From Comamonadaceae bacterium OS-1 (GTDB lineage Bacteria > Pseudomonadota > Gammaproteobacteria > Burkholderiales > Burkholderiaceae_C), in the NCBI GenBank assembly GCA_027923965.1, contig AP026969.1:1302001-1366000 (forward strand): a DNA stretch of 64,000 nt, given 5' to 3'. Numbering within the stretch: position 1 is the stretch's first letter; every line of letters begins with the position of its first letter. This document shows, piece after piece, positions 1 through 64,000 of this stretch. A program made the translations under genes and the position numbers. The notes under the pieces were generated by a model, which had not been told where the DNA came from, ran no database searches, and saw only the letters and a list, made by a program, of their open reading frames with translations.

Positions 1-862
1 ACAGCAGGGGAAACAGAAGGCCCAATACGGCACGCGGTCGATGGAGGCGCTGTCCATTGCATTGACAGCGGATTTTGGCAAAGGGTTTTCCTATGCCAAT
101 TTGTACAATTTTCGCCAGTTCTACCGGGTTTTTCCTGACCAGCAGATTCTCTACACTCTGTGTAGAGAATTGAGCTGGAGCCATCTGCGCTTGATCATTC
201 GAGCCGACTCGCCAAAGGCGATGGAGTACTACTGCAACGAGACACGTGCGCAAAACTGGACGGTGCGCTAGTTGGAACGGAATATCAAGACCCAGAGTTA
301 TCAGCGCCTACTGTCTACCCAGGCCGCGTCGTCAGAGGCATCTGCAAAAGCCGCGCATTTGGACTTCATCAAAGACCCCTATGTACTGGAGTTCTTGCAG
401 CTACCCGAGGCGAGCCACCTCAAAGAAAGCCAGCTGGAGCAGGCCATCATTGACGAGTTGCAGAAATTCCTCCTGGAACTGGGCAAGGGGTTTTCGTTTG
501 TGGCGCGGCAAATGCGCATCAGCACCGAAACCAGCCATTTTTTCATCGACCTGGTTTTCTACAACTACTTGCTCAAGTGTTTCGTCATCATTGACCTGAA
601 AACCGGCAAGCTCAGCCACCAGGATATCGGGCAAATGGACATGTATGTGCGCATGTTTGACGACCTCAAGCGGGGCGAGGATGACAACCCGACCATCGGG
701 ATCATTCTGTGTGACAGCAAGGACGAAACCGTCGTCAAATACTCTGTGATCCAAGAGAGCCAGCAGCTATTTGCCTCCAAATACCAGCGTGTACTTCCCA
801 CCGAAGAAGAGCTGATTGCCGAGATCGAACGGGAAAAGCGGTTGATCGCAGGGGTGGAGTGA
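1..862 (+). pseudogene. YhcG-family PDDEXK nuclease (DUF1016), 5'-partial, interrupted by an in-frame amber codon
   Basis: The frame is open from the window start, so the 5' end lies outside. It reads through a DUF1016 N-terminal domain up to a TAG at 269-271, then continues in the same frame from 272 to 862. The second part carries the PD-(D/E)xK-like core: an FIDLVFY stretch followed by VIIDLKTG. In the family, the sequence at the break (WSVR-Q-LER) normally runs on without interruption, so a single CAG-to-TAG change is the simplest explanation (inference). A TTG at 272 could restart translation but has no visible Shine-Dalgarno sequence. YhcG-like proteins are usually about 350-380 aa and often sit near restriction or mobile genes; that context is not visible here. 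The gene is probably inactive unless the stop is suppressed. Confidence 0.8.
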
Positions 863-895
863 AAGCCCCAACCCGCCCGGGCCGCATAATGGCCG

Positions 896-1954
896 ATGAC
901 AGACCCCACCCCTCCCCACAAGCGCCGCGTCCGTTACGCGGGCACGCATCCCCGCCAGTTTGAAGAAAAGTACAAAGAGCTGGACCCCACGCGCCATGCG
1001 GCGGAGGTGGACAAGGTCATGCTGCGCGGGCAAACGCCTGCGGGCATGCACCGCTCGATTTGTGTGGACGAGATCCTCGCCATCCTCAAGCCTGTACCGG
1101 GCGAAACCGGGGTGGACCTGACCCTGGGCTTTGGTGGCCACATGCTGGCCATGCTGCCGTTGGTGCAGCCGGGTGGGCGCATGTTTGGCATGGATGTGGA
1201 CCCGATCGAGCTGCCCCGCACGACAGCGCGGCTGCGCGCCCTGGGCTTTGGCGACGAGGCGCTGATCGTGCACCGCGCCAACTTCAGCGAGCTGGCCACC
1301 TTGCTGCCGCAGGCGGGCGGTGGCTTTGACTTTGCGCTGGCCGACCTGGGCGTGTCGTCCATGCAGATTGACAACCCGGCGCGGGGCTTCAGTTTCCGGG
1401 CCGATGGTCCGCTGGATTTGCGGCTAGACCCGACCAGCGGGCAGTCGGCCAGCGAGCTGCTGCTGTGCGTGACCCGCCACCGGTTGCGTGACCTGCTGAC
1501 CGACAATTCCGACGAGCCTTTTGCCCTGCCCTTGGCCGCCGCCCTGCAAGGCCAGTACCTGGAAACCACCGTGCAGCTCGCCGACCTGGTGCGCGCCACC
1601 ATGGAGCTGGCGTACAAGCGCAGCATGCCCGCAGAAGAGCGCCTGGCCGAGACCAAAAAAGTGCTGCAGCGCACCTTCCAGGCGCTGCGCATCGAGGTGA
1701 ACGACGAGTTCGGCGTGCTCGACACCATGCTGCTGAACCTGCCCGCTTGCCTCAAGCCGGGCGGGCGCGTGGCCATTTTGAGCTTCCACTCCGGCGAAGA
1801 CCGGCGCGTGAAGAAGTGCTTCCAAACCGGCGAGCGCAACGGCACCTTCAGCAGCGTGGCCCCTGACCCGATTCGCGCCTCGTATGACGAGCAGCGCAGC
1901 AACCCCCGTTCATCGTCGGCCAAGTTGCGCTGGGCGGTGCGGGCATTGCACTGA
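896..1954 (+). CDS. rsmH: RsmH-like SAM-dependent methyltransferase with N-terminal extension
   Basis: A 352-aa protein of the RsmH/MraW family, whose known member N4-methylates C1402 of 16S rRNA. Family landmarks are a glycine-rich SAM loop (VDLTLGFGGH, about residue 78), LADLGVSSMQID, a FSFRADGPLDLRLDP block and ILSFHSGEDRRVKK near the C-terminus. Two things are unusual. There is an extra segment of about 55 residues at the N-terminus (RRVRYAGTHPRQFEEKYKEL), and the SAM loop lacks the usual TFGxGGHS form. The gene also stands alone, not beside ftsL/ftsI as in the mra/dcw cluster. It may be a second, divergent RsmH paralogue with a different substrate; the symbol marks family only. The ATG at 896 was chosen; an ATG at 889 is out of frame. 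Confidence 0.8.
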   Translation: MTDPTPPHKRRVRYAGTHPRQFEEKYKELDPTRHAAEVDKVMLRGQTPAGMHRSICVDEILAILKPVPGETGVDLTLGFGGHMLAMLPLVQPGGRMFGMDVDPIELPRTTARLRALGFGDEALIVHRANFSELATLLPQAGGGFDFALADLGVSSMQIDNPARGFSFRADGPLDLRLDPTSGQSASELLLCVTRHRLRDLLTDNSDEPFALPLAAALQGQYLETTVQLADLVRATMELAYKRSMPAEERLAETKKVLQRTFQALRIEVNDEFGVLDTMLLNLPACLKPGGRVAILSFHSGEDRRVKKCFQTGERNGTFSSVAPDPIRASYDEQRSNPRSSSAKLRWAVRALH

Positions 1955-2019
1955 GCTTTGGGCGGGACGAGGTAGTAGCTGCACCGGCGTGCACGGTCAA
2001 ACACGCAATGTATTGAATT

Positions 2020-2075
2020 GCTATTGATTCAGTAGCTGGTTGTGCTTATCCATAAAGCGCTGCACAGCTTTTTTA
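2020..2075 (+). repeat. Dispersed Comamonadaceae hairpin repeat, copy 1
   Basis: Reads GCTATTGATTCAGTAGCTG, then TGTGCTTATCC and an AAGC-rich return arm, ending in a T-rich stretch. The first 19 bases are identical to the reverse strand of the copy at 49479-49541. It lies between the rsmH-like gene and the Bug-type binding protein. Nothing else is apparent in the 1955-2196 gap apart from the ribosome-binding site. Confidence 0.75.
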
Positions 2076-2196
2076 TGGTTAGAGTTTTGGCGATGGACTC
2101 CACCCAGAATGAACGCCCTGGTGGCGGCCCATATGCATTGCTTTGCTTGCCGCAAGGGTGGACACTGCGTGCACCACCAACCAGGAGACATACAAC

Positions 2197-3165
2197 ATGA
2201 CAAGTAGGCGAGATGTGCTGGCCACGGGCACCCTGGGCGCGCTGCTTCCGGCATGGGTCAGCGCCCAGTCTTTTCCATCCAAGCCTATCCGCATCGTCGT
2301 TCCATTCGGCGCGGGGGGCATTGCGGATCTCACGGCCCGCGCCGTTGCGAGCAAACTTGGAGAAGGCCTGCGCCAAGGCGTGATCGTTGACAACAAGCCC
2401 GGTGCAGGTGGTGTGGTGGCCGGTGAAGCCGTTGCGAAGTCTGAGCCGGACGGACATACGCTTCTGCTCATGAGCAACGGCACGGCGGTGAGCTCGGGGC
2501 TGTTCAAGTCCTTGCCGTTTGATGCGCAAAAAGACTTCGCACCCGTCATTACGCTGGGTTTTTTCGATCTTGCCGTTCTTGCCGCTGCCAACAGCCGCTT
2601 CAAGTCCATGCAGGAAATGCTCGCCTTTGCCAAAGCAAACCCGGGTAAATTGAATATTGCGACGATCAACATCGGCAGCACGCAGCACCTGGCCGCAGAA
2701 CTGCTGAAGTCGAGCGCAGGGGTGGACTTCCAGGTCGTGCCGTTCAACGGTTCACCGGCGGTGCTCACCGCCTTGCGCGGAGGCCAGGTGGACGGAGCTG
2801 TCGAGATCCTGGGGCCGATGATGGGCCAGATCGCGTCCAAAGCGGTGCTGCCGCTGGCCGTCATGGGCACCAAGCGAACGGCCTTGCTCACGGGCGTGCC
2901 CACGGTCGCGGAGAGCGGCGTGCGCGGGTTCGATGTGGCATCGTGGAATGCGCTTGCCGCGCCTGCCCGCACGCCCCAGGCCGTGATTGCATTGCTCAAT
3001 CGCGAGGTGAACAAGGCGTTGGAAAATGCAGACTTGCGTAAGCAGTTGGCCGATCTCAGCGTGAGCCCCGCCGGTGGTAGCGCTGCGCAATTGCGCGATC
3101 TGCTGGCATCAGAAATCCGGCGCTGGTCCGAAGTCATCGCGCGTGCCAATGTGCCGCGCTTGTAG
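2197..3165 (+). CDS. Bug/TctC-family tripartite tricarboxylate transporter binding protein
   Basis: A 322-aa periplasmic solute-binding protein of the Bug (TctC) family, greatly expanded in Burkholderiales. The hallmark YPSKPIRIVVPFGAGG-type block follows directly after the signal peptide (residues about 24-42). The N-terminus has a twin-arginine-like SRRDVL motif followed by a hydrophobic stretch and an A-x-A-like cleavage site near residue 22. The frame is open upstream to 2143, but the ATG at 2197 is preferred because AGGAGA lies 9 bases before it and the signal peptide starts there. No TctA/TctB membrane partners are adjacent, which is usual for Bug proteins. The ligand (probably a carboxylate) cannot be read from the sequence. 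Confidence 0.9.
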   Translation: MTSRRDVLATGTLGALLPAWVSAQSFPSKPIRIVVPFGAGGIADLTARAVASKLGEGLRQGVIVDNKPGAGGVVAGEAVAKSEPDGHTLLLMSNGTAVSSGLFKSLPFDAQKDFAPVITLGFFDLAVLAAANSRFKSMQEMLAFAKANPGKLNIATINIGSTQHLAAELLKSSAGVDFQVVPFNGSPAVLTALRGGQVDGAVEILGPMMGQIASKAVLPLAVMGTKRTALLTGVPTVAESGVRGFDVASWNALAAPARTPQAVIALLNREVNKALENADLRKQLADLSVSPAGGSAAQLRDLLASEIRRWSEVIARANVPRL

Positions 3166-3183
3166 GCCTAAACCGCACATAAA

Positions 3184-3215
3184 AAAAGCCCCGGTACCAA
3201 AGCGCCGAGGCTTTT
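3184..3215. terminator. Bidirectional Rho-independent terminator
   Basis: AAAAGCC-C-CGG pairs with CCG-A-GGCTTTT around a short loop (one internal mismatch). A-tract and T-tract flank it, so it can serve both convergent genes, the Bug protein (+) and the Tim44-domain protein (-). Confidence 0.8.
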
Positions 3216-3235
3216 GCGTCTACGGTTAGCGCAGA

Positions 3236-4153
3236 TTACATTTGCTGGATGCCCGACAGCACCCAACCGCCTGCGCCTTGCAGGGGTTTGGTCAGATGCC
3301 AGACTTCGTCGAATGGCTCGGCAGGGGCGTTGCCTTCGGCCTTGATCTGGCCAGTAAAGCGTACGCTCACGACGTAGTGGTTGCCTTCCTCGGCCACTTC
3401 CAGCACGTCGCCGTCGATGCGCTCCACATCGGTGTGTTGCACCGCGCCACCGCGTTCGCTCAGGTCCATCTTCAACTGGGCAAACATTTCCGGCGTGGTG
3501 AACTGGCGGATGTCGTCCAGGTTACCGGCGTCGTTGGCGGCTTGCAGGCGGATGAAGTTGACCTTGGCGTTGCGCACAAAACCGGCCACGTCGAAGTCCG
3601 CAGGGATAGCCGAGCGCACAGGAACGCTGCCACCGATGCCGGAGCCGATGCTGGAGCCACCAAAAGTGCTGGAAGTGCCGGGCATTTCCACCTTGTAGGC
3701 AGGCGCAGCAGGCGAGAGGCTGGTGGGTGCACCGGCTCCTGCGTACTGCATGCCACCCACGGTGCCTGCCTTGGCCGCAGCGCGTTTGCGCATGAAGAAG
3801 CCTACCGCCAGCATGATGCCGGCGGCCAGCAAGCCCATCATCAGCATGGAGGCGAGTTCGCCGCCAAAGCCAAAGTGCGATGCCAGCGCGGCCAGGCCCA
3901 GGCCTGCGGCGATACCGGCCAGCGGGCCCATCCACGAGCGCTTGGGCGCAGCAGCAGCAGGTGCGGCAGCCGCGGCAGGGTTGGCCGCAGCCGCTTGTGT
4001 CGGTGCGGCGGTCGGTGCCTTGTTCGGCGTGGCATCGCGCTGCATGCCCAGGGATTTGCCTGCGCCCATGCGCCGTGCGGCTTCTGCGTCCATGGATACC
4101 GTGGACATGCCCAGGGCCATGACCACAGCCAGCAGGGAAAGTATTTTTTTCAT
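3236..4153 (-). CDS. Tim44-like domain protein, membrane-anchored
   Basis: A 305-aa protein. It starts with a cleavable signal peptide (MKKILSLLAVVMALGM, cleavage near AEA at about 25). An Ala/Pro-rich low-complexity linker follows (about 40-70), then two hydrophobic segments (about 74-120, ending at FFMRKR). The C-terminal Tim44/TIM44-like domain (about 180-305) has the typical pattern FVRNAKVNFIRLQAANDAGNLDDIRQF and a terminal WVLSGIQQM. Bacterial members are common in proteobacteria; their role is not firmly established, and envelope biogenesis is only presumed. The gene is monocistronic, convergent with the Bug gene through the shared terminator. Confidence 0.85.
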   Translation of the reverse strand: MKKILSLLAVVMALGMSTVSMDAEAARRMGAGKSLGMQRDATPNKAPTAAPTQAAAANPAAAAAPAAAAPKRSWMGPLAGIAAGLGLAALASHFGFGGELASMLMMGLLAAGIMLAVGFFMRKRAAAKAGTVGGMQYAGAGAPTSLSPAAPAYKVEMPGTSSTFGGSSIGSGIGGSVPVRSAIPADFDVAGFVRNAKVNFIRLQAANDAGNLDDIRQFTTPEMFAQLKMDLSERGGAVQHTDVERIDGDVLEVAEEGNHYVVSVRFTGQIKAEGNAPAEPFDEVWHLTKPLQGAGGWVLSGIQQM

Positions 4154-4283
4154 GGTGTTCTCCAGCGAAAACGAGTTGATGTGCCCGCGATACTAGGGGC
4201 ATCAACCATTCTGAAAAAGCAGCTAAATAGAGATATTCATTTCTGAAAAAAAAGAGGTATTTAGGTCTGCGACACTAGCATCT

Positions 4284-5198
4284 ATGGATAACCCCTACGC
4301 CACCCGCCTGTGTTTGCCGCTGGATACCGACCTGGTCGGTGCGCTGGCCACCATGGTCGAAGCCATTGGCAGCCCGGACTGGTTCGACACCGTGCTCAAT
4401 GTGCTGGGCAAGGTGTGCGCCGTGGACTCGGGCGGTGCCATGCTGTTCCACCGGCACCAGCAGCCGCGCCGCATTCTGCACCGCTTCAACCCGCAAGAGC
4501 GCAGCCTGCCGGAAGATGCGTTTTTGTCCGGCCCCTACGTGTTGGATCCGAACTACCAGCTGTTTTTGCAGGGCTGCCCCAGCGGCGTGTACTGGCTGCG
4601 CGACATTGCGCCGGACGATTTTTACGACTCCGAGTACTACCGGGTGTTTTATTCGCAGATCGGCCTGTCGGACTCGGTGGACCTGCTGTGGCGCATCAAC
4701 GAAGACACGGCGCTGAACATCTTCATCGAGCGCAGCATCCGCCACACCCCGTTCCAGGCCACCGATTTGCTGGCGATCCGCACGCTGGCACCTATCGTGA
4801 TAGCGGCCACCGCCAAGCACCACGCCCTGACGGCAGCCGCCGCCGAGCGCCACAGCGACCGGCTGACGCACCGCAAAGTGCAGAGCACGGTGGAGAACTT
4901 CGCCAGCTCGCTGCTCACCCAGCGCCAGCGCCAGGTGCTGTTCTACATGATCAGTGGCTACTCGTCGGCGCTGACGGCCCAGCGGCTCAAGACTACCGAG
5001 GGCACCATCAAGATCCACCGCAAGAACATCCACCGCAAGCTGGATATCGGCTCGCAGGCGGAGCTGTTCTCGCTGTTCATCCAGTGCATCCCGTTTGCCG
5101 AGCCCGATGGGGCAGTGGACCCGCTGGCGGTGTACCAGAGCGCGCCCTCCACCAGCCGTTGCAAGACGCTGCTGGAGGCCGGGCCTGCCGCGGGCTGA
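4284..5198 (+). CDS. LuxR-family transcriptional regulator
   Basis: A 304-aa regulator with a C-terminal LuxR/GerE helix-turn-helix (about residues 207-265: LTQRQRQVLFYMISGYSS, then TTEGTIKIHRKNIHRKL). The N-terminal ~190 residues have no recognisable ligand domain by eye, although the spacing resembles a GAF/PAS-like fold. No receiver-domain Asp pattern is visible, so it is probably not a two-component regulator. Its TGA ends at 5198 and the stop of the convergent amino-acid-binding protein gene begins at 5199, so the genes abut with no spacer. The target is unknown. Confidence 0.85.
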   Translation: MDNPYATRLCLPLDTDLVGALATMVEAIGSPDWFDTVLNVLGKVCAVDSGGAMLFHRHQQPRRILHRFNPQERSLPEDAFLSGPYVLDPNYQLFLQGCPSGVYWLRDIAPDDFYDSEYYRVFYSQIGLSDSVDLLWRINEDTALNIFIERSIRHTPFQATDLLAIRTLAPIVIAATAKHHALTAAAAERHSDRLTHRKVQSTVENFASSLLTQRQRQVLFYMISGYSSALTAQRLKTTEGTIKIHRKNIHRKLDIGSQAELFSLFIQCIPFAEPDGAVDPLAVYQSAPSTSRCKTLLEAGPAAG

Positions 5199-5975
5199 TT
5201 ACTTGCCGTACACGTCGAAATCGAAATATTTGTCGGCGATCTTTTTGTAAGTGCCGTTGGCGTGCACGGCTTTGAGCGCGGTGTTGAAATCGGCTTTGAG
5301 CTGGGTGTCTTGTTTGCGCATGGCCACCCCGGTGCCGTAGCCCAGCACGGCCGGGTCTTTCAGTTCATAGGTGGCAAATTCAAACGGCTTGCCTTCGGGC
5401 TTGGCCAGAAAACCCATCTTCATTTCCACCAGGTTGCCGATGATGGCATCGAGCCGGCCCGAGGCGATGTCCAGGTACGAGTCTTGGGTCGACTCGTAGC
5501 GCTGCACGGTGGCCCCGGCCTTGGCGTAGTATTTTTCGGCGTAGTCGGCTTCGGTGGAGCCCTTGAGCACGCCCACCTTCTTGCCCTTGAGGGCGGCGGG
5601 CGAGCCGTCCAGGCCGCTGCCGTGCTTGATGATCACGCGGTAGGGGATGTCGGTGATCTTGTCGCTGAAGGCCACGGTTTTGCGGCGGTCGTCGGTCACC
5701 GTCATGCCCGACATGATCATCTCGAACTTGCGGGCCGGCAGGGACGGCACCAGCGCATCCCAGGGCGACTCCACGAACACGCAGCGGCGCTTCATCTCGG
5801 CGCAGATGGCGTGGCCCAGGTCGATCTCGAAGCCTACCAGCTTGCCGTCCGGGGCTTTGTACTCAAAGGGCTCGTAGGTGGCATCGGTGCCGATGCGCAG
5901 GTCTTTGGTGTCGGCTGCCTGGGCCGACAGGCCCAGCGATAGGCAGACGAGAGCAAGTAGAGAGTTCAGTTTCAT
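5199..5975 (-). CDS. Polar amino-acid ABC transporter substrate-binding protein
   Basis: A 258-aa periplasmic protein of the SBP_bac_3 family. It has a signal peptide (MKLNSLLALVCLSLGLSAQA), then the DLRIGTDATYEPFEY start and the GMTVTDDRRKTVAFS ligand-binding signature of Lys/Arg/Orn/His- or Glu-type binding proteins. The frame is open 32 codons upstream through a run of 11 G, but the ATG at 5975 is chosen because AGGAA precedes it and the signal peptide begins there. No permease or ATPase gene is adjacent, so it must borrow a transporter or be encoded apart from it. It is divergent from dgcN-dgcA, hinting at amino-acid uptake for that pathway (inference). Confidence 0.88.
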   Translation of the reverse strand: MKLNSLLALVCLSLGLSAQAADTKDLRIGTDATYEPFEYKAPDGKLVGFEIDLGHAICAEMKRRCVFVESPWDALVPSLPARKFEMIMSGMTVTDDRRKTVAFSDKITDIPYRVIIKHGSGLDGSPAALKGKKVGVLKGSTEADYAEKYYAKAGATVQRYESTQDSYLDIASGRLDAIIGNLVEMKMGFLAKPEGKPFEFATYELKDPAVLGYGTGVAMRKQDTQLKADFNTALKAVHANGTYKKIADKYFDFDVYGK

Positions 5976-6061
5976 GGGGGATTCCTGCAAGGTTGGATGC
6001 CAAAAGGGGGGGGGGGAACGCGGCGCAAGAATACGGCGATTTTGCGGGTGCTGAACGGGCT

Positions 6062-6095
6062 CTATCCCCAAAGGGATAGCCCCATTTTTAGGGGC
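6062..6095. promoter_or_regulatory. Palindromes between the divergent amino-acid-binding gene and dgcN
   Basis: CTATCCC-CAAA-GGGATAG is a perfect 7-bp dyad (6062-6079), immediately followed by GCCCC-ATTTTTA-GGGGC (6079-6095). A further half-site, CTATCCC, occurs at about 6118. The position in a divergent promoter region fits an operator; a transcript hairpin is the alternative. The rest of the 5976-6248 gap shows only an 11-G run at about 6006-6016. Confidence 0.4.
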
Positions 6096-6248
6096 TTGGC
6101 CGCGGGGCTCGGCGGCCTATCCCTGTGGGTGTAGGGGCGGTGCCGAAGCCGGTTTTTCGATGTCGATCCGGCTTACGCTCCGGCTCGCCAAAGCCTTTGG
6201 CACGCGACCGGCTGTGCGATGACAGGCCACTTGAACCGATTTGAAAAC

Positions 6249-7256
6249 ATGCACCAACTCCGTAAACCCTATCTGTTGTTTCTGGGCGATGTCACGCTGA
6301 AGTCCGATGCCAAAACCGCCTTTGGCCTGCGCGATTGGTGTGCCGACGATGTCCTGGGCGAATGGAGCCTGCCCGCCGCCACCGTCAGCCTGGGCCTGCC
6401 CCGCCTGTCGCCGCAGCAGGCGGCGCAGCAGGGCGCGGGCTCGCTGGTGGTGGGCGTGGCCGCCGTGGGCGGGGCTCTGCCCGAACACTGGCTGTCCGCG
6501 CTGGAAGCCGCGCTGGATGCGGGCCTGGACATCGTCAGCGGCCAGCATTCGCGCCTGACATCTTTCCCGCGCCTGGTGCAAGCCGCCCAGCGCAGCGGTG
6601 CGCGCCTGGTCGACGTACGGCATTCGGACCAAGGCTTCCCCGCGGGCACGGGCCGCAAGCGCAGCGGCCAGCGGGTGCTGACCGTGGGCACCGACTGCGC
6701 GCTGGGCAAGAAATACACCGCCCTGGCCCTGGCCCAGGCGTTGCAACGCCGCGGCGTAGCCGCCACCTTCCGCGCCACCGGCCAGACCGGGGTGATGATT
6801 GCGGGCGAGGGCGTGGCCATCGACGCGGTAATCTCCGACTTTGTGGCCGGTGCCGCCGAGCAACTCTCGCCCGACAACGCCGCCAACCACTGGGACGTGA
6901 TCGAAGGGCAGGGCGCGCTGTTCCACCCGGCCTACGCGGGCGTGACGCTGGGCCTGCTGCACGGCTCGCAGCCCGATGCGCTGGTGCTGTGCCACGACCC
7001 GGCGCGCGACTGCATCGAGGGCTACCCCGGCTTTCCGATTCCCGACCTACAGGTCGCCATCGACCGCTACGTTGAGGCGGGCCGCCTGACCAACCCGGCG
7101 GTGCGCTGCGTGGGCATCAGTATCAATTCGTCCAGCCTGTCGGATGCCGCATGGGATGCCTACGCCCACCGCATCGCCCGGGAGCTGAATTTGCCCGTGG
7201 CCGACCCGATGCGTGGCGGCGTGGAGGCGCTGGCTACCGCCTTGTTGCAAGCATGA
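6249..7256 (+). CDS. dgcN: DgcN-type D-glutamate N-acetyltransferase (DUF1611)
   Basis: A 335-aa protein of the DUF1611 family, which now includes DgcN, the D-glutamate N-acetyltransferase of the DgcN-DgcA pathway. The N-terminus has the family start PYLLFLGDVTLKSDAKTA, and a P-loop-like motif TVGTDCALGKKYTAL sits at about residues 146-160. Other conserved stretches are FRATGQTGVMIAGEG and IEGQGALFHP. The frame also has an ATG at 6219, but family members begin close to PYLLFLGD, so 6249 is preferred; neither has a clear ribosome-binding site. It overlaps dgcA by four bases (ATGA), so the two enzymes are made together. N-acetylation would be followed by epimerisation to the L-form. Confidence 0.85.
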   Translation: MHQLRKPYLLFLGDVTLKSDAKTAFGLRDWCADDVLGEWSLPAATVSLGLPRLSPQQAAQQGAGSLVVGVAAVGGALPEHWLSALEAALDAGLDIVSGQHSRLTSFPRLVQAAQRSGARLVDVRHSDQGFPAGTGRKRSGQRVLTVGTDCALGKKYTALALAQALQRRGVAATFRATGQTGVMIAGEGVAIDAVISDFVAGAAEQLSPDNAANHWDVIEGQGALFHPAYAGVTLGLLHGSQPDALVLCHDPARDCIEGYPGFPIPDLQVAIDRYVEAGRLTNPAVRCVGISINSSSLSDAAWDAYAHRIARELNLPVADPMRGGVEALATALLQA

Positions 7257-8236
7257 TCCGCTGCCACACCCGCATCGAACAGTGGGCGATGCATGAACCC
7301 TTCGAGATCGCCCGCGAGGTCATCACCCACCAGCCGGTGCTGCTGCTGACCCTGTCCGATGACGCAGGCCACACCGGCCAGGCCGAAGCCGCCGGGGTGG
7401 ACTACGACGGCGAAACCCCCGCCAGCATGGCCGCGCAAATCGCCGCCGTGCTGCCGCACCTGCACGACGGCCTCACCGGCACCGAGCTGCTGCAGATGCT
7501 GCCCGCGGGCGGTGCCCGCAACGCGCTGGACTGCGCGCTGTGGGACCTGCGGGCCAAGCAAACCGGTGTGCCGGCCTGGCAGACCGCCGGGCTGCCGCGC
7601 TGGCAGCCCGTCACCACCGCCTACACCATCGGCCTGGGCGACGAGGCCACTACCCGGCGCAAGGTCCGCGCGGCCCGGCACTACCCGCTGCTCAAGCTCA
7701 AGGTGGATGCGCAGCGGCACCTGGACGTGGTACGCATGGTGCGCGAGGAGCACCCGACGGCCCGTATCGTGGTGGATGCCAACCAGGCCTGGTCGCCCGC
7801 GCTGCTGCGCGAACTGTTGCCGCAACTGGCCCAGGCCGGGGTCGAGCTGGTCGAGCAGCCGCTGGCGCGCGGCCAGGATGCGGCGCTGGACGGCCTGCAG
7901 TCGCCGATTCCCCTGGCGGCCGACGAGTCCTGCACCGATAGGGCCTCGCTGGCGACGCTGGTGGGACGCTACCAGTTCGCCAACATCAAGCTCGACAAAT
8001 GCGGCGGCCTGACCGAGGCGCTCGCCCTGGCCGCCGAGGCGACGCGGCATGGTCTGGGGCTGATGGTGGGCAATATGTGCGGCACTTCGCTGGCGATGGC
8101 TCCGGCTTTCTTGCTGGCCCAGCGCTGTGCCTATGTGGATCTGGACGGCCCCTTGCTGCAACAGGAAGACCGGACGGTGGCCATGCAGTACGACCATGGT
8201 CTGATCCAGCCGCCGCCACCGGCCTTGTGGGGATAA
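7253..8236 (+). CDS. dgcA: DgcA-type N-acetyl-D-glutamate racemase / dipeptide epimerase
   Basis: A 327-aa enolase-superfamily enzyme (muconate-lactonising subgroup). Catalytic elements are visible: the lysine motif LLKLKVD (about residue 145), metal ligands in VVDANQAWS, VEQPL and AADESC, and the second lysine in FANIKLDKCGG. These features are shared with L-Ala-D/L-Glu epimerases. Pairing with dgcN points to N-acetyl-D-glutamate as substrate, turning D-Glu into L-Glu (inference from the known DgcN-DgcA pathway). It starts at the ATG overlapping the dgcN stop. A dipeptide epimerase acting on murein peptides is the alternative. Confidence 0.85.
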   Translation: MIRCHTRIEQWAMHEPFEIAREVITHQPVLLLTLSDDAGHTGQAEAAGVDYDGETPASMAAQIAAVLPHLHDGLTGTELLQMLPAGGARNALDCALWDLRAKQTGVPAWQTAGLPRWQPVTTAYTIGLGDEATTRRKVRAARHYPLLKLKVDAQRHLDVVRMVREEHPTARIVVDANQAWSPALLRELLPQLAQAGVELVEQPLARGQDAALDGLQSPIPLAADESCTDRASLATLVGRYQFANIKLDKCGGLTEALALAAEATRHGLGLMVGNMCGTSLAMAPAFLLAQRCAYVDLDGPLLQQEDRTVAMQYDHGLIQPPPPALWG

Positions 8237-8345
8237 AGCCACCCTGAAAAATCTCCCTGCGTCCGAATGTGCGTACATAGTCTGTATACCCACAAGGTTT
8301 TAGAATCGGCCACTATGCGCTTATCCAGCTGATGGCCCCCAAACC

Positions 8346-11318
8346 TTGAACCACCGCCCCGACCCACCTCTTTCGCCTGCGCAGCTGGACTGGACCCGTG
8401 CGCCGGATATGGGGGAAGCAAAAAACCCCTGGAAATTGGCCCTGGAGGGCTCGGGCGTGGGGGTTTGGGACTGGGATTTGCGCACCGGGCACCAAACCTA
8501 TTCCACGCGCTGGGACGAGATGCTGGGCTTTGTCAGCGGCGAGTCGGCCCCGGGCTTTGAAGAGTTCACGACCCGCGTGCACCCGGACGACATCGGCCCT
8601 ATGCAGGCGGCGGTGGCGGCCTATCTGGACGGCTCGGCACCGGGCTACAGCATGGACTTGCGCATGCGCCATAAGGACGGGCACTGGGTCTGGATCATGG
8701 CCAGCGGCATGGTGGTCAGCCGCGCTGCCGACGGTACCCCCTTGCGGATGATCGGCACCCACACCGACATCAGCGCGCGCAAGCAGGCCGAGGCAGGCTT
8801 GCGGGCATCGCATGCCCAGTTGCTGGAACAAACCCGGCTGTTGCAAGCCACCACGGCCAGCATCAGCCAAGGTATTTTTGTGTTTGATGCCGGGATGCGT
8901 TTGATCTCGTTCAACCGGCGTGTCTGCGAGTTGCTGGACCTGAGCGACAGCTTTTTGGCTGCCTACCCTACGCTGGAGCAGATCAGCAACTTCCAGCTCG
9001 AACGCGGCGACTTTGGCCCCCAGGCCCAGTGGGTGGACCCAGCTGCCCGTGGTTACGTGCTGGCAGGCGGCCACGCCCAGGTGCCCTCCCACTTTCTGCG
9101 TGTCACTTTGACCGGCCACACGCTGGAGGTCAAAACCCAGACTCTGCCCGATGGTGGCATGGTGCGCACCTTTGCCGATGTGTCCGACTACGTGCAGGCC
9201 CAGGCCGCGCGCAAGCGGCTCGACCAGTTGCTGACCGCCACCCAGGCGCTGGCGCAGGTGGGCGGATGGGAGGTGGATGGGTTGCGCGACCGCGTCTACT
9301 GGACTGAAGGGGTCTACCGCATCTTCCAGACCACCCCCAAGGAATACATACCCACCACCGCCATGGAGACGGTCCAACGGGTATTTACGCCGCAGGCCGT
9401 GGCCACCATCCGTGCTTCTTACGATGCTGCTGCACCGCACGGCGGCACCCATACCAGCTCCCATGATTTCGAGCTGGAAGCCATCACTTTCCGGGGCGAG
9501 TCCATCTGGGTACACGCCAGGGGCACCTCCACCTGGGACCAGGGGCGATTGCTGTCGCGCACCTCGGTGCTGCAAAACATCACCGAGCGCAAACAGGCCC
9601 AGATGGCGCTGCAAGAAACCGAAAACCGCTGGCGGCTGGCACTGGAAAGTACCGGCGACGGCGTGTGGGACTGGCACATCCAGACCGGGGTGGAGCACCT
9701 CTCCAGGCGCCTGGTCGAGATGTATGGCTTTTCCGAGGGCGAAATTCCCGACCTGCCCAGCGAGCTGGACCGGCGCACCCACCCCGACGATCTGCTGCGG
9801 ATGGACCGCGACCGCGATGCCCACTTTGCGGGCTACACCACCAGCTACTCCAACGAACACCGGGTGCGCTGCAAGGACGGCAGCTGGAAATGGGTGCTGA
9901 GCCGGGGCATGGTCATCACCCGCGATGCCCAGGGGCAACCCTTGCGCATGATAGGCACGCATACCGACATCACCGACCGCAAAGCCGCCGAGGCCCTGAT
10001 CCGCCAGCAGGCGTTTTTTGACACCCTGACCGGCCTGCCCAACCGGCGCATGCTGCGTGACCGGCTGGAGCAAGAAATCAAGCGCTGCAAACGCGACGTG
10101 CAGCAGCTGGCCATTTTGTTCATCGATCTGGACCACTTCAAGGAGGTCAATGACACCCTGGGCCATGACAATGGCGATTTGCTGCTGATGGAGGCGGCCC
10201 GGCGCATCCAGGCCTGCGTACGCGAGGCCGATACCGTGGCCCGCATGGGCGGCGACGAGTTCACGGTGGTGCTGACCGAAGTGACCGATGTGCACCGCCT
10301 GGAGCCCACCCTGCAAAAGATTTTGCGGGCGATGGAGCAGGTGTTTCAGCTCGGCAACGAGCAGGTGTTTGTGTCCGCCAGCATCGGCATCACCCTGTAT
10401 CCGCTGGATGCCAAGGACATCGAAGACCTGTTCAAGAACGCCGACCAGGCGCTGTATGTGGCCAAAGGCGCGGGACGCAACCGCTTCAGCTTTTTTACCC
10501 CCGCCTTGCAGGAAGCCGCGCAAACCCGGGTGCGGCTGGCCAGCGACCTGCGCTCCGGCCTGCAGGAGCAGCAGTTCCGGTTGGTCTACCAGCCCATTGT
10601 GGAGCTGGCCACCGGGGCCGTGCACAAGGCCGAAGCGCTGATCCGTTGGCAGCACCCCACGCGCGGGCTGATCAGCCCGGCCCAGTTCATCCCGATTGCC
10701 GAATCCAGCGGCTTGATCGTGGATATTGGCGAGTGGGTGTTCCAGCAGGCGGCGCTGCAGGTGCAAGCCTGGCGCAAGAATTTGCATCCGGATTTCCAGA
10801 TCAGCATCAACAAGTCTCCGGTGCAGTTCCACCATGAAAGCCAGGCCAACCAGGGCTGGGATGCACAGCTCCAGGCCCTGGGCCTGCCAGGCGCCTGCAT
10901 GGTGGTGGAGATCACCGAAGGCCTGTTGCTCGACACCAGCAGCCGGGTCAGCGACCACCTGCTGGAGCTGGCGGCCGCGGGCATCCAGGTCGCGCTGGAC
11001 GACTTTGGCACCGGCTATTCGGCGCTGTCGTACCTGCAACGCTTTGACATTGATTTCATCAAGATCGACCAGTCGTTTGTGCGCCATCTGGTGCCCGGCT
11101 CCACCGACATGGCCTTGTGCAAGGCCATGGTGGCCATGGCCCACGCGCTGGGCATGAAAGTGGTGGCCGAAGGCGTGGAAACCGCCCAGCAGCGCGACCT
11201 GCTGGCCGCCATGGGCTGCGACTACGGGCAGGGCTACCTGTTCTCGCGCCCGGTACCGGCGGCGGACTTCGAGGCCTTCTGGGCCGCCAACCCGCCACCG
11301 GCACTGCTGGCAAGCTGA
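8346..11318 (+). CDS. PAS-PAS-PAS-PAS-GGDEF-EAL cyclic-di-GMP signalling protein
   Basis: A protein of about 990 aa from the TTG at 8346, or 969 aa from the ATG at 8409; neither start has a convincing ribosome-binding site. Four PAS/PAC modules occur at about 27-147, 155-280, 285-412 and 415-543; the first and fourth are close relatives (both end GTHTDI). The GGDEF domain (about 547-710) has an intact GGDEF motif near 635 and an RxxD inhibitory site (READ) five residues before it. The EAL domain (about 725-975) keeps EAL, the DDFGTGYSAL loop and KIDQSFV, so both cyclase and phosphodiesterase activities look possible. There is no transmembrane segment, so it is a cytoplasmic sensor. It stands alone, followed by a dispersed repeat. 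Confidence 0.93.
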   Translation: MNHRPDPPLSPAQLDWTRAPDMGEAKNPWKLALEGSGVGVWDWDLRTGHQTYSTRWDEMLGFVSGESAPGFEEFTTRVHPDDIGPMQAAVAAYLDGSAPGYSMDLRMRHKDGHWVWIMASGMVVSRAADGTPLRMIGTHTDISARKQAEAGLRASHAQLLEQTRLLQATTASISQGIFVFDAGMRLISFNRRVCELLDLSDSFLAAYPTLEQISNFQLERGDFGPQAQWVDPAARGYVLAGGHAQVPSHFLRVTLTGHTLEVKTQTLPDGGMVRTFADVSDYVQAQAARKRLDQLLTATQALAQVGGWEVDGLRDRVYWTEGVYRIFQTTPKEYIPTTAMETVQRVFTPQAVATIRASYDAAAPHGGTHTSSHDFELEAITFRGESIWVHARGTSTWDQGRLLSRTSVLQNITERKQAQMALQETENRWRLALESTGDGVWDWHIQTGVEHLSRRLVEMYGFSEGEIPDLPSELDRRTHPDDLLRMDRDRDAHFAGYTTSYSNEHRVRCKDGSWKWVLSRGMVITRDAQGQPLRMIGTHTDITDRKAAEALIRQQAFFDTLTGLPNRRMLRDRLEQEIKRCKRDVQQLAILFIDLDHFKEVNDTLGHDNGDLLLMEAARRIQACVREADTVARMGGDEFTVVLTEVTDVHRLEPTLQKILRAMEQVFQLGNEQVFVSASIGITLYPLDAKDIEDLFKNADQALYVAKGAGRNRFSFFTPALQEAAQTRVRLASDLRSGLQEQQFRLVYQPIVELATGAVHKAEALIRWQHPTRGLISPAQFIPIAESSGLIVDIGEWVFQQAALQVQAWRKNLHPDFQISINKSPVQFHHESQANQGWDAQLQALGLPGACMVVEITEGLLLDTSSRVSDHLLELAAAGIQVALDDFGTGYSALSYLQRFDIDFIKIDQSFVRHLVPGSTDMALCKAMVAMAHALGMKVVAEGVETAQQRDLLAAMGCDYGQGYLFSRPVPAADFEAFWAANPPPALLAS

Positions 11319-11327
11319 TTTTTATTT

Positions 11328-11391
11328 TTTAAAGAAAACCAGGCTCCTGTGCTTATAGGATAAGCGTGAGCAGCTATTTATTTTGTAGCTA
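11328..11391 (-). repeat. Dispersed hairpin repeat, copy 2
   Basis: The reverse strand reads TAGCTACAAAATAAATAGCTGCTCACGCTTAT, then ATAAGCACAGGAGCC and a TTTT end (spread over the interval). It sits directly after the GGDEF-EAL gene. The remainder of 11392-11520 shows no feature. Confidence 0.7.
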
Positions 11392-11520
11392 ATCCTGGGT
11401 GGACCCAAAAATAGTGCAAATCTGCTGCATCCAAAACCGGGTCTGGCGTGTAGTACCTGTAGCAGCGCACAAAAGCTGCCTGTTGTACCCATCCGCTAAA
11501 CCTTTTTCTGGAGCACTTCC

Positions 11521-12075
11521 ATGCCGATCAAACCCCTGTCTCTGCTTGCCATCGTCTCTGCCGCCGCCGTGTTGAGCGCCTGCGGCTCCATGGCCCCCAT
11601 GAAACCCATGTTCAGCCAGGACAGCCTGCCCGAGGCCGTCAAGGTGCCCATGGGCAACAAAGTGGCCATGGAAACCGTGGGCGTGGGCGAGATCACCTAC
11701 GAATGCCGCGACAAGGCCAACGCCCCCGGCATGACCGAGTGGGTCTTCATCGGCCCCAACGCCGCGCTGAACGACCGCAGCGGCAAACAGGTGGGCAAGT
11801 ACTACGGCCCGCCCGCCACCTGGGAATCCATGGACGGCTCCAAAATCACCGCCACCCAGCTCGCCGTGGCGCCCGCAGGCGCAGGCAACATCCCTTACCA
11901 GCTGGTCAAGGCCAACCCCGCCATGGGCATGGGCGCGATGGCGGGCGTGACCCACATCCAGCGCGTGGCCACCCGCGGCGGTGTGGCACCGGCCACGCTG
12001 TGCAGCCCGGCCAGCAAGGGTGTCAAGGAAATCGTCAAGTACCAGGCCGACTACATCTTCTGGAAAGCCGCCTGA
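11521..12075 (+). CDS. DUF3455 lipoprotein
   Basis: A 184-aa predicted lipoprotein with the lipobox LSAC at about residues 18-21. The body matches the DUF3455 pattern: ITYECRDKANAPGMTEWVFIGPNA, a GPPATWESMDGS block, an IPYQLVKA segment, and THIQRVATRGGVAP before a final YQADYIFWKA. Function is unknown. In related genomes DUF3455 proteins often sit beside ECF sigma/anti-sigma pairs, as here, so it may belong to their regulon (inference). The ATG follows CTGGAGCACTTCC, a moderate ribosome-binding site. Confidence 0.85.
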   Translation: MPIKPLSLLAIVSAAAVLSACGSMAPMKPMFSQDSLPEAVKVPMGNKVAMETVGVGEITYECRDKANAPGMTEWVFIGPNAALNDRSGKQVGKYYGPPATWESMDGSKITATQLAVAPAGAGNIPYQLVKANPAMGMGAMAGVTHIQRVATRGGVAPATLCSPASKGVKEIVKYQADYIFWKAA

Positions 12076-12100
12076 CCTGCACGGGCGATTTTGGCGACTA

Positions 12101-12129
12101 CCATCGAGAGACATACATTCTCTCGATGG
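12101..12129 (+). promoter_or_regulatory. 11-bp perfect hairpin just before the sigma-factor start codon
   Basis: CCATCGAGAGA (12101-12111) pairs perfectly with TCTCTCGATGG (12119-12129) around a 7-nt loop. It ends 7 nt before the TTG start at 12137 and contains the only GG-rich stretch available as a ribosome-binding site. No T-tract follows, so it is not a classic terminator. Confidence 0.6.
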
Positions 12130-12136
12130 AACGCCC

Positions 12137-12703
12137 TTGACGACAGCCTCCGATGATTTCGACTACGAGCGCGCCCTGCAAGGCTGCGCCCGTGGCGAGC
12201 GCCAAGCCCTGCAGGACATCTACCGGCAAGACAGCCGCCACCTGCTGGGCGTGGCCTTGCGCATCGTGCGCCAGCGCCAGCAGGCCGAGGACGTGGTGCA
12301 CGATGCCTTCATGAACATCTGGACCCAGGCCGCCAGCTTCGATGCCCAGCGCGGCTCGGGGCGGGGCTGGATCTACAGCGTGGTGCGCAACCTGGCCCTC
12401 AACGCGGTGCGCAACGGCGCGCGCGAGGTGCCGGTGGACGAAGAAACCGCCGACGCCCTGGATGCCCACAACTCCCTGCAAGCCCATGCCGAGATCGCCG
12501 ATGCGTTTGACCTGCGCGTCAGCCTGGGCAAGCTCAACGACTGCCTGGCCCGGCTGGAGCCCGCCCGGCGCAACTGCATCCTGTACGCCTATGTAGACGG
12601 CTGCTCGCACGGCGAAATCGCCGAACGCACCCAAACGCCCCTGGGCACCGTCAAGGCCTGGATCAAACGCAGCATGGGCAGCCTGCGGGAGTGCATGGCA
12701 TGA
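12137..12703 (+). CDS. ECF-type RNA polymerase sigma factor
   Basis: A 188-aa sigma-70-family extracytoplasmic-function factor. Region 2 runs from about 20 to 90 (LLGVALRIVRQRQQAEDVVHDAFMNIW then GRGWIYSVVRN), and region 4 from about 125 to 185 (ILYAYVDGCSHGEIAERTQTPLGTVKAWIKRS). No in-frame ATG exists near the start of homology, so the TTG at 12137 is used; upstream codons are not family-like. It is translationally coupled (ATGA) to its anti-sigma factor. The SigK/RpoE-like set with an RskA-type anti-sigma and a DUF3455 lipoprotein suggests an envelope or oxidative stress regulon (inference). Confidence 0.9.
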   Translation: MTTASDDFDYERALQGCARGERQALQDIYRQDSRHLLGVALRIVRQRQQAEDVVHDAFMNIWTQAASFDAQRGSGRGWIYSVVRNLALNAVRNGAREVPVDEETADALDAHNSLQAHAEIADAFDLRVSLGKLNDCLARLEPARRNCILYAYVDGCSHGEIAERTQTPLGTVKAWIKRSMGSLRECMA

Positions 12704-13422
12704 GCACGCAAGCAGAATTCCCATCCGCCGACGAGTTGGCCGCCGAATACGTGCTGGGCACGCTCTCCGCCACGCGCCGCCGCATGGTGGAGCAGCGCCT
12801 GCCCACCGATGCCGCCCTGCAAGCCGCCGTGCAGCGCTGGCAAGAACAGCTGCTGCCCCTGGCCGCCCTGGCCGAACCGGTGGAGCCGTCCGAAGCACTG
12901 TGGCAGCGCATAGACCGCAGCGTGGCCCACGCCGTGGCCCCGCGCCGCGCCGCTATTCCACCCGCCCCACCGCCGTGGTGGGACCGCCTGGGCCTGTGGC
13001 GCGGCCTGGCCGGTGCCGGTTTTGCCACCGCTGCCATCCTGGCCTCGGTGCTGGTCACGCGCCAGGGTGTGCTACCCGTTGGGCCGCAGTACATGGTGGT
13101 GCTGGTCGCACCGCAAGACAAGGCTCCGGGCTGGGTCATCCAGGCCAGCGACACCCGACAACTCAGCCTCACCGCGCTGGGCCCGGTGGCCGTGCCCGCC
13201 GAGAAATCGCTGCAGTTCTGGACCAAGGGCGAGGGCTGGAACGGCCCGGTGTCGCTGGGCCTGGTCAAGCCGGGGCAGACCATCACCATCCCGCTGGACA
13301 AGCTGCCGCCGCTGCAGCCCAACCAGTTGTTTGAGCTGACCCTGGAGCCGGTGAACGGCTCGCCCCTCAATAAACCCACCGGCCCGATCCAGTTCATTGG
13401 CCGTGCGGTGAAGGTACTGTGA
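12700..13422 (+). CDS. Anti-sigma factor, RskA-like
   Basis: A 240-aa single-pass membrane protein. The N-terminal cytoplasmic part (about 1-95) has the ELAAEYVLGTL helix typical of RskA/anti-sigma-K N-termini and no HxxxCxxC zinc motif. A transmembrane helix lies at about 107-128 (GLAGAGFATAAILASVLV). The C-terminal RskA domain (about 130-240) contains the WTKGEGWNGPVSLGLVKPG and LFELTLEPVNGSP stretches. The ATG overlaps the sigma-factor stop, so the two are co-translated. Its own TGA (13420-13422) overlaps the first pairing arm of the downstream glycine riboswitch. Confidence 0.9.
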   Translation: MSTQAEFPSADELAAEYVLGTLSATRRRMVEQRLPTDAALQAAVQRWQEQLLPLAALAEPVEPSEALWQRIDRSVAHAVAPRRAAIPPAPPPWWDRLGLWRGLAGAGFATAAILASVLVTRQGVLPVGPQYMVVLVAPQDKAPGWVIQASDTRQLSLTALGPVAVPAEKSLQFWTKGEGWNGPVSLGLVKPGQTITIPLDKLPPLQPNQLFELTLEPVNGSPLNKPTGPIQFIGRAVKVL

Positions 13423-13655
13423 TACCGGTGCGATAATCCGGCGACATACCGGGAGAGACTGCTCCCCCTGACCCAGGTCAGGAAATCAGCGCCGAAGGAG
13501 CAACCGCCCCGGAAACTTTCAGGCAAAAGGACCGGTATCCACACCACACACATCTGAAGAGCAGCCGGGTTTCGTCACCTGGCTCACCGCAGGAGCAAGC
13601 GACTTGGCAGTTCAAAAGAACGGCCAGCCGCGAATCTCTCAGGTCCAAAACAGAG
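13421..13655 (+). promoter_or_regulatory. Tandem glycine riboswitch
   Basis: Two glycine aptamers in series. Aptamer I (13421-13539) is closed by GATACCGGT (13421-13429) with ACCGGTATC (13531-13539). Its core has GGGAGAGA, GCGCCGAAGGAGCAA and AACTTTCAGGCAAAAGGACCG, spread over 13451-13533. Aptamer II (about 13552-13655) has GAAGAGC, ACCGCAGGAGCAA and GAATCTCTCAGG with a CAGAGGGGG close. This is the conserved glycine riboswitch architecture. It lies directly upstream of a dadA-type gene instead of gcv genes. Because it begins inside the anti-sigma stop codon, its promoter must be in or before that gene, or it is read with the sigma operon. Confidence 0.93.
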
Positions 13656-13691
13656 GGGGCGATAGCCGCGCACGTTTGTTGCTATCCCCCT
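13654..13691 (+). terminator. Candidate riboswitch expression-platform hairpin
   Basis: AGGGGG-CG-ATAGC (13654-13666) pairs with GCTATCCCCCT (13681-13691), leaving a 2-nt bulge and a 14-nt loop. GTTGACGTTTT follows, a weak T-tract. The 5' arm overlaps the closing stem of aptamer II, so ligand binding could compete with this hairpin and relieve termination. The dadA ribosome-binding site (GGAAG, about 13703) lies just beyond it. Confidence 0.6.
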
Positions 13692-13714
13692 GTTGACGTT
13701 TTGGAAGTCTCATC

Positions 13715-14941
13715 ATGAAAAATCTAGCTGTTATCGGCGGCGGTATCACGGGCGTGACCACGGCCTACGCCTTGGCCAAACGCGGTTACTCCGTCACCTT
13801 GTTCGAAAAGCACCGCTACGCGGCCATGGAAACCTCGTTTGCCAATGGCGGGCAGTTTTCGGTGTCCAACGCCGAGGTGTGGAACCACTGGTCTACGGTG
13901 CTCAAGGGCGTGAAGTGGATGCTGCGCAGCGATGCGCCGCTGCTGGTCAACCCCAAGCCCAGCTGGCACAAGATGGCCTGGTTTGCCGAGTTCATCGCCG
14001 CCATCCCGCAGTACGAGAAAAACACCATCGAAACCACCCGCTTGGCCATGGCCGCGCGCCAGCACCTCAATGCCTGGGCGGCGGAGGAAGGCCTGGACTT
14101 TGACCACCAGCGCGAAGGCATCCTGCACATCTACCGCGACAAGGGCAACTTTGTGCACGCGGGCAAGGTCTCCAAGCTGCTGGCCCAGGGCGGGCTGGAC
14201 CGCCGCGCCGTCACCCCGCAAGAGATGCGCGCCATCGAGCCCACGCTGGCGGGCGACTACTACGGTGGCTACTTCACCGAGAGCGACACCACCGGCGACA
14301 TCCACAAGTTCAGCACCGGCATCGCCGCCGCCGCCGAGCGTCTGGGTGTGCAAACCCGCTACGGCCATGCGATCCAGACCGTCAAAAGCGACGGCAAATC
14401 CGTCACCATCACCGCGCAAGACGGTGCAGACACCCACACCAGCGTGTTCGACGGCGTGGTGGTCTGCGCAGGCACGGCCAGCCGCGACATTGCCGCCCAG
14501 CTGGGGGACCGGGTCAATATCTATCCGGTCAAGGGCTATTCCATCACCGTGAACCTGGACGACGCGCACAGCCAGGCATCGGCCCCGATGGTGAGTTTGC
14601 TGGACGACGAAACCAAGCTGGTCAGCAGCCGCCTGGGGCTGGGGCGCTTTCGGGTGGCGGGTACGGCCGAGTTCAACGGCTACAACCGCGATATCCGGGC
14701 CGACCGCATCCGCCCGCTGGTGGAATGGGTGCAGCAGTGCTTCCCCGGCGTGCGCACCGAAAGCGTGGTGCCGTGGGCCGGGCTGCGCCCTATGATGCCC
14801 AACCTGATGCCGCGCGTCGGCCCCGGCAAGCGGCCCGGCGTGTTCTACAACACCGGCCACGGGCATCTGGGTCTGACGCTGTCGGCCGTCACCGCCGACA
14901 TGGTGGCGGCGATGGTGGCGGCCAGTCCGCTGCATGCATAA
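13715..14941 (+). CDS. dadA: D-amino-acid dehydrogenase (DadA-type FAD oxidoreductase)
   Basis: A 408-aa flavoprotein of the DAO family. An N-terminal Rossmann fold shows GGGITGVTTAYALAKRG and FEK. A SFANGGQFS motif (about residues 42-50), an HKFSTGIAAAAERLGV helix and a C-terminal GHGHLGLTLSAV FAD-binding end are all typical of DadA. It oxidatively deaminates D-amino acids at the membrane, passing electrons to the respiratory chain. Control by the tandem glycine riboswitch suggests glycine or a glycine-derived imino acid is a substrate or product. The stop codon TAA ends at 14941, which is also the first base of the target duplication of the following IS. Confidence 0.9.
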   Translation: MKNLAVIGGGITGVTTAYALAKRGYSVTLFEKHRYAAMETSFANGGQFSVSNAEVWNHWSTVLKGVKWMLRSDAPLLVNPKPSWHKMAWFAEFIAAIPQYEKNTIETTRLAMAARQHLNAWAAEEGLDFDHQREGILHIYRDKGNFVHAGKVSKLLAQGGLDRRAVTPQEMRAIEPTLAGDYYGGYFTESDTTGDIHKFSTGIAAAAERLGVQTRYGHAIQTVKSDGKSVTITAQDGADTHTSVFDGVVVCAGTASRDIAAQLGDRVNIYPVKGYSITVNLDDAHSQASAPMVSLLDDETKLVSSRLGLGRFRVAGTAEFNGYNRDIRADRIRPLVEWVQQCFPGVRTESVVPWAGLRPMMPNLMPRVGPGKRPGVFYNTGHGHLGLTLSAVTADMVAAMVAASPLHA

Positions 14942-14955
14942 GAAATAGGGGATTG

Positions 14956-15701
14956 CTAAATAGGTATTGACACATCATCCTCCCAAAGCCTTGGGCAGAT
15001 GATGGTTGAGACCTGTGAAACAAGTGGGCACTTGATACGGCGCTGAAAGACAAAGAGCAGCGAGTCGCGCAGGTTGCCGACGCTTTTGGAATAGCAATGC
15101 GTTTTACGACGCAGTCTGGCAAGGTAGCAGCGCGGTCGGTTATTCATGCTTTCGATGGTGTACGTGTGCGCTTTGCCTTTGAGGTGCTGCTCTGGGTTAA
15201 AGATGTGGTTGTAGCACTTGTATTCATCGGTGGCGTAAGTGATTGAAGGGCTGCGAGGAATCTGCGCACCCAGCGCTTGGGCTGCAGGGGTGTCACGATC
15301 GCCCAGGACCCAGCCGAGAACTCTTTTGGCAGTGCGATCAACAGCCCACCAGAGCCAAATTGCGCTTTTTTTTCGCCAACGTAGGTCCATAGCTCATCCG
15401 CTTCGATGTAGCGGATCTCACTGGTGTCCACTTTGGCCAGTGCTTTTCCCGCAACCTCTTGTTTGACCCAGTTCATCACCGAGTTGTGGCTGACTCCCAC
15501 CAGTCTTTCAGTCGCTCGCAGCCCCACGCCTTCGGCGTAGTGCTGCAGAGCACTCTCTTTGAGTTCATTTGGCACAAGCCGTCGATCCAGATCGCCAAAG
15601 GTCGTGCCGCAACTCTTGCACCGGTAGCGCTGATATCCGTGACGACTGCGTCCGTTCTTGACTAATTGAGTGCTTGAGCAAGCGGTGCATTGATTTGTCA
15701 T
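14956..15701 (-). CDS. IS1-family transposase InsAB (programmed -1 frameshift)
   Basis: Two overlapping frames. InsA (15144-15701) begins MTNQCTACSSTQLVKNG and has a zinc-ribbon CxxC...CxSCG and an HTH. The InsB frame (14956-15390) holds the DDE catalytic half, including TYATDEYKCY and RCYLARLRRKTHCYSKS. They join by a -1 slip on a run of eight A (T8 on this strand at 15366-15373) near residue 112, after LWTYVGEKK, giving an InsAB' of about 248 aa. The nested IS21 lies outside the coding part, upstream, so the transposase frame is intact but may have lost its end-borne promoter. One residue differs from copy B (NNRPR against NNRLR). Confidence 0.88.
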
Positions 15702-15819
15702 CTGCTGATTTTGGTTGAACAGCCGATTAAAATCAATACCTATTGGTCGGTGTCAACTATCTTGACCGCTCGGCGACAACTATCCTGGCCGGTGGAAAGC
15801 GGGGAATGATTTTGAATCT

Positions 15820-16626
15820 TTATGTCGTTGAACGTGCCTTGCGTACTGCTGGGGCTTGCTGCTGAGCTGCTCGTCGGCGGTAACTCTCCACATTCATTTC
15901 CAGAATCGTCGAGTGGTGTACCAGGCGGTCAACGGCCGCCAGCGTCATAGCCGGTTCCACAAACACCTCGCCCCATTGGGAGAACGGCGTGTTGGCAGTG
16001 AGGGCCAGGCTCTTGCGTTCATAACGCTCCGATATGAGCTCGAACAGCACAGAGGTTTCTGACTGGTCTCGCCGTACATAGCTCAGGTCATCCAGAATCA
16101 GCAAGTCAAACCGGTCCAGCTTGGCCAATTCCTGCGGCAGTCGCAAGTCCCGCCGGGCCGCCTGCAAGCGCTGCACCAGGTCCGAACAGCGCGTAAACAG
16201 CACCCGCCGCCCGGCATCAATCAGGGCATGGCCCAGAGCACATACCAAATGGCTCTTGCCCACGCCGGGTGGCCCGAACAGCAGTACGTTGGCGCCCCGG
16301 TCCAGCCACTGCGTACCTTCGGCCAGTGCCATCACCTGGGCCTTGGACACGGTGGGAACGGCCGTGAAGTCAAAGCTGGAGAGGCGTTTATCCGGGCTGA
16401 GCCCGGACTCCACGCGGTGGCGGTCAATGCGGCGAGACTCTCGTTCATTGATTTCGTGCTCCAGTAACGCTTCGAGCAGGCGGTGTGCGGGCCAACCCTC
16501 AAGGTCCGACAGTGCGCACAGGTCGCCCGCCAGGCGCTTGATGGTGGGCAGGCGCAGGTCTGTGAGCATCACGCCCAGACGTGCCGATGTGGCGGTAATT
16601 GACGTGCTAATTGGCGCCGCGCTCAT
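15820..16626 (-). CDS. istB: IS21-family helper ATPase IstB
   Basis: A 268-aa AAA+ ATPase related to DnaC. The Walker A motif GPPGVGKSHL is at about residue 118, the Walker B motif LLILDDLSY at about 180, and a sensor stretch LALTANTPFSQW follows. It organises target DNA and activates IstA. Start and stop overlap with istA (ATGA), as usual in the family. The C-terminus (AAQQQAPAVRKAR) is typical in length. Intact and presumably functional. Confidence 0.94.
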   Translation of the reverse strand: MSAAPISTSITATSARLGVMLTDLRLPTIKRLAGDLCALSDLEGWPAHRLLEALLEHEINERESRRIDRHRVESGLSPDKRLSSFDFTAVPTVSKAQVMALAEGTQWLDRGANVLLFGPPGVGKSHLVCALGHALIDAGRRVLFTRCSDLVQRLQAARRDLRLPQELAKLDRFDLLILDDLSYVRRDQSETSVLFELISERYERKSLALTANTPFSQWGEVFVEPAMTLAAVDRLVHHSTILEMNVESYRRRAAQQQAPAVRKARSTT

Positions 16627-18116
16627 GGGGCCACCTCAAACAGCGCGTCGTAACTGGCCAAGGCCGGCAGCGTCACCATCACCTGCGGTATCTCTGCACG
16701 CGGGGGTGCCAGCAATAGCGTCAGCGCATGCAGGTCGGGCAACTGGTCGAGTTCGATGAGTTGCTCCAGCTCCTGCGCCAACTGCGCCTCGTGCCCATCG
16801 GCGGCCAGGACCAGCAGGCCCACCATGGTCTTGCAGGCTTCGCGCTCGGGCTTGCTGCCAGCCAGACGCTCCCAGGTCTGGCGGTACACCGCACGCGGGA
16901 AGGCGGCATCGCGCAGCACCCAACGCGCAAAGGCGCCGGGCTTGCGTTTCAATGCGCCAACTAAATGGCGGTAATCAATCGAGCGTCCATGGCGCTGGCC
17001 GTCGCCCGGCCTGGCACGCGCAAGGCTCAACACACACTGGCCACCTAGCCAGCATTCAATGTGCTCGGCGTACTGACGCACCATCAACCGGTGCCCAATC
17101 AACTGGCTTGGCGTGCTGTACTGCGCACCCTTGACGGTGAAGATGGCGTACTTGCTGACCCGTACCGGAATCTCTTCGAACTCGGCGGTGCGCCGCACCG
17201 GCAAGGCCTTGAGCATGGTGCGCTCGATGGCCAGCAACTTGGTGGTGCGTGCATTCATGCGCTGCACGATGGTGTCGACAAACGCCTCGTATTCTCGGCG
17301 CAGCCCAAAGCTGCGGCTGCCGCGCAGCCGCAAGGCCTGGTCGAGCGCCGTCTTGAGGGAATCGTGGCGCGATTCGATGGAGCCGTTCTCGTTGGACTGG
17401 CCCGGGTTGCAGCGTGTAGCCCGCAGACCGTAGTGGCTGCACAAGCCGGCATAGCGGCGCGTCAGCTCTTCTTGCTCGGCCACGTTGTTGAACGCCGCCG
17501 ACAGACTGTCGGTGCGGTGTTCTTCCGGCACGCCGCCCAAGGCCCAGAGGGCCGCTTGCAGTCCGGTGGATAGCGCCATGAAGCTCTCGCCGGAGTCGAT
17601 GACCGTGGCGTGGCGCCAACCGGAATAGGCCAATGCAAACTGGTACAGACGATGGGCAAACACAACCCCGTCAATCTTGACGCAGAGCTCATCGAGCACG
17701 GTGAAGTCCGACAGGCACTGGCGTCCGGGCGGGTGCTCCTGGGCGAAGTAGACCTCGCGTTCGGCGCCGTACTTGGCACGCCACTGACGGACACGGCGCT
17801 GCAGGGTGCGCAGCACGCTGCTGTCCCACTGACCCGGATAGCGGCGTTGCAGCTCTTCGAGCAGGGTAACGGCATTGAGCCGGGCATCCGTTTGCAACAG
17901 TGGCACGACTTCACTGTCCCAGACCGCCTCCAATGGGTCGGGGCGGGTGCGCCAGTTCCGTTCGGGGCGCTGTGAGGGCAGATGGTTGGCGTCTTCAATG
18001 CGACGGGCGCTGCGTTCACTGATGCCGGCCTTGGCGGCAGACGCGACCTGGCTAAGCTGGTTGCGGTGTTGCTTGTACTTGTGCACTTGGTGGTCCGTGA
18101 TTCTCTTGCCGGGCAT
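16623..18116 (-). CDS. istA: IS21-family transposase IstA
   Basis: A 497-aa transposase. The N-terminus has an HTH (ASAAKAGISERSARRIEDA, about 25-45). The integrase core starts around FTVLDELCVKIDG (first Asp near 140), continues through RTDSLSAAF (second Asp) and ends at NENGSIESRHDSLK (Glu). The C-terminal region (Mu-transposase-like, about 310-380) contains PVRVSKYAIFTVKGAQYSTPS. It starts close to the right end of the element, with no interruption seen. Forms one transcript with istB. Confidence 0.93.
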   Translation of the reverse strand: MPGKRITDHQVHKYKQHRNQLSQVASAAKAGISERSARRIEDANHLPSQRPERNWRTRPDPLEAVWDSEVVPLLQTDARLNAVTLLEELQRRYPGQWDSSVLRTLQRRVRQWRAKYGAEREVYFAQEHPPGRQCLSDFTVLDELCVKIDGVVFAHRLYQFALAYSGWRHATVIDSGESFMALSTGLQAALWALGGVPEEHRTDSLSAAFNNVAEQEELTRRYAGLCSHYGLRATRCNPGQSNENGSIESRHDSLKTALDQALRLRGSRSFGLRREYEAFVDTIVQRMNARTTKLLAIERTMLKALPVRRTAEFEEIPVRVSKYAIFTVKGAQYSTPSQLIGHRLMVRQYAEHIECWLGGQCVLSLARARPGDGQRHGRSIDYRHLVGALKRKPGAFARWVLRDAAFPRAVYRQTWERLAGSKPEREACKTMVGLLVLAADGHEAQLAQELEQLIELDQLPDLHALTLLLAPPRAEIPQVMVTLPALASYDALFEVAP

Positions 18117-18260
18117 GCCGTCTACCTTCGATTCATGTTCGAAGGTTCAACGGTAGCCCCGCCTCCCGGACCCGCCCGGTGTAGGCCGCTAACCGGCCAA
18201 CATAGTTGTCGTTAACCGGCCAAGGTAATTGTCGTCAACCAACCTATTTAGCAATCCCAG

Positions 18261-18317
18261 AAATAGGCTGCTTGCGCTTACTCCATAAGCACGAGCAGCT
18301 ATATTTTTAATAGTATT
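18261..18317 (-). repeat. Dispersed hairpin repeat, copy 3, at the IS1 insertion point
   Basis: The reverse strand reads a TATAGCTGCTCGTGCTTATGG arm and a TAAGCGCAAGCAGCCTATTT return. It begins in the target duplication of IS1 copy A. Before the insertions it filled the gap between the convergent dadA and helicase genes. Confidence 0.75.
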
Positions 18318-21047
18318 TCATCCCGTGCGGCTACCCGTGCGACCCCAGCGGCGGGCGGCTTCCTCGGGAGACTGGGTGGCTGTCACGCTGCCCAAGGGCG
18401 CCAGCAGGGCATCCAGGTCAGCCGCGTCAAACTTCAGCCCGCCCTGCGCATCAACCCCCAGCACGCTGTGGGCCAGCGCCAGCTTGCGGGCCTGCAGCTC
18501 CAGCATGCGCTCTTCGATGCTGCCTTCGACCACCAGCTTGTAGACGAACACCGGCTGGTCCTGGCCGATGCGGTGGGCGCGGGCGGTGGCCTGTTCTTCC
18601 ACGGCGGGGTTCCACCAGGGGTCCATGTGGATGACGGTATCGGCGGCGGTAAGATTCAGGCCCACGCCACCGGCTTTCAAACTCAGCAGCAGCACGGGCA
18701 CCTCTTGCGCCTGGAAGCGCTGCACCACGCTGCCGCGCTCTTGGGGTAGGGTCTTGCCGGTGAGGCTCAGAAACGGCAGTTCCAGCACCTCCAACTGCTC
18801 TGCCACCAGCGCCAGCAGTTCGGTGAACTGCGAAAACACCAGCACCCGCCGCCCCTCGGCCACCATCTCGGGCAGCATGTCGGCCAGCAGCGCGAGCTTG
18901 GCGCGCTCCATGGTTTTGGCGGGCTTCTTTCCTTTGAGCAAGTACGGGTCGCAGCAGACCTGGCGTAGCTTGAGCAGTGCGTCGAGGATGGTGATTTGCG
19001 CGCCGTTGAAGCTTTGGCGTTCCAGCACGCGGCGCACCTGCAGGTCGGCGGCGGCGCGCACGCCTTCGTACAGTTCGCGCTGCTGGCCTTGCAGCTGCAC
19101 GCGCTGGATGACTTCGGTGCGCGGCGGCAGTTCGCTGGCCACGTCTTGCTTGCGGCGGCGCAGGATGAAGGGGCGCACCCGCTGGGCCAGCAGGGCGGCG
19201 CGCAGGGTTTCGCCGTTTTCTTCGATGGGCTTGCGCCAACGGGTGGCAAAGCAGCGCGCATCGCCCAGAAAGCCGGGCATCAGCCAGTCGAACTGCGCCC
19301 ACAACTCGCCCAGGTGGTTTTCCAGCGGCGTGCCGGTCAGGCACAGGCTGTGGCGGGTCTGCAGGCGGCGCAGGGCGCGGGCGCTGCGGCTGCCGGCGTT
19401 TTTGACCATCTGCGCCTCGTCCAGAATGACCAGGTGGAAGTGCTGCGCTGCCAAGGCATCCATGTCGCGCCACAGCAGCGGGTAGGTAGTCAGCACCAGG
19501 TCGTGCTGGGGCATTTGCGCAAACAGCGTGGCGCGGTCGGGCCCCTGCAGCGTGAGCAGGCGCAGGCCGGGGGCCATGCGGTGGGCCTCGGCCTGCCAGT
19601 TGAAGATCAGCGAGGTGGGCAGCACCACCAGCGCGGGCAGGTCGAGGCGACCGGCCTGCTTTTCCACCAGCACGTGGGCCAGGGCCTGCGCGGTTTTGCC
19701 CAGGCCCATGTCGTCGGCCAGGATGCCGCCCAGGTGGTGGGCGCGCAGGTACTGCAGCCAGGCCAGGCCTTCCAACTGGTAGGGGCGCAACTGCACTTGC
19801 AGGCCCGCGGGGGCGGCCACGGGCTGCGGCGCGCCCAGGGCTTTCAGACGCTTGGCCAGGCTGGCCAGGCCCAGGTCGCCTTCCAGTTGCCAGGCGTTGT
19901 GCGGCCCTACGCGGTGCGCGTCCAGCAGCCCGGCGCGCAGGGCTTCCAGCCGCCGCGCCTCCCACGCGCCCAGGCGCAGCAGGCCATTGTTCTGCTGGCG
20001 CAGCGGGTCGGTGAGCAGATCGACCATCGCGCCGACGATGGCTTTCAGCGGTGCCGCGGGTGCGTCGATGCGGCGGCCACCGGGCGCACGCAGGCTGATC
20101 ACCGCGAGGTCGTCAATGGCGGCGATCTGGTCGGCGTGCAGCCAGCGGCTGTCGCGCTGGAGCAGGTTGGCCAGCATGGGGGCCAGATCCAGCGTCTCGC
20201 CGTCGATCTCGATGCCCAAACTCAGCAGCCACGCGCCTTCGCGCTCGGGCAGGCGCAGCTTTTGCACACCGCGCCCAGGTAGAACCAGCGGCTCGGCCAG
20301 TTCTTTGGCGGTGGTCTCGCCGGTGTCGGGGTGGACTACCAGCCGCCAGCGCTGCACCGGCACGCTCTCATGGGCGAAGCCGGGTTGCACCGCCACCGCC
20401 CAGCCCTGGGCTTGCAGGCGCGGCACCTGGTCGGCCCAGAAGTCGCCAAAGAAGGCCTCTTGCGCCAGCGTCCACACGGGGCCCAGGTCGGGCCTATCGT
20501 CGCGGCTGCGCCACTGGAAGCTGTGCGCAGCCACCGGCACCAGGCCCATCTCCCATACCAGATCGATGGCATCGGACTCGGCGGCCAGGTCGCGTTGCAT
20601 CTGTACCACCGGGCCGCCGGTGTCGAACAGCTCCTGCACCGCCGCGGGGCGGTTGTTGAGGATGGAGGTGGGCGCGGGCGTGGACCAGCGGTGGCCGCCG
20701 TCGGTGCGGTAGGTCCAGGCTATCTGGGCCAGCGTCACGCTGTCGCCGCGCGGGCCCAACTTGCCCTGCGGCTTCAGCCCCAGCAGCCCCTCGCCCCGGC
20801 CCAGGGTGAGCAGGGTGATGCGCGGGCGGAAGTGGCCGGATACGGTGCCGGGGTCGGCTTCGGGCTCTGGCGGTGCTGCTTCGGGTGGACCGTCTTGCCG
20901 CAGCAAAGCCATCACCCGCGCCGCATCGGCATCGGCCAAGGTGGGTAGGCCTTTCAGCGTCGCCGCGTCGGCCTGGTGGCGCAGCGCATCGACCCAGGCG
21001 GCGACGGCGTGGCTGGTGGACGGCGTGGGCGTGTTCGAACGGGGCAT
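18318..21047 (-). CDS. SNF2/RapA-family DEAD-box helicase-like ATPase
   Basis: A 909-aa Swi2/Snf2 ATPase. RecA lobe 1 begins near residue 450 with LRPYQLEGLAWLQYL and the Walker A motif DDMGLGKT. The DEAH-box equivalent is LDEAQ, followed by TGTPLENHLGELWAQFD. Lobe 2 has VFSQFTELL, then GGVGLNLTAADTVIHMDPWWNPAVE and RAHRIGQ. The N-terminal ~440 residues are family-specific, and I see no SWIM zinc motif. It likely translocates on DNA or remodels nucleoprotein. The frame extends to 21125, but the ATG at 21047 (MPRSNTPTP) is preferred since the upstream codons overlap the tRNA terminator. No partner gene is adjacent. Confidence 0.88.
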   Translation of the reverse strand: MPRSNTPTPSTSHAVAAWVDALRHQADAATLKGLPTLADADAARVMALLRQDGPPEAAPPEPEADPGTVSGHFRPRITLLTLGRGEGLLGLKPQGKLGPRGDSVTLAQIAWTYRTDGGHRWSTPAPTSILNNRPAAVQELFDTGGPVVQMQRDLAAESDAIDLVWEMGLVPVAAHSFQWRSRDDRPDLGPVWTLAQEAFFGDFWADQVPRLQAQGWAVAVQPGFAHESVPVQRWRLVVHPDTGETTAKELAEPLVLPGRGVQKLRLPEREGAWLLSLGIEIDGETLDLAPMLANLLQRDSRWLHADQIAAIDDLAVISLRAPGGRRIDAPAAPLKAIVGAMVDLLTDPLRQQNNGLLRLGAWEARRLEALRAGLLDAHRVGPHNAWQLEGDLGLASLAKRLKALGAPQPVAAPAGLQVQLRPYQLEGLAWLQYLRAHHLGGILADDMGLGKTAQALAHVLVEKQAGRLDLPALVVLPTSLIFNWQAEAHRMAPGLRLLTLQGPDRATLFAQMPQHDLVLTTYPLLWRDMDALAAQHFHLVILDEAQMVKNAGSRSARALRRLQTRHSLCLTGTPLENHLGELWAQFDWLMPGFLGDARCFATRWRKPIEENGETLRAALLAQRVRPFILRRRKQDVASELPPRTEVIQRVQLQGQQRELYEGVRAAADLQVRRVLERQSFNGAQITILDALLKLRQVCCDPYLLKGKKPAKTMERAKLALLADMLPEMVAEGRRVLVFSQFTELLALVAEQLEVLELPFLSLTGKTLPQERGSVVQRFQAQEVPVLLLSLKAGGVGLNLTAADTVIHMDPWWNPAVEEQATARAHRIGQDQPVFVYKLVVEGSIEERMLELQARKLALAHSVLGVDAQGGLKFDAADLDALLAPLGSVTATQSPEEAARRWGRTGSRTG

Positions 21048-21121
21048 GCCGGGATTGTGCTGCCTGGCCGCAGGGCGTTTCTCAAGGCTGCGGCTGGCGG
21101 GGTCACCAGCCGATGCTAAAA

Positions 21122-21156
21122 ACAAAAAAGCCTGCTACGTATAAAATAGCAGGCTT
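21122..21156 (-). terminator. Rho-independent terminator of tRNA-Lys
   Basis: On the minus strand AAGCCTGCTA pairs with TAGCAGGCTT around an 8-nt loop and is followed by a TTTTTTGTTTTT tract. It lies 25 nt beyond the 3' end of the tRNA. Confidence 0.85.
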
Positions 21157-21180
21157 CTGTGTGCCCATAGGGCTTAAAAG

Positions 21181-21256
21181 TGGTGGGTCCTGACAGATTC
21201 GAACTGTCGACCTACGGATTAAGAGTCCGCTGCTCTACCAACTGAGCTAAGAACCC
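21181..21256 (-). tRNA. tRNA-Lys (anticodon CTT)
   Basis: A 76-nt cloverleaf with encoded CCA. The acceptor stem is GGGTTCT/AGGACCC with discriminator A. The D arm is TAGCTCAGTTGGTAGAGC, the anticodon arm GCGGA-CTCTTAA-TCCGT reads CTT, and the T arm contains GTTCGAATC. It decodes AAG. It is monocistronic, with its terminator downstream. No integrase or attachment-site duplication was seen beside it. Confidence 0.96.
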
Positions 21257-21390
21257 ACTTTTAAAACTGGTGCCGGTGCAGTAAATAAATTCACTGTGGC
21301 AAGCCCGCTATTATGCACCAAATCATGGTGTTTTCTGAAATTTTGCCAGGCTTGTAGAGCATGAGTGGATGGAAATCTGGTCTTTGCTCT

Positions 21391-21440
21391 TATTTCTGTA
21401 GCTGCTTGTGCTTTCTGAATAAGCAGCGGAAGCCATTTTT
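21391..21440 (+). repeat. Dispersed hairpin repeat, copy 4, at the second IS1 insertion point
   Basis: Contains CTGTAGCTGCTTGTGCTTTCTG and AATAAGCAGCGGAAGCC, then the T-rich edge. The IS1-family copy B inserted in that edge, and its duplicated target CATTTTTA is part of the repeat's end. The rest of the 21257-21390 gap shows nothing else. Confidence 0.7.
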
Positions 21441-21441
21441 A

Positions 21442-22247
21442 GGGATTGCTAAATAGGTATTGATTTTAATCGGCTGTTCAACCAAAATCAGCAGATGACA
21501 AATCAATGCACCGCTTGCTCAAGCACTCAATTAGTCAAGAACGGACGCAGTCGTCACGGATATCAGCGCTACCGGTGCAAGAGTTGCGGCACGACCTTTG
21601 GCGATCTGGATCGACGGCTTGTGCCAAATGAACTCAAAGAGAGTGCTCTGCAGCACTACGCCGAAGGCGTGGGGCTGCGAGCGACTGAAAGACTGGTGGG
21701 AGTCAGCCACAACTCGGTGATGAACTGGGTCAAACAAGAGGTTGCGGGAAAAGCACTGGCCAAAGTGGACACCAGTGAGATCCGCTACATCGAAGCGGAT
21801 GAGCTATGGACCTACGTTGGCGAAAAAAAAGCGCAATTTGGCTCTGGTGGGCTGTTGATCGCACTGCCAAAAGAGTTCTCGGCTGGGTCCTGGGCGATCG
21901 TGACACCCCTGCAGCCCAAGCGCTGGGTGCGCAGATTCCTCGCAGCCCTTCAATCACTTACGCCACCGATGAATACAAGTGCTACAACCACATCTTTAAC
22001 CCAGAGCAGCACCTCAAAGGCAAAGCGCACACGTACACCATCGAAAGCATGAATAACCGACTGCGCTGCTACCTTGCCAGACTGCGTCGTAAAACGCATT
22101 GCTATTCCAAAAGCGTCGGCAACCTGCGCGACTCGCTGCTCTTTGTCTTTCAGCGCCGTATCAAGTGCCCACTTGTTTCACAGGTCTCAACCATCATCTG
22201 CCCAAGGCTTTGGGAGGATGATGTGTCAATACCTATTTAGCAATCCC
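21442..22247 (+). mobile_element. IS1-family insertion sequence, copy B (intact)
   Basis: An 806-bp element with terminal inverted repeats of at least 22 bp, beginning GGGATTGCTAAATAGGTATT. It is flanked by a perfect 8-bp target duplication CATTTTTA (21434-21441 and 22248-22255). It is almost identical to copy A. Confidence 0.95.
21495..22240 (+). CDS. IS1-family transposase InsAB (programmed -1 frameshift)
   Basis: InsA (21495-22052) and the InsB frame (21806-22240) join by a -1 slip on A8 at 21823-21830, giving a fusion of about 248 aa. The zinc-ribbon/HTH half and the DDE half are complete, and both inverted repeats are present, so this copy looks competent. The InsB stop TAG lies within the right inverted repeat. 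Confidence 0.9.
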
Positions 22248-22376
22248 CATTTTTATTGGAATACCGCTCGGCCACGGAAGGTGTTGCGCCTTGGGGCCGG
22301 GCGGTGCTTGCGCCACAATGCGTGGACGCGGTGGGCCCAGGGTGGGCGCACGGGCTGTGGACGACAGAGAGGCGCT

Positions 22377-23324
22377 ATGGGTGAGATTTTGGGTACGTAC
22401 GCTAGCGCGGATGCGCCTGCGGCGGGGCCGCGCATCAGTACGGTTGGGCATGCGGCGCTGGACCATTGTTTTGACATTGCGGCGTTTCCGCACCAACCGA
22501 CCAAAACACCGGCCCAGCAGTACCGCATGGTGTCGGGCGGCATGGCGGCCAATGCGGCCATTGCGGCCACCCGGCTGGGTGCGCGCGTGGGGCTGTTTGG
22601 CGCGGTGGGCGATGACGAGGCCGGGCAGTTTCTGGCACGGCGGGTGCATAGTCTGGGCGTGGATTGCTCCGGGCTGCAGCGGGTGCCGGGGGCCACGTCG
22701 TCGATCTCGGCGGTGGTGATCGATGCGCACGGCGAGCGGCAGATCTTCAACTGCCGGGGCGATGCGCTGCGCAAAGCGCTGCCCATGGACGTGTCGGGCC
22801 TGCAGGGGTCGGACGTGGTGATGGTCGACCCGCGCTGGATGGCCGGTGCCCTGGCGGCCCTGCACTGGACGCGTGCAACCGGGGTGCTGAGCGTGCTGGA
22901 CGGCGATTTGTCGCCCCAGGCCGACCTGCAGACCCTGAGCGCGCTGGCCGACTGGTCGGTGTTTTCCGAATCCGGCCTGGCGGCATTTGCGCCGGGTCTA
23001 TCCATTGAATCCGCCCTGCAAGCTGCGCTGGATGCCGGTACCCAGGTGGCGGTGGTCACCCTGGGGCCGCGCGGCGTGCGCTGGATGCGGCACGACGGTG
23101 TGCTGCACACCGTCGACGCGTTTGTAGTCAAGGCGGTGGACACCAATGGCGCGGGCGATGTGTTCCATGCGGCGCTGGCGCTGGCCTTGGCGCAAGGGCA
23201 GGGCGACCAGGACGCGATACGCTTTGCGGCGGCCGCTGCTGCGCTGAAGTGCCTGCGCACCGGGGGCGTGGGCAACGGGCCCGACCGCCGCGAGCTGGAC
23301 GCGTTTTTGGCCGCACACAGTTGA
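22377..23324 (+). CDS. PfkB-family sugar/nucleoside kinase
   Basis: A 315-aa ribokinase-family enzyme. The N-terminal substrate region has SGGMAANAAIAATRLGARVGLFGAVGDDEAG (about 45-75). The C-terminal ATP/anion-hole motif DTNGAGDVFHAALA is at about 258-271 and carries the catalytic Asp. The substrate is not deducible. The frame reads back into the IS element, but the ATG at 22377 with AGAGAGG before it is chosen. Its TGA overlaps the TTG start of nudB, the first of several overlapping junctions in this run. Confidence 0.88.
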   Translation: MGEILGTYASADAPAAGPRISTVGHAALDHCFDIAAFPHQPTKTPAQQYRMVSGGMAANAAIAATRLGARVGLFGAVGDDEAGQFLARRVHSLGVDCSGLQRVPGATSSISAVVIDAHGERQIFNCRGDALRKALPMDVSGLQGSDVVMVDPRWMAGALAALHWTRATGVLSVLDGDLSPQADLQTLSALADWSVFSESGLAAFAPGLSIESALQAALDAGTQVAVVTLGPRGVRWMRHDGVLHTVDAFVVKAVDTNGAGDVFHAALALALAQGQGDQDAIRFAAAAAALKCLRTGGVGNGPDRRELDAFLAAHS

Positions 23325-23767
23325 GCCAGTTCAAAATCCCCGAGTCGGTGCTGGTGGTGATTCACACCGCCGCGCTGGACGTGCTGCTGATCCGCCGCGC
23401 CGATGCCGACGACTTCTGGCAATCGGTTACCGGCAGCAAAGACACGTCCGACGAGGATCTGTGCACCACCGCCGTGCGCGAGGTGGCCGAGGAGACCGGC
23501 ATCCAGGCGCTGCCCGGCCAGTTGCGCGACTGGCAGCTGGACAACATCTACACCATCTACCCCCAGTGGCTGCACCGCTACGCACCCGGTGTGCGGCACA
23601 ACCGCGAACATCTGTTCAGCCTGCAGGTGCCTGAGGGCACGCCTGTGGTGCTGAGCCCACGCGAACACACAGCCTACCAATGGTTGCCGTACCATGCAGC
23701 CGCACGTGCCTGTTTTTCACCCTCTAACGCCGAGGCCATTCTGATGCTTCCTCGCTTTTGCCCATGA
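23321..23767 (+). CDS. nudB: Dihydroneopterin triphosphate diphosphatase (Nudix)
   Basis: A 148-aa Nudix hydrolase. The Nudix box is GSKDTSDEDLCTTAVREVAEETG (split: GSKDTSDED then REVAEETG), about residues 38-60, with one extra residue before the first Glu. The context FWQSVTGS and the length match NudB, which removes pyrophosphate from dihydroneopterin triphosphate in folate synthesis. The start is TTG at 23321, overlapping the kinase stop (TTGA); no ATG lies near. The stop overlaps the next ATG. Confidence 0.85.
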   Translation: MSQFKIPESVLVVIHTAALDVLLIRRADADDFWQSVTGSKDTSDEDLCTTAVREVAEETGIQALPGQLRDWQLDNIYTIYPQWLHRYAPGVRHNREHLFSLQVPEGTPVVLSPREHTAYQWLPYHAAARACFSPSNAEAILMLPRFCP

Positions 23768-24492
23768 CCATTCTTCGGGTGGCCACCTACAACATCCACA
23801 AAGGCGTGCAGGGCCTGGGGCCTGCCCGGCGGTTGGAGATCCACAACCTGGGCCATGCGGTCGAGCAGCTGGATGCCGACATCATTTGCCTGCAAGAGGT
23901 GCGCAAGCTCAACCGCAGCGAACAAAAATACTTCACCCACTGGCCCGACCTGCCGCAGGCCGATTACCTGGCTCCCGAGGGTTTCGAGGCGGTGTACCAG
24001 ACCAATGCCGTTACCCGCCACGGCGAGCATGGCAACGCCTTGCTGTCGCGCTGGCCGGTGGTATGGCACAAGCACGAAGACATGTCGGACCACCGCTTCG
24101 AGCAACGCGGCCTGCTGCATGTGCATGTGCAGGCGCACGGCGTACCCATCCATGTCATCGTGGTGCACCTGGGGCTGATTCCGGCCAGCCGTGCGCGCCA
24201 GGTGCAGCAGCTGGCCACCTATATTGCCCGCGATGTGCCGCCCGATGCGCCCTTGATCGTGGCGGGCGACTTCAATGACTGGGGCAACCAGATGCGGCTG
24301 GCGCTGAACCGCATCCACATGCATGCGTTTGACAAGCCCGGCGTGCGAACCTACCCCTCGCGCCTGCCGCTGGCGCAGCTGGACTACGTGTACGCACGCG
24401 GCATGAAGCCGGTGGGGCTGGAAGTGCCGCGCGGGCGCATCTGGTGGCGCATGTCGGACCACCTGCCGCTGCTGGCAGAGTTCGAAATCTGA
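23764..24492 (+). CDS. Endonuclease/exonuclease/phosphatase-family protein, YbhP-like
   Basis: A 242-aa EEP-fold protein. Motifs are RVATYNIHKGV at the N-terminus (metal Asn), ICLQEVRK (metal Glu, about 42), VVHLGLIPASR, VAGDFNDWG (catalytic Asp/Asn, about 163-170) and a terminal SDHLPLLAEF (His). It overlaps nudB (ATGA) and is followed after 5 bp by clsB. The order ybhP-clsB is the same as in Escherichia coli, supporting a role linked to cardiolipin or phospholipid turnover (inference). Confidence 0.88.
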   Translation: MTILRVATYNIHKGVQGLGPARRLEIHNLGHAVEQLDADIICLQEVRKLNRSEQKYFTHWPDLPQADYLAPEGFEAVYQTNAVTRHGEHGNALLSRWPVVWHKHEDMSDHRFEQRGLLHVHVQAHGVPIHVIVVHLGLIPASRARQVQQLATYIARDVPPDAPLIVAGDFNDWGNQMRLALNRIHMHAFDKPGVRTYPSRLPLAQLDYVYARGMKPVGLEVPRGRIWWRMSDHLPLLAEFEI

Positions 24493-24497
24493 ACTGC

Positions 24498-25712
24498 ATG
24501 CCGCGTTCCCGACCCCGCCTGCGCACTGGCCATGGCATCGACCTGCTGGAAGGCAGCCGCGCTTTCTTCCCCGCCCTGGTGGCGGCCATGGACGCAGCGC
24601 AGCACACGGTACGGCTGGAAACCTATATTTTTGACTGCACCGGCGCGGGGGCCGAGGTGGCCGAGGCGCTGCTGCGCGCCGCCGGGCGCGGGGTGCAGAC
24701 CTGCGTCGTGGTCGATGGTCTGGGTACTGGCGCGCTGCCCGAGGAATGGCGCACGCGCCTGGCCGCTGCAGGCGTGCAGTGGCGTGTGTACTCGCCGGTG
24801 AACCTGCTGGCCCTGCTGCTGCCCACACGCTGGCGGCGGCTGCACCGCAAGTTGTGCGTGGTCGACAGTGCCGTGGCGTTCTGTGGCGGCATCAACATCC
24901 TGGACGACTTCCACGACCCCAACTTTGGAGCCCTGGCTGCGCCACGCTTTGACTTTGCGGTGCGCATCACCGGGCCCATCGTGGGGCACATCGACACCAC
25001 CATGCAGGTGCTGTGGCGGCGGCTGCAGGCCGTACGCGACCTGCGCCAGCACAAGCTGCAGGAAGCGGTGCAAGTGCTTTTGTCACCCAAGCCTCGCGCC
25101 GCAACTGCTCCTGAAACCATAGCTGCTGATGCAATATCCACGAGCGCAGCACTGGTTTTACGGGACAACCTGCGCAGCCGTACCCGGATCGAGCGGGCCT
25201 ACCTGCGGGCCATCGCCACGGCCCGCCACGAGATCATCATTGCCAACGCCTACTTCGTGCCCGGCTTTCGCCTGCGCCAGGCGCTGGTGGCCGCGGCTGA
25301 GCGCGGTGTGCGGGTGCAGTTGCTGCTGCAGGGCAAGTACGAGTACTTCATGCAGTTCTATGCGGCGCGGCCGGTGTACGGCGTGCTGCTGGGCGCGGGT
25401 GTGGAGATCCACGAATACGCCCCCAGCTTTTTGCATGCCAAGGTGGCGGTGGTCGATGGCCAATGGGCCACCGTGGGCTCCAGCAACCTCGACCCCTTGA
25501 GCCTGCTGCTGGCCCGCGAAGCCAACGTGGTGGTAGGCGATGCCGCCTTTGCCGCAGCGCTGCGCGAGCGCCTGCTGCAGGCCATGGCAGAAGGCGGCCA
25601 GCTGATGGACCCCGCCACTTACGCCGCCCGCCCGCTGCGCCAGCGCGGCCTGGAATACGTGGCCATGCTGGTGATGCGGCTAGCCTTGCTGGTGACCGGT
25701 AAACGTTACTAG
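24498..25712 (+). CDS. clsB: Cardiolipin synthase B
   Basis: A 404-aa phospholipase-D-superfamily enzyme with two HKD motifs: [16 protein letters not shown] (about 116-131) and [18 protein letters not shown] (about 314-331). ClsB makes cardiolipin from phosphatidylglycerol, or with phosphatidylethanolamine derivatives. The segment between the two domains (about 207-222, [16 protein letters not shown]) is encoded by a dispersed-repeat-like sequence. The start ATG at 24498 lies 5 bp after the upstream stop. Its TAG overlaps the stop of the convergent chemoreceptor gene by four bases. Confidence 0.9.
25117..25162 (+). repeat. Dispersed hairpin repeat, diverged copy inside clsB
   Basis: CATAGCTGCTGATGCA then CACGAGCGCAGCA and TGGTTTTA follow the repeat consensus with gaps. 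It is read in frame as the linker between the two catalytic domains of ClsB. Confidence 0.5.
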
Positions 25713-27646
25713 ACCAATTTAAACACCGCCACCGCCTGGGCCAGCCGCTCGGCCTGTTCGCGCAGGCTCTCGGCGGCAGCGGCAGATTGTTCGACCAGCG
25801 CGGCGTTCTGCTGGGTCATCTGGTCCAGCTGGCCCACGGTGCTGTTGACCTGGCCGATGCCGTCCGACTGCTCGGCCGCGGCGGCGGTGATCTCGCCGAT
25901 GGTGTCGCTCACGCGCTTCACCGAGCTGACGATTTCATCCATGGTGCTGCCCGCGTTCTGCACCAGCCGCGAGCCCGATTCCACCTTGTCCACCGATGCG
26001 CCAATCAGCGTCTTGATCTCTTTGGCCGCCTCGGCGCTGCGCTGGGCCAGGCTGCGCACTTCCGATGCCACCACCGCAAAGCCGCGGCCCTGTTCGCCCG
26101 CACGGGCGGCTTCCACGGCGGCATTCAACGCCAGGATATTCGTCTGGAAGGCGATGCCGTCGATCACGCCGATGATGTCGGCGATCTTCTTGGAGCTGTG
26201 GTTGATGTCGGTCATGGTGGCCACCACCTCGCCCACCACCGCTCCGCCGCGCGCGGCGACGGCGGCAGCGGATGCCGCCAACTGGTTGGCCTGGCGCGCC
26301 GAGTCGGCGGACTGCTGCACCGTGCTGGTGAGCTGCTCCATGCTGCTGGCGGTGCGCTGCAGGTTGCTGGCGGTTTGCTCGGTGCGCACGCTCAGGTCCT
26401 GGTTGCCGCTGGCGATTTCGGCGCTGGCCGTGCCTATGCTTTCCACGGCGGCGCGCACCTGCGACAGGGCTTGCAGGTAGCGCTGGCGCATGCCTTCCAC
26501 CTCGTTCACCAGCGCGCCGATCTCGTCCTGGCGCTGGGTGCTGAAGGTGCGGGTCAGGTCGCCGTGGGCCACGGCGGTCACGGCCACCGTCAGCTCGGCC
26601 AGCGGCAGGCTCACGGTGCGCCGCACCAGCACATACAGGCCCACGCCCAGCAGCACGGTGGTGGCGGCCAGCAGGCTCCAGATCACGGTCATGTTGCGCC
26701 AGTACTCGGCCATGGCCTCGCTCTCGGGCACCTCGGCCACCAGCCAGTTGCTGCCCGCAGCAGTTTTGCGCATCACCGCCCAGGTGTCGGTGGGCGTGCT
26801 GCCCAGCAGGGTGGCGGCTTGGCGCACGTAGCCGTCGGGTGCGGTGGACAGGGCGGTCAGGAAGGGCTCGGCCTGGGGAAAGGCTTCCAGTACTTTTTTG
26901 CCCTTGGCCGTGGGGTGGATGGCAAATTTGGCATCGGCCAGCGCGCCGCGCGCGTCCAGCAGGTAGATGCCGCCGGTGGCAAAGAATTTGGATTCGGTGA
27001 TCTGCTTGTCCAGTGCCGCCTGCTGCAAGGTGATGTCGCTGCCCACAAAGAAGATGCCGATGGTGGCCCCGGCTGCGTCCTTGATGGGCTCGTAGCGCGT
27101 CATGTAGGGCGTGCCAAACAGCACGGCCGGGCCGGTGTAGCTTTGGCCGGCCTGGATCAGCGCGTAGGCCGGATGGCTGCGGTCCAGCAGGGTGCCCATG
27201 GCGCGCGCACCGTCCTGCTTTTTCAGCGAGGTGGTGATGCGCAGATAGTCGTCGCCCTTTTTGGCAAACACCGTGGCCACGCCGCCGGTGTCCAGGGTGA
27301 ACTGGTCTACCGCGCTGAAGTCGTCGTTGACTGCTTTGTCGGCATTGTTCAGTTGGCCGGTGGCCGGGTCCAGGCTGAGGGTGGGGCCAAAGCTGTTGCG
27401 AAAGCTGCGAAACGCGCGCTGCACCAGCTCACGGTTGATGCGGTCGTAGGCATCGGCTACCGCCACCACGCTTTGCACCCGCTCGGTCACGGTGCTGACC
27501 AGCTGGGCGTGGGTGCTGCGCTGCTCGATCACACCTATCGCCACCGCCACGGCCAGCAGCACCGCCGCCAGGCCTACCAAAGACAGCCAGGCCAACCTGC
27601 GGGCCACCGAAGCGCGGGAACCCGGGGCGGTGGGGGAGTGGTCCAT
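25709..27646 (-). CDS. Methyl-accepting chemotaxis protein with periplasmic Cache domain
   Basis: A 645-aa chemoreceptor. TM1 is at about 17-40. The periplasmic Cache domain (about 45-300) contains [27 protein letters not shown]2 is at about 322-343 and HAMP at about 345-398. The cytoplasmic signalling domain (about 400-640) has the hairpin tip [41 protein letters not shown] (given in part). Methylation helices flank it, and there is no C-terminal CheB/CheR pentapeptide. The ligand is unknown. It is convergent with clsB and overlaps it by four bases. Confidence 0.93.
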
Positions 27647-27736
27647 GGTGCCGTCCTTGTAAATATTTGTAATCGCGTGGGATGGTGCGCATGTTACCCC
27701 CCTGTGCAGCCTCTGTATTTTTATCGAATGCTGCAG

Positions 27737-27785
27737 TTTTTATAGCTACTAGCGCTGGTTCTATCAGCACGAGGGGCCGATTTCT
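27737..27785 (+). repeat. Dispersed hairpin repeat, copy 5
   Basis: TTTTTATAGCTACTAGCGCT then ATCAGCACGAGGGGCCGATT. It lies in the 27647-27889 gap before phoD. The gap otherwise shows only an 11-bp tandem CCACTACCTAT (two units, about 27859-27880) next to the phoD start. Confidence 0.6.
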
Positions 27786-27889
27786 TATCCATCTGCGGTG
27801 GCAGCGTCACAGGCATGACATCTGGCTTTTCCACAATGCGGCCACCCCCTCCTTTGATCCACTACCTATCCACTACCTATAGACCCGCC

Positions 27890-29482
27890 ATGGACCGCCG
27901 CACATTTCTGAATGCCACCACCGCCCTGACGGGCGCTACCGTGGTCGCCCCGCTGCACAGCTTTGCCCAATCTGCCCCCGCCATCATCACCCGCGACACC
28001 ATGCGCCCGCAAATGGCCCAGGGCGTGCAAAGCGGCGATCCCAAGTCCGATGCCGCCATGGTCTGGACGCGCAGCGACCGCCCGGCCCGCATGTGGGTCG
28101 ATTGGTCGACCACCGCCAGCTTGGCCAACCCTACCCGCGTGCGCGGGCCGTATTTGATGGAGGGCAGCGACTTCACTGGCCGCCTGGACCTGGCGGGCCT
28201 GCCTGCGGGGCAGGAGATTTTTTACCGCGTGGTGCTGCAAGACCTGCACAACGAGCGCGTGCTGTCCGAGCCGGTGCGCGGCCACCTGCGCCTGCCGGCC
28301 GCCGCGGGCAGCAAAGCCCTGCGCGACGTGCGCTTTACCTGGAGCGGCGACACCGCGGGCCAGGGCTTTGGCATCAACGAAGCCTGGGGCGGCATGTCGA
28401 TCTACGAGCAGATGCGCAAGGTCAACCCCGACTTCTTTCTGCACAGCGGCGACACCATCTACGCCGACGGCCCCATGAGCGCCCAGGTAAAACTGCCCGA
28501 CGGCACGCTGTGGAACAACATCGTCACCGAAGAGGTGAGCCGGGTCGCCGAAACCCTGAACGACTACCGGGGCCGCCACCGCTACAACCTGCTGGATGCC
28601 AACATCCGTCGCATGGCCGCCGATGTGCCGCAGATCTGGCAGTGGGACGACCACGAGGTGACCAACAACTGGTCCGACTCCAAAGACCTGCGCGGCGATG
28701 CCCGCTACACCCAAAAGAACATCCCCCTGCTCACCGCCTACGGTGCCCAGGCCTTCCACGAGTACGCACCTTTGCGCCGCACCGCCGATGTAGAGAGCCA
28801 GCGCGTGTACCGCTACCTGCCCCAGGGCCCGCTGCTGGACATGTTTGTGGTCGACATGCGCAGCTACCGCGGCCCCAACAGCGCCAATCTGCAAACGGCA
28901 GAAACCGCCGACAGCGCCTTCATGGGTCGCCCGCAGGTGGACTGGCTGCTCGACGGCCTGAAGCAATCCAAGGCCGTGTGGAAAGTGATCGCCGCCGACA
29001 TGCCCATCAGCCTGCACGTGCCCGATGGCAAGGACGCCGAAGGCCGCGACAAATGGGAGGCGATTGCCAATGGCGACGACGGCCAGCCCCTGGGCCGCGA
29101 GATCGAAATCGCCCGCCTGCTGCGCGAGATCAAGCGCGCCGGCATCCAGAACGTGGTGTGGCTGACCGCCGACGTGCACTACACCGCCGCCCACTACTTC
29201 GACCCCAACAAGGCGCAGTTCAGCGACTTCGCACCGTTCTGGGAATTCGTCTCGGGCCCGCTGAATGCAGGTAGCTTTGGCCCCTGCAAGGTGGACGGCA
29301 CCTTCGGCATGCAAGTGGCCTACCAGAAGGCCCCACCCGAGCAGAACACCGCACCCAGCGGCGGTTTCCAGTTCTTCGGTCAGGTGGACATCGATGCCAA
29401 AACCCGCGCCATGACGGTCACTTTGAAAGACCTGACCGGGGCTTCGCTGTACGCCAAGTTGCTGGAGCCGCAGCAGGCTTAG
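27890..29482 (+). CDS. phoD: PhoD-family alkaline phosphatase
   Basis: A 530-aa secreted phosphodiesterase/phosphatase. The N-terminus has a Tat-type motif (MDRRTFLNATTAL) and cleavage near SFAQS. The N-terminal PhoD domain (about 40-135) has QGVQSGDP. The metallophosphatase core has FTWSGDTAG, FFLHSGDTIYADG, QWDDHEVTNNW and WLTADVHYTAAHYF, which carry the Fe/Ca ligands. It releases phosphate from phospho-di- and monoesters. Its 3' end overlaps the convergent transporter gene by 65 bp. No convincing Pho box was found upstream. Confidence 0.92.
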   Translation: MDRRTFLNATTALTGATVVAPLHSFAQSAPAIITRDTMRPQMAQGVQSGDPKSDAAMVWTRSDRPARMWVDWSTTASLANPTRVRGPYLMEGSDFTGRLDLAGLPAGQEIFYRVVLQDLHNERVLSEPVRGHLRLPAAAGSKALRDVRFTWSGDTAGQGFGINEAWGGMSIYEQMRKVNPDFFLHSGDTIYADGPMSAQVKLPDGTLWNNIVTEEVSRVAETLNDYRGRHRYNLLDANIRRMAADVPQIWQWDDHEVTNNWSDSKDLRGDARYTQKNIPLLTAYGAQAFHEYAPLRRTADVESQRVYRYLPQGPLLDMFVVDMRSYRGPNSANLQTAETADSAFMGRPQVDWLLDGLKQSKAVWKVIAADMPISLHVPDGKDAEGRDKWEAIANGDDGQPLGREIEIARLLREIKRAGIQNVVWLTADVHYTAAHYFDPNKAQFSDFAPFWEFVSGPLNAGSFGPCKVDGTFGMQVAYQKAPPEQNTAPSGGFQFFGQVDIDAKTRAMTVTLKDLTGASLYAKLLEPQQA

Positions 29483-30365
29483 CACGCACCTCGGCGGCCA
29501 TCACCACCGCCAGCCCGGCCAGCACGCCGCCCAGGCCGATCCACGCGCCCAGCGTGGTTGGCTCGTGCAGCACGGCTACCGCCAGGCCAAAGGCCACCAG
29601 CGGCTCGCCCAGGGCCAGCGTCACCGCCGTGGCGCTGGATACCCAGCGCAGCGCGTAGCTGAACAGCAAATACGCCAGCCCGGTGGCCACCACGCCCAGG
29701 TAGCCGACCACCAGCACGTCGGTGGCCGTGGCGCTGAACGGCCCGGACACGGCCAGCGCCACCGGCACGGCCACCAGCGCCGCCGCGCCAAACACGCACA
29801 GCGTCACCGTGGCAGGCGGTGCAGCCCGTACCAGCCCCTGGTTCAGCACCGCATAGGCCGCGTAGCTCAAACCGGCGGCCAGGCACAGCAGCGTGCCGTG
29901 CAGGCTCACCGCATGGTCGGCCCCGCCGCCCAGCACCATCAGCGTACCCCCGGCCACCGCCAGCAGCGTGCCCAGCCACCAGGCCGGGCGCGGAACCTGC
30001 CGGGTCCACAGCCACTGCAACACGCCCGCCCACACCGGCCCGCTGCCCAGCGCCACGGCGGTGCCGATGGCCACGCCGTTGGCCCGGACCCCGGCAAAAA
30101 ACGCCAGGTTGTAGCCCGCCACGCACAGGCCCGCCAGCAGCACCCGGCCCCAGGGCAGCGCCCGCAGATCGCCCGCCCAGCGGCTGCGCGGCACGGTCAG
30201 CAGCCCGTAGACCGCAAAAAACCCCGCGGCCACCACCAGCCGCAGCGCGCCGATCCAATAGGCCGATAAATGGGGGGGTGCCAGGCTCTGGGCTGTGCCG
30301 GTCGTGCCCCACAGCACGGCCGCGGCCAGCACCATCAGGCTGCCAAGAAAGGGTTTGTTCTGCAT
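29418..30365 (-). CDS. EamA/DMT-family exporter
   Basis: A 315-aa inner-membrane protein with about ten hydrophobic helices and two EamA repeats (about 8-140 and 155-290). The first contains GSLMVLAAAVLWGTTGTAQ, and the second LGEPLVAFGLAVAVLHEP, the characteristic EamA end. Family members export amino acids or small metabolites. The C-terminal ~20 residues are encoded opposite the phoD 3' end. An AraC regulator gene lies upstream on the same strand (54-bp gap), possibly its regulator. Confidence 0.88.
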   Translation of the reverse strand: MQNKPFLGSLMVLAAAVLWGTTGTAQSLAPPHLSAYWIGALRLVVAAGFFAVYGLLTVPRSRWAGDLRALPWGRVLLAGLCVAGYNLAFFAGVRANGVAIGTAVALGSGPVWAGVLQWLWTRQVPRPAWWLGTLLAVAGGTLMVLGGGADHAVSLHGTLLCLAAGLSYAAYAVLNQGLVRAAPPATVTLCVFGAAALVAVPVALAVSGPFSATATDVLVVGYLGVVATGLAYLLFSYALRWVSSATAVTLALGEPLVAFGLAVAVLHEPTTLGAWIGLGGVLAGLAVVMAAEVRAKPAAAPATWRTAKPRSGLSK

Positions 30366-30419
30366 GCCGCCATGGTGGGGCAGGGCGGCTGGGCAAATGT
30401 AGAGAAACTCTTGAGGTGG

Positions 30420-31070
30420 TCAGCTACGCAAGGCCCGGGCCCCCACGCCCTGGTCGCGCTTCAAGGCAAAGGCCAGGGCGCTGGCGCTGCGGTAGCCCAC
30501 CTGCAGTGCGGCGGTGTCCAGCGGCATGCCGGCTTGGACCAGGGCCATCGCCCGCTGCAGCCGCCGGGCGCGCAGATAGCTTTGCGGCGGGCTGCCGGTC
30601 AGCTCCAGCAGGCGGGCGTGGAAGCGCTGCGGGCTCAGATGGAACAGTGCGGCCATGCGGGCGGTTGTCCAGGGCGCGTGGAGTTCGGCATCCAGGGCCG
30701 CATCCAGGGCGGCACGCGTGACGCTGCGGCGCTGCAAGATCTGCGGGGCTTGCAGCAGGTCGGCCAGCGCCAGATCCGGGCGCAACGGCGGCACGGCAAA
30801 ACGCTTGACCCGTTCCAGGCCGGGCTGCGCGGGCAGGTCCAGCACCCACATGCGGGTGTGGGCCGCGGCCTCAAAACCGTGCACCACCCCGGCCGGCACG
30901 ATCACCCCGCAGGCCGTATCGGCAAAGCAGGCCCGCCCGCCAATCTCCAGCTCCATGCGGCCCTGCAGGGCAAACATGATCTGCACGTGGTCGTGCGCAT
31001 GGGCCTGGTGCTCGCCGCTGTAGCGGCGCACATCCCATTGGAGCTTGAGGGGGAGGGGCGTAGTGCGCAT
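30420..31070 (-). CDS. AraC-family regulator with cupin sensor
   Basis: A 216-aa regulator. The N-terminal cupin-like domain (about 10-85) has [18 protein letters not shown] and [13 protein letters not shown]. The C-terminal AraC double HTH (about 115-212) has [21 protein letters not shown] and [25 protein letters not shown]. It is shorter than typical AraC proteins, with a brief linker. Placed directly upstream of the EamA exporter on the same strand, it is a candidate regulator of export. Confidence 0.85.
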
Positions 31071-31080
31071 TGTTAAATTG

Positions 31081-31133
31081 TCAAATTTGATAGCCGCTCG
31101 TGCTTTCTGAATGGGCGCTGGAGGGTTATTTGG
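31081..31133 (+). repeat. Dispersed hairpin repeat, copy 6
   Basis: TTTGATAGCCGCTCGTGCTT then GAATGGGCGCTGGAGGGTTA. It fills the gap between the AraC gene start and the lipoprotein gene end. Confidence 0.6.
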
Positions 31134-31136
31134 CAG

Positions 31137-31664
31137 TTAATCTCGGGCGGTGAATCCTCGTGGCAGTTGGGGACTGCCCGTGGTGTACATATCTACATAG
31201 AGCTTGGTGACCGCATCACGACCCAATACACGTACAAGGTATATGTCGAGAAGACCTCCTCCCATCGGGAGTGACGGATCCACAAAATCGCAGCATGCTC
31301 CCAAACGTTCGTACTCGATAGTCTCACCGTTCGGACCGCGCAAGGCATTCAAAAACAGGATATGGCCATACTGGCCCGCAGCTTTCGTTTTGATTGGTTG
31401 ATGCTGTGAGTACCCATATTGGGGTGTGCCAGCGGGTGGGAGCTGGCCTTTTCGTAAAAATGGGGCTGCCGAGTCTGATCTTCCGTTGGGAATGCCTCTT
31501 CCTTGTGATTTCGTAACGGACAGAATTTTGGGTTCAGGTTGACCTGTGTCAGGTGGGGTGGTTTGGCATCCGCCCAGTATTGCAGTGGCAACTATCAACG
31601 CGGCGGCCAAAAGAGATTGGTTTGGGCAGTAGCTGGCGAAGAAGTACTTGTGCTTCAGGTTCAT
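31137..31664 (-). CDS. Putative lipoprotein of unknown function
   Basis: A 175-aa protein with a lipobox (ILGGC, Cys near 33) after a hydrophobic stretch, then a Pro-rich region. The C-terminal half (about 95-175) has a Cys-Cys pair in GACCDFVDPSLPMGGGLLDIYLV and ends KLYVDMYTTGSPQLPRGF. I recognise this pattern from a family of Gram-negative lipoproteins of unknown role, sometimes mislabelled as 2-dehydro-3-deoxyphosphooctonate aldolase. Lower GC and different codon use from the neighbours suggest acquisition. Divergent from the broken GGDEF gene. Confidence 0.65.
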   Translation of the reverse strand: MNLKHKYFFASYCPNQSLLAAALIVATAILGGCQTTPPDTGQPEPKILSVTKSQGRGIPNGRSDSAAPFLRKGQLPPAGTPQYGYSQHQPIKTKAAGQYGHILFLNALRGPNGETIEYERLGACCDFVDPSLPMGGGLLDIYLVRVLGRDAVTKLYVDMYTTGSPQLPRGFTARD

Positions 31665-31675
31665 GGGAGGGTTCT

Positions 31676-32956
31676 ATGAAGTTTGTATGCGAAAACATCA
31701 TATCGAGATGTCCTGAACGCTATGTATGCAACCATTGCCTGCTCTGTCGGGGGTGCCTCCATCTTTCGGATTCCTATCTGCCCGACCCGGACTTCAGCCA
31801 CCAGGCGGTGTTCCAGGCCACCCTGGACACCGGGGTCACCGGCATCACCGAGCCGGTACTCAGTTCGCAAAATCGGGAGCCGGTAGTGGTGGTGACCGTG
31901 CTGGTACGCGGCGCGGACGGCCAGGCCGTGGCGGTGCTGGCGGGCGCGGTGTCGCTGCTCTCGGCCGACCTGTTGCTTGCGGCGGTTTCCACGCTGGGCG
32001 ATTTCTCGACCGTGCTGGTCATCTACAGCCAGGCCGGCACCATCCTGTCGCACCCCGATGCCCAGCACCGCCTGCAACGCGCCGCCGACGAGCCCGGCCT
32101 GGGTGCCCTGCTGGCCCAGCGCCGCGCGGGCCAACCCGTGGATATGTCGCACTACCTGGTGGCTACCGCCGATGTGCCCGCCGCCGGTTGGACGGTGGCC
32201 CGCAGCACCGCTGCCGACTACGTCCTGGCTCCGCTGCGCCAAGTGCGCGCCCGCTCCTGGCTGGTGGTGCTGGGCATCATGGGCATTTGAGCGGCCTTGT
32301 CCACGCTGCTGATCGCCAACATCGTTCGGCCCATCACCCAGCTGCGCGACCGGGCCCAGCGGCTGCTGGGCGCGGGGCGCGCCGTGTCCGGCGACTGGCC
32401 CCGGGCCCGCGGCGAGATCGGCCCGCTGGTGCAGGTGTTTCGCCACGTGACGCTGGAGCGTGGCCGGGCCCAGGCGGCCCAGAGCGCCATGGTCGAGCAG
32501 CTGATGGCCATCCTGAAGAATTCGCCGGTGGGCATCGTCATCACCCGCTAGCGCCAGTCCATGCGCCAGAGCGACACCGTGGCCCGCCTGGGCGGCGATG
32601 AGTTCGCCATTCTGCTGCCCGGCTGTAGCCTGAAGCGGGCACAGAAAATCGCTGAACAGGTGCGCGCCGGGGTGTTTGTCTGGCGCATGGACTGGCGCGA
32701 GCATTCGTTTCGCCTGGGCGCCAGCATCGGCGTGGTCCAGCTGAGCCCGGCCTTGCACGACATCGCCGTGCTGGAAGCCGCCGACAGCGCCTGCTATGAA
32801 GCCAAGCGTAGCGGGCGTAACCGGGTGGTGACGCATGGGGGGAGCCAAGTGGGGTCAGATCCCCATGGCGCGACGGATGGTGAAGGAGTCGAGAGTACCC
32901 GCGACCCGCAATGGGGCTCTGACCCCTCCTGGCGGTTTTCCGTGACGGACGGTTAA
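31676..32956 (+). pseudogene. Decayed sensor diguanylate cyclase (Cache-HAMP-PAS-GGDEF remnant)
   Basis: One reading frame carries sensory-cyclase pieces separated by stop codons TGA at 32288-32290 and TAG at 32549-32551. The pieces are the second half of a dCache domain (from about 31775, DSYLPDPDFSHQAVF), TM2 plus HAMP (IANIVRPITQLRDRA), the start of a PAS domain (NSPVGIVITR), and the C-terminal half of GGDEF (RLGGDEFAILLPGC, ASIGVV, YEAKRSGRNRV). The N-terminal TM1, most of PAS and the first half of GGDEF are missing, so an internal deletion and 5' truncation have occurred. No function is expected. Confidence 0.85.
32851..32926. repeat. GGGGTCAGA-type inverted repeat
   Basis: GGGGTCAGATCCCCAT (32851-32866) is repeated inverted at 32911-32926 with one mismatch, over a 44-nt spacer. 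Such GGGGTCAGA...TCTGACCCC pairs flank REP-associated tyrosine transposase (RAYT) units in many beta- and gammaproteobacteria. A short frame MARRMVKESRVPA begins at 32865. No transposase gene is present here. Confidence 0.55.
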
Positions 32957-32967
32957 TGAATGCACAA

Positions 32968-33000
32968 CGCTATACTTTTAGTAGCTGGTTGTGCTGGTGG
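32968..33000 (+). repeat. Dispersed hairpin repeat, 5' half only (copy 7)
   Basis: GCTATACTTTTAGTAGCTGG then TTGTGCTGG matches the first half of the repeat; the return arm is missing. Confidence 0.5.
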
Positions 33001-33101
33001 GGTGAGCGTGAAAGGGTGATTTTCTTTGAGGGTGGGGTGGTCTGTAACCATCCCCGGCCGGGTGGTGCGCCCGGCGGCGCAGTCCCTTTTCTTTGTGTGG
33101 C

Positions 33102-34391
33102 TGTATGGACCGGAGACATAGGAAACAGGTGTGCAGGGACATAGTAAACACAATGGTCCTTCAGGTGGTAGCCTGCAAAGCTTTCAAGTCGACCTGCATG
33201 AAGCGCTGGTGGCAGAAGAAAACGTTGTAGCAGCCGACCTGTTCGGGGTCTTCTCGGAAGGCAATCGGTAGCTTGAACAGCGCACTGGATACCCGCAGCT
33301 TGAAACCCTTGAAACGGACTTCTCCATTCCAGTTGACCATGGCCACCGTGTCCTCTTGGGGGTACTCGATCGGTGCCAGCGTGGCGCAATAGCTCCTTGG
33401 GCTGCTCTGGTAGCGCTGGGCCGGGGTCTGTAGCTCCAACGCATCGTGGGGCCGCTCGTGGTTGTAGATGCCGCGCCAGTGCTCGAAAGCCAATTGCGCT
33501 TGCGCCAAGCCTGCAAAGCTGCGCCCTGCCAGTACCTCGGCTTTGAGCGAGCGGTGGAAGCGCTCGATCTTGCCGTTGGTTTGCGGGTGGTACGGCGCAC
33601 TGTGGCTGACCCGGATACCCAGGCGGATCAACCAGATACTGAGCTCGCTCAAGGTCTGCCCGGGCTGGCGAGGGCTGCCCCAAGGGGCTCCGTTGTCGGC
33701 ATTCACACGCAGCGGTAGGCCATAGCGCTCGAATACCTGGGCCAAGTGGGGCTGCACACTGGTGGTGGCCACACTGGGACAGGCTTGCAGTACCAGGTTG
33801 AAGCGCGAATGGTCGTCCAGCAAGGTCAGCGGATAGCAGCGCCCTTGCAAGGTATCGAAGTCGCCCTTGAAGTCGATTTGCCATAGCGCATTGGGTTGCT
33901 CGTGTTCGAAGCGCCGCCAGTGCTGGGCGGCCGCGCTGGCCTGGGGGGTGATCAAGCCATGGCGGTGCAGGATGGCCGTGACAGTGCTGGGCGGAGGCAC
34001 ATCGGCATGGCCCAGCTCGGCCAAGCGGCGGGCAATCTTGCGTCCACCCCATGCAGGATGCTGTACGCGCAGTTGCGTGACGGCAAGCTCCAGCGTGGGC
34101 GAAGTGCGCGCAGGGCTGTGCAAAGGCTTGCGGGAGCGGGGTGCGTACGCACCTACCCCCTCCTGGGCGTAACGTGCCAGCAGCGCATAGCCAGTCTTGG
34201 GGCTAATGCCAAAGCGGCGACACAGCTCGCGCCGGTTGGCTCCTTCTTTGCGGGCCAGCTCAACGAATTCTTGCTTTATGTCCATTAGGTCTTTCGGTGT
34301 CCAAGGCATTCAGGTCTCCTTGCGCTGAACGCGCACAGGAGGTGTTTACTATGTCTTCGCACACCTGTTTCCTATGTCTCCGGTCCATACA
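33102..34391 (-). mobile_element. IS481-family insertion sequence
   Basis: A 1,290-bp element with inverted repeats of about 45 bp, starting TGTATGGACCGGAGACATAG. The only early mismatch block is GCAGGG against GCGAAG. A 6-bp target duplication TGTGGC lies at 33096-33101 and 34392-34397. It inserted into the left arm of the giant palindrome. Confidence 0.92.
33161..34309 (-). CDS. IS481-family transposase
   Basis: A 382-aa transposase. The N-terminal HTH (about 15-60) has RRELCRRFGISPKTGYALL. The rve integrase core has WQIDFKGDF (first Asp, near 143), RVNADNGAPWG (second Asp, near 202) and NGKIERFHRSLK (Glu, near 245). The C-terminal domain includes YNHERPHDALELQTPAQRY. All catalytic residues and both ends are present, so it appears intact. 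The ATG at 34309 has AAGGAGAC shortly before it. Confidence 0.93.
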   Translation of the reverse strand: MPWTPKDLMDIKQEFVELARKEGANRRELCRRFGISPKTGYALLARYAQEGVGAYAPRSRKPLHSPARTSPTLELAVTQLRVQHPAWGGRKIARRLAELGHADVPPPSTVTAILHRHGLITPQASAAAQHWRRFEHEQPNALWQIDFKGDFDTLQGRCYPLTLLDDHSRFNLVLQACPSVATTSVQPHLAQVFERYGLPLRVNADNGAPWGSPRQPGQTLSELSIWLIRLGIRVSHSAPYHPQTNGKIERFHRSLKAEVLAGRSFAGLAQAQLAFEHWRGIYNHERPHDALELQTPAQRYQSSPRSYCATLAPIEYPQEDTVAMVNWNGEVRFKGFKLRVSSALFKLPIAFREDPEQVGCYNVFFCHQRFMQVDLKALQATT

Positions 34392-35078
34392 TGTGGCCAA
34401 AGAAAAGGAACCAAAAGAAAGGCCACCCCCACTACCTGCGCCCTCCGCTGTCGCTACGGGAACCTGCGGTGCTCGCCCCACGGGGGCATGACGCAAACTC
34501 GCTGCGCTCAAACACGCGTCCTGCTGATCCCCGCGGGGCTGCGCTCCTCGGCGCATCTAGAGGGGGACCCCGGGGAGCGGGATCGGCCCGGCGGTGCCGG
34601 GCATCGCGCCGGTCGCGAGCTGGGGGAACCGTTGGCGGTTGTGAAATCTGTTTGGCTATCGGCAGGCGTGCCGACCCCAGTTTCGTGCCCTAGGCACGAA
34701 GGGGCGCTATGCGCCCCCGATCCCGCATTAGGGTCCCCATCTGTGTGCGCCGAGGAGCACAGCTTTGGGCGGATCAGGGCTGGCGTTGTTTGAGCGCCAG
34801 CGAGTTTAGCCAGACCCCGCCCAAAGCGCGCACCGCAGGTTCCACGGCGCGAGAGCGACGGGGCGCAGACAGTTGGGGCGCCTTTCTTTGGGTTACCTTT
34901 CTTTGGCGTTCAAAGAAAGGTGACTGCGCCGCCGGGCGCACATCCCGGCCGACGATGCTGGCAGGCACCCACAAAACGCCAACACCAACCCGCCAATCGG
35001 TGTCAGAGCACGCACGCAACTGGGCGCTAGGGTCGGCATCCACTGTGCGGCGCGCGTGGATGGTCTGCCCTCGATTGG

Positions 35079-37402
35079 CTACGCCCCCTTATGCCCGAGC
35101 GCCCACAGCACGTTCTCCGCCGTCGCCGGAGCCGCCAGTTGCACCACCGCACCATCCCCCCGCGCCGAGGCAATCGCCTCTTTCAGCGCCTCGAACACGC
35201 TGATGGCCAGCATGAAGGGCGGCTCGCCCACCGCCTTGCTGCCGCCTACGTTGTCCTCGCGGTTGGGCTGCTCCCACAGCGCGACCTTGAAGTGGGCGGG
35301 GATGTCGCCGGTGGCGGGGATTTTGTAGGTGCTGGGGGCGTGGGTGCTCAGGTATCCCTTGGCGTTCCACACCAGTTGCTCGGTGGTCAGCCAGCCCATG
35401 CCCTGGATGAAGCCGCCTTCGACCTGGCCGATGTCGATGGCGGGGTTGATGCTGGTGCCTGCGTCGTACAGGATGTCGATTTTCAGCACGCGGCTCTCGC
35501 CCGTGAGGGTGTCGATGGCCACCTCGGTGCAGGCCGCGCCGTAGGCAAAGTAGTAGAAAGGGCGGCCTGTCAGCGTGGCCTTGTCATAGTGGATTTTGGG
35601 CGTGCGGTAAAAACCGTCGCTCCACAGCTGGATGCGGTTGGCGTAGGCCTGCTGCACCAGGCTGGCAAACGGGCGGCTGGTGCGGGGGGTGATGACCTGG
35701 CCGCCCCTGAACTGCACCGCGCCCGCGCCGCAATTGTCCAGCCCGGCGGCAAACGCGGCCAGGTTGTCGCGCACGTTGCGGGCGGCGTACTGGGCGGCGC
35801 GGCCGTTGAGGTCGGTGCCGCTGCTGGCGGCGGTGGCGGAGGCGTTGGGCACCTTGCTGGTGTCTGCCGCCGTGGCCAGCACGCTGGCGAAGGGGATGCC
35901 CAGCTCGTCGGCCACCACCTGTGCCACCTTGGTGTTCAGGCCCTGGCCCATCTCGGTGCCACCGTGGTTCACCTGCACGCTGCCGTCGGTGTAGACGTGG
36001 ACCAGGGCACCGGCCTGGTTGAACAGCGTGGCGGTGAACGAGATGCCGAACTTCACCGGTGTGATGCTGATGCCGCGCTTTATCACCGGGCTGGCCGCGT
36101 TCCATGCCGCAATCGCCTGCCTGCGCTCTAGGTAGGACGAAGTCTGCTCTATTTTTGAGAGCATGGGGTGCAGGATGTTGTCTTCCACCTGCATCTGGTA
36201 ATGCGTGACGTTGCGTTTGGCGTTGGGTGTGTCGGCCGCGTCGTACAGGTTGTGGCGGCGCACCGCCAAAGGGTCCAGCTGGAGCTGCCGCGCGATCTCG
36301 CCGAGGATGGTTTCGATGACGATCACGCCCTGCGGCCCGCCGAAGCCGCGGAATGCGGTGTGGCTCTGGGTGTGGGTTTTGACGCGGTAGGAGGCGATGT
36401 CCACGTCGGCCAGAAAGTAGGCGTTGTCGGCGTGGAACACGGCACGGTCGGCCACCGGGCCGCTCAGGTCGGCGCTGAAGCCGCAGTTGGCCAACATGGT
36501 GAGCTGCAGGCCGCAGATGAGGCCCGCGTCGTCGTAGCCCACGGTGTAGTCGTAGGCGAAGGGGTGGCGCTTGCCGGTGACCATGAAGTCGTCGTCCCGG
36601 TCGAAGCGCAGCTTGATGGGGCGGTGCAGCTTTTTCGCCGCCACGGCGGCCCACACGGCCAGGTGCCCGGCCTGGGTTTCCTTGCCGCCAAAGCCGCCGC
36701 CCATGCGGCGGCATTCGACCTTGACCGCGTGGTTGGCGATGCCTAGCGCATGCGCCACCCAGTGCTGTACTTCGCCGGGGTGCTGGGTGCTGGAATGCAC
36801 CAGCCACTGGCTTTGCTCTTGCGGCAGCACGTAGGCGACCTGGCCCTCGAGGTAGAAGTGCTCTTGCCCGCCCACTTCGAGCTGGCCGGTCAGTGTGTGC
36901 GGGGCATTGGCCAACGCCGCAGCGGCATCGCCCCGGCGCACGAACACCGGCGGCAGCACATAGCTGTGGGCCGCGTGGGCGGCGCGCACGTCCAGCAGGG
37001 CGGGCAGGGCCTCAATGTCCAGTTGCACGGCGCGGGCGGCTTCGCGGGCCTGCATCACCGTGTCGGCCACCACCAGGCCGATGACCTGGCCGATGTGCAG
37101 CACCGTGTCGAGGACAAACACCGGCTCGTCGTGGGCAAAGGCGGCCAGTATCTTGTCGCCGGGGATGTCCTGGCTGAGGACCACGGCTTGCACGCCGGGC
37201 ATGGCGCGTGCGGCGCGGCTGTCCACGCCCAAAAGCTTGCCGTGGGCCACGGTGGACAGGATGGGCGCGGCGTGCAGGGTGCCGCGCACCTCGGGCAGGT
37301 CGTCGATGTAGTGGGCCGCGCCCGCAACCTGGGCGCGGGCGCTCTCGTGGGGCTGGCTGCTGCCGATGCTGGCCAGAGACATCGTGAGTTTGTCGGGGGC
37401 GT

Positions 37403-37406
<4 letters not shown>
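35079..37406 (-). CDS. xdhB: Xanthine dehydrogenase, molybdopterin-binding subunit
   Basis: A 775-aa large subunit of bacterial xanthine dehydrogenase. It has the N-terminal aldehyde-oxidase/xanthine dehydrogenase a/b hammerhead (about 15-130), then Moco-binding domains with QEHFYLEGQVA, RMGGGFGGKET, an FRGFGGPQG loop and, at the C-terminus, GEPPFMLAISVFEALKEA with the catalytic Glu. It oxidises hypoxanthine and xanthine to urate. The ATG overlaps the xdhA stop. No xdhC chaperone gene is in the window. Confidence 0.94.
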
Positions 37407-38932
<1,526 letters not shown>

Positions 38933-39156
38933 GGCTCAGGGGTCCTTCTAGGCAAATCTGGTGGGGCACTGCATGCAATAGTCACACCACCCATTTTGGT
39001 GCATTACTGTGCCTATTTCACGCTGTTGCGGGTTAGGATACGCGGCGCCTTAGAACGTGTTCGCGAGTGCGTACAGCCATTGTTCGCAATTTGCATGCGG
39101 TTGGCACTGAGCTTGCTGGGGTATCTGCGTCGCTGCCGGGGTCTTGCACAGGTTTG

Positions 39157-39212
39157 CTATTTAAATAGTAGCTTTTCGCGCTTGTCCCATAAGCTCTAGC
39201 ACCCTTTTATTT
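39157..39212 (+). repeat. Dispersed hairpin repeat, copy 8, in the xdhA / ABC divergent region
   Basis: GCTATTTAAATAGTAGCTTT then CGCGCTTGTCCCATAAGCTC and a TTTT edge. It ends 20 bp before the ABC operon start. The remainder of the 300-bp region 38933-39232 must hold both promoters, but I could not assign -35/-10 boxes or an operator with confidence. Confidence 0.7.
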
Positions 39213-39232
39213 ATAAGAATGAGTCGCACCGA

Positions 39233-40768
39233 ATGGCACCACCCAGACTGCAACTGACGAACATCACCAAACGCTACCCGGCGGTGGTAGCCAACAGCAA
39301 CGTGTCGTTGACGGTGCAGCCCGGCGAGGCGCACGCGGTACTGGGTGAAAACGGCGCGGGCAAGTCCACGCTGATGAAGATCATTTACGGCTCGGTCAAG
39401 CCCGACGAGGGCACCGTCATGTTCAACGGCCAGGCCGTGCACATCCGCAACCCGCAGGAGGCGCGGGCGCTGGGCATCAGCATGGTGTTCCAGCATTTCA
39501 GCCTGTTCGACACCCTGACGGTGGCCGAGAACGTCTGGCTGGGCCTGGACAAAAGCCTGAGCCTGGCAGAAGTAACCCAGCGCATAACAGCCAAGGCCAG
39601 CGCCTACGGCCTGGACATCGACCCCAGCCGCCCGGTGCACACCCTGGCGGTGGGCGAGATGCAGCGGGTGGAGATCATCCGCGCGCTGCTGACCAACCCC
39701 AAGCTCTTGATTCTGGACGAACCCACCTCGGTGCTGACCCCGCAGGCGGTGGAGAAGCTGTTTGTGGTGCTCAAGCAATTGGTGTCCGAAGGCTGCAGCA
39801 TCCTCTACATCAGCCACAAGCTGCACGAAATCCGTGAACTCTGCACCGCCTGCACCGTGCTGCGCGGCGGCACCGTCACCGGCGTATGCAACCCGGCCCA
39901 GGAGAGCAATGCCTCGCTGAGCCGTCTGATGATCGGGGCCGAGCCGCCCGCGCTGGAGCACCGGGTGGTCAAAACCGGGGCCACGGTGCTGCAGGTGCAG
40001 GCGCTGCAGCTGGCGCGCGAAGACCAGTTTGGCGTGGAGCTCGACGGCATTTCCCTGCAGGTCAAGGCGGGCGAGGTGGTGGGCATTGCGGGCGTGTCGG
40101 GCAACGGCCAGCGCGAACTGCTGTACGCGCTGTCGGGCGAAGACACCCGTTGCGTCGCCAACATGGTGCGGGTGGCGGGCCAGCCAGTGGGCAAGCTGGG
40201 GCCGCAGCAGCGCCGCGCACTGGGCCTGCATTTTGTGCCCGAGGAGCGGCTGGGCCGGGGGGCGGTGCCTACGCTGGGCCTGGCGCACAACCTGATGCTC
40301 ACGCGCACCGATGCCATCAGCTCCAGCGGCTGGATCAAGCTGGGCGTGCTGCAGACCCAGGCGCTCAGCATCATCGACCGCTTCAAGGTTAAAACCGGCG
40401 GGCCGAACGCGGCCGCCAAGTCGCTGTCGGGTGGCAATTTGCAAAAATTCATCGTTGGCCGCGAGATCGATGCCAAGCCGAAGCTGCTGATCGTCTCGCA
40501 GCCCACCTGGGGCGTGGACGTGGGCGCGTCGGCGCAGATCCGCGGCGAGATTCTGGCCCTGCGCGATGCCGGGTGCGCGGTGCTGGTGGTCAGCGAGGAG
40601 CTGGACGAGTTGTTTGAAATATGCGACCGGCTGCACGTCATTGCCAAGGGGCGGCTGTCGCCCTCGGTGGCGCGCGCGGATGCCACGGTGGCGCAGATTG
40701 GAGAATGGATGAGCGGTTTGTGGAATACCTCTGCGGCAACTTCGGAGGCGGCCCATGCTCAAGCTTGA
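39233..40768 (+). CDS. Nucleoside/purine-type ABC transporter ATP-binding protein
   Basis: A 511-aa protein with two ABC ATPase halves. The first has Walker A GENGAGKST (about 38-46), signature LAVGEMQRVEI and Walker B LLILDEPTSVLTP. The second (from about 255) has a degenerate P-loop GVSGNGQREL, signature SLSGGNLQKF and QPTWGVDVGA, as in the simple-sugar/nucleoside (YufO/NupO-like) subfamily. With the two permeases and the BMP lipoprotein downstream it forms a complete importer, and its position opposite xdhAB points to purines or nucleosides. It overlaps the permease start by 14 bp. Confidence 0.92.
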   Translation: MAPPRLQLTNITKRYPAVVANSNVSLTVQPGEAHAVLGENGAGKSTLMKIIYGSVKPDEGTVMFNGQAVHIRNPQEARALGISMVFQHFSLFDTLTVAENVWLGLDKSLSLAEVTQRITAKASAYGLDIDPSRPVHTLAVGEMQRVEIIRALLTNPKLLILDEPTSVLTPQAVEKLFVVLKQLVSEGCSILYISHKLHEIRELCTACTVLRGGTVTGVCNPAQESNASLSRLMIGAEPPALEHRVVKTGATVLQVQALQLAREDQFGVELDGISLQVKAGEVVGIAGVSGNGQRELLYALSGEDTRCVANMVRVAGQPVGKLGPQQRRALGLHFVPEERLGRGAVPTLGLAHNLMLTRTDAISSSGWIKLGVLQTQALSIIDRFKVKTGGPNAAAKSLSGGNLQKFIVGREIDAKPKLLIVSQPTWGVDVGASAQIRGEILALRDAGCAVLVVSEELDELFEICDRLHVIAKGRLSPSVARADATVAQIGEWMSGLWNTSAATSEAAHAQA

Positions 40769-41930
40769 AGCCCGCCCCCAGCCGTCCAAGTTCTGGGGCT
40801 ATGCCTCGCCCATCCTGGCGCTGCTGGTCACGGTGGTGATCGGCGTGGCCTTGTTCCTTGCGCTGGGCAAGGACCCGGTCAAAGGCCTGCAGGTGTTCTT
40901 TTGGGAGCCTATCAAAACGCCGTACGCACTGGGCGAGTTGATGGTCAAGGCCACGCCGCTGCTGATCATTGCGCTGGGGCTGGCGGTGTGCTTTCGCTCC
41001 AACGTGTGGAACATCGGAGCCGAGGGCCAGTACCTGATCGGGGCCATCTTTGCCAGCGGTGTGGCGCTGCTGGCCGACAAGGACACCACCGGCTGGATTG
41101 TGGTGCCGATCTTGCTGGCCGGGGTGCTGGGCGGCATGGTCTGGGGCGGCATCACTGCGCTGCTGCGCGACAAGTTCAACGCCAGCGAAATCCTGGTCAG
41201 CCTGATGCTGGTCTACGTGGCCGTGCTGGTGCTGAGCTACATGGTGGACGGCCCCTGGAAAGACCCGCTGGGACACAACTTTCCGCAAACCAAAAACTTC
41301 GAGGCCATCACCCGCATCCCCCGGCTGTTCAAGGGCTCGCGGGTCAGCATCGGGCTGCTGATTGCGCTGGTGGGCGTGGCCGGTCTGTGGGTGTTTCTGT
41401 TCCGCACCCGGGCGGGCTTTGCCCAGCAGGTGGGCGGGTTGGCACCGGCTGCGGCACGCTATGCCGGGTTTTCCTCGCGCAAGGCGCTGTGGATTGCGCT
41501 GCTGACTTCTGGCGGTGCCGCCGGGCTGGCCGGAGCGCTGGAAGTGGCCGGGCCGCTGGGCCAGCTCACGCCGTACGTGCCTGCGGGCTACGGCTTTGCG
41601 GCCATCATCGTGGCCTTTGTGGGGCGGCTGCACCCGGTGGGCATGGTGTTCTCGGCCGTGCTGATGAGCATGTTCTACATCGGCGGCGAGCTGGCGCAGT
41701 CGCGCCTGGGCTTGCCCAAGTCATTGACCGGGGTGTTCCAGGGCTTGCTGCTGTTCAGCCTGCTGGCCTGTGACACGCTCATCGCGTATCGGCTCACCCC
41801 CAGGCTGCGCGCACTGCGTGTCGCTGCGCCAACCCCCTTGCAGGGGGCAACACCAGTGGTCCGGCAAAGCCGGTCCCACGGTGTTTCACCGACAGACAGT
41901 GTCGCCACAAAAAGTGATGGGAGCTATTGA
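40755..41930 (+). CDS. ABC transporter permease (nucleoside/BMP type), with repeat-derived C-terminal tail
   Basis: A 391-aa BPD_transp_2 permease with 8-10 hydrophobic helices. Conserved stretches are CFRSNVWNIGAEGQYLIGA (about 77-95) and NASEILVSLMLVYVAV. The predicted core ends near residue 350 (LLACDTLIAYRLTPRLR). The last ~40 residues (VAAPTPLQGATPVVRQ...) are not membrane-like and are encoded by a dispersed GC-hairpin repeat (41811-41857) and following short palindromes. The tail is probably non-essential. Its TGA is directly followed by the ATG of the second permease. Confidence 0.9.
   Translation: MLKLEARPQPSKFWGYASPILALLVTVVIGVALFLALGKDPVKGLQVFFWEPIKTPYALGELMVKATPLLIIALGLAVCFRSNVWNIGAEGQYLIGAIFASGVALLADKDTTGWIVVPILLAGVLGGMVWGGITALLRDKFNASEILVSLMLVYVAVLVLSYMVDGPWKDPLGHNFPQTKNFEAITRIPRLFKGSRVSIGLLIALVGVAGLWVFLFRTRAGFAQQVGGLAPAAARYAGFSSRKALWIALLTSGGAAGLAGALEVAGPLGQLTPYVPAGYGFAAIIVAFVGRLHPVGMVFSAVLMSMFYIGGELAQSRLGLPKSLTGVFQGLLLFSLLACDTLIAYRLTPRLRALRVAAPTPLQGATPVVRQSRSHGVSPTDSVATKSDGSY
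41811..41857 (+). repeat. Second dispersed repeat family, copy in the permease 3' end
   Basis: GCACTGCGTGTCGCTGCGCC then CCCCCTTGCAGGGGG (6-bp stem) and CAACACC. It is related to the xdhA copy at 37781-37833. A CCGG-CAAA-CCGG-type mini-hairpin follows. Confidence 0.6.
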
Positions 41931-42851
41931 ATGGAATCGCATTTCTTGCTCTTCGGGGCCATGCTCAACGCGGGTACCGTGCTGGCGTTGGCGGCCTTGG
42001 GCCTGCTGGTCAACGAGAAGGCCGGTGTGGTCAACCTGGGGGCCGAGGGCATGATGCTGTGCGCGGCCATTGCCGGGTTTGCCACCGTGGTCAACACCGG
42101 CAACGACTGGCTGGGCTTTGCCGCCGGGGCCGGTGCGGGGGCCTTGCTGGCCGCCATTTTTGGTGTGCTGGTGATCTGGCTCAACACCAACCAGTACGCC
42201 ACCGGTCTGGCGCTGAGCCTGTTTGGCGCGGGCTTTTCGGCCTTTGCCGGTATCCAGTACGTGCAGGAAAAACTGCCCGAGCGGGTGCAGTTCAAGGTGC
42301 CGGTGCTGGGCGATATTCCGCTGATCGGCCCGGCCCTGTTCCACCAGCATCCGCTGGTCTACCTGACCATGGCGCTGGTGGGTGCCATGGTCTGGTTTTT
42401 GTACCGCACGCGGGCCGGGCTGGTGCTGCGCGCCGTGGGCGAGTCGCCCGAATCGGCGCATGCGCTGGGCTATCCGGTGCGGCGCATCCGCTTCATGGCG
42501 GTGCTGGCCGGTGGGGCGATGTGCGGCCTGGCCGGGGCTTTCATCTCGCTGGCCTACACGCCCCTGTGGGTGGAGGGCATGGTGGCCGGGCGCGGCTGGA
42601 TCGCCCTGGCCCTGACCACCTTTGCCACCTGGCGGCCCGCCCGCGTGCTGCTGGGGGCTTATCTGTTTGGCGGCGTGACCATGCTGGCGTTTGCCATGCA
42701 AGGCGCGGGGGTGGACATCCCCACCCAGTTCCTCAGCATGCTGCCCTATATTGCGCCCATCGTGGTGCTGGCCATCATCTCGCGCAACCCGGTGTGGATC
42801 CGCATCAACATGCCGGCTTCGCTCGGGAAGCCGTTCTACCCCGGTTCATAA
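41931..42851 (+). CDS. ABC transporter permease (nucleoside/BMP type)
   Basis: A 306-aa BPD_transp_2 permease, partner of the preceding one. About nine helices are visible, with the family motifs VVNLGAEGMMLCAAIAGF (about 30-48), NTNQYATGLALSLFGAGFSAF and ALGYPVRRIRFMAVLAGGAMCGLAGAF (split around 185-210). Short spacing upstream (0 bp) and 40 bp to the lipoprotein gene indicate one operon. Confidence 0.93.
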   Translation: MESHFLLFGAMLNAGTVLALAALGLLVNEKAGVVNLGAEGMMLCAAIAGFATVVNTGNDWLGFAAGAGAGALLAAIFGVLVIWLNTNQYATGLALSLFGAGFSAFAGIQYVQEKLPERVQFKVPVLGDIPLIGPALFHQHPLVYLTMALVGAMVWFLYRTRAGLVLRAVGESPESAHALGYPVRRIRFMAVLAGGAMCGLAGAFISLAYTPLWVEGMVAGRGWIALALTTFATWRPARVLLGAYLFGGVTMLAFAMQGAGVDIPTQFLSMLPYIAPIVVLAIISRNPVWIRINMPASLGKPFYPGS

Positions 42852-42891
42852 TCTTTTGTTCCCTTTTTTTCAACCCGTCGAAAGAGCTTCC

Positions 42892-44046
42892 ATGAAGAAA
42901 CGTACCTTGATCCAACTCGCTGCCGCATCCGCGGTGGCTGCGGCCCTGGTGGGCTGTGGCAAGAAGGAAGAGCCCGCGCCTGCGCCCGCTGCGGCCCCTG
43001 CGTCTGCCCCTGTGGCCGAAGCGCCCCCACCCAAGCCCGAGCCACTCAAGATTGCGTTTGCCTACCTCGGCCCGGTGGGCGACGGTGGCTGGACCTATGC
43101 CCACGACAATGGCCGCAAGATGCTGGAAAAAGAGCTGGGCGACAAGATCGTCACCAGCTATGTGGAAAACGTGCCCGAGTCGGCCGATGCCGAGCGCGTG
43201 TTCCGCGACATGGTGGGCCAGGGCAACAAGCTGATCTTCGGCACCACCTTTGGCTACATGGAGCCCATGCTCAAGGTGGCCGCCGACTCCAAAGACATCA
43301 AGTTCGAAAACGCCACCAGCTACAAAACCGCCGAGAACGTGCGCACCTACGATAGCCGCACCTACGAGGGCGCGTACATGGCCGGTGTGATCGCCGGTTC
43401 GATGACCAAGACCAATGTGCTGGGCATCGTCGGCTCGGTGCCGATCCCGGAAGTGATCCGCAACATCGACAGCTTCACCCTGGGCGCGCAAAGCGTGAAC
43501 CCGAAGATCAAGACCAAGGTGGTCTGGGTCAACGAATGGTTCAGCCCGCCCAAGGAAACCGAAGCCGCCACCTCGCTGATCAACGGCGGTGCCGACATCC
43601 TGTTTCAGAACACCGACTCCTCGGCTGTGCTGAAGACGGCTGAGAGCAAGGGCAAGCGCGCATTTGGCTGGGATTCCGACATGTCGGCCTACGGTCCCAA
43701 GGCGCACCTGGCTTCCAGCGTCATCAACTGGGGTCCGTACTACATCAAGGCCACCAAGGACGCGCTGGATGGCAAGTGGGCTACCGGCCAAAGCTGGTAC
43801 GGTGTGAAGGAAGGTGCCATCGACGTGGTCTCCATCGCCGAAGACGTGCCCGCCGCCACCAAGGCCAAGATCGACGAGATCAAAAAGGGCCTGGCCGACG
43901 GCAGCTTCTCCATCTGGAAGGGCCCCATCATGGGCCAGAACGGCAAGGAAGTGGTCGCCAAGGACGTGGTGGCCGACGATGCCTTCCTGCAAGGCGTGAA
44001 CTTCTACGTCAAGGGCGTGGAAGGTAAAGTCCCAGGCGGAAAGTAA
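42892..44046 (+). CDS. BMP-family ABC transporter substrate-binding lipoprotein
   Basis: A 384-aa BMP/Med-family (PnrA-like) lipoprotein. The lipobox is LVGC (Cys near 20), followed by an Ala/Pro tether (about 25-50). The domain begins LKIAFAYLGPVGDGGWTYAHDNGR and shows VFRDMVGQGNKLIFGTTFGYMEP, RTYEGAYMAGVIAGSMTKT and GADILFQNTDSSAV. Relatives bind purine nucleosides or bases. The long frame upstream was rejected because the lipoprotein signal starts at ATG 42892. A strong terminator follows. Confidence 0.93.
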   Translation: MKKRTLIQLAAASAVAAALVGCGKKEEPAPAPAAAPASAPVAEAPPPKPEPLKIAFAYLGPVGDGGWTYAHDNGRKMLEKELGDKIVTSYVENVPESADAERVFRDMVGQGNKLIFGTTFGYMEPMLKVAADSKDIKFENATSYKTAENVRTYDSRTYEGAYMAGVIAGSMTKTNVLGIVGSVPIPEVIRNIDSFTLGAQSVNPKIKTKVVWVNEWFSPPKETEAATSLINGGADILFQNTDSSAVLKTAESKGKRAFGWDSDMSAYGPKAHLASSVINWGPYYIKATKDALDGKWATGQSWYGVKEGAIDVVSIAEDVPAATKAKIDEIKKGLADGSFSIWKGPIMGQNGKEVVAKDVVADDAFLQGVNFYVKGVEGKVPGGK

Positions 44047-44087
44047 GCCGGGCTGGAGGCACAGCCTCCACCGCAGCTTTCCTCGCA

Positions 44088-44121
44088 CGAAAAGCCGCTC
44101 TTGCCGAGCGGCTTTTTCGTT
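44088..44121 (+). terminator. Rho-independent terminator after the BMP lipoprotein
   Basis: AAAAGCCGCTC-TTGCC-GAGCGGCTTTTT, an 11-bp stem with a T-tract. It separates the transport genes from the Rieske oxygenase gene, so the latter has its own promoter or relies on read-through. Confidence 0.9.
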
Positions 44122-44152
44122 TGGGCATGGTCTTTGCTGATACCTTCGCACG

Positions 44153-45130
44153 ATGATGGAAAACACTCTTTGGCACCCGGTGGCGGCCAGCGCGGATCTG
44201 GCGGATAAGCCGCTGGCCGCAGTGCTGCTGGAGCAGGCCGTGGTGCTGTGGCGCGATGCGGCCGGGGTGGCGCATGCCTGGGCCGACCAGTGCCTGCACC
44301 GTGGTGCACGGCTGTCCCTGGGCCGGGTGTGCGGCGACCGGCTGGAGTGCCCCTACCACGGCTGGCAGTTTGCGACCTCGGGGCAGTGCGTGCTGGTACC
44401 GGCCTTGCCCGCGTTCACGCCGCCCGCCACGCACACCGCGCGCCGCTTTGCGGCCTGCGAGCGCTATGGGCTGGTGTGGGTGCAGCTGGCGGCATCCGAT
44501 GTGCCGGTGGTCGCTTTTGCCGCCGAGGGCGATAGCCGCCTGCGCAAGCTGATTTGCGGGCCGTACGACGTGGCCACCAGCGCGCCGCGCCTGGTGGAGA
44601 ACTTTCTGGACATGGCGCACTTTGCCTTTGTGCACGAGGGCTGGCTGGGCACGCGCAGCGCCTCCAGCATCGACGATTACCGTGTCGAGACCACGGCCAC
44701 CGGACTGCTGGCCACGCAATGCAAGGCCTGGCAGCCCCAGTCCAGCGTGCACGCCACCGGCCCCGCGCAGGTCGAATACACCTACGCGGTGGATGCGCCG
44801 TACACCGCGGTGCTGACCAAGCTGCCCGACCCGGCCAGCGTGGCCCTGGCCGATTTCCGCGAGGCGATTGGCCTGTTCATCTGCCCGGTGGGGCCGGAGC
44901 GCAGCCGCCTCTGGTTTAGACTGGCCTGCAGCGACTGGGTGTCACCAGATGCCACGCTGCAGGCCTTCCAGCACACCATCTTCGAACAAGACCAGCCGGT
45001 GCTGGAATCGCAAACCCCCCAGCGCCTGCCGCTGGACCCGCGCGCCGAGCTGCACACCGTGGCCGACAAGGCCTCTGCCGCCTACCGCCGCTACCTGAAA
45101 CAACTGGGTATTACTTTTGGAGTCTGTTGA
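44153..45130 (+). CDS. Rieske non-heme iron oxygenase, alpha-type
   Basis: A 325-aa oxygenase. The Rieske [2Fe-2S] ligands are [15 protein letters not shown] and CPYHGW (about 46-68). The mononuclear iron site is [18 protein letters not shown] (D-x2-H-x4-H, about 149-163). The size and architecture match single-component demethylase/hydroxylase families such as vanillate O-demethylase and the methylxanthine N-demethylases. The TGA overlaps the ATG of an adenine-deaminase-type gene, and the purine transporter lies upstream, so a purine or N-methylpurine is a plausible substrate (inference). No reductase partner is adjacent. Confidence 0.88.
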
Positions 45131-46182
45131 TGACCACCCCATCCTTTACCGTACCCGCCATTGCGCCTGAGCGCCTGCCCGACCTGCTGCGCGGCATGCC
45201 CAAGGCCGAGCTGCACATCCACATCGAAGGCTCGCTGGAGCCCGAGCTGATCTTTGCCCTGGCCCAGCGCAACCAGGTCGCCATTCCCTACGCCAGTGTC
45301 GAAAAACTGCGCAGCGCCTACGCCTTCACCAACCTGCAAAGCTTTTTGGACATCTACTACGCCGGGGCCAGCGTGCTGCTGAAGGAGCAAGACTTCTACG
45401 ACATGGCGCACGCCTACCTGGCGCGGGCGGCCATGGACAACATCGCGCATACCGAGATCTTCTTCGACCCGCAAACCCACACTGCGCGCGGCGTGGCCAT
45501 GGAGACCGTCATCCACGGCCTGCACCGCGCCTGCGTGGATGCGCAAAAGCAGTGGGGCATTAGCGCGGTGCTGATCCTGTGCTTTCTGCGCCACCTCAGC
45601 GAAGAAGACGCGTTTGCCACCCTGGAGCAGGCCCTGCCGCTGCGCGACAAATTCATCGGCATCGGCCTGGACTCCAGCGAGCTGGGTCACCCGCCCGAAA
45701 AGTTCGCCCGGGTGTTTGCCCGTTGCCGCGAACTGGGCTTTCATCTGGTGGCCCACGCGGGCGAGGAGGGCCCCCCGGCCTACATCTGGAGCGCGCTGGA
45801 CGTGCTGAAGGTAGAGCGCATCGACCACGGCGTGCAGTCCACCCAAGACCCGTTGCTGATGCAGCGCCTGGCCAAAGACCGCATCCCGCTCACGGTGTGC
45901 CCGCTGTCCAACCTCAAGCTGCGCGTGTTCCCCAACTTGGCCGACCACAACCTGGGCGCGCTGCTGGACGCGGGCCTGGTCGCAATGGTCAATTCCGACG
46001 ACCCGGCCTATTTCGGCGGCTACCTGAACGAGAACCTCACCCAAACCTTCGCCGCCACCGGCCTCACCGCCCAGCACGCCTACCAGCTCGCCGCCAACAG
46101 CTTCGAGGCCAGCTTCATCCCCGCAGAGCAGAAGCAGGCGCTACTGGGTAGGTTGCAGGCGTACTTTGAAAAGTTTTTATGA
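45130..46182 (+). CDS. Adenine deaminase / adenosine deaminase-family enzyme
   Basis: A 350-aa member of the adenosine/AMP deaminase superfamily. Zinc ligands and catalytic residues are visible in [16 protein letters not shown] (HxH, about 27), HAGEEG (about 206-211), DHGVQS and NSDDPAYF. The pattern [14 protein letters not shown] with [15 protein letters not shown] and [12 protein letters not shown] is closer to the adenine-deaminase (Aah1/PA0148-like) branch than to classical Add. It would turn adenine into hypoxanthine, feeding xdhAB. It overlaps the Rieske stop (TGATG). Confidence 0.88.
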
Positions 46183-46240
46183 AATCGGCTGCTTGTGCTC
46201 ATCCATTAAGCGTAAGCAGCTACTGAAACTGTAGCGAATG
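46182..46240 (-). repeat. Dispersed hairpin repeat, copy 9
   Basis: The plus strand reads AATCGGCTGCTTGTGCTCAT, then TTAAGCGTAAGCAGCTACTG and ACTGTAGCG. It begins at the last base of the deaminase stop codon. Confidence 0.75.
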
Positions 46241-46295
46241 CGTGGGCGCGTTGGCTTGCTTAAAATGCATGCATTGCCATCACCGGGAGCCTCCC

Positions 46296-46541
46296 ATGGC
46301 CAGCATCACCATCCGCAATCTCGACGAGCAACTCAAGACGCAGCTGCGCATGCTGGCGGCCAGCCACGGCTGTTCGATGGAACAGGAGGCCCGCGACATC
46401 CTGCGCCGGGCGGTGCAGGGCTCCGAGTCGTCTACCGGCTTGGATTTCGCGCAAAAAATCCACCAACGCTTCGCCGGTGTGCACGTGGATGCCTTGCCCG
46501 TGCCCGCACGCCGCCCGGCACGGATCACACCCCTGAACTGA
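46296..46541 (+). CDS. Antitoxin, FitA/StbC-type ribbon-helix-helix
   Basis: An 81-aa protein starting MASITIRNLDEQLKTQLRMLAASHG, followed by SMEQEARDILRRAV, the RHH DNA-binding fold of FitA/VapB-like antitoxins. The C-terminal ~30 residues would contact the toxin. It lies 13 bp before the PIN toxin gene. Upstream the frame is open but the ATG with GGGAG (about 46285) is preferred. It probably autoregulates the pair. Confidence 0.88.
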   Translation: MASITIRNLDEQLKTQLRMLAASHGCSMEQEARDILRRAVQGSESSTGLDFAQKIHQRFAGVHVDALPVPARRPARITPLN

Positions 46542-46554
46542 CCAGGGGCGCGCC

Positions 46555-46992
46555 GTGGGCAACATCTTGCTCGATACCAACGTGGTGTCCGAGTTGATGC
46601 GCGAAGCACCTTCTGCCGAGGTGCTGGCCTGGTTTGCCAACCAGCAAGGCGCATCGTTTTTTGTCAGTGCCATCACCCACGCCGAGATTTTGCTGGGCAT
46701 TGCCATGCTGCCCGCAGGCAAGCGCCGTAGCCAACTCGCCCGCATTGCCGAGCAAGTGCTGGCCGAAGATTTCGCCGGGCGCAGTTGGCCGTTTGACGAT
46801 GCCTGTGCCCCGGAGTACGCGCTGCTGGTGGCCACCCAGCGCAGCCAGGGCCGCGCCATCTCCACCGAAGATGCCCAGATTGCCGCCATCGCCCTGGTGC
46901 GCGGCGTGCCCTTGGCGACGCGCAACGTAAAGGACTTTGTGGGGATCACGGGGCTGACCGTGGTGAACCCGTGGGCGGCGGCGAATGGCTGA
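46555..46992 (+). CDS. Toxin, FitB/VapC-type PIN-domain ribonuclease
   Basis: A 145-aa PIN-domain protein. Acidic catalytic residues occur in LLDTNVVSELMR (Asp, residue 7; Glu 12), THAEILLGI (Glu), STEDAQIAAIAL (Asp) and TRNVKDF (Asp). The start is GTG at 46555. It is paired with the RHH antitoxin, forming a complete type II module. The 47000-47195 gap after it shows only a weak repeat remnant (GTAGCTAC..CTGTAGCG, about 47052). Confidence 0.9.
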   Translation: MGNILLDTNVVSELMREAPSAEVLAWFANQQGASFFVSAITHAEILLGIAMLPAGKRRSQLARIAEQVLAEDFAGRSWPFDDACAPEYALLVATQRSQGRAISTEDAQIAAIALVRGVPLATRNVKDFVGITGLTVVNPWAAANG

Positions 46993-47195
46993 GGGTGGTT
47001 TTGGCCAAAATCGGAGTGAAATAGGCCGTCTCTGCTGGTCAAAAGGACATAGGTAGCTACGGAATCTGTAGCGTTTCACTACCCTTTACCGGGCCGGTTC
47101 CCGCTACTTTTCTTTACACGTTCCGGCGCGCATTTGCCACAAGACTGCCGCTACGATGTTTGGCTCACGACCCCAGCCACACACAAAGGAACGCC

Positions 47196-48908
47196 ATGAC
47201 GGACCGCAAAGACCCGGTAGACAAGTCTTCTCTCGCACCCACCCCCGACACCCCCGCAGCCACTGCCCAACCCGAGCTCAGCCGCCGCTTTTTTCTGGGC
47301 GGCATGGCAACCCTGGGCGTGGGGGCTACTGCCTCGCTGACTGCCTGCGCCACGCCGGGCGGCGGTGCTGCACCGCTGGATGCCGCGGCTCTGGACCGGG
47401 CGCTGCAGAAGAACGTCAAGACCGTGGTGGTGATCTATGCCGAGAACCGCAGCTTCAACAACCTGTTTGCCGACTTTCCCGGCCTGGAAAAGCCGCTGTC
47501 GTCCCTGAAGCCCGCCGACTACCAGCAACGCGACCGCGACGGCTCGCTGCTGGCCACCTTGCCGCCCACCTGGAGCGGGGTCAACCAGATCGGTTCGCAG
47601 GCGGTGGAGGGCGTGGCCTATGCCGCGGGCACGCAGTACCAGACCAACCTGCCCAACGCGCCGTATGTGCTCAAGGGGCCGCAGGGCGAGGCGCTGCCGC
47701 TGGGCCTGGTCACGCGCGACTTGGTACACGCATTCTTTCGCAACCAGATGCAGATCAACGGCGGCAAGAACGACGGCTTTGTGGCCTGGGGCGACGCGGG
47801 CGGGATCACCATGGGCTACTACGGCGACACCGCCTACCATCTGCGGCTGTGGGATGTGGCGCGTGAGTTCGTGCTGTGCGACAACTTCTTCCAGGGGGTG
47901 TTTGGCGGCTCGTTCCTGAACCACCAGTACCTGGCCTGCGGCACCGTGCCGTTCTACCCGAACCTGGCCACCTCGCCCGCACGCCTGCAGGTGGCGAAAC
48001 TGGCCAGCGACGACCCCACGGACTTCCGCCTGCAGCCGCTGGAGACCAGCCCGGCCAGCGCCATGGCCGGCCCGCCCAAATACGGCCCCTACCTGCTCAC
48101 GCCCGATGGCTACGCGGTCAACACCATGGCCCCGCCGTACTGGCCCAGCTGGTCGCGCGACCCGGCCCGGCCCGACTACGCCGATGCCAACCAGCCCAGC
48201 ACCCTGGTGCCGCAGGTGCACCACCACATTGGCGACAAGCTGGACAAAGAGGGTGTGGACTGGGCCTGGTACGGCGGTGCCTGGCAGGCCACGCTGGACG
48301 AGTACAAAGACTCCCAGGGCATCCCCAAGATCCCCAACTTCCAGTACCACCACCAGCCGTTCAACTACTTCAAAAACCTGGGCCCCGAATTTCCGGTGGC
48401 ACGCAAAAAACGCCTGCGCGACGGCGGCCTGGGCGACGAGAGCCGTACCAACAACTTCCTGGCCGATGCCGAGGCGGGCCGTCTGCCTGCCGTGACCTTC
48501 TACAAGCCCCAGGGCAACCTGAACATGCACGCGGGCTATGCCGACATTGCGTCGGGCGACCGGCACATCGCCCACGCGATCAAGCTGCTGCGCGCCAGCC
48601 CGCAGTGGAACAACATGGTGCTGATCGTCACCGTGGACGAAAACGGCGGCTGGTGGGACCACGTGGCCCCGCCGCAGGGCGACCGCTGGGGCCCCGGTAC
48701 GCGCATACCCGCCCTGGTGGTGTCACCGTTTGCCCGCAAAGGCACGGTGGACCACACCATTTACGACACCGGCTCCATCCTGCGCTTGATCACCCGGGTG
48801 TTCGGGCTGGAAAAGCTCGACGGCCTGCGGCAGCGCGACGATGCCATGGTGGCCCGCGGCCAGCAGCCCATGGGCGACCTGACCAACGCCTTGCAATTCA
48901 CGGGCTGA
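47196..48908 (+). CDS. Tat-exported acid phosphatase / phospholipase C-family phosphoesterase
   Basis: A 570-aa phosphoesterase (AcpA/PLC family). The Tat signal SRRFFLGGMATLGVG (about 29-43) is followed by a possible lipobox (LTAC). The catalytic entrance is VVIYAENRSFNNLFADFPG (about 82-100). Metal-binding stretches are NFFQGVFGGSFLNHQYLAC and LIVTVDENGGWWDHVAPPQGD (given in part). It cleaves phosphomonoesters or phosphodiesters outside the cytoplasm. AAGGA precedes the ATG at 47196, preferred over the in-frame TTG-like start at 47160. Confidence 0.9.
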   Translation: MTDRKDPVDKSSLAPTPDTPAATAQPELSRRFFLGGMATLGVGATASLTACATPGGGAAPLDAAALDRALQKNVKTVVVIYAENRSFNNLFADFPGLEKPLSSLKPADYQQRDRDGSLLATLPPTWSGVNQIGSQAVEGVAYAAGTQYQTNLPNAPYVLKGPQGEALPLGLVTRDLVHAFFRNQMQINGGKNDGFVAWGDAGGITMGYYGDTAYHLRLWDVAREFVLCDNFFQGVFGGSFLNHQYLACGTVPFYPNLATSPARLQVAKLASDDPTDFRLQPLETSPASAMAGPPKYGPYLLTPDGYAVNTMAPPYWPSWSRDPARPDYADANQPSTLVPQVHHHIGDKLDKEGVDWAWYGGAWQATLDEYKDSQGIPKIPNFQYHHQPFNYFKNLGPEFPVARKKRLRDGGLGDESRTNNFLADAEAGRLPAVTFYKPQGNLNMHAGYADIASGDRHIAHAIKLLRASPQWNNMVLIVTVDENGGWWDHVAPPQGDRWGPGTRIPALVVSPFARKGTVDHTIYDTGSILRLITRVFGLEKLDGLRQRDDAMVARGQQPMGDLTNALQFTG

Positions 48909-49020
48909 TACCCCCCGGTGTGGGCTGGGTGCGGGTGCGTGAATAAATGCCGCAGTGCAGCAATTTGGTTCTAAGATGGCCCGCAGTGCCCCCGTTCTTT
49001 TTCCGGAAGGACTGCTTGCC

Positions 49021-49467
49021 ATGCTTGCTCTGTGTTCCACCGTGTCCCCGGCCCGCCGCCTATACAGCGCACTGCTGGTGGGCCTGTGGGCCTGCGCGGC
49101 ACCTGTGCAGGCCGCGGATGCGCCCTCGGCCCCGTTCAGCTACGAGGTGTTTGCCACGCCGCAGTTCAAAAGCCAGTTTGCGCTCATCGTCGCTCCGTTG
49201 CGCCAGGTGGACTGGCTGACCCGCATGGAGGGGCCGAACAGCCAGACCGCGCGGGTGAAGGTGGGCAACAAAGAGTATTTGCGTGCCGACCTGTGCAAGC
49301 CGCACGACTGCCACGACTACAACGTGGTGTTTCTCTACGCCCCGCAGCGCAATGTGCTGTACGCCCATGTGCACCAGAAGGGCCAGGTCACGCTGCTGGG
49401 CGACCCGCCCCGCGCCGAGGCCGCCGCCCTGGGCAAGTTGTGGACGGCGCAGTTTCGCAGCCCGTAA
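49021..49467 (+). CDS. ivy: Ivy-type inhibitor of vertebrate (c-type) lysozyme
   Basis: A 148-aa exported protein with a signal peptide ending near APVQA (about residue 32). The lysozyme-inhibiting loop CKPHDC (about 99-104) is the Ivy signature; both cysteines would form its disulfide. AAGGA lies before the ATG at 49021, so the longer frame from 48955 is rejected. It protects peptidoglycan from host or predator lysozyme in the periplasm. Monocistronic. Confidence 0.9.
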   Translation: MLALCSTVSPARRLYSALLVGLWACAAPVQAADAPSAPFSYEVFATPQFKSQFALIVAPLRQVDWLTRMEGPNSQTARVKVGNKEYLRADLCKPHDCHDYNVVFLYAPQRNVLYAHVHQKGQVTLLGDPPRAEAAALGKLWTAQFRSP

Positions 49468-49478
49468 CGGATTTTTGG

Positions 49479-49541
49479 GTGAAATGGGCCGCTTGTGCCT
49501 ATTCCATCAGCATGAGCAGCTACTGAATCAATAGCGATTGT
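49479..49541 (-). repeat. Dispersed hairpin repeat, copy 10, forming the 3' end of the rpiR-type gene
   Basis: The reverse strand reads GCTATTGATTCAGTAGCTGC, then TCATGCTGATGGAATAGGCAC and AAGCGGCCCATTT in series. The first 19 bases equal copy 1. Its start encodes the last residues and the stop codon of the adjacent regulator. Confidence 0.8.
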
Positions 49542-50173
49542 CGGGCACTGTGGACGGCTTGCGCCAGGGTCAGGCCGGCCGGAATGCCTTGTAAACCCTG
49601 GCCCAAGAGGGGCGTACAGAGGTGGGCATGGTGCAGGGGGCTGGCATTGGGCGCATCGCTGATGCGCACCACGGGGATGCCATGGGGCGCTGCCGCGCTC
49701 TCGGTGGCCAGCGCCACCCACAGCAGCACATCGCCCGGTTCCGGCTGCCACGGAAAAGGAGGCTGCCACTGCACCTGCAGTCCGGCCACGCGCAGCATGT
49801 CGGCATAGCACTGCGCGACCTGGGCGGTGGCGGGGCTGGCCTGCAGCCACACGCTGCGGGCCTGAACCAGCAGGTGGGCGGCCAGGCCGAACGCGTTGAC
49901 GGTGTCGCCGTCCACCTGCAGACCCTGGCCCTGGTCCGCACCGGCCTCCGTCAAAAACGCCATCTTGAAGTCCAGAAAGCCGCGAAACCCGTAGCGCTTG
50001 GCCAGGCGCACTACCGTGACGGGTTGGGTCTCGCAGTGCTGGGCCACCTCCTGGATGCGGCGCAGGTGCAGGTGCCGCGCATGCTGCAGGCAGTAGTGGG
50101 CCACCTGCTGCAGCTTGGGGCTCAGGCTGGGCAGGTTGCGGGTGATGCGCGCCTCCAGGGCGGTGGCCTGCAT
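49520..50173 (-). CDS. MurR/RpiR-family transcriptional regulator
   Basis: A 217-aa protein. The N-terminal RpiR HTH (about 5-78) shows LSPKLQQVAHYCLQHA, then EVAQHCETQPVTVVRLAKRYGFRGFLDFK. The rest (about 95-217) is where a SIS sugar-phosphate domain should be, but it is short and lacks a clear glycine/serine loop, so effector binding may be altered. The frame runs upstream into the dehydrogenase, but the ATG at 50173 fits the family. It is the last gene of the LacI-controlled operon, 5 bp after the dehydrogenase stop. The final five residues come from a dispersed repeat. Confidence 0.82.
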   Translation of the reverse strand: MQATALEARITRNLPSLSPKLQQVAHYCLQHARHLHLRRIQEVAQHCETQPVTVVRLAKRYGFRGFLDFKMAFLTEAGADQGQGLQVDGDTVNAFGLAAHLLVQARSVWLQASPATAQVAQCYADMLRVAGLQVQWQPPFPWQPEPGDVLLWVALATESAAAPHGIPVVRISDAPNASPLHHAHLCTPLLGQGLQGIPAGLTLAQAVHSARQSLLIQ

Positions 50174-50178
50174 GGGGT

Positions 50179-51189
50179 TCAGGCCAGCACGGGCTTGCCG
50201 TCTTTCAGCGCCACCGGTTTGCCCGACTTGGCAGACAGCGTGGCGGCTTCGGCCACGGCCAGCGCATTGATGCCGTCCTTCAGGGTAACGGGCAGGGCGC
50301 TGCCCGACTCCAGGGCGGCGATGAAGGCGGTCCATTCGGCCTTGTAGGCGCGCATGTAGCGCTCCAGGAAGAAGAACTCGGGCTTGGCGCTGACTGCGCC
50401 GCCGGTGGTGAGCTTGGTGACGGTGTGCTCCAGCACGTTGTTGGCGGTCAACAGGCCTTCGGAGCCCAGCAGTTCCACGCGCTGGTCGTAGCCGTAGACG
50501 GCGCGGCGGCTGTTCTTGATGGCGGCGATGCGGCCATCGGCCCAGCGCAGGGTGATCACAGCGGTGTCCACATCGCCTGCCTCGCCAATGGCCGGGTCCA
50601 CGATGCTGGAGGCGATGGCCGATACGGTTTCCGGCAGGCCGCCAAACAGCCAGCAGGCCATGTCGAAGTCGTGGATGGCCATGTCGCGGAACAGGCCGCC
50701 CGAGACCTTGATGTACGAGACTGGCGGTGGCGCGGGGTCGAACGAGGTGATGGACAGGAGCTCGCCCTTGCCGATTTCACCGGCATCCAGTGCGCGCTTG
50801 AGGGCCGCAAACTGGGGGTCGAAGCGGCGGTTGAAGCCAATCATCACGGGCTTGCCGCTGTCTTTCACGGCTTCCTGGCAGGCCAGGGCGCGGCCCAGGT
50901 CCAGGTCCACCGGCTTTTCGCACAGCACGGCTTTGCCCGCGGCGGTGGCGGCTTCGATCAGGTTCGAGTGGGTGTCGGTGGAGGTGGCGATCAGCACCGC
51001 GTGAATGCTGGGGTCGTTCAGGATGTTTTGCGTGCTGCGGGCCTCGGCACCGCAGGTGGCGGCCAGCTTTTCTGCCGACGGCATGTGCACATCGGAGATG
51101 GCTACCAGTTGGCACAAGGGGTGGCTGGTGATGCTTTGGGCGTGCACGTTGCCGATGCGGCCTGCGCCGAGAAGACCAATTTTGAACAT
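50179..51189 (-). CDS. Gfo/Idh/MocA-family dehydrogenase (inositol 2-dehydrogenase-like)
   Basis: A 336-aa NAD(P)-dependent oxidoreductase. The N-terminal Rossmann fold has GLLGAGRIGNVHA, then CEKPVDLD (about 93-100; the catalytic Lys). The C-terminal domain has GFNRRFDP, KVSGGLFRDMAIHDFD (about 165-180, with the catalytic Asp/His pair) and EFFFLERYMRAYKAE. It most resembles myo-inositol 2-dehydrogenase IolG and MocA. The ATG at 51189 is chosen at the start of the fold, though the frame extends to 51423. It works with the adjoining isomerase-like and oxygenase genes on a polyol or sugar-like substrate (inference). Confidence 0.9.
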   Translation of the reverse strand: MFKIGLLGAGRIGNVHAQSITSHPLCQLVAISDVHMPSAEKLAATCGAEARSTQNILNDPSIHAVLIATSTDTHSNLIEAATAAGKAVLCEKPVDLDLGRALACQEAVKDSGKPVMIGFNRRFDPQFAALKRALDAGEIGKGELLSITSFDPAPPPVSYIKVSGGLFRDMAIHDFDMACWLFGGLPETVSAIASSIVDPAIGEAGDVDTAVITLRWADGRIAAIKNSRRAVYGYDQRVELLGSEGLLTANNVLEHTVTKLTTGGAVSAKPEFFFLERYMRAYKAEWTAFIAALESGSALPVTLKDGINALAVAEAATLSAKSGKPVALKDGKPVLA

Positions 51190-51232
51190 GTGGATTCCTT
51201 GAAAAAGTGAGGGAGGGGTGAAAGAAAGGGGA

Positions 51233-52021
51233 TCAGGCGGGCAGGGTGAAGGCGGAGCGGAAGGCTTCCAACGCCGCTTCGGGGTCGCCCGAGGCAAAGG
51301 CTTCCATGCCCACCGGGCCGCGGTAGCCCATGGCATGCAGCGCGCGGGCGATACCGGGGTAGTTGATTTCGCCGGTGCCAGGCTCCATGCGGCCGGGCAC
51401 GTCGGCCACCTGCACTTCGCCAATCCAGGGCAGGCAGCGTTGGCAGAGTTCGACCAGGTTGCCTTCGCCGATCTGGGCGTGGTACAGGTCCAGATTCAGG
51501 CGCAGGCGCGGGTGGTTCACGGCAGACACCAGGGCCAGGGTGTCTTCGGCCCGGCCAAAGGGCACGCCGGGGTGGTCCACCGGCAGATTCAGGTTTTCCA
51601 GGGTAAAGGTCACGCCCTCGGCATCGGCCAGGTCGGCGATGCGGGCCAGGGTGTCGCGGGCTTTGAGCCACATGGCACCGGTAACCACCTGCACCGGCGT
51701 GACGGGCAGGCCGCCATCGCCCAGGCCGGTGCCGTGCAGGTTCAGGCGTGCCACGCCCAGGCGCTTGCCTACCTGGGCTGTCTCGCGGGCGGTGCGCAGC
51801 AGCTCGGCCGCACCTTCGTCGTCGGTCAGGCGGCCGCGCAGATAGCCGTTCATGATGGAGAAGCTGGCGCCGGATTTCTCCAGCTGGGCCAGGTCGTGCT
51901 CGGGCCAGTTCCACAGGCCGACCTGGAAGCCCATCTCGGTGAGGCGCTGCACGCGCCATTGCATGGGTTTGTCGCGCCACAGCATTTCGGCGCAGGCGGC
52001 GAGGGTGAATGCGTTTGTCAT
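51233..52021 (-). CDS. Hydroxypyruvate isomerase / IolE-IolI-like TIM-barrel protein
   Basis: A 262-aa xylose-isomerase-like TIM barrel. Metal-ligand stretches are LENLNLPVDHPG (Glu, about 140), LNLDLYHAQIGEG (Asp/His, about 173-180), VQVADVPGRMEPGTGEINY and GMEAFASGDPE (Glu). The GEINYPGIARAL and VPGRMEPGTG patterns are those of hydroxypyruvate isomerase Hyi and its relatives, including IolE/IolI/MocC-like proteins. In this operon an inosose or keto-sugar isomerase role seems more likely than glyoxylate metabolism (inference). Confidence 0.85.
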   Translation of the reverse strand: MTNAFTLAACAEMLWRDKPMQWRVQRLTEMGFQVGLWNWPEHDLAQLEKSGASFSIMNGYLRGRLTDDEGAAELLRTARETAQVGKRLGVARLNLHGTGLGDGGLPVTPVQVVTGAMWLKARDTLARIADLADAEGVTFTLENLNLPVDHPGVPFGRAEDTLALVSAVNHPRLRLNLDLYHAQIGEGNLVELCQRCLPWIGEVQVADVPGRMEPGTGEINYPGIARALHAMGYRGPVGMEAFASGDPEAALEAFRSAFTLPA

Positions 52022-52026
52022 AGGGT

Positions 52027-52338
52027 TCAGATTTCGATGTGGATGCGGCCGTTTTCGACCTTGGTGGGAAAAGTTTTCAGGTTCACGCAGACCGGCGCAC
52101 GCCGGGCTTCGCCGGTGCGGTAGTCAAACGCGCCGCTGTGCTTGGGGCACTCGACCTCATGGTCCATGACCAGGCCGTCGGCCAGATGCACGGCTTCGTG
52201 GGTGCAGAGCCCTGCCGTGCAGTAGTACTGGTCGTCCGGGCTGCGGAAGATGGCAAAGGTCTTGCTGGCGTGGTCGAAGCGGATGGCCTCTTCGGGTTCC
52301 ACGTCGTCTGCGGCGCAGGCGTTGATCCATTCGGGCAT
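52027..52338 (-). CDS. Rieske [2Fe-2S] ferredoxin (MocE-like)
   Basis: A 103-aa soluble Rieske ferredoxin. Cluster ligands are CTHEAVHL (about 45-47) and CPKHSG (about 64-67). It begins MPEWINACAADDVEPEEAIRF, typical of oxygenase-associated ferredoxins and MocE. It should pass electrons to the neighbouring sterol-desaturase-like oxygenase. No ferredoxin reductase gene is in the window. It is separated from the isomerase by 5 bp and from the oxygenase by 24 bp. Confidence 0.92.
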   Translation of the reverse strand: MPEWINACAADDVEPEEAIRFDHASKTFAIFRSPDDQYYCTAGLCTHEAVHLADGLVMDHEVECPKHSGAFDYRTGEARRAPVCVNLKTFPTKVENGRIHIEI

Positions 52339-52362
52339 GGGGTGTGTTCCTCAGGGTTGGAT

Positions 52363-53379
52363 TTAGGTGGAAGGTGTTTCTGCGTTCATCCGGGCGCGCT
52401 TTTTGTCAAAGCGGGCCTGCATACGGGCCTCGCCCGCCGGGGAGCCGTCGTGCCAGGTGCCAAACAGCATGTCCAGCGGTACCAGCTGGTCGCCGCCGTA
52501 GTTCACCTCGAAGTACTTGTGGTGCAGGTAGTGGGCATAGGCCGAGCTGTCAAACGCCACACCGTCCACCACTTCCACCTTGTCGAAACCAATGTGGCCG
52601 TTGAGTGCGCCAAAGCCTGCGATGTGCAGCTGGAACAGCGCGATGACGGGGTTGGACGGAATCACCAGGTGCCACAGCGCCACCGCGTGGTACAAAAAGG
52701 CCTCTACCGGGTGCATGGACAGCGAAGACCACGGCGTGGGGTTGACCGAGTTGTGGTGGATGGCGTGCACCCACTTGTAGCCCAGGCGGGTGTGCATGGC
52801 CCAGTGGATGAAGAAGAAGTGGGTTTCGTGGATCACCGGGGCCAGCAGCACCAGGGCCGCCAGCCAATACGGGTTGTCTGCCCAGGCCAGCCAGGGCACG
52901 TAGCCATTGGCAAAGCACCACAGAAACAGCACTTCCACCACGGTCCACAGCGGGATGGACACGCAAAAGCTGCGCAAGAAGTTGTCGATGTTCTGGCTTT
53001 TGAACCAGAACACGTCCGAGGGCTGGTCGGCCGGGAATTTGCCGTTGAACTTGAACGTGGTGCCCTGGCGGCGGCGCACATAGAGTTGCAGCTCAAACGC
53101 GCCATACAGCACGAACACGGCGGCGGCATTCACCGCATACAGCCACAGCGCCCAGCCCCAGCCCAAGGTCTTCATGGTCTCCACATCCGGCACCACGGCG
53201 TACCAGTACAGCAGGGCACTGGCCATGTGCAAGGCGTTCCAGGGCCAGACATACGACACCAGCCAGCGCAGGACCTTGCCCAGGTTGAAGGGCCGCACCC
53301 ACAGAGGGGCGGGTTCCAGCGCTTGGTACGGGGCCCAGTCGCCGCGCTTGTTGCGTTTACCGAGTTGCGAGTCATCCAT
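52363..53379 (-). CDS. Sterol desaturase / fatty-acid hydroxylase-superfamily di-iron oxygenase
   Basis: A 338-aa integral membrane protein with 4-6 hydrophobic segments (about 38-60, 75-100, 140-165, 170-190). It has the eight-histidine pattern of the superfamily: HETHFFFIHWAMH (about 190-202), HAIHHN (about 211-216) and HYLHHKYFE (about 290-298). These bind a di-iron centre for O2-dependent hydroxylation or demethylation. It is the first gene of the operon, 39 bp downstream of a 14-bp palindromic operator. The partner is presumably the Rieske ferredoxin encoded next. The substrate is probably the compound taken up by the divergent ABC importer (inference). Confidence 0.88.
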   Translation of the reverse strand: MDDSQLGKRNKRGDWAPYQALEPAPLWVRPFNLGKVLRWLVSYVWPWNALHMASALLYWYAVVPDVETMKTLGWGWALWLYAVNAAAVFVLYGAFELQLYVRRRQGTTFKFNGKFPADQPSDVFWFKSQNIDNFLRSFCVSIPLWTVVEVLFLWCFANGYVPWLAWADNPYWLAALVLLAPVIHETHFFFIHWAMHTRLGYKWVHAIHHNSVNPTPWSSLSMHPVEAFLYHAVALWHLVIPSNPVIALFQLHIAGFGALNGHIGFDKVEVVDGVAFDSSAYAHYLHHKYFEVNYGGDQLVPLDMLFGTWHDGSPAGEARMQARFDKKRARMNAETPST

Positions 53380-53417
53380 GGGGGTTCCTGGGGTTCAAAG
53401 TCTTAGTTTTCATGAAA

Positions 53418-53431
53418 TGCAACCGGGTGCA
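53418..53431. promoter_or_regulatory. LacI-type operator 1 (upstream of the oxygenase operon)
   Basis: TGCAACCGGGTGCA, nearly palindromic around CCGG. It is the exact reverse complement of the site at 54840-54853 and lies 39 bp before the oxygenase start codon. The surrounding 53432-53520 stretch is strongly AT-rich and probably holds the divergent promoters. Confidence 0.75.
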
Positions 53432-53559
53432 AAACATGGCAAAATTTTTTAGAAATTAAGTGCGAAATTTAAATTTTTCGAATTAATTTTCCAATGCGAT
53501 GATCATTACACAGCCACAATTGGATTTTTCTAAGGGTTTTCGATAGGATTTGGCGGATT

Positions 53560-53573
53560 TGCACTCGGGTGCA
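53560..53573. promoter_or_regulatory. LacI-type operator 2 (upstream of the lacI-family gene)
   Basis: TGCACTCGGGTGCA, two changes from operator 1. It is placed 60 bp before the regulator start, consistent with autoregulation. Confidence 0.65.
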
Positions 53574-53632
53574 CATCGATGGCGGGCGGATAGACTGGCG
53601 GTACACGCCTTGAACTCCATCTGCCCCACACC

Positions 53633-54649
53633 ATGCACCCCGACCATCCCAACAAAAAAGTCACGGCCAGTGATGTGGCCGAGCGCGCCGGTGTCTCCAA
53701 ATGGACCGTGTCCCGCGCCTTTACCGACGGTGCCTCCATCGCCCCCGAGGTGCGCGACCGCGTCCGGGCGCTGGCCACCGAAATGGGCTACTCGCCCAAT
53801 CTGCTGGCCCGCAGCCTGTCGACCCGCAGTACCGGCCTGATCGCGCTGGTGGTGGACGAGCTGGGCAACCCCAACCAGCTGGTGTCCTTGAACGAGGCCA
53901 CCCGCCAGCTCCAGGCACGGGGCCTGAGCACGCTGCTGCTCAACACCAGCCCCGAGTACCGGCCTGCGCTGGCGCTGCGCCTGGCAGACCAGTTCCAGGT
54001 GGACGGCATCATGTTTCTGGGCACCACGCTGACGCGGGACCTGGTGGAGTTGGCGCAGCGCATCAAGCACATCCCGCTGGTGGTCATCATGCGCAACAGC
54101 GGGCAGGCGGACATTCCCTTTGTCAGCACCGATGGCTATGCCGCAGGCGCGGAGATTGCCAACCTATTTCTGGCACAGGGCTACCGGCGCATTGGCTACA
54201 TGGCCGGCCCGCTGTCCGAGCGCACCGAGCTGCGCCGCATGGAGGGCTTTCGGGACCGGCTGCAGGCCGCGGGCGTGGCGCTGGCCACGGTGATCGAAAC
54301 CGCGCACTACCGCCGCGAGCAGGGCATGCACGCCCTGCAACGCTACCTGGAGTCCACCCCCCGCACAGAGCGCCTGGAAGCGCTGTTCTGTGAAAACGAC
54401 ATTCTGGCCATCGGTGCCATGGACGCACTGGTGGCCGCTAACGCCCAGCGCAAGATCGCCATCGTCGGCTTTGACGACATCGAAATGGCCGCGTCCCCCA
54501 GCTACCAGCTCACCACCTTCCGCCAGCCGGTGGACTACCTGGTGGGCGAGGCCATCCGGCTGATCGTGGAGCCCGCCAGTGCCGTGTCACGGGCGCTCAT
54601 GGCCCCCGGCTCCCTGGTGCTGCGCGACTCGCACCGGCGGCACGACTGA
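53633..54649 (+). CDS. LacI-family transcriptional repressor
   Basis: A 338-aa regulator. The N-terminal LacI HTH is VTASDVAERAGVSKWTVSRAF (about 10-30), with the hinge helix SPNLLARSLSTRSTG (about 54-68). The effector domain (about 70-330) resembles periplasmic sugar-binding proteins, with LIALVVDEL, DGIMFLGTT and a typical C-terminal IVGFDDIEMAASPSYQLTTF. Four operator-like palindromes in the flanking control regions suggest it controls the oxygenase operon, itself and the ABC importer. The inducer is likely the imported sugar- or polyol-like compound. Confidence 0.94.
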   Translation: MHPDHPNKKVTASDVAERAGVSKWTVSRAFTDGASIAPEVRDRVRALATEMGYSPNLLARSLSTRSTGLIALVVDELGNPNQLVSLNEATRQLQARGLSTLLLNTSPEYRPALALRLADQFQVDGIMFLGTTLTRDLVELAQRIKHIPLVVIMRNSGQADIPFVSTDGYAAGAEIANLFLAQGYRRIGYMAGPLSERTELRRMEGFRDRLQAAGVALATVIETAHYRREQGMHALQRYLESTPRTERLEALFCENDILAIGAMDALVAANAQRKIAIVGFDDIEMAASPSYQLTTFRQPVDYLVGEAIRLIVEPASAVSRALMAPGSLVLRDSHRRHD

Positions 54650-54656
54650 GGTTTTT

Positions 54657-54670
54657 TGCGTCCGGGTGCA
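54657..54670. promoter_or_regulatory. LacI-type operator 3 (between lacI and the ABC importer)
   Basis: TGCGTCCGGGTGCA, a weaker match to operator 1, 8 bp after the lacI stop codon. It is spaced about 183 bp from operator 4, which could allow looping. Confidence 0.5.
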
Positions 54671-54839
54671 AGCCCGTGACACTGCTTCGGTTGGTGTGGC
54701 TACGCCCAAGATTGGCCTGAAACAGGCCCTTCACCCCCGTAATTTTTGGAAATATCAATTTTTTACAGCGATGTATTGAAAGTTTATTTCCACGGGCAAA
54801 CACCTAGACGGGTTTTGCAAGATGTTGGCTACAGTTATT

Positions 54840-54853
54840 TGCACCCGGTTGCA
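54840..54853. promoter_or_regulatory. LacI-type operator 4 (upstream of the ABC importer)
   Basis: TGCACCCGGTTGCA, the exact reverse complement of operator 1, 66 bp before the binding-protein start codon. The 54729-54839 stretch before it is AT-rich and probably includes the promoter. Confidence 0.75.
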
Positions 54854-54919
54854 TAACCACAGCCGGTGTGATCCACACCGATTTTTGCCATCCACACCAG
54901 ACACCCCGAGGAGATCAAC

Positions 54920-55900
54920 ATGCATGCAGTACAACGTACCCTGAAGCGGGCGGCGGCCGCCGCCATCGTGGCCACCCTGGCCACCACGGCCATGGCGGCA
55001 GGGCCGAAAATTTTCGTGATCGGCGGCAAGGCTGACGATCCGTTCTGGTCGCGGGTCAAAAAAGGCGCGGACGATGCAGCCCTGGTCGTCAAGGCTGCTG
55101 GCGGCAGCGTCACCTGGCTGGGCCCACAGACCTACGACAACCTCGGCCCCGATGCCGCCAAGCTCATCCGCTCGGCCCTGAGCCAGAAGCCCGATGCCAT
55201 CGTCGGCCCCGACTGGGTGCCCGAAGCCATGGACGCGGCCTTCAAGGAAGTGGTGGCCGCCGGTGTGCCGTTGATCATCTACAACTCTGGCGGCATCGAG
55301 GCCGCCAAGCGCCTGGGTGCCCAGAACTACGTGGGCAGCGAAGAGTACGTGGCGGGCACGGGCGGCGGCGAGTATTTCGCTCGCAACGGTGCCAAGTTCG
55401 TGCTGTGCATCAACACCCAGCCCGGCTCCACCAACCAGGAGGCGCGCTGCAAAGGCGTGGCCGATGGCATGGCCAAAGGTGGCGGCAAGAGTGTGCAGTT
55501 GCCCCTGCCGTCTTCGGCCTTCGGCAATCCCACGGCGGTGGCCCAGGCCATCAAGGCCGCCCTGCAAAAAGATCCCACGGTGGACGGCGTGATCACCATC
55601 GGTGCCAACGATGCCAACAGCGCCGCCAACGGCATCAGCCAGGGCGGCTTTACCAAGAAGGTGAAGCTGGGCACTTTTGACATCGACCCCACCAACCTGC
55701 AGCGCATCAAGGCCGGCACGCAGCTCTTCTGTATCGACCAGCAGCCCTACCTGCAAGGCTACCTGGCCGTTTCCATGCTCAACGCCTACGTGCAGTACGG
55801 CCTGAAAGTGCCCACCGCGCCCATCCTGACCGGCCCCGGCATCGTGGACGCGTCCAACGTGGATGCCACCGTGGCGGGTGCCGCCGCCGGAGCCCGCTGA
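54920..55900 (+). CDS. Sugar ABC transporter substrate-binding protein (RbsB/FrcB/MocB type)
   Basis: A 326-aa periplasmic binding protein (Peripla_BP_4). It has a signal peptide (cleavage near AMA-A, about 27), then KIFVIGGKADDPFWSRVKKGADDAA. Later motifs are KPDAIVGPDWVPEAMDAAFKE, a QPGSTNQEARCKGVADGM loop and FDIDPTNLQRIKAGT. Two Cys residues in the mature protein (LCIN, ARCK) may pair. GAGGAG precedes the ATG. It delivers a sugar- or inositol-like ligand to the permease/ATPase encoded next. Confidence 0.93.
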   Translation: MHAVQRTLKRAAAAAIVATLATTAMAAGPKIFVIGGKADDPFWSRVKKGADDAALVVKAAGGSVTWLGPQTYDNLGPDAAKLIRSALSQKPDAIVGPDWVPEAMDAAFKEVVAAGVPLIIYNSGGIEAAKRLGAQNYVGSEEYVAGTGGGEYFARNGAKFVLCINTQPGSTNQEARCKGVADGMAKGGGKSVQLPLPSSAFGNPTAVAQAIKAALQKDPTVDGVITIGANDANSAANGISQGGFTKKVKLGTFDIDPTNLQRIKAGTQLFCIDQQPYLQGYLAVSMLNAYVQYGLKVPTAPILTGPGIVDASNVDATVAGAAAGAR

Positions 55901-55970
55901 CCGACGTATGGCGGGGCGCAGCCTGGATGGCTGGGCCCCGTCCCCTTCCCATGACCACTACGAGCCCACC

Positions 55971-57044
55971 ATGAACCCGCACACCTCCCTATCAGCGTCC
56001 GCCGCCAGCGCGCCGGATGCTCGCCCAGGCCGCACGCCCTGGTCTTTTGGCGCACTGCTGCGCCGCCCCGAAACCGGCTCCTTCATCGGGCTGGTGGCGG
56101 TCTTTGTCTTTTTCTCCATCTTCGGTGGAGCCACCTTTTTGTCTGCCGGGGGCGCTGCCAGCTGGCTGAACATCGCCGCCGAGCTGGGCATCATTGCCTT
56201 GCCCATCGGCCTGCTGATGATTGCGGGCCAGCTGGACCTGTCGATCGGCAGCGTGATCCCGGCCAGCTCCATGACCGTGGCCATCGTCTCCGGCCACTTT
56301 GGCCTGCCCATGCCTGTGGGCATGGCTGCCGCGCTGGGCCTGGGCCTGGCGGTGGGCTGGCTCAACGGCTACCTGATCGTGCGTACCGATCTGCCGTCCT
56401 TCGTGGTCACGCTGGCCACCTTGTTTGCGGTGGCGGGTTTGACCCTGGGCCTGTCGGTGATCGTGGCAGGCAGCACCAGCGTGGCCCTGGTCAGTGCGCC
56501 CATCTACAAGATGCTGTTTGGCGACTTCATCGACGGCAAGTTCGAGGTCGTTTTGCTGTGGTGGCTGGCCGCCATCGCCCTGGTCAGCTACATCCTGAGC
56601 TACTCCAAATATGGCAACTGGATCCTGGCCCTGGGCGGCGACAAGGTCAGCGCGCGCAACGCGGGCATTCCTACCGACAAGCTCAATATCGCGCTGTACA
56701 TGTCCAGCGGCTTTTGCGCGGCGTTTGTGGGCATGTGCCAGGCCATTCTGTACAACAGCGCCCAGGTGTCGGCCGGGCAGTCCTTCATCTTCAATTCCAT
56801 CATCGCGGTGGTCATCGGCGGCGTGTTTCTCACCGGCGGCTACGGCTCGGTGCTGGGCATCGTGCTGGGCACGGTCACCTTCGCCATCGTCAACCAGGGC
56901 ATCTACTACACCGGCTTCGATGCCAACTGGGCCAGCCTGATCATTGGCGTGCTGCTCCTGGCCGCCGTGCTGCTCAACAACACCTTCCGCACCCTGGCGC
57001 TGGCGCACTCCAAGCCGCGCACCACGACAAAGGCCCTGAAATGA
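55971..57044 (+). CDS. Sugar ABC transporter permease (RbsC/FrcC type)
   Basis: A 357-aa membrane protein of the BPD_transp_2 family with about ten helices. Conserved stretches are GIIALPIGLLMIAGQLDLSIGS (in two pieces, about 78-99), GYLIVRTDLPSFVVTLATLF and ALGGDKVSARNAGIPTDKLN (the EAA-like cytoplasmic loop), and IAVVIGGVFLTGGYGSVLG. The start chosen is ATG 55971; the frame upstream overlaps the binding-protein gene. The stop overlaps the ATPase start. Confidence 0.92.
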   Translation: MNPHTSLSASAASAPDARPGRTPWSFGALLRRPETGSFIGLVAVFVFFSIFGGATFLSAGGAASWLNIAAELGIIALPIGLLMIAGQLDLSIGSVIPASSMTVAIVSGHFGLPMPVGMAAALGLGLAVGWLNGYLIVRTDLPSFVVTLATLFAVAGLTLGLSVIVAGSTSVALVSAPIYKMLFGDFIDGKFEVVLLWWLAAIALVSYILSYSKYGNWILALGGDKVSARNAGIPTDKLNIALYMSSGFCAAFVGMCQAILYNSAQVSAGQSFIFNSIIAVVIGGVFLTGGYGSVLGIVLGTVTFAIVNQGIYYTGFDANWASLIIGVLLLAAVLLNNTFRTLALAHSKPRTTTKALK

Positions 57045-57823
57045 CCACCCCCATCTTGCAACTCAAAGGTGTTAACAAATCCTTTGGCCCCGTCGATGTG
57101 CTGCACGACATTTCGCTGGACGTTTACGCCGGTGAAGTGCTGTGCCTGCTGGGCGACAACGGTGCGGGCAAATCCACGCTGATCCGTCTGCTGTCGGGTG
57201 TGCACAAGCCCACCTCGGGCCAGATGCTGATGCAGGGCAAGCCGGTGCTGTTCGAGAACCCGCGCGAGGCCAGCAACCATGGCATTGCCACCGTGCACCA
57301 GTTCGGCGGCACCTTCCCGCTGATGAGCATTGGCCGTTCGTTCTTTGTGGGGGCCGAGCCCACCAAGCGCTGGGGCCCGTTCGAGGTGTTTGACCGCGAG
57401 TACGCCAACGGCGTGGCGGTGCGCGAGATGCGCGAGCTGGGCATCACCCGCATCGACGATGGCGACCGCCTGGTCGGTGGCCTGTCGGGCGGCGAGCGCC
57501 AGGCCCTGGCCATCGCCCGCGCCGTGCACTTCGGTGCCCATGTCTTGATTCTGGATGAGCCCACCGCCGCGCTGGGCGTGAAAGAGGCCGCCCACGTGCT
57601 GCGCATCGTGCAGCAGGCGCGCAAGAAAGGTATTGCCGTCATCTTCATTACCCACCAGGTCATGCACGCCCTGACCGTGGGCGACCACTTCGCCGTGCTG
57701 ATCCGGGGGGCCAAGGCCGCCGACTTCCGCAAGGGCGAAAAGACCCGCGAGGAAGTGACCGACCTGATGGCCGGTGGCGAGGCCATGGCGGACCTGGAAG
57801 CCGAGATCGAAAGCCAGATGTAA
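57041..57823 (+). CDS. Sugar ABC transporter ATP-binding protein (FrcA type)
   Basis: A 260-aa single ABC ATPase. Walker A GDNGAGKST is at about 38-46, the Q-loop at TVHQFGG, the signature LSGGERQALAIARA at about 148-161, Walker B HVLILDEPTAALG, and the H-loop in FITHQVMHAL. Single-domain ATPases of this kind serve ribose/fructose/inositol-type importers as homodimers. Translationally coupled to the permease (ATGA). Confidence 0.94.
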   Translation: MTTPILQLKGVNKSFGPVDVLHDISLDVYAGEVLCLLGDNGAGKSTLIRLLSGVHKPTSGQMLMQGKPVLFENPREASNHGIATVHQFGGTFPLMSIGRSFFVGAEPTKRWGPFEVFDREYANGVAVREMRELGITRIDDGDRLVGGLSGGERQALAIARAVHFGAHVLILDEPTAALGVKEAAHVLRIVQQARKKGIAVIFITHQVMHALTVGDHFAVLIRGAKAADFRKGEKTREEVTDLMAGGEAMADLEAEIESQM

Positions 57824-57844
57824 GCGGGAAGAAGCGGTGGGCAG

Positions 57845-57915
57845 CTATGCTTCAAAAATAATAGCTGCTCACGCCCATGCAATAAGCACGAGAGGCCTAA
57901 AAGGCCTGAAATTTA
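57845..57915 (+). repeat. Dispersed hairpin repeat, copy 11
   Basis: GCTATGCTTCAAAAATAATAG then CTGCTCACGCCCATGCAATA, AGCACGAG and an AGGCCT-AAA-AGGCCT mini-palindrome. It fills the gap between the convergent ABC operon and liu operon and may act as a terminator for both. Confidence 0.75.
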
Positions 57916-58815
57916 CTTGGCCCGTTTGGCCAGCAGCGCCCGCCCCACGCGCGAGGCCGAGGCGCGGCCCAGCTGGGCGTTGATCCAGTCGCCGCAGTCC
58001 ACCAGCCGGTCCAGATCCACGCCGGTGTCTGCGCCCAACCGGTGCAGCAAATACACCACGTCTTCGGTCGCCACATTGCCCGTGGCCCCCTTGGCATACG
58101 GGCAGCCGCCCAGGCCGCCGACCGAGCTGTCGAAGGCGCGCAGGCCAAACTGGTACGAGGCGTAGACGTTGGCAACCGCCATGCCGTAGGTGTCGTGGTA
58201 ATGGCCCGCCAACTGGGCCACCGGCACCTGCTGCGCCACCGCGTCCAGCATGCGCAGCACCGAGTCGGGCGTGCCCACACCAATCGTGTCGCCCAGCGAT
58301 ACCTCGTAGCAGCCCATGGCCAGTAGTTGCCCAGCCACGTCGGCCACGCGCTGGGGGGCCACATCGCCCTCGTACGGGCAGCCCACCACGCAGGACACGT
58401 AGCCGCGCACCCGCACGCCCTGGGCCTGGGCGGCGGCCATCAGCGGGGCGAAGCGGGACAGGGATTCGGCGATGGAGCAGTTGATGTTCTTCTGCGAAAA
58501 CGCTTCGGAGGCGGCGGCGAATACGGCCACCTGGTCGGCCCCAGCCTCCACGGCTGCGTTAAAGCCCTGCAGGTTGGGGGTCAGCACCGGGTAGGTCACA
58601 CCGGGGCGGCGCAACAAGCCACGCATGATCTCGGCGGAGTCTCCCATTTGCGGCACCCATTTGGGCGACACAAAGGAGGTGGCCTCGATCTCGCGCAGCC
58701 CGGCATCGGCCAGGCGCTCGATCAGCTCCAGCTTGGTGGCGGTGGAGACGAGCTGCTTTTCGTTTTGCAGGCCGTCGCGCGGGCCCATCTCGATGATGCG
58801 CACAAAGTCGCTCAT
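57913..58815 (-). CDS. liuE: Hydroxymethylglutaryl-CoA lyase
   Basis: A 300-aa TIM-barrel lyase (MvaB/LiuE). Motifs are IIEMGPRDGLQNE (metal Asp, about 8-20), TSFVSPKWVPQM, SLGDTIGVGTP, HYHDTYGMAVAN (metal HxH) and the catalytic cysteine loop VGGLGGCPYAKGATGNVATED (in two parts, about 258-278). It cleaves HMG-CoA to acetyl-CoA and acetoacetate, the last step of leucine breakdown. The ATG overlaps the liuD stop. Last gene of the operon. Confidence 0.95.
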   Translation of the reverse strand: MSDFVRIIEMGPRDGLQNEKQLVSTATKLELIERLADAGLREIEATSFVSPKWVPQMGDSAEIMRGLLRRPGVTYPVLTPNLQGFNAAVEAGADQVAVFAAASEAFSQKNINCSIAESLSRFAPLMAAAQAQGVRVRGYVSCVVGCPYEGDVAPQRVADVAGQLLAMGCYEVSLGDTIGVGTPDSVLRMLDAVAQQVPVAQLAGHYHDTYGMAVANVYASYQFGLRAFDSSVGGLGGCPYAKGATGNVATEDVVYLLHRLGADTGVDLDRLVDCGDWINAQLGRASASRVGRALLAKRAK

Positions 58816-60791
58816 GGTGCAGCCTCGAAATCCACCAAATCTACCCCATCGCCCACCTGTTCCCCCGCGCTGAAATAGAAGCCCTTGACCAGTCCCTTGG
58901 TGGGCGCGTGGATGGTGTGCTCCATCTTCATGGCTTCCAGCACCAGCAGGGGCGTGCCTTTTTCTACCGTGGCACCCACCGCCGCCAGCAGGGCGATCAC
59001 CTTGCCGGGCATGGGTGCATGGATGCCGCCGTGGGCATCGTCGCCGCCTTCGCCGTGCAGCAGCTCCACCTGGGCCAGCGCCCAGCTTTGGCCTTGGCAG
59101 AACACGTGCAAGTGCTCGGCACGCGCTACCACTGTGGCGGTGAGGCGGCGGTCGCCCAATTGCACCTGCGATGGGCCGGTGCGGCGGGCCAGCACGGGCT
59201 CACCGCCTATGGCGAGTAGCACGCCATCCGCCACCACTTCGGCAGTCACGGCTTGCTCCGTCTCGCCACAGCGCAGGGTAATGGTTTGCTGCGATGTGCC
59301 GTTGAGCCGCCAGCCGTCCAGCACGCGCCAGGGCGAGTCGGGTTCCATGGCGGGCAGGGCGGCGGCATCGGTTTGGCTTTGCAGCACGCTTAAAGCGGCC
59401 AGCATCCACACATCGGCGGGCACGGCTTCGGCCTGGGTAGGGAACAGGTGCTCCTGCTCGCGCTCGATCAGTGCGGTGTCCAATTTCGCCTGGGAAAATG
59501 ACGGCGTAGTCACCAGGCGCTGCAGGAAGGCCACGTTGTTGGCCACACCGACGACCTGGTAGTCGGCCAGGGCCTGGCGCATGCGGGCCAGGGCCTGGGT
59601 GCGGTCGGCATCCCAGACGATGAGCTTGGCGATCATCGGGTCATAGTGCGGGGTGATGTCGTCCCCTTGCTCTACCCCGGTATCGATGCGCACGTGGGCG
59701 GACGCAGCCGGGGGCAGCAGGTGGCTGAGGCGGCCGGTGGAAGGCAGAAAGCCTCTGTCCGGATCTTCGGCGTAGATGCGCGCCTCGATGGCGTGGCCGG
59801 TCAGCACCAGTTGGTCTTGCGCCAGCGGCAGGGCCTCGCCCGAGGCCACGCGCAGTTGCCATTCCACCAGGTCCAGCCCGGTGATCATCTCGGTGACCGG
59901 GTGCTCTACCTGCAGCCGGGTGTTCATTTCCATGAAGTAGAAGGCACCGTCCTGGTGGGCAATGAACTCCACCGTGCCTGCGCCCACATAGCCCACGGCC
60001 AGAGCGGCGTTGACGGCGGCCGTGCCCATGGCGGCGCGGCGCTCGGCGGTCATGCCGGGGGCGGGGGCTTCTTCCAGCACCTTCTGGTGGCGGCGTTGCA
60101 CCGAGCAGTCGCGTTCGAACAGGTAGACGCAGTGGCCCAGGCTGTCACCAAATACCTGGATTTCGATGTGGCGCGGCTGCAGCACGTACTTCTCGATCAG
60201 CACATGGTCGTTGTTGAATGCGTTGACGGCTTCGCGCTTGCACGACACCAGCGATGCCTCGAAATCGGCTGCGGCATCGACCCGGCGCATGCCCTTGCCG
60301 CCGCCGCCTGCGCTGGCTTTGATCAGCACCGGGTAGCCGATGTCTTTAGCCTGCGCGGCCAGAAAGCCGGGGTCCTGGTTGTCGCCGTGGTAGCCGGGGG
60401 TCAGGGGTACACCGGCTTTTTCCATCAGGGTCTTGGCCGAAGATTTGCTGCCCATGGCGCGGATGGCCGAAGCAGGCGGGCCGATGAAGACCACACCGGC
60501 CTGGGCGCAGGCATCGGCAAAGTCGGCGTTTTCGGACAAAAATCCGTAGCCGGGGTGTACCGCCTGGGCACCGGTTTGCAGTGCGGCGGTCAGGATCTTG
60601 TCGGCCACCAGGTACGACTCGCGGGCTGCTGCCGGGCCGATGCACACGGCCTCGTCGGCCAGCCGCACATGGCGGGCGTTGGCATCGGCTTGCGAGTACA
60701 CCGCCACGGTGCGGATGCCCATGCGGCGGGCGGTCTTGATGACGCGGCAGGCGATCTCCCCACGATTAGCGATCAGAATCTTGTTGAACAT
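58812..60791 (-). CDS. liuD: Methylcrotonyl-CoA carboxylase, biotin-carrying alpha subunit
   Basis: A 659-aa biotin-dependent carboxylase subunit. The biotin carboxylase N-domain starts MFNKILIANRGEIACRVIKTA. The ATP-grasp domain (about 115-310) has KASAGGGGKGMR and the EMNTRLQVEHPVTE active site. The C-terminal BCCP domain has the biotinylated lysine in LEAMKMEHTIHAP (about 625). With LiuB it carboxylates 3-methylcrotonyl-CoA. Acyl specificity (methylcrotonyl rather than propionyl or geranyl) is inferred from the operon. Confidence 0.94.
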   Translation of the reverse strand: MFNKILIANRGEIACRVIKTARRMGIRTVAVYSQADANARHVRLADEAVCIGPAAARESYLVADKILTAALQTGAQAVHPGYGFLSENADFADACAQAGVVFIGPPASAIRAMGSKSSAKTLMEKAGVPLTPGYHGDNQDPGFLAAQAKDIGYPVLIKASAGGGGKGMRRVDAAADFEASLVSCKREAVNAFNNDHVLIEKYVLQPRHIEIQVFGDSLGHCVYLFERDCSVQRRHQKVLEEAPAPGMTAERRAAMGTAAVNAALAVGYVGAGTVEFIAHQDGAFYFMEMNTRLQVEHPVTEMITGLDLVEWQLRVASGEALPLAQDQLVLTGHAIEARIYAEDPDRGFLPSTGRLSHLLPPAASAHVRIDTGVEQGDDITPHYDPMIAKLIVWDADRTQALARMRQALADYQVVGVANNVAFLQRLVTTPSFSQAKLDTALIEREQEHLFPTQAEAVPADVWMLAALSVLQSQTDAAALPAMEPDSPWRVLDGWRLNGTSQQTITLRCGETEQAVTAEVVADGVLLAIGGEPVLARRTGPSQVQLGDRRLTATVVARAEHLHVFCQGQSWALAQVELLHGEGGDDAHGGIHAPMPGKVIALLAAVGATVEKGTPLLVLEAMKMEHTIHAPTKGLVKGFYFSAGEQVGDGVDLVDFEAAP

Positions 60792-60800
60792 ATTTTTTCC

Positions 60801-61586
60801 TTACGCAACCCAGGAGGGCGCGCGCTTTTCAAGAAATGCCGCCAGGCCTTCGCGGGCCTCGGGCGTGGCGCGCAGGCGGGCGATGCGCTGGGCCGTGTCT
60901 TCCACCAGGGCATCGTCAATGGGGTGGTTGGCAACAGCGCGGATCAGCGCGGTGGCGGCGGCTTGCGCACCTGCCCCACCGGCCTGCAGGGCTTCGAGCA
61001 GGGTGTACACCATGGCATCCAGCGCTTCGGGCGCGGCGACCTCGTGGGCCAGGCCCAGGGCCAGGGCGCGTTCGGCGCTGATGCGCTCTGCGGTCTGGAA
61101 GTAGCGGTAGGCCTGGCGTTCGCCGATGGCGCGCAGCACGTAGGGGCTGATGGCGGCGGGAATGATGCCAAAGCGCACTTCCGAGGTAGCGAACTGCGCC
61201 TTGCTGGAAGCCACGCAGATGTCGCAGGCAGCAGCCAGGCCCATGCCGCCACCCAGCGCTGCACCGTGCACGCGGGCGATGGTGGGCGTGGCCAAGCAAG
61301 ACAAGGTGCGGAACAGGTTCGCCAATTGGCGTGCATCGTCCACGTTCTTTTCCAGCGTAGCTGCGCCCTGGCGCTGCATCCAGCCCAGGTCGGCCCCGGC
61401 GGAGAAGCTTTTGCCCCGGCCCGCCAGCACCACGGCGCGCACGGCGGGGTCGGCATCCAGCGCCAGCAGGGCCTGGGTCAGCTCGGTGATCAGGGTTTCG
61501 TCAAAGGCGTTGTGCACCTCGGGCTTGTTCATCCACAGCCAGGCGGCGCTGCCCTGGTGTTCGATTTCTAGGGTCGTGTAGGACAT
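60801..61586 (-). CDS. liuC: Methylglutaconyl-CoA hydratase (enoyl-CoA hydratase family)
   Basis: A 261-aa crotonase-fold enzyme. Oxyanion-hole motifs are KSFSAGADLGWMQ (about 62-74) and HGAALGGGMGLAAACD (about 105-120), followed by EVRFGIIPAAISPYV with the catalytic Glu. It hydrates 3-methylglutaconyl-CoA to HMG-CoA. The ATG at 61586 (MSYTTLEI) is the family-like start; upstream codons reach 61637 but overlap liuB. It lies between the two carboxylase subunit genes, as in other liu operons. Confidence 0.93.
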   Translation of the reverse strand: MSYTTLEIEHQGSAAWLWMNKPEVHNAFDETLITELTQALLALDADPAVRAVVLAGRGKSFSAGADLGWMQRQGAATLEKNVDDARQLANLFRTLSCLATPTIARVHGAALGGGMGLAAACDICVASSKAQFATSEVRFGIIPAAISPYVLRAIGERQAYRYFQTAERISAERALALGLAHEVAAPEALDAMVYTLLEALQAGGAGAQAAATALIRAVANHPIDDALVEDTAQRIARLRATPEAREGLAAFLEKRAPSWVA

Positions 61587-61593
61587 GGTGGCC

Positions 61594-63201
61594 TCACATG
61601 CGGAAGATGCCGAACTGCGTGGGCTGGATGGGCGCATTCAGCGCGCTGGCCAGCGACAGGCCCAGCACGCGCCGGGTTTGCGCCGGGTCCACCACACCGT
61701 CGTCCCACAGCCGGGCCGTGGCGTAATAGGGGTGGCCTTGCAGCTCGTACTGGGCGCGGATGGGATCTTTGAAAGCGGTTTCTTCCTCGGCCGACCACTG
61801 GCCTCCTTTGGCTTCGATGCCCTCGCGCTTCACGGTAGCGAGCACGCCCGCGGCCTGCTCGCCGCCCATGACGCTGATGCGCGCATTGGGCCACATCCAT
61901 AGGAACCGGGGCGAATAGGCCCGGCCACACATGCCGTAGTTGCCTGCGCCAAAGCTGCCGCCCACCAGCATGGTGATCTTGGGCACGGCGGCGGTGGCCA
62001 CGGCGGTGACCATCTTGGCCCCGTCTTTGGCGATGCCACCGTTTTCGTACTTGCGGCCAATCATGAAGCCGGTGATGTTCTGCAAGAACACCAGCGGGAT
62101 GCCGCGCTGTGCGCACAGCTCGATAAAGTGCGCGCCCTTTTGGGCCGACTCGGCAAACAAAATACCGTTGTTGGCGATGATGCCCACCGGCATGCCGTAC
62201 AGCCGGGCAAAGCCGGTGACCAGGGTGCTGCCATAGCGGGCCTTGAATTCGTCAAAGCGGGAGCCGTCCACGGTGCGGGCGATGATTTCGCGCACGTCAT
62301 AGGGCTTGCGTGCGTCCAGCGGCACCACGCCGTAGATTTCTGCGGGGTCGTACAGCGGCTCTTCGCTGGATTCCAGCTTGACCGTGTAGGGCTTTTGCCG
62401 GTTCAGGTTGCCGACGATGTTGCGGGCGATGAGCAGGGCGTGCTGGTCGTTGTCGGCCAGGTGGTCGGCCACGCCGGAGATGCGGGTGTGCACGTCGCCC
62501 CCGCCCAGGTCTTCGGCAGTGACGACTTCGCCGGTTGCGGCCTTCACCAGGGGCGGGCCGCCCAGAAAGATGGTGCCCTGGTTTTTGACGATGATGGTTT
62601 CATCGCTCATGGCGGGCATATAGGCCCCGCCTGCGGTGCACGAGCCCATCACCACGGCAATTTGCGCAATGCCCATGGCGCTCATCTGGGCCTGGTTGTA
62701 GAAGATGCGGCCAAAGTGGTCGCGGTCGGGAAAGACCTCGTCCTGGCGCGGCAAAAAGGCCCCGCCCGAATCCACCAGGTAGATGCAGGGCAGGTGGTTT
62801 TGCATGGCAATTTCTTGCGCACGAAGATGCTTCTTGACCGTCAAGGGGTAGTAAGTGCCGCCTTTGACGGTGGCATCGTTGGCCACCACCATGCATTCCA
62901 CGCCGTTCACCCGGCCTACGCCGGTGATCAGCCCGGCGGCGGGGGCTTCGCCGTCGTACATGCCGTAGGCTGCGAGTTGCCCGACCTCCAAAAACGGTGT
63001 GCCGGGGTCAAGCAGTTGGGCCACGCGGTCACGCGGCAGTAGCTTGCCGCGTGCGGTGTGGCGCTGGCGGGCCACCTCGCCGCCGCCCAGGGCGGCAACA
63101 GCTGCTTTTTCGCGCAGGTCTTGCACCAGGGTGCGCATGGCGTCCGCATTGGCACGGAAGGCCGGGTCGCGGGGTTGGAGCTGGGATTTCAGGACTTGCA
63201 T
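61594..63201 (-). CDS. liuB: Methylcrotonyl-CoA carboxylase, carboxyltransferase beta subunit
   Basis: A 535-aa carboxyltransferase. N- and C-domain crotonase-like halves contain [21 protein letters not shown] (in two parts), [50 protein letters not shown] and [22 protein letters not shown]. These are hallmarks of MCC beta. Start ATG 63201 (MQVLKSQ); the 14 upstream codons run into liuA. Works with LiuD. Confidence 0.95.
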
Positions 63202-63211
63202 GGCGCGGTAC

Positions 63212-64000
63212 TTACATGGTTTCTGCAAACAGCTCGCGGCCAATCAGCATGCGGCGGATTTCGCTGGTGCCCGCGCCGATTTCATACAGCTTGGCATCGC
63301 GCCACAGACGGGGCGTGGGGTATTCGTTGATGTAGCCGTTGCCGCCCAGAATCTGGATCGCCTCGCCCGCCATCCAGGTGGCTTTTTCGGCCAGGTACAG
63401 GATGGCACCGGCGGCATCCTTGCGCAGCGTGCGGGCGTGGTCGGCCCGGTCGCAGGCGGCGGCTACCGCATAGCCATAGGCACGGCAAGCCTGCCAGGTG
63501 GTGTACATGTCGGCCAGCTTGCCCTGCATCAACTGGAATTCGCCAATGCTTTGGCCGAACTGCTTGCGGTCGTGCACATAGGGCACCACCACGTCCATGC
63601 AGGCCGCCATGATGCCTAAAGGGCCGCCGCACAGCACGGTGCGCTCGTAGTCCAGGCCCGACATCAGCACTTTGACACCCTGGCCCACACCGCCTAGCAC
63701 GTTCTCGGCGGGCACTTCGCAGTCTTCAAAAAATACCGGGTAGGTGTTGGAGCCGCGCATGCCCATTTTGTCCAGCTTGGTGCCGAAGCTCAGGCCTTTA
63801 AAGCTTTTTTCGATGATGAAGGCGGTCATGCCCTTGGCACCGGCGTGGATGTCGGTCTTGGCGTAGACGATCAGGGTGTCGGCATCGCCACCGTTGGTGA
63901 TCCACATCTTGGAGCCGTTGAGCACATAACGGTCGCCCTTCAGGTCTGCGCGCAGCTTCATGCTGACCACGTCGGAGCCCGCATTCGGCTCGCTCATGGC
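63212..64000 (-). CDS. liuA: Isovaleryl-CoA dehydrogenase (5'-partial, cut by window end)
   Basis: The C-terminal ~263 residues of an acyl-CoA dehydrogenase; the N-terminus lies beyond base 64000. FAD-binding motifs are MSEPNAGSD and WITNGGDAD. The catalytic glutamate appears in [14 protein letters not shown], the position used by isovaleryl-CoA dehydrogenase, while the usual C-terminal site reads YEIGAGTSE with no Glu before GT. This residue swap supports the isovaleryl assignment. It is the first gene of the liu operon seen here; no liuR regulator is in the window. Confidence 0.93.

Follow-up and report, generated by a model that had tools for sequence, protein, structure and literature searches.

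A LacI-flanked gene cluster of Comamonadaceae bacterium OS-1 with a PF04116 oxygenase, a MocE-family ferredoxin and an inositol-class importer, and its possible role in methyl-inositol catabolism

The window analysed here is a stretch of 64,000 nucleotides from Comamonadaceae bacterium OS-1 (contig AP026969.1, positions 1,302,001 to 1,366,000). Nine genes form a cluster at 49,520-57,823 of the window, and a sequence check confirmed all nine open reading frames at the coordinates of the first-pass annotation of this DNA. The genes and four operator-like sites are as follows.

49520..50173, minus strand: RpiR-family regulator, short form (Pfam HTH_6 37.8 bits; start codon at 50173)
50179..51189, minus strand: IolG, inositol 2-dehydrogenase, Gfo/Idh/MocA family (TIGR04380 420.5 bits; PDB 4hkt)
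51233..52021, minus strand: Hyi/IolI-like TIM-barrel isomerase or epimerase (PF01261 106.6 bits)
52027..52338, minus strand: MocE-family Rieske [2Fe-2S] ferredoxin (TIGR02377 180 bits; C-x-H...C-x2-H motif)
52363..53379, minus strand: PF04116 membrane di-iron oxygenase, proposed cyclitol O-demethylase (PF04116 61.8 bits)
53417..53432, no strand: LacI operator-like palindrome 1 (2 mismatches to TTGCACCCGGGTGCAA)
53559..53574, no strand: LacI operator-like palindrome 2 (2 mismatches to TTGCACCCGGGTGCAA)
53633..54649, plus strand: LacI-family regulator (LacI HTH and Peripla_BP)
54656..54671, no strand: LacI operator-like palindrome 3 (2 mismatches to TTGCACCCGGGTGCAA)
54839..54854, no strand: LacI operator-like palindrome 4 (2 mismatches to TTGCACCCGGGTGCAA)
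54920..55900, plus strand: periplasmic putative cyclitol-binding protein (SBP), related to the rhizopine SBP model
55971..57044, plus strand: ABC permease, ribose/inositol type (PF02653 149 bits)
57041..57823, plus strand: ABC ATPase with a single ATP-binding domain (PF00005 103.5 bits)

The RpiR regulator, IolG, the TIM barrel, the ferredoxin and the oxygenase make up one arm, which runs divergently to lacI and the genes of a complete ABC importer. The proteins exceed the Pfam cut-offs for HTH_6, Gfo/Idh/MocA, the xylose-isomerase-like TIM barrel, Rieske, FA_hydroxylase (Pfam: PF04116), LacI, Peripla_BP_4, BPD_transp_2 and ABC_tran; in the RpiR-family regulator only HTH_6 was found, and no SIS domain reached the Pfam threshold. 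Both the composition of the five-gene arm and its divergence from LacI and a ribose/inositol-type importer had been described in the first-pass annotation, and the frames and domains bear them out. Searching the nine proteins with Pfam at E<=0.001 gave no GntR-type HTH, aminotransferase or deaminase domain, so neither a MocR-type regulator nor amine chemistry is seen.

The four palindromes occupy the two spacers flanking lacI and cover both arms. Allowing up to 2 mismatches, the palindrome occurs at seven places in 5.12 Mb, four of which are in the two lacI spacers, and the reversed control gave 0. Two palindromes each are present in the three loci titled as betaproteobacteria and none in the other 77. 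These four candidate LacI operators beside lacI are a new observation.

The oxygenase scores 61.8 bits against a gathering cut-off of 31 for PF04116, a family otherwise known to act on fats and sterols. It has hydrophobic, membrane-type segments, and ten histidines (187, 192, 196, 205, 208, 209, 223, 283, 286 and 287) are invariant in the 52 sequences compared. As to whether it belongs with the lipid and sterol hydroxylases, a point raised in the first-pass annotation, Pfam places it in PF04116, and none of the NCBIfam models matched at E<=0.01. The suggested likeness to MocD and MocE stands for one partner only. The ferredoxin belongs to the MocE family (NCBIfam: TIGR02377, 180 bits, cut-off 136) and keeps the C-x-H...C-x2-H motif. 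The annotated MocD-like oxygenase of Rhizobium etli IE4803, on the other hand, is a PF00487 protein (136.5 bits). When proteins annotated as MocD-like in R. etli and R. indicum stood in for the L5-30 sequence, BLAST and profile comparison (hhalign 2%, shallow alignments) found no relation to the window oxygenase.

The dehydrogenase passes the inositol 2-dehydrogenase equivalog TIGR04380 (NCBIfam, 420.5 bits, cut-off 355), and its best PDB match is the inositol 2-dehydrogenase 4hkt (E 4e-92). It keeps the EKP and DMAIH motifs, which we take to hold the catalytic Lys, Asp and His of an IolG-type enzyme. The TIM barrel reaches 107 bits with the hydroxypyruvate isomerase model, below its cut-off of 353, and among solved structures it comes closest to an AP endonuclease family 2 protein, YgbM and ketose 3-epimerases. 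With 197 bits against a cut-off of 420, the SBP falls outside the rhizopine-SBP model NF052284 (NCBIfam) and thus is not assigned as a MocB. Its nearest solved relative, a close one by both sequence and fold, is 4ru1, which is termed a verified myo-inositol transporter (PMC10747050); glucose/galactose-binding proteins come second in the fold list. We infer that this inositol/rhizopine-type SBP probably binds a cyclitol in its pocket. None of the NCBIfam models for the permease and the ATPase is inositol-specific.

The proteins of the cluster include no ferredoxin reductase, just as had been claimed, and the proposal to look for a mocF-like one elsewhere in the genome was successful. Homologues exist, the best at 1,044,937-1,046,214 (match 1044940-1046181), 46% identical to a Shinella reductase. 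This candidate for the missing reductase lies about 305 kb from the cluster in another inositol locus. The genes iolCJ, iolD, iolE and iolB are also found elsewhere in the genome, all above their cut-offs. We searched 39 carrier genomes, drawn from 40 of the 80 loci, and iolD was above its cut-off in all 39. The background is at least 36 of 289 Alphaproteobacteria, one of them itself a carrier, and 36 is a lower bound because at most four candidates per genome were scored; the difference has a Fisher p of about 3e-30, uncorrected for kinship and genome size. The candidate reductase, the iol genes elsewhere and the presence of iolD in every carrier searched are new. No PanB-like gene was found in the window cluster; the genome has one 28% match elsewhere, which we take to be an ordinary PanB.

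The grouping is not due to chance: the partners recur beside the oxygenase in other genomes, and the absence of co-occurrence that would have spoken against the first-pass annotation is not seen. For 59 of the 80 fetched relatives at least 6.5 kb downstream and at least 5 kb upstream of the oxygenase were available, and neighbours were called by identity thresholds of 40-60%. Within 8 kb of the oxygenase these 59 have LacI (58), SBP, permease and ATPase (56 each), the ferredoxin (52), the TIM barrel (51) and IolG (36). The alphaproteobacteria have most of the set beside the oxygenase but in another gene order, and in most of these relatives a PanB-like gene (Pfam: PF02548) partners the PF04116 cluster.

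A binding protein, a Gfo/Idh dehydrogenase, a TIM barrel and an oxygenase are presumably the gene kinds common to the window cluster and the moc locus. The genes mocCABRDEF serve rhizopine catabolism in Sinorhizobium meliloti L5-30 and Rhizobium leguminosarum (PMC10107442), and MocD is termed a rhizopine oxygenase that converts 3-O-methyl-scyllo-inosamine to scyllo-inosamine (PMC2593844). From mocDEF neighbours, a TIM-barrel family was proposed to serve an inositol derivative (PMC3538637). Like mocCABRDEF, the window cluster has a MocE-family ferredoxin. Unlike it, the window cluster has a PF04116 oxygenase where the MocD-like proxy is PF00487, LacI and RpiR instead of MocR, and its own permease and ATPase, and the candidate reductase is encoded outside the locus. 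Among 148 genomes from a single rhizobial genus, none had a rhizopine-SBP match at E<=1e-115; no positive control matched either, so that this zero is no sign of absence.

Three kinds of rhizobial and related loci resemble the cluster in part. In R. etli IE4803 (L123) and R. indicum (L124) an operon of LacI, MocD-like oxygenase, MocE, reductase and PanB-like genes encodes a ferredoxin that shares 60% identity with the window's, and its PanB-like gene is 53% identical to that of a Gemmobacter PF04116 cluster. These MocD-like operons have the kind of ferredoxin and the PanB-like gene in common with PF04116 clusters. They differ from the window cluster in the family of the oxygenase (L123) and in the reductase, which is inside the operon; the adjoining LacI and TIM barrel are not close to those of the window, and neither an ABC importer nor IolG is among the genes listed for the stretch examined.

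A sister cluster of LacI, PF04116 oxygenase, MocE, SBP and reductase is found on rhizobial, Shinella and Paracoccus plasmids (L083, L085, L086, L087). As in the window, LacI is upstream and a MocE-family ferredoxin directly follows the oxygenase, which is 60-62% identical. In contrast to the window cluster, the SBP belongs to a different subfamily (the L085 protein reaches 30.8 bits with the rhizopine-SBP model), the LacI is not close, the reductase is inside the cluster and an isomerase follows in L085-L087; neither IolG nor a cognate permease was found in the four.

In the loci of Rhizobium sp. T136 (L126) and R. leguminosarum 248 (L127), queries with the oxygenase, MocD and the ferredoxin found nothing, but six other kinds of protein match those of the window cluster: TIM barrel 65-66% identical, ATPase 50-52%, LacI 42%, SBP 36-37%, permease 34-36% and Gfo/Idh dehydrogenase 75% in L126 and 37% in L127. 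The oxygenase and its ferredoxin therefore look as if they had been added to handle a modified inositol.

On balance, the gene content suggests that the cluster probably imports an O-methylated inositol and removes the methyl group oxidatively, pinitol, ononitol and plant cyclitols like them being the candidate substrates. Electrons would pass from NADH through the MocF-like reductase and the ferredoxin to the oxygenase, which would hydroxylate the O-methyl carbon at the inner membrane face, and the resulting hemiacetal would break down to formaldehyde and free inositol. IolG would then oxidise inositol to inosose, the TIM barrel would adjust its stereochemistry, and the product would feed into the iol pathway encoded elsewhere in the genome. 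LacI would repress both divergent operons until an inducer arrives. We also propose, as a tentative extension, that a second family of membrane di-iron oxygenases, PF04116, might have been recruited separately from the PF00487-type MocD as an O-demethylase of soluble plant cyclitols. Its kind of ferredoxin and reductase is common to MocD-like systems, and the PanB-like enzyme of most alphaproteobacterial relatives may capture the formaldehyde.

The moc-like reading of the first-pass annotation holds for the inositol-class importer, the MocE-type ferredoxin, IolG, the TIM barrel and the presence of an oxygenase, and fails for the oxygenase family, the SBP score, the regulators and the amine domains. 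Catabolism of rhizopine itself (3-O-methyl-scyllo-inosamine), with a different oxygenase in place of MocD, would agree with the ferredoxin, the dehydrogenase, the TIM barrel and an SBP related to the rhizopine model. The same four failures make it quite improbable, and a non-aminated methyl-inositol appears the likelier substrate. A still lower probability goes to an ordinary lipid or sterol hydroxylase that adjoins an inositol importer by chance. PF04116 membership and the membrane-type segments would fit such an enzyme, but the association persists in alpha- and betaproteobacteria although the gene order changes, operator-like sites are common to the oxygenase and importer arms, and NCBIfam offers no match at E<=0.01. 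The genomic context argues for a cyclitol rather than a lipid as the probable substrate.

The target of hydroxylation might instead be a C-H bond in a deoxy-inositol or C-methyl-inositol of the quercitol, laminitol or mytilitol type, which would give inositol without formaldehyde, or hydroxymethyl-inositol. Enzymes of PF04116 hydroxylate C-H bonds or oxidise methyl groups, IolG, the SBP and the iol linkage are compatible with any inositol-like substrate, and the PanB-like partner, whose family handles hydroxymethyl groups, could convert a hydroxymethyl product. We consider this unlikely, since the ferredoxin and PanB-like partners are common to MocD-like operons and MocD is described as demethylating rhizopine (PMC2593844). 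It also seems rather improbable that the cluster takes up and oxidises a different O-methylated sugar or sugar acid, with the inositol dehydrogenase acting on the substrate or the product. Substrates do vary among Gfo/Idh/MocA enzymes, the permease and ATPase models leave the sugar open, and glucose/galactose-binding proteins rank second for the SBP fold; against this, the IolG equivalog threshold is passed, iolD accompanies every carrier searched and 4ru1 is nearest to the SBP.

Inositol is a sugar alcohol common in plants. Its methyl ethers pinitol and ononitol are made by legumes (PMC8730688), and pinitol is reported as the component at highest concentration in Mimosa pudica root exudate (PMC5789663). 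Among the literature matches listed, in which subscription papers are thinly covered, we found no named bacterial pinitol demethylase or demethylation pathway, and no PF04116 enzyme acting on a cyclitol. If the demethylation reading is true, methyl-inositol catabolism would be a pathway that is widespread in plant-associated and aquatic Proteobacteria but has had no name so far, and a family of 'lipid' hydroxylases would be shown to work on a soluble sugar alcohol. The cluster would supply the pathway genes, a regulator with candidate operators and, in the oxygenase-free relatives, a natural control.

The first-pass annotation had pointed to Burkholderiales for recurrence of the five-gene set, which proved rare there: at E<=1e-90 the oxygenase was detected in one of 399 genomes drawn from the order, the window genome itself. 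Long residence in Burkholderiales is accordingly not favoured. The LacI of the cluster is 22% identical to the alphaproteobacterial LacI of L084 but 42% to that of the oxygenase-free rhizobial loci. In a midpoint-rooted tree with an open fork, from which a direction of transfer is a matter of inference, the window joins two Comamonadaceae records (support 100/99), and the rows around this group are mostly alphaproteobacterial.

All nine genes that the first-pass annotation had placed at 49,520-57,823 are present, and Pfam confirmed every domain.

Within 49,520-57,823, minus strand, outward from the divergent spacer: oxygenase, ferredoxin, TIM barrel, dehydrogenase, RpiR regulator (Pfam)
Within 49,520-57,823, plus strand: LacI, binding protein, permease, ATPase (Pfam)

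By NCBIfam, the dehydrogenase is an inositol 2-dehydrogenase (TIGR04380, 420.5 bits against a cut-off of 355) and the ferredoxin belongs to the MocE family (TIGR02377, 180 bits against 136). The top model for the binding protein (SBP) is the rhizopine SBP, at 197 bits far under its cut-off of 420, and no NCBIfam model matched the oxygenase at E ≤ 0.01. The RpiR regulator (49520-50173) is a short form without a SIS domain.

Relatives of the oxygenase were found in 518 stretches from a scan of genome contigs, of which the best 80 were used. Near the oxygenase in these 80 loci are LacI (79), SBP (75), permease (72), MocE-type ferredoxin (65), TIM barrel (61) and a PanB-like protein (59). In 21 loci the available DNA stopped too near the oxygenase; among the other 59, with partners called at identity thresholds of 40-60% and at most 8 kb from the oxygenase, LacI is found in 58, SBP, permease and ATPase in 56 each, ferredoxin in 52, TIM barrel and PanB-like protein in 51 each, IolG in 36 and a reductase in 15. 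By these thresholds ferredoxin is missing from seven, TIM barrel from eight and IolG from 23, many of the latter titled Mesorhizobium. Alphaproteobacteria usually have the genes as oxygenase-SBP-permease-ATPase-ferredoxin-TIM-PanB-IolG, LacI being divergent. The divergent two-arm form of the window is shared by Rhodoferax sp. OV413 (L003) and by L004, a Comamonadaceae record, and L079 (titled Rhizobacter sp.) has a third order. That the gene set is retained despite these rearrangements speaks for one shared function. In three clusters (L011, L013, L033) the SBP gene is doubled and there is a second oxygenase, which is 53% (L011) and 56% (L013) identical to that of the window.

The cluster proved to be rare in Burkholderiales: at E ≤ 1e-90 the oxygenase occurs in one of 399 genomes drawn evenly from the order, its own. 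In a tree of 89 rows, the window, L003 and L004 form a group (support 100/99) surrounded by mostly alphaproteobacterial rows. The window LacI is 22% identical to that of the Gemmobacter cluster (L084) and 42% to those of two oxygenase-free rhizobial clusters (L126, L127). Because the tree is only midpoint-rooted, we infer, rather than observe, that the catabolic genes were transferred, with a different regulator. Behind the L126 dehydrogenase gene, L126:13915-14238 encodes a weak HTH_6 fragment.

Two spacers flanking lacI contain operator-like palindromes.

53,417; 53,559; 54,656; 54,839: four sites with at most two mismatches to TTGCACCCGGGTGCAA

At up to three mismatches the window has five matches against 0.88 expected, and none of 100 shuffles reached five. 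At up to two mismatches the 5.12-Mb genome has seven, including these four, and the reversed control none. Counting is partly circular here, as the motif was derived from the same sites. Two sites each occur in L003, L004 and L079, the three loci titled as betaproteobacteria, and none in the remaining 77 of the 80, which lends independent support to the motif.

The moc-like interpretation is partly supported. The cluster is moc-like in its working, with a MocE-family ferredoxin over the cut-off, and falls outside the moc system, from which it differs in lacking a MocD-type oxygenase (tested against a MocD-like proxy), an in-locus MocF, MocB and MocR. A mocF-like reductase was sought elsewhere, and the best candidate for a MocF equivalent was located some 305 kb away from the cluster, at 1,044,937-1,046,214. 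Among eight matches genome-wide it is the top homologue of the reductase in the sister cluster of rhizobial, Shinella and Paracoccus plasmids (46% identity). It is 55% identical to the L004 reductase, whose gene sits downstream of the L004 IolG gene, and 39-44% to the other tested reductases. Its neighbours within about 9 kb include a TIM barrel, an RpiR paralogue and a pair of IolG-like dehydrogenases, of which one scores over and the other under the IolG cut-off. Since this locus is absent among the genome-wide operator matches, the candidate is probably not regulated by the cluster LacI. The paralogue (L117:10325-11200) has a SIS domain and 27.6% identity to the window RpiR; adjoining the reductase, L117:7972-8940 encodes a 322-aa protein with no Pfam match.

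The genes, with their families, motifs and operator-like sites, are established from sequence. In the proposed pathway, electrons would pass from NADH through the reductase and ferredoxin to the di-iron oxygenase, which would hydroxylate a methyl ether of the substrate, with formaldehyde then released; IolG would carry out the oxidation and the TIM barrel the isomerisation, and the product would enter the iol pathway. The genome has an iol set at about 2.805-2.810 Mb, with an iolC-aldolase fusion (1018 bits), iolD (884), iolE (389) and iolB (326), each over its cut-off. All 39 carrier genomes searched (genomes of 40 of the 80 loci were chosen) have iolD over the cut-off, against at least 36 of 289 Alphaproteobacteria, one of the 36 itself a carrier; 36 is a lower bound, with at most four candidates scored per genome, and both counts are raw, uncorrected for kinship, genome size and completeness. 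No more than about 12 kb from the iol set are two more ferredoxins of the MocE family, each adjoining a PF00487 oxygenase 50-53% identical to the Rhizobium etli MocD-like protein.

L116:3536-5096 and L116:7701-9199 (own genome, G000:C1, about 2.8155-2.8212 Mb): MocD-like (PF00487) oxygenase and MocE ferredoxin pairs, a LacI-family gene adjoining each

In most relatives the PanB-like protein, absent from the window genome, might capture formaldehyde.

L084:17179-17988 (PF04116 cluster) and L123:9676-10485 (R. etli MocD-like cluster): PanB-like (PF02548) proteins

These two are 53% identical, and the segments that we take to be the canonical PanB metal site were judged by eye to be altered. In Tabrizicola oligotrophica (L009:15176-17005) a MocD-MocE-PanB set adjoins the PF04116 cluster in opposite orientation. 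Beside the window cluster (57913-63997) are leucine-degradation-type genes for HMG-CoA lyase, biotin carboxylase, enoyl-CoA hydratase and carboxyltransferase; such genes likewise flank the cluster on a Paracoccus yeei plasmid (L086:14447-21011), perhaps by coincidence.
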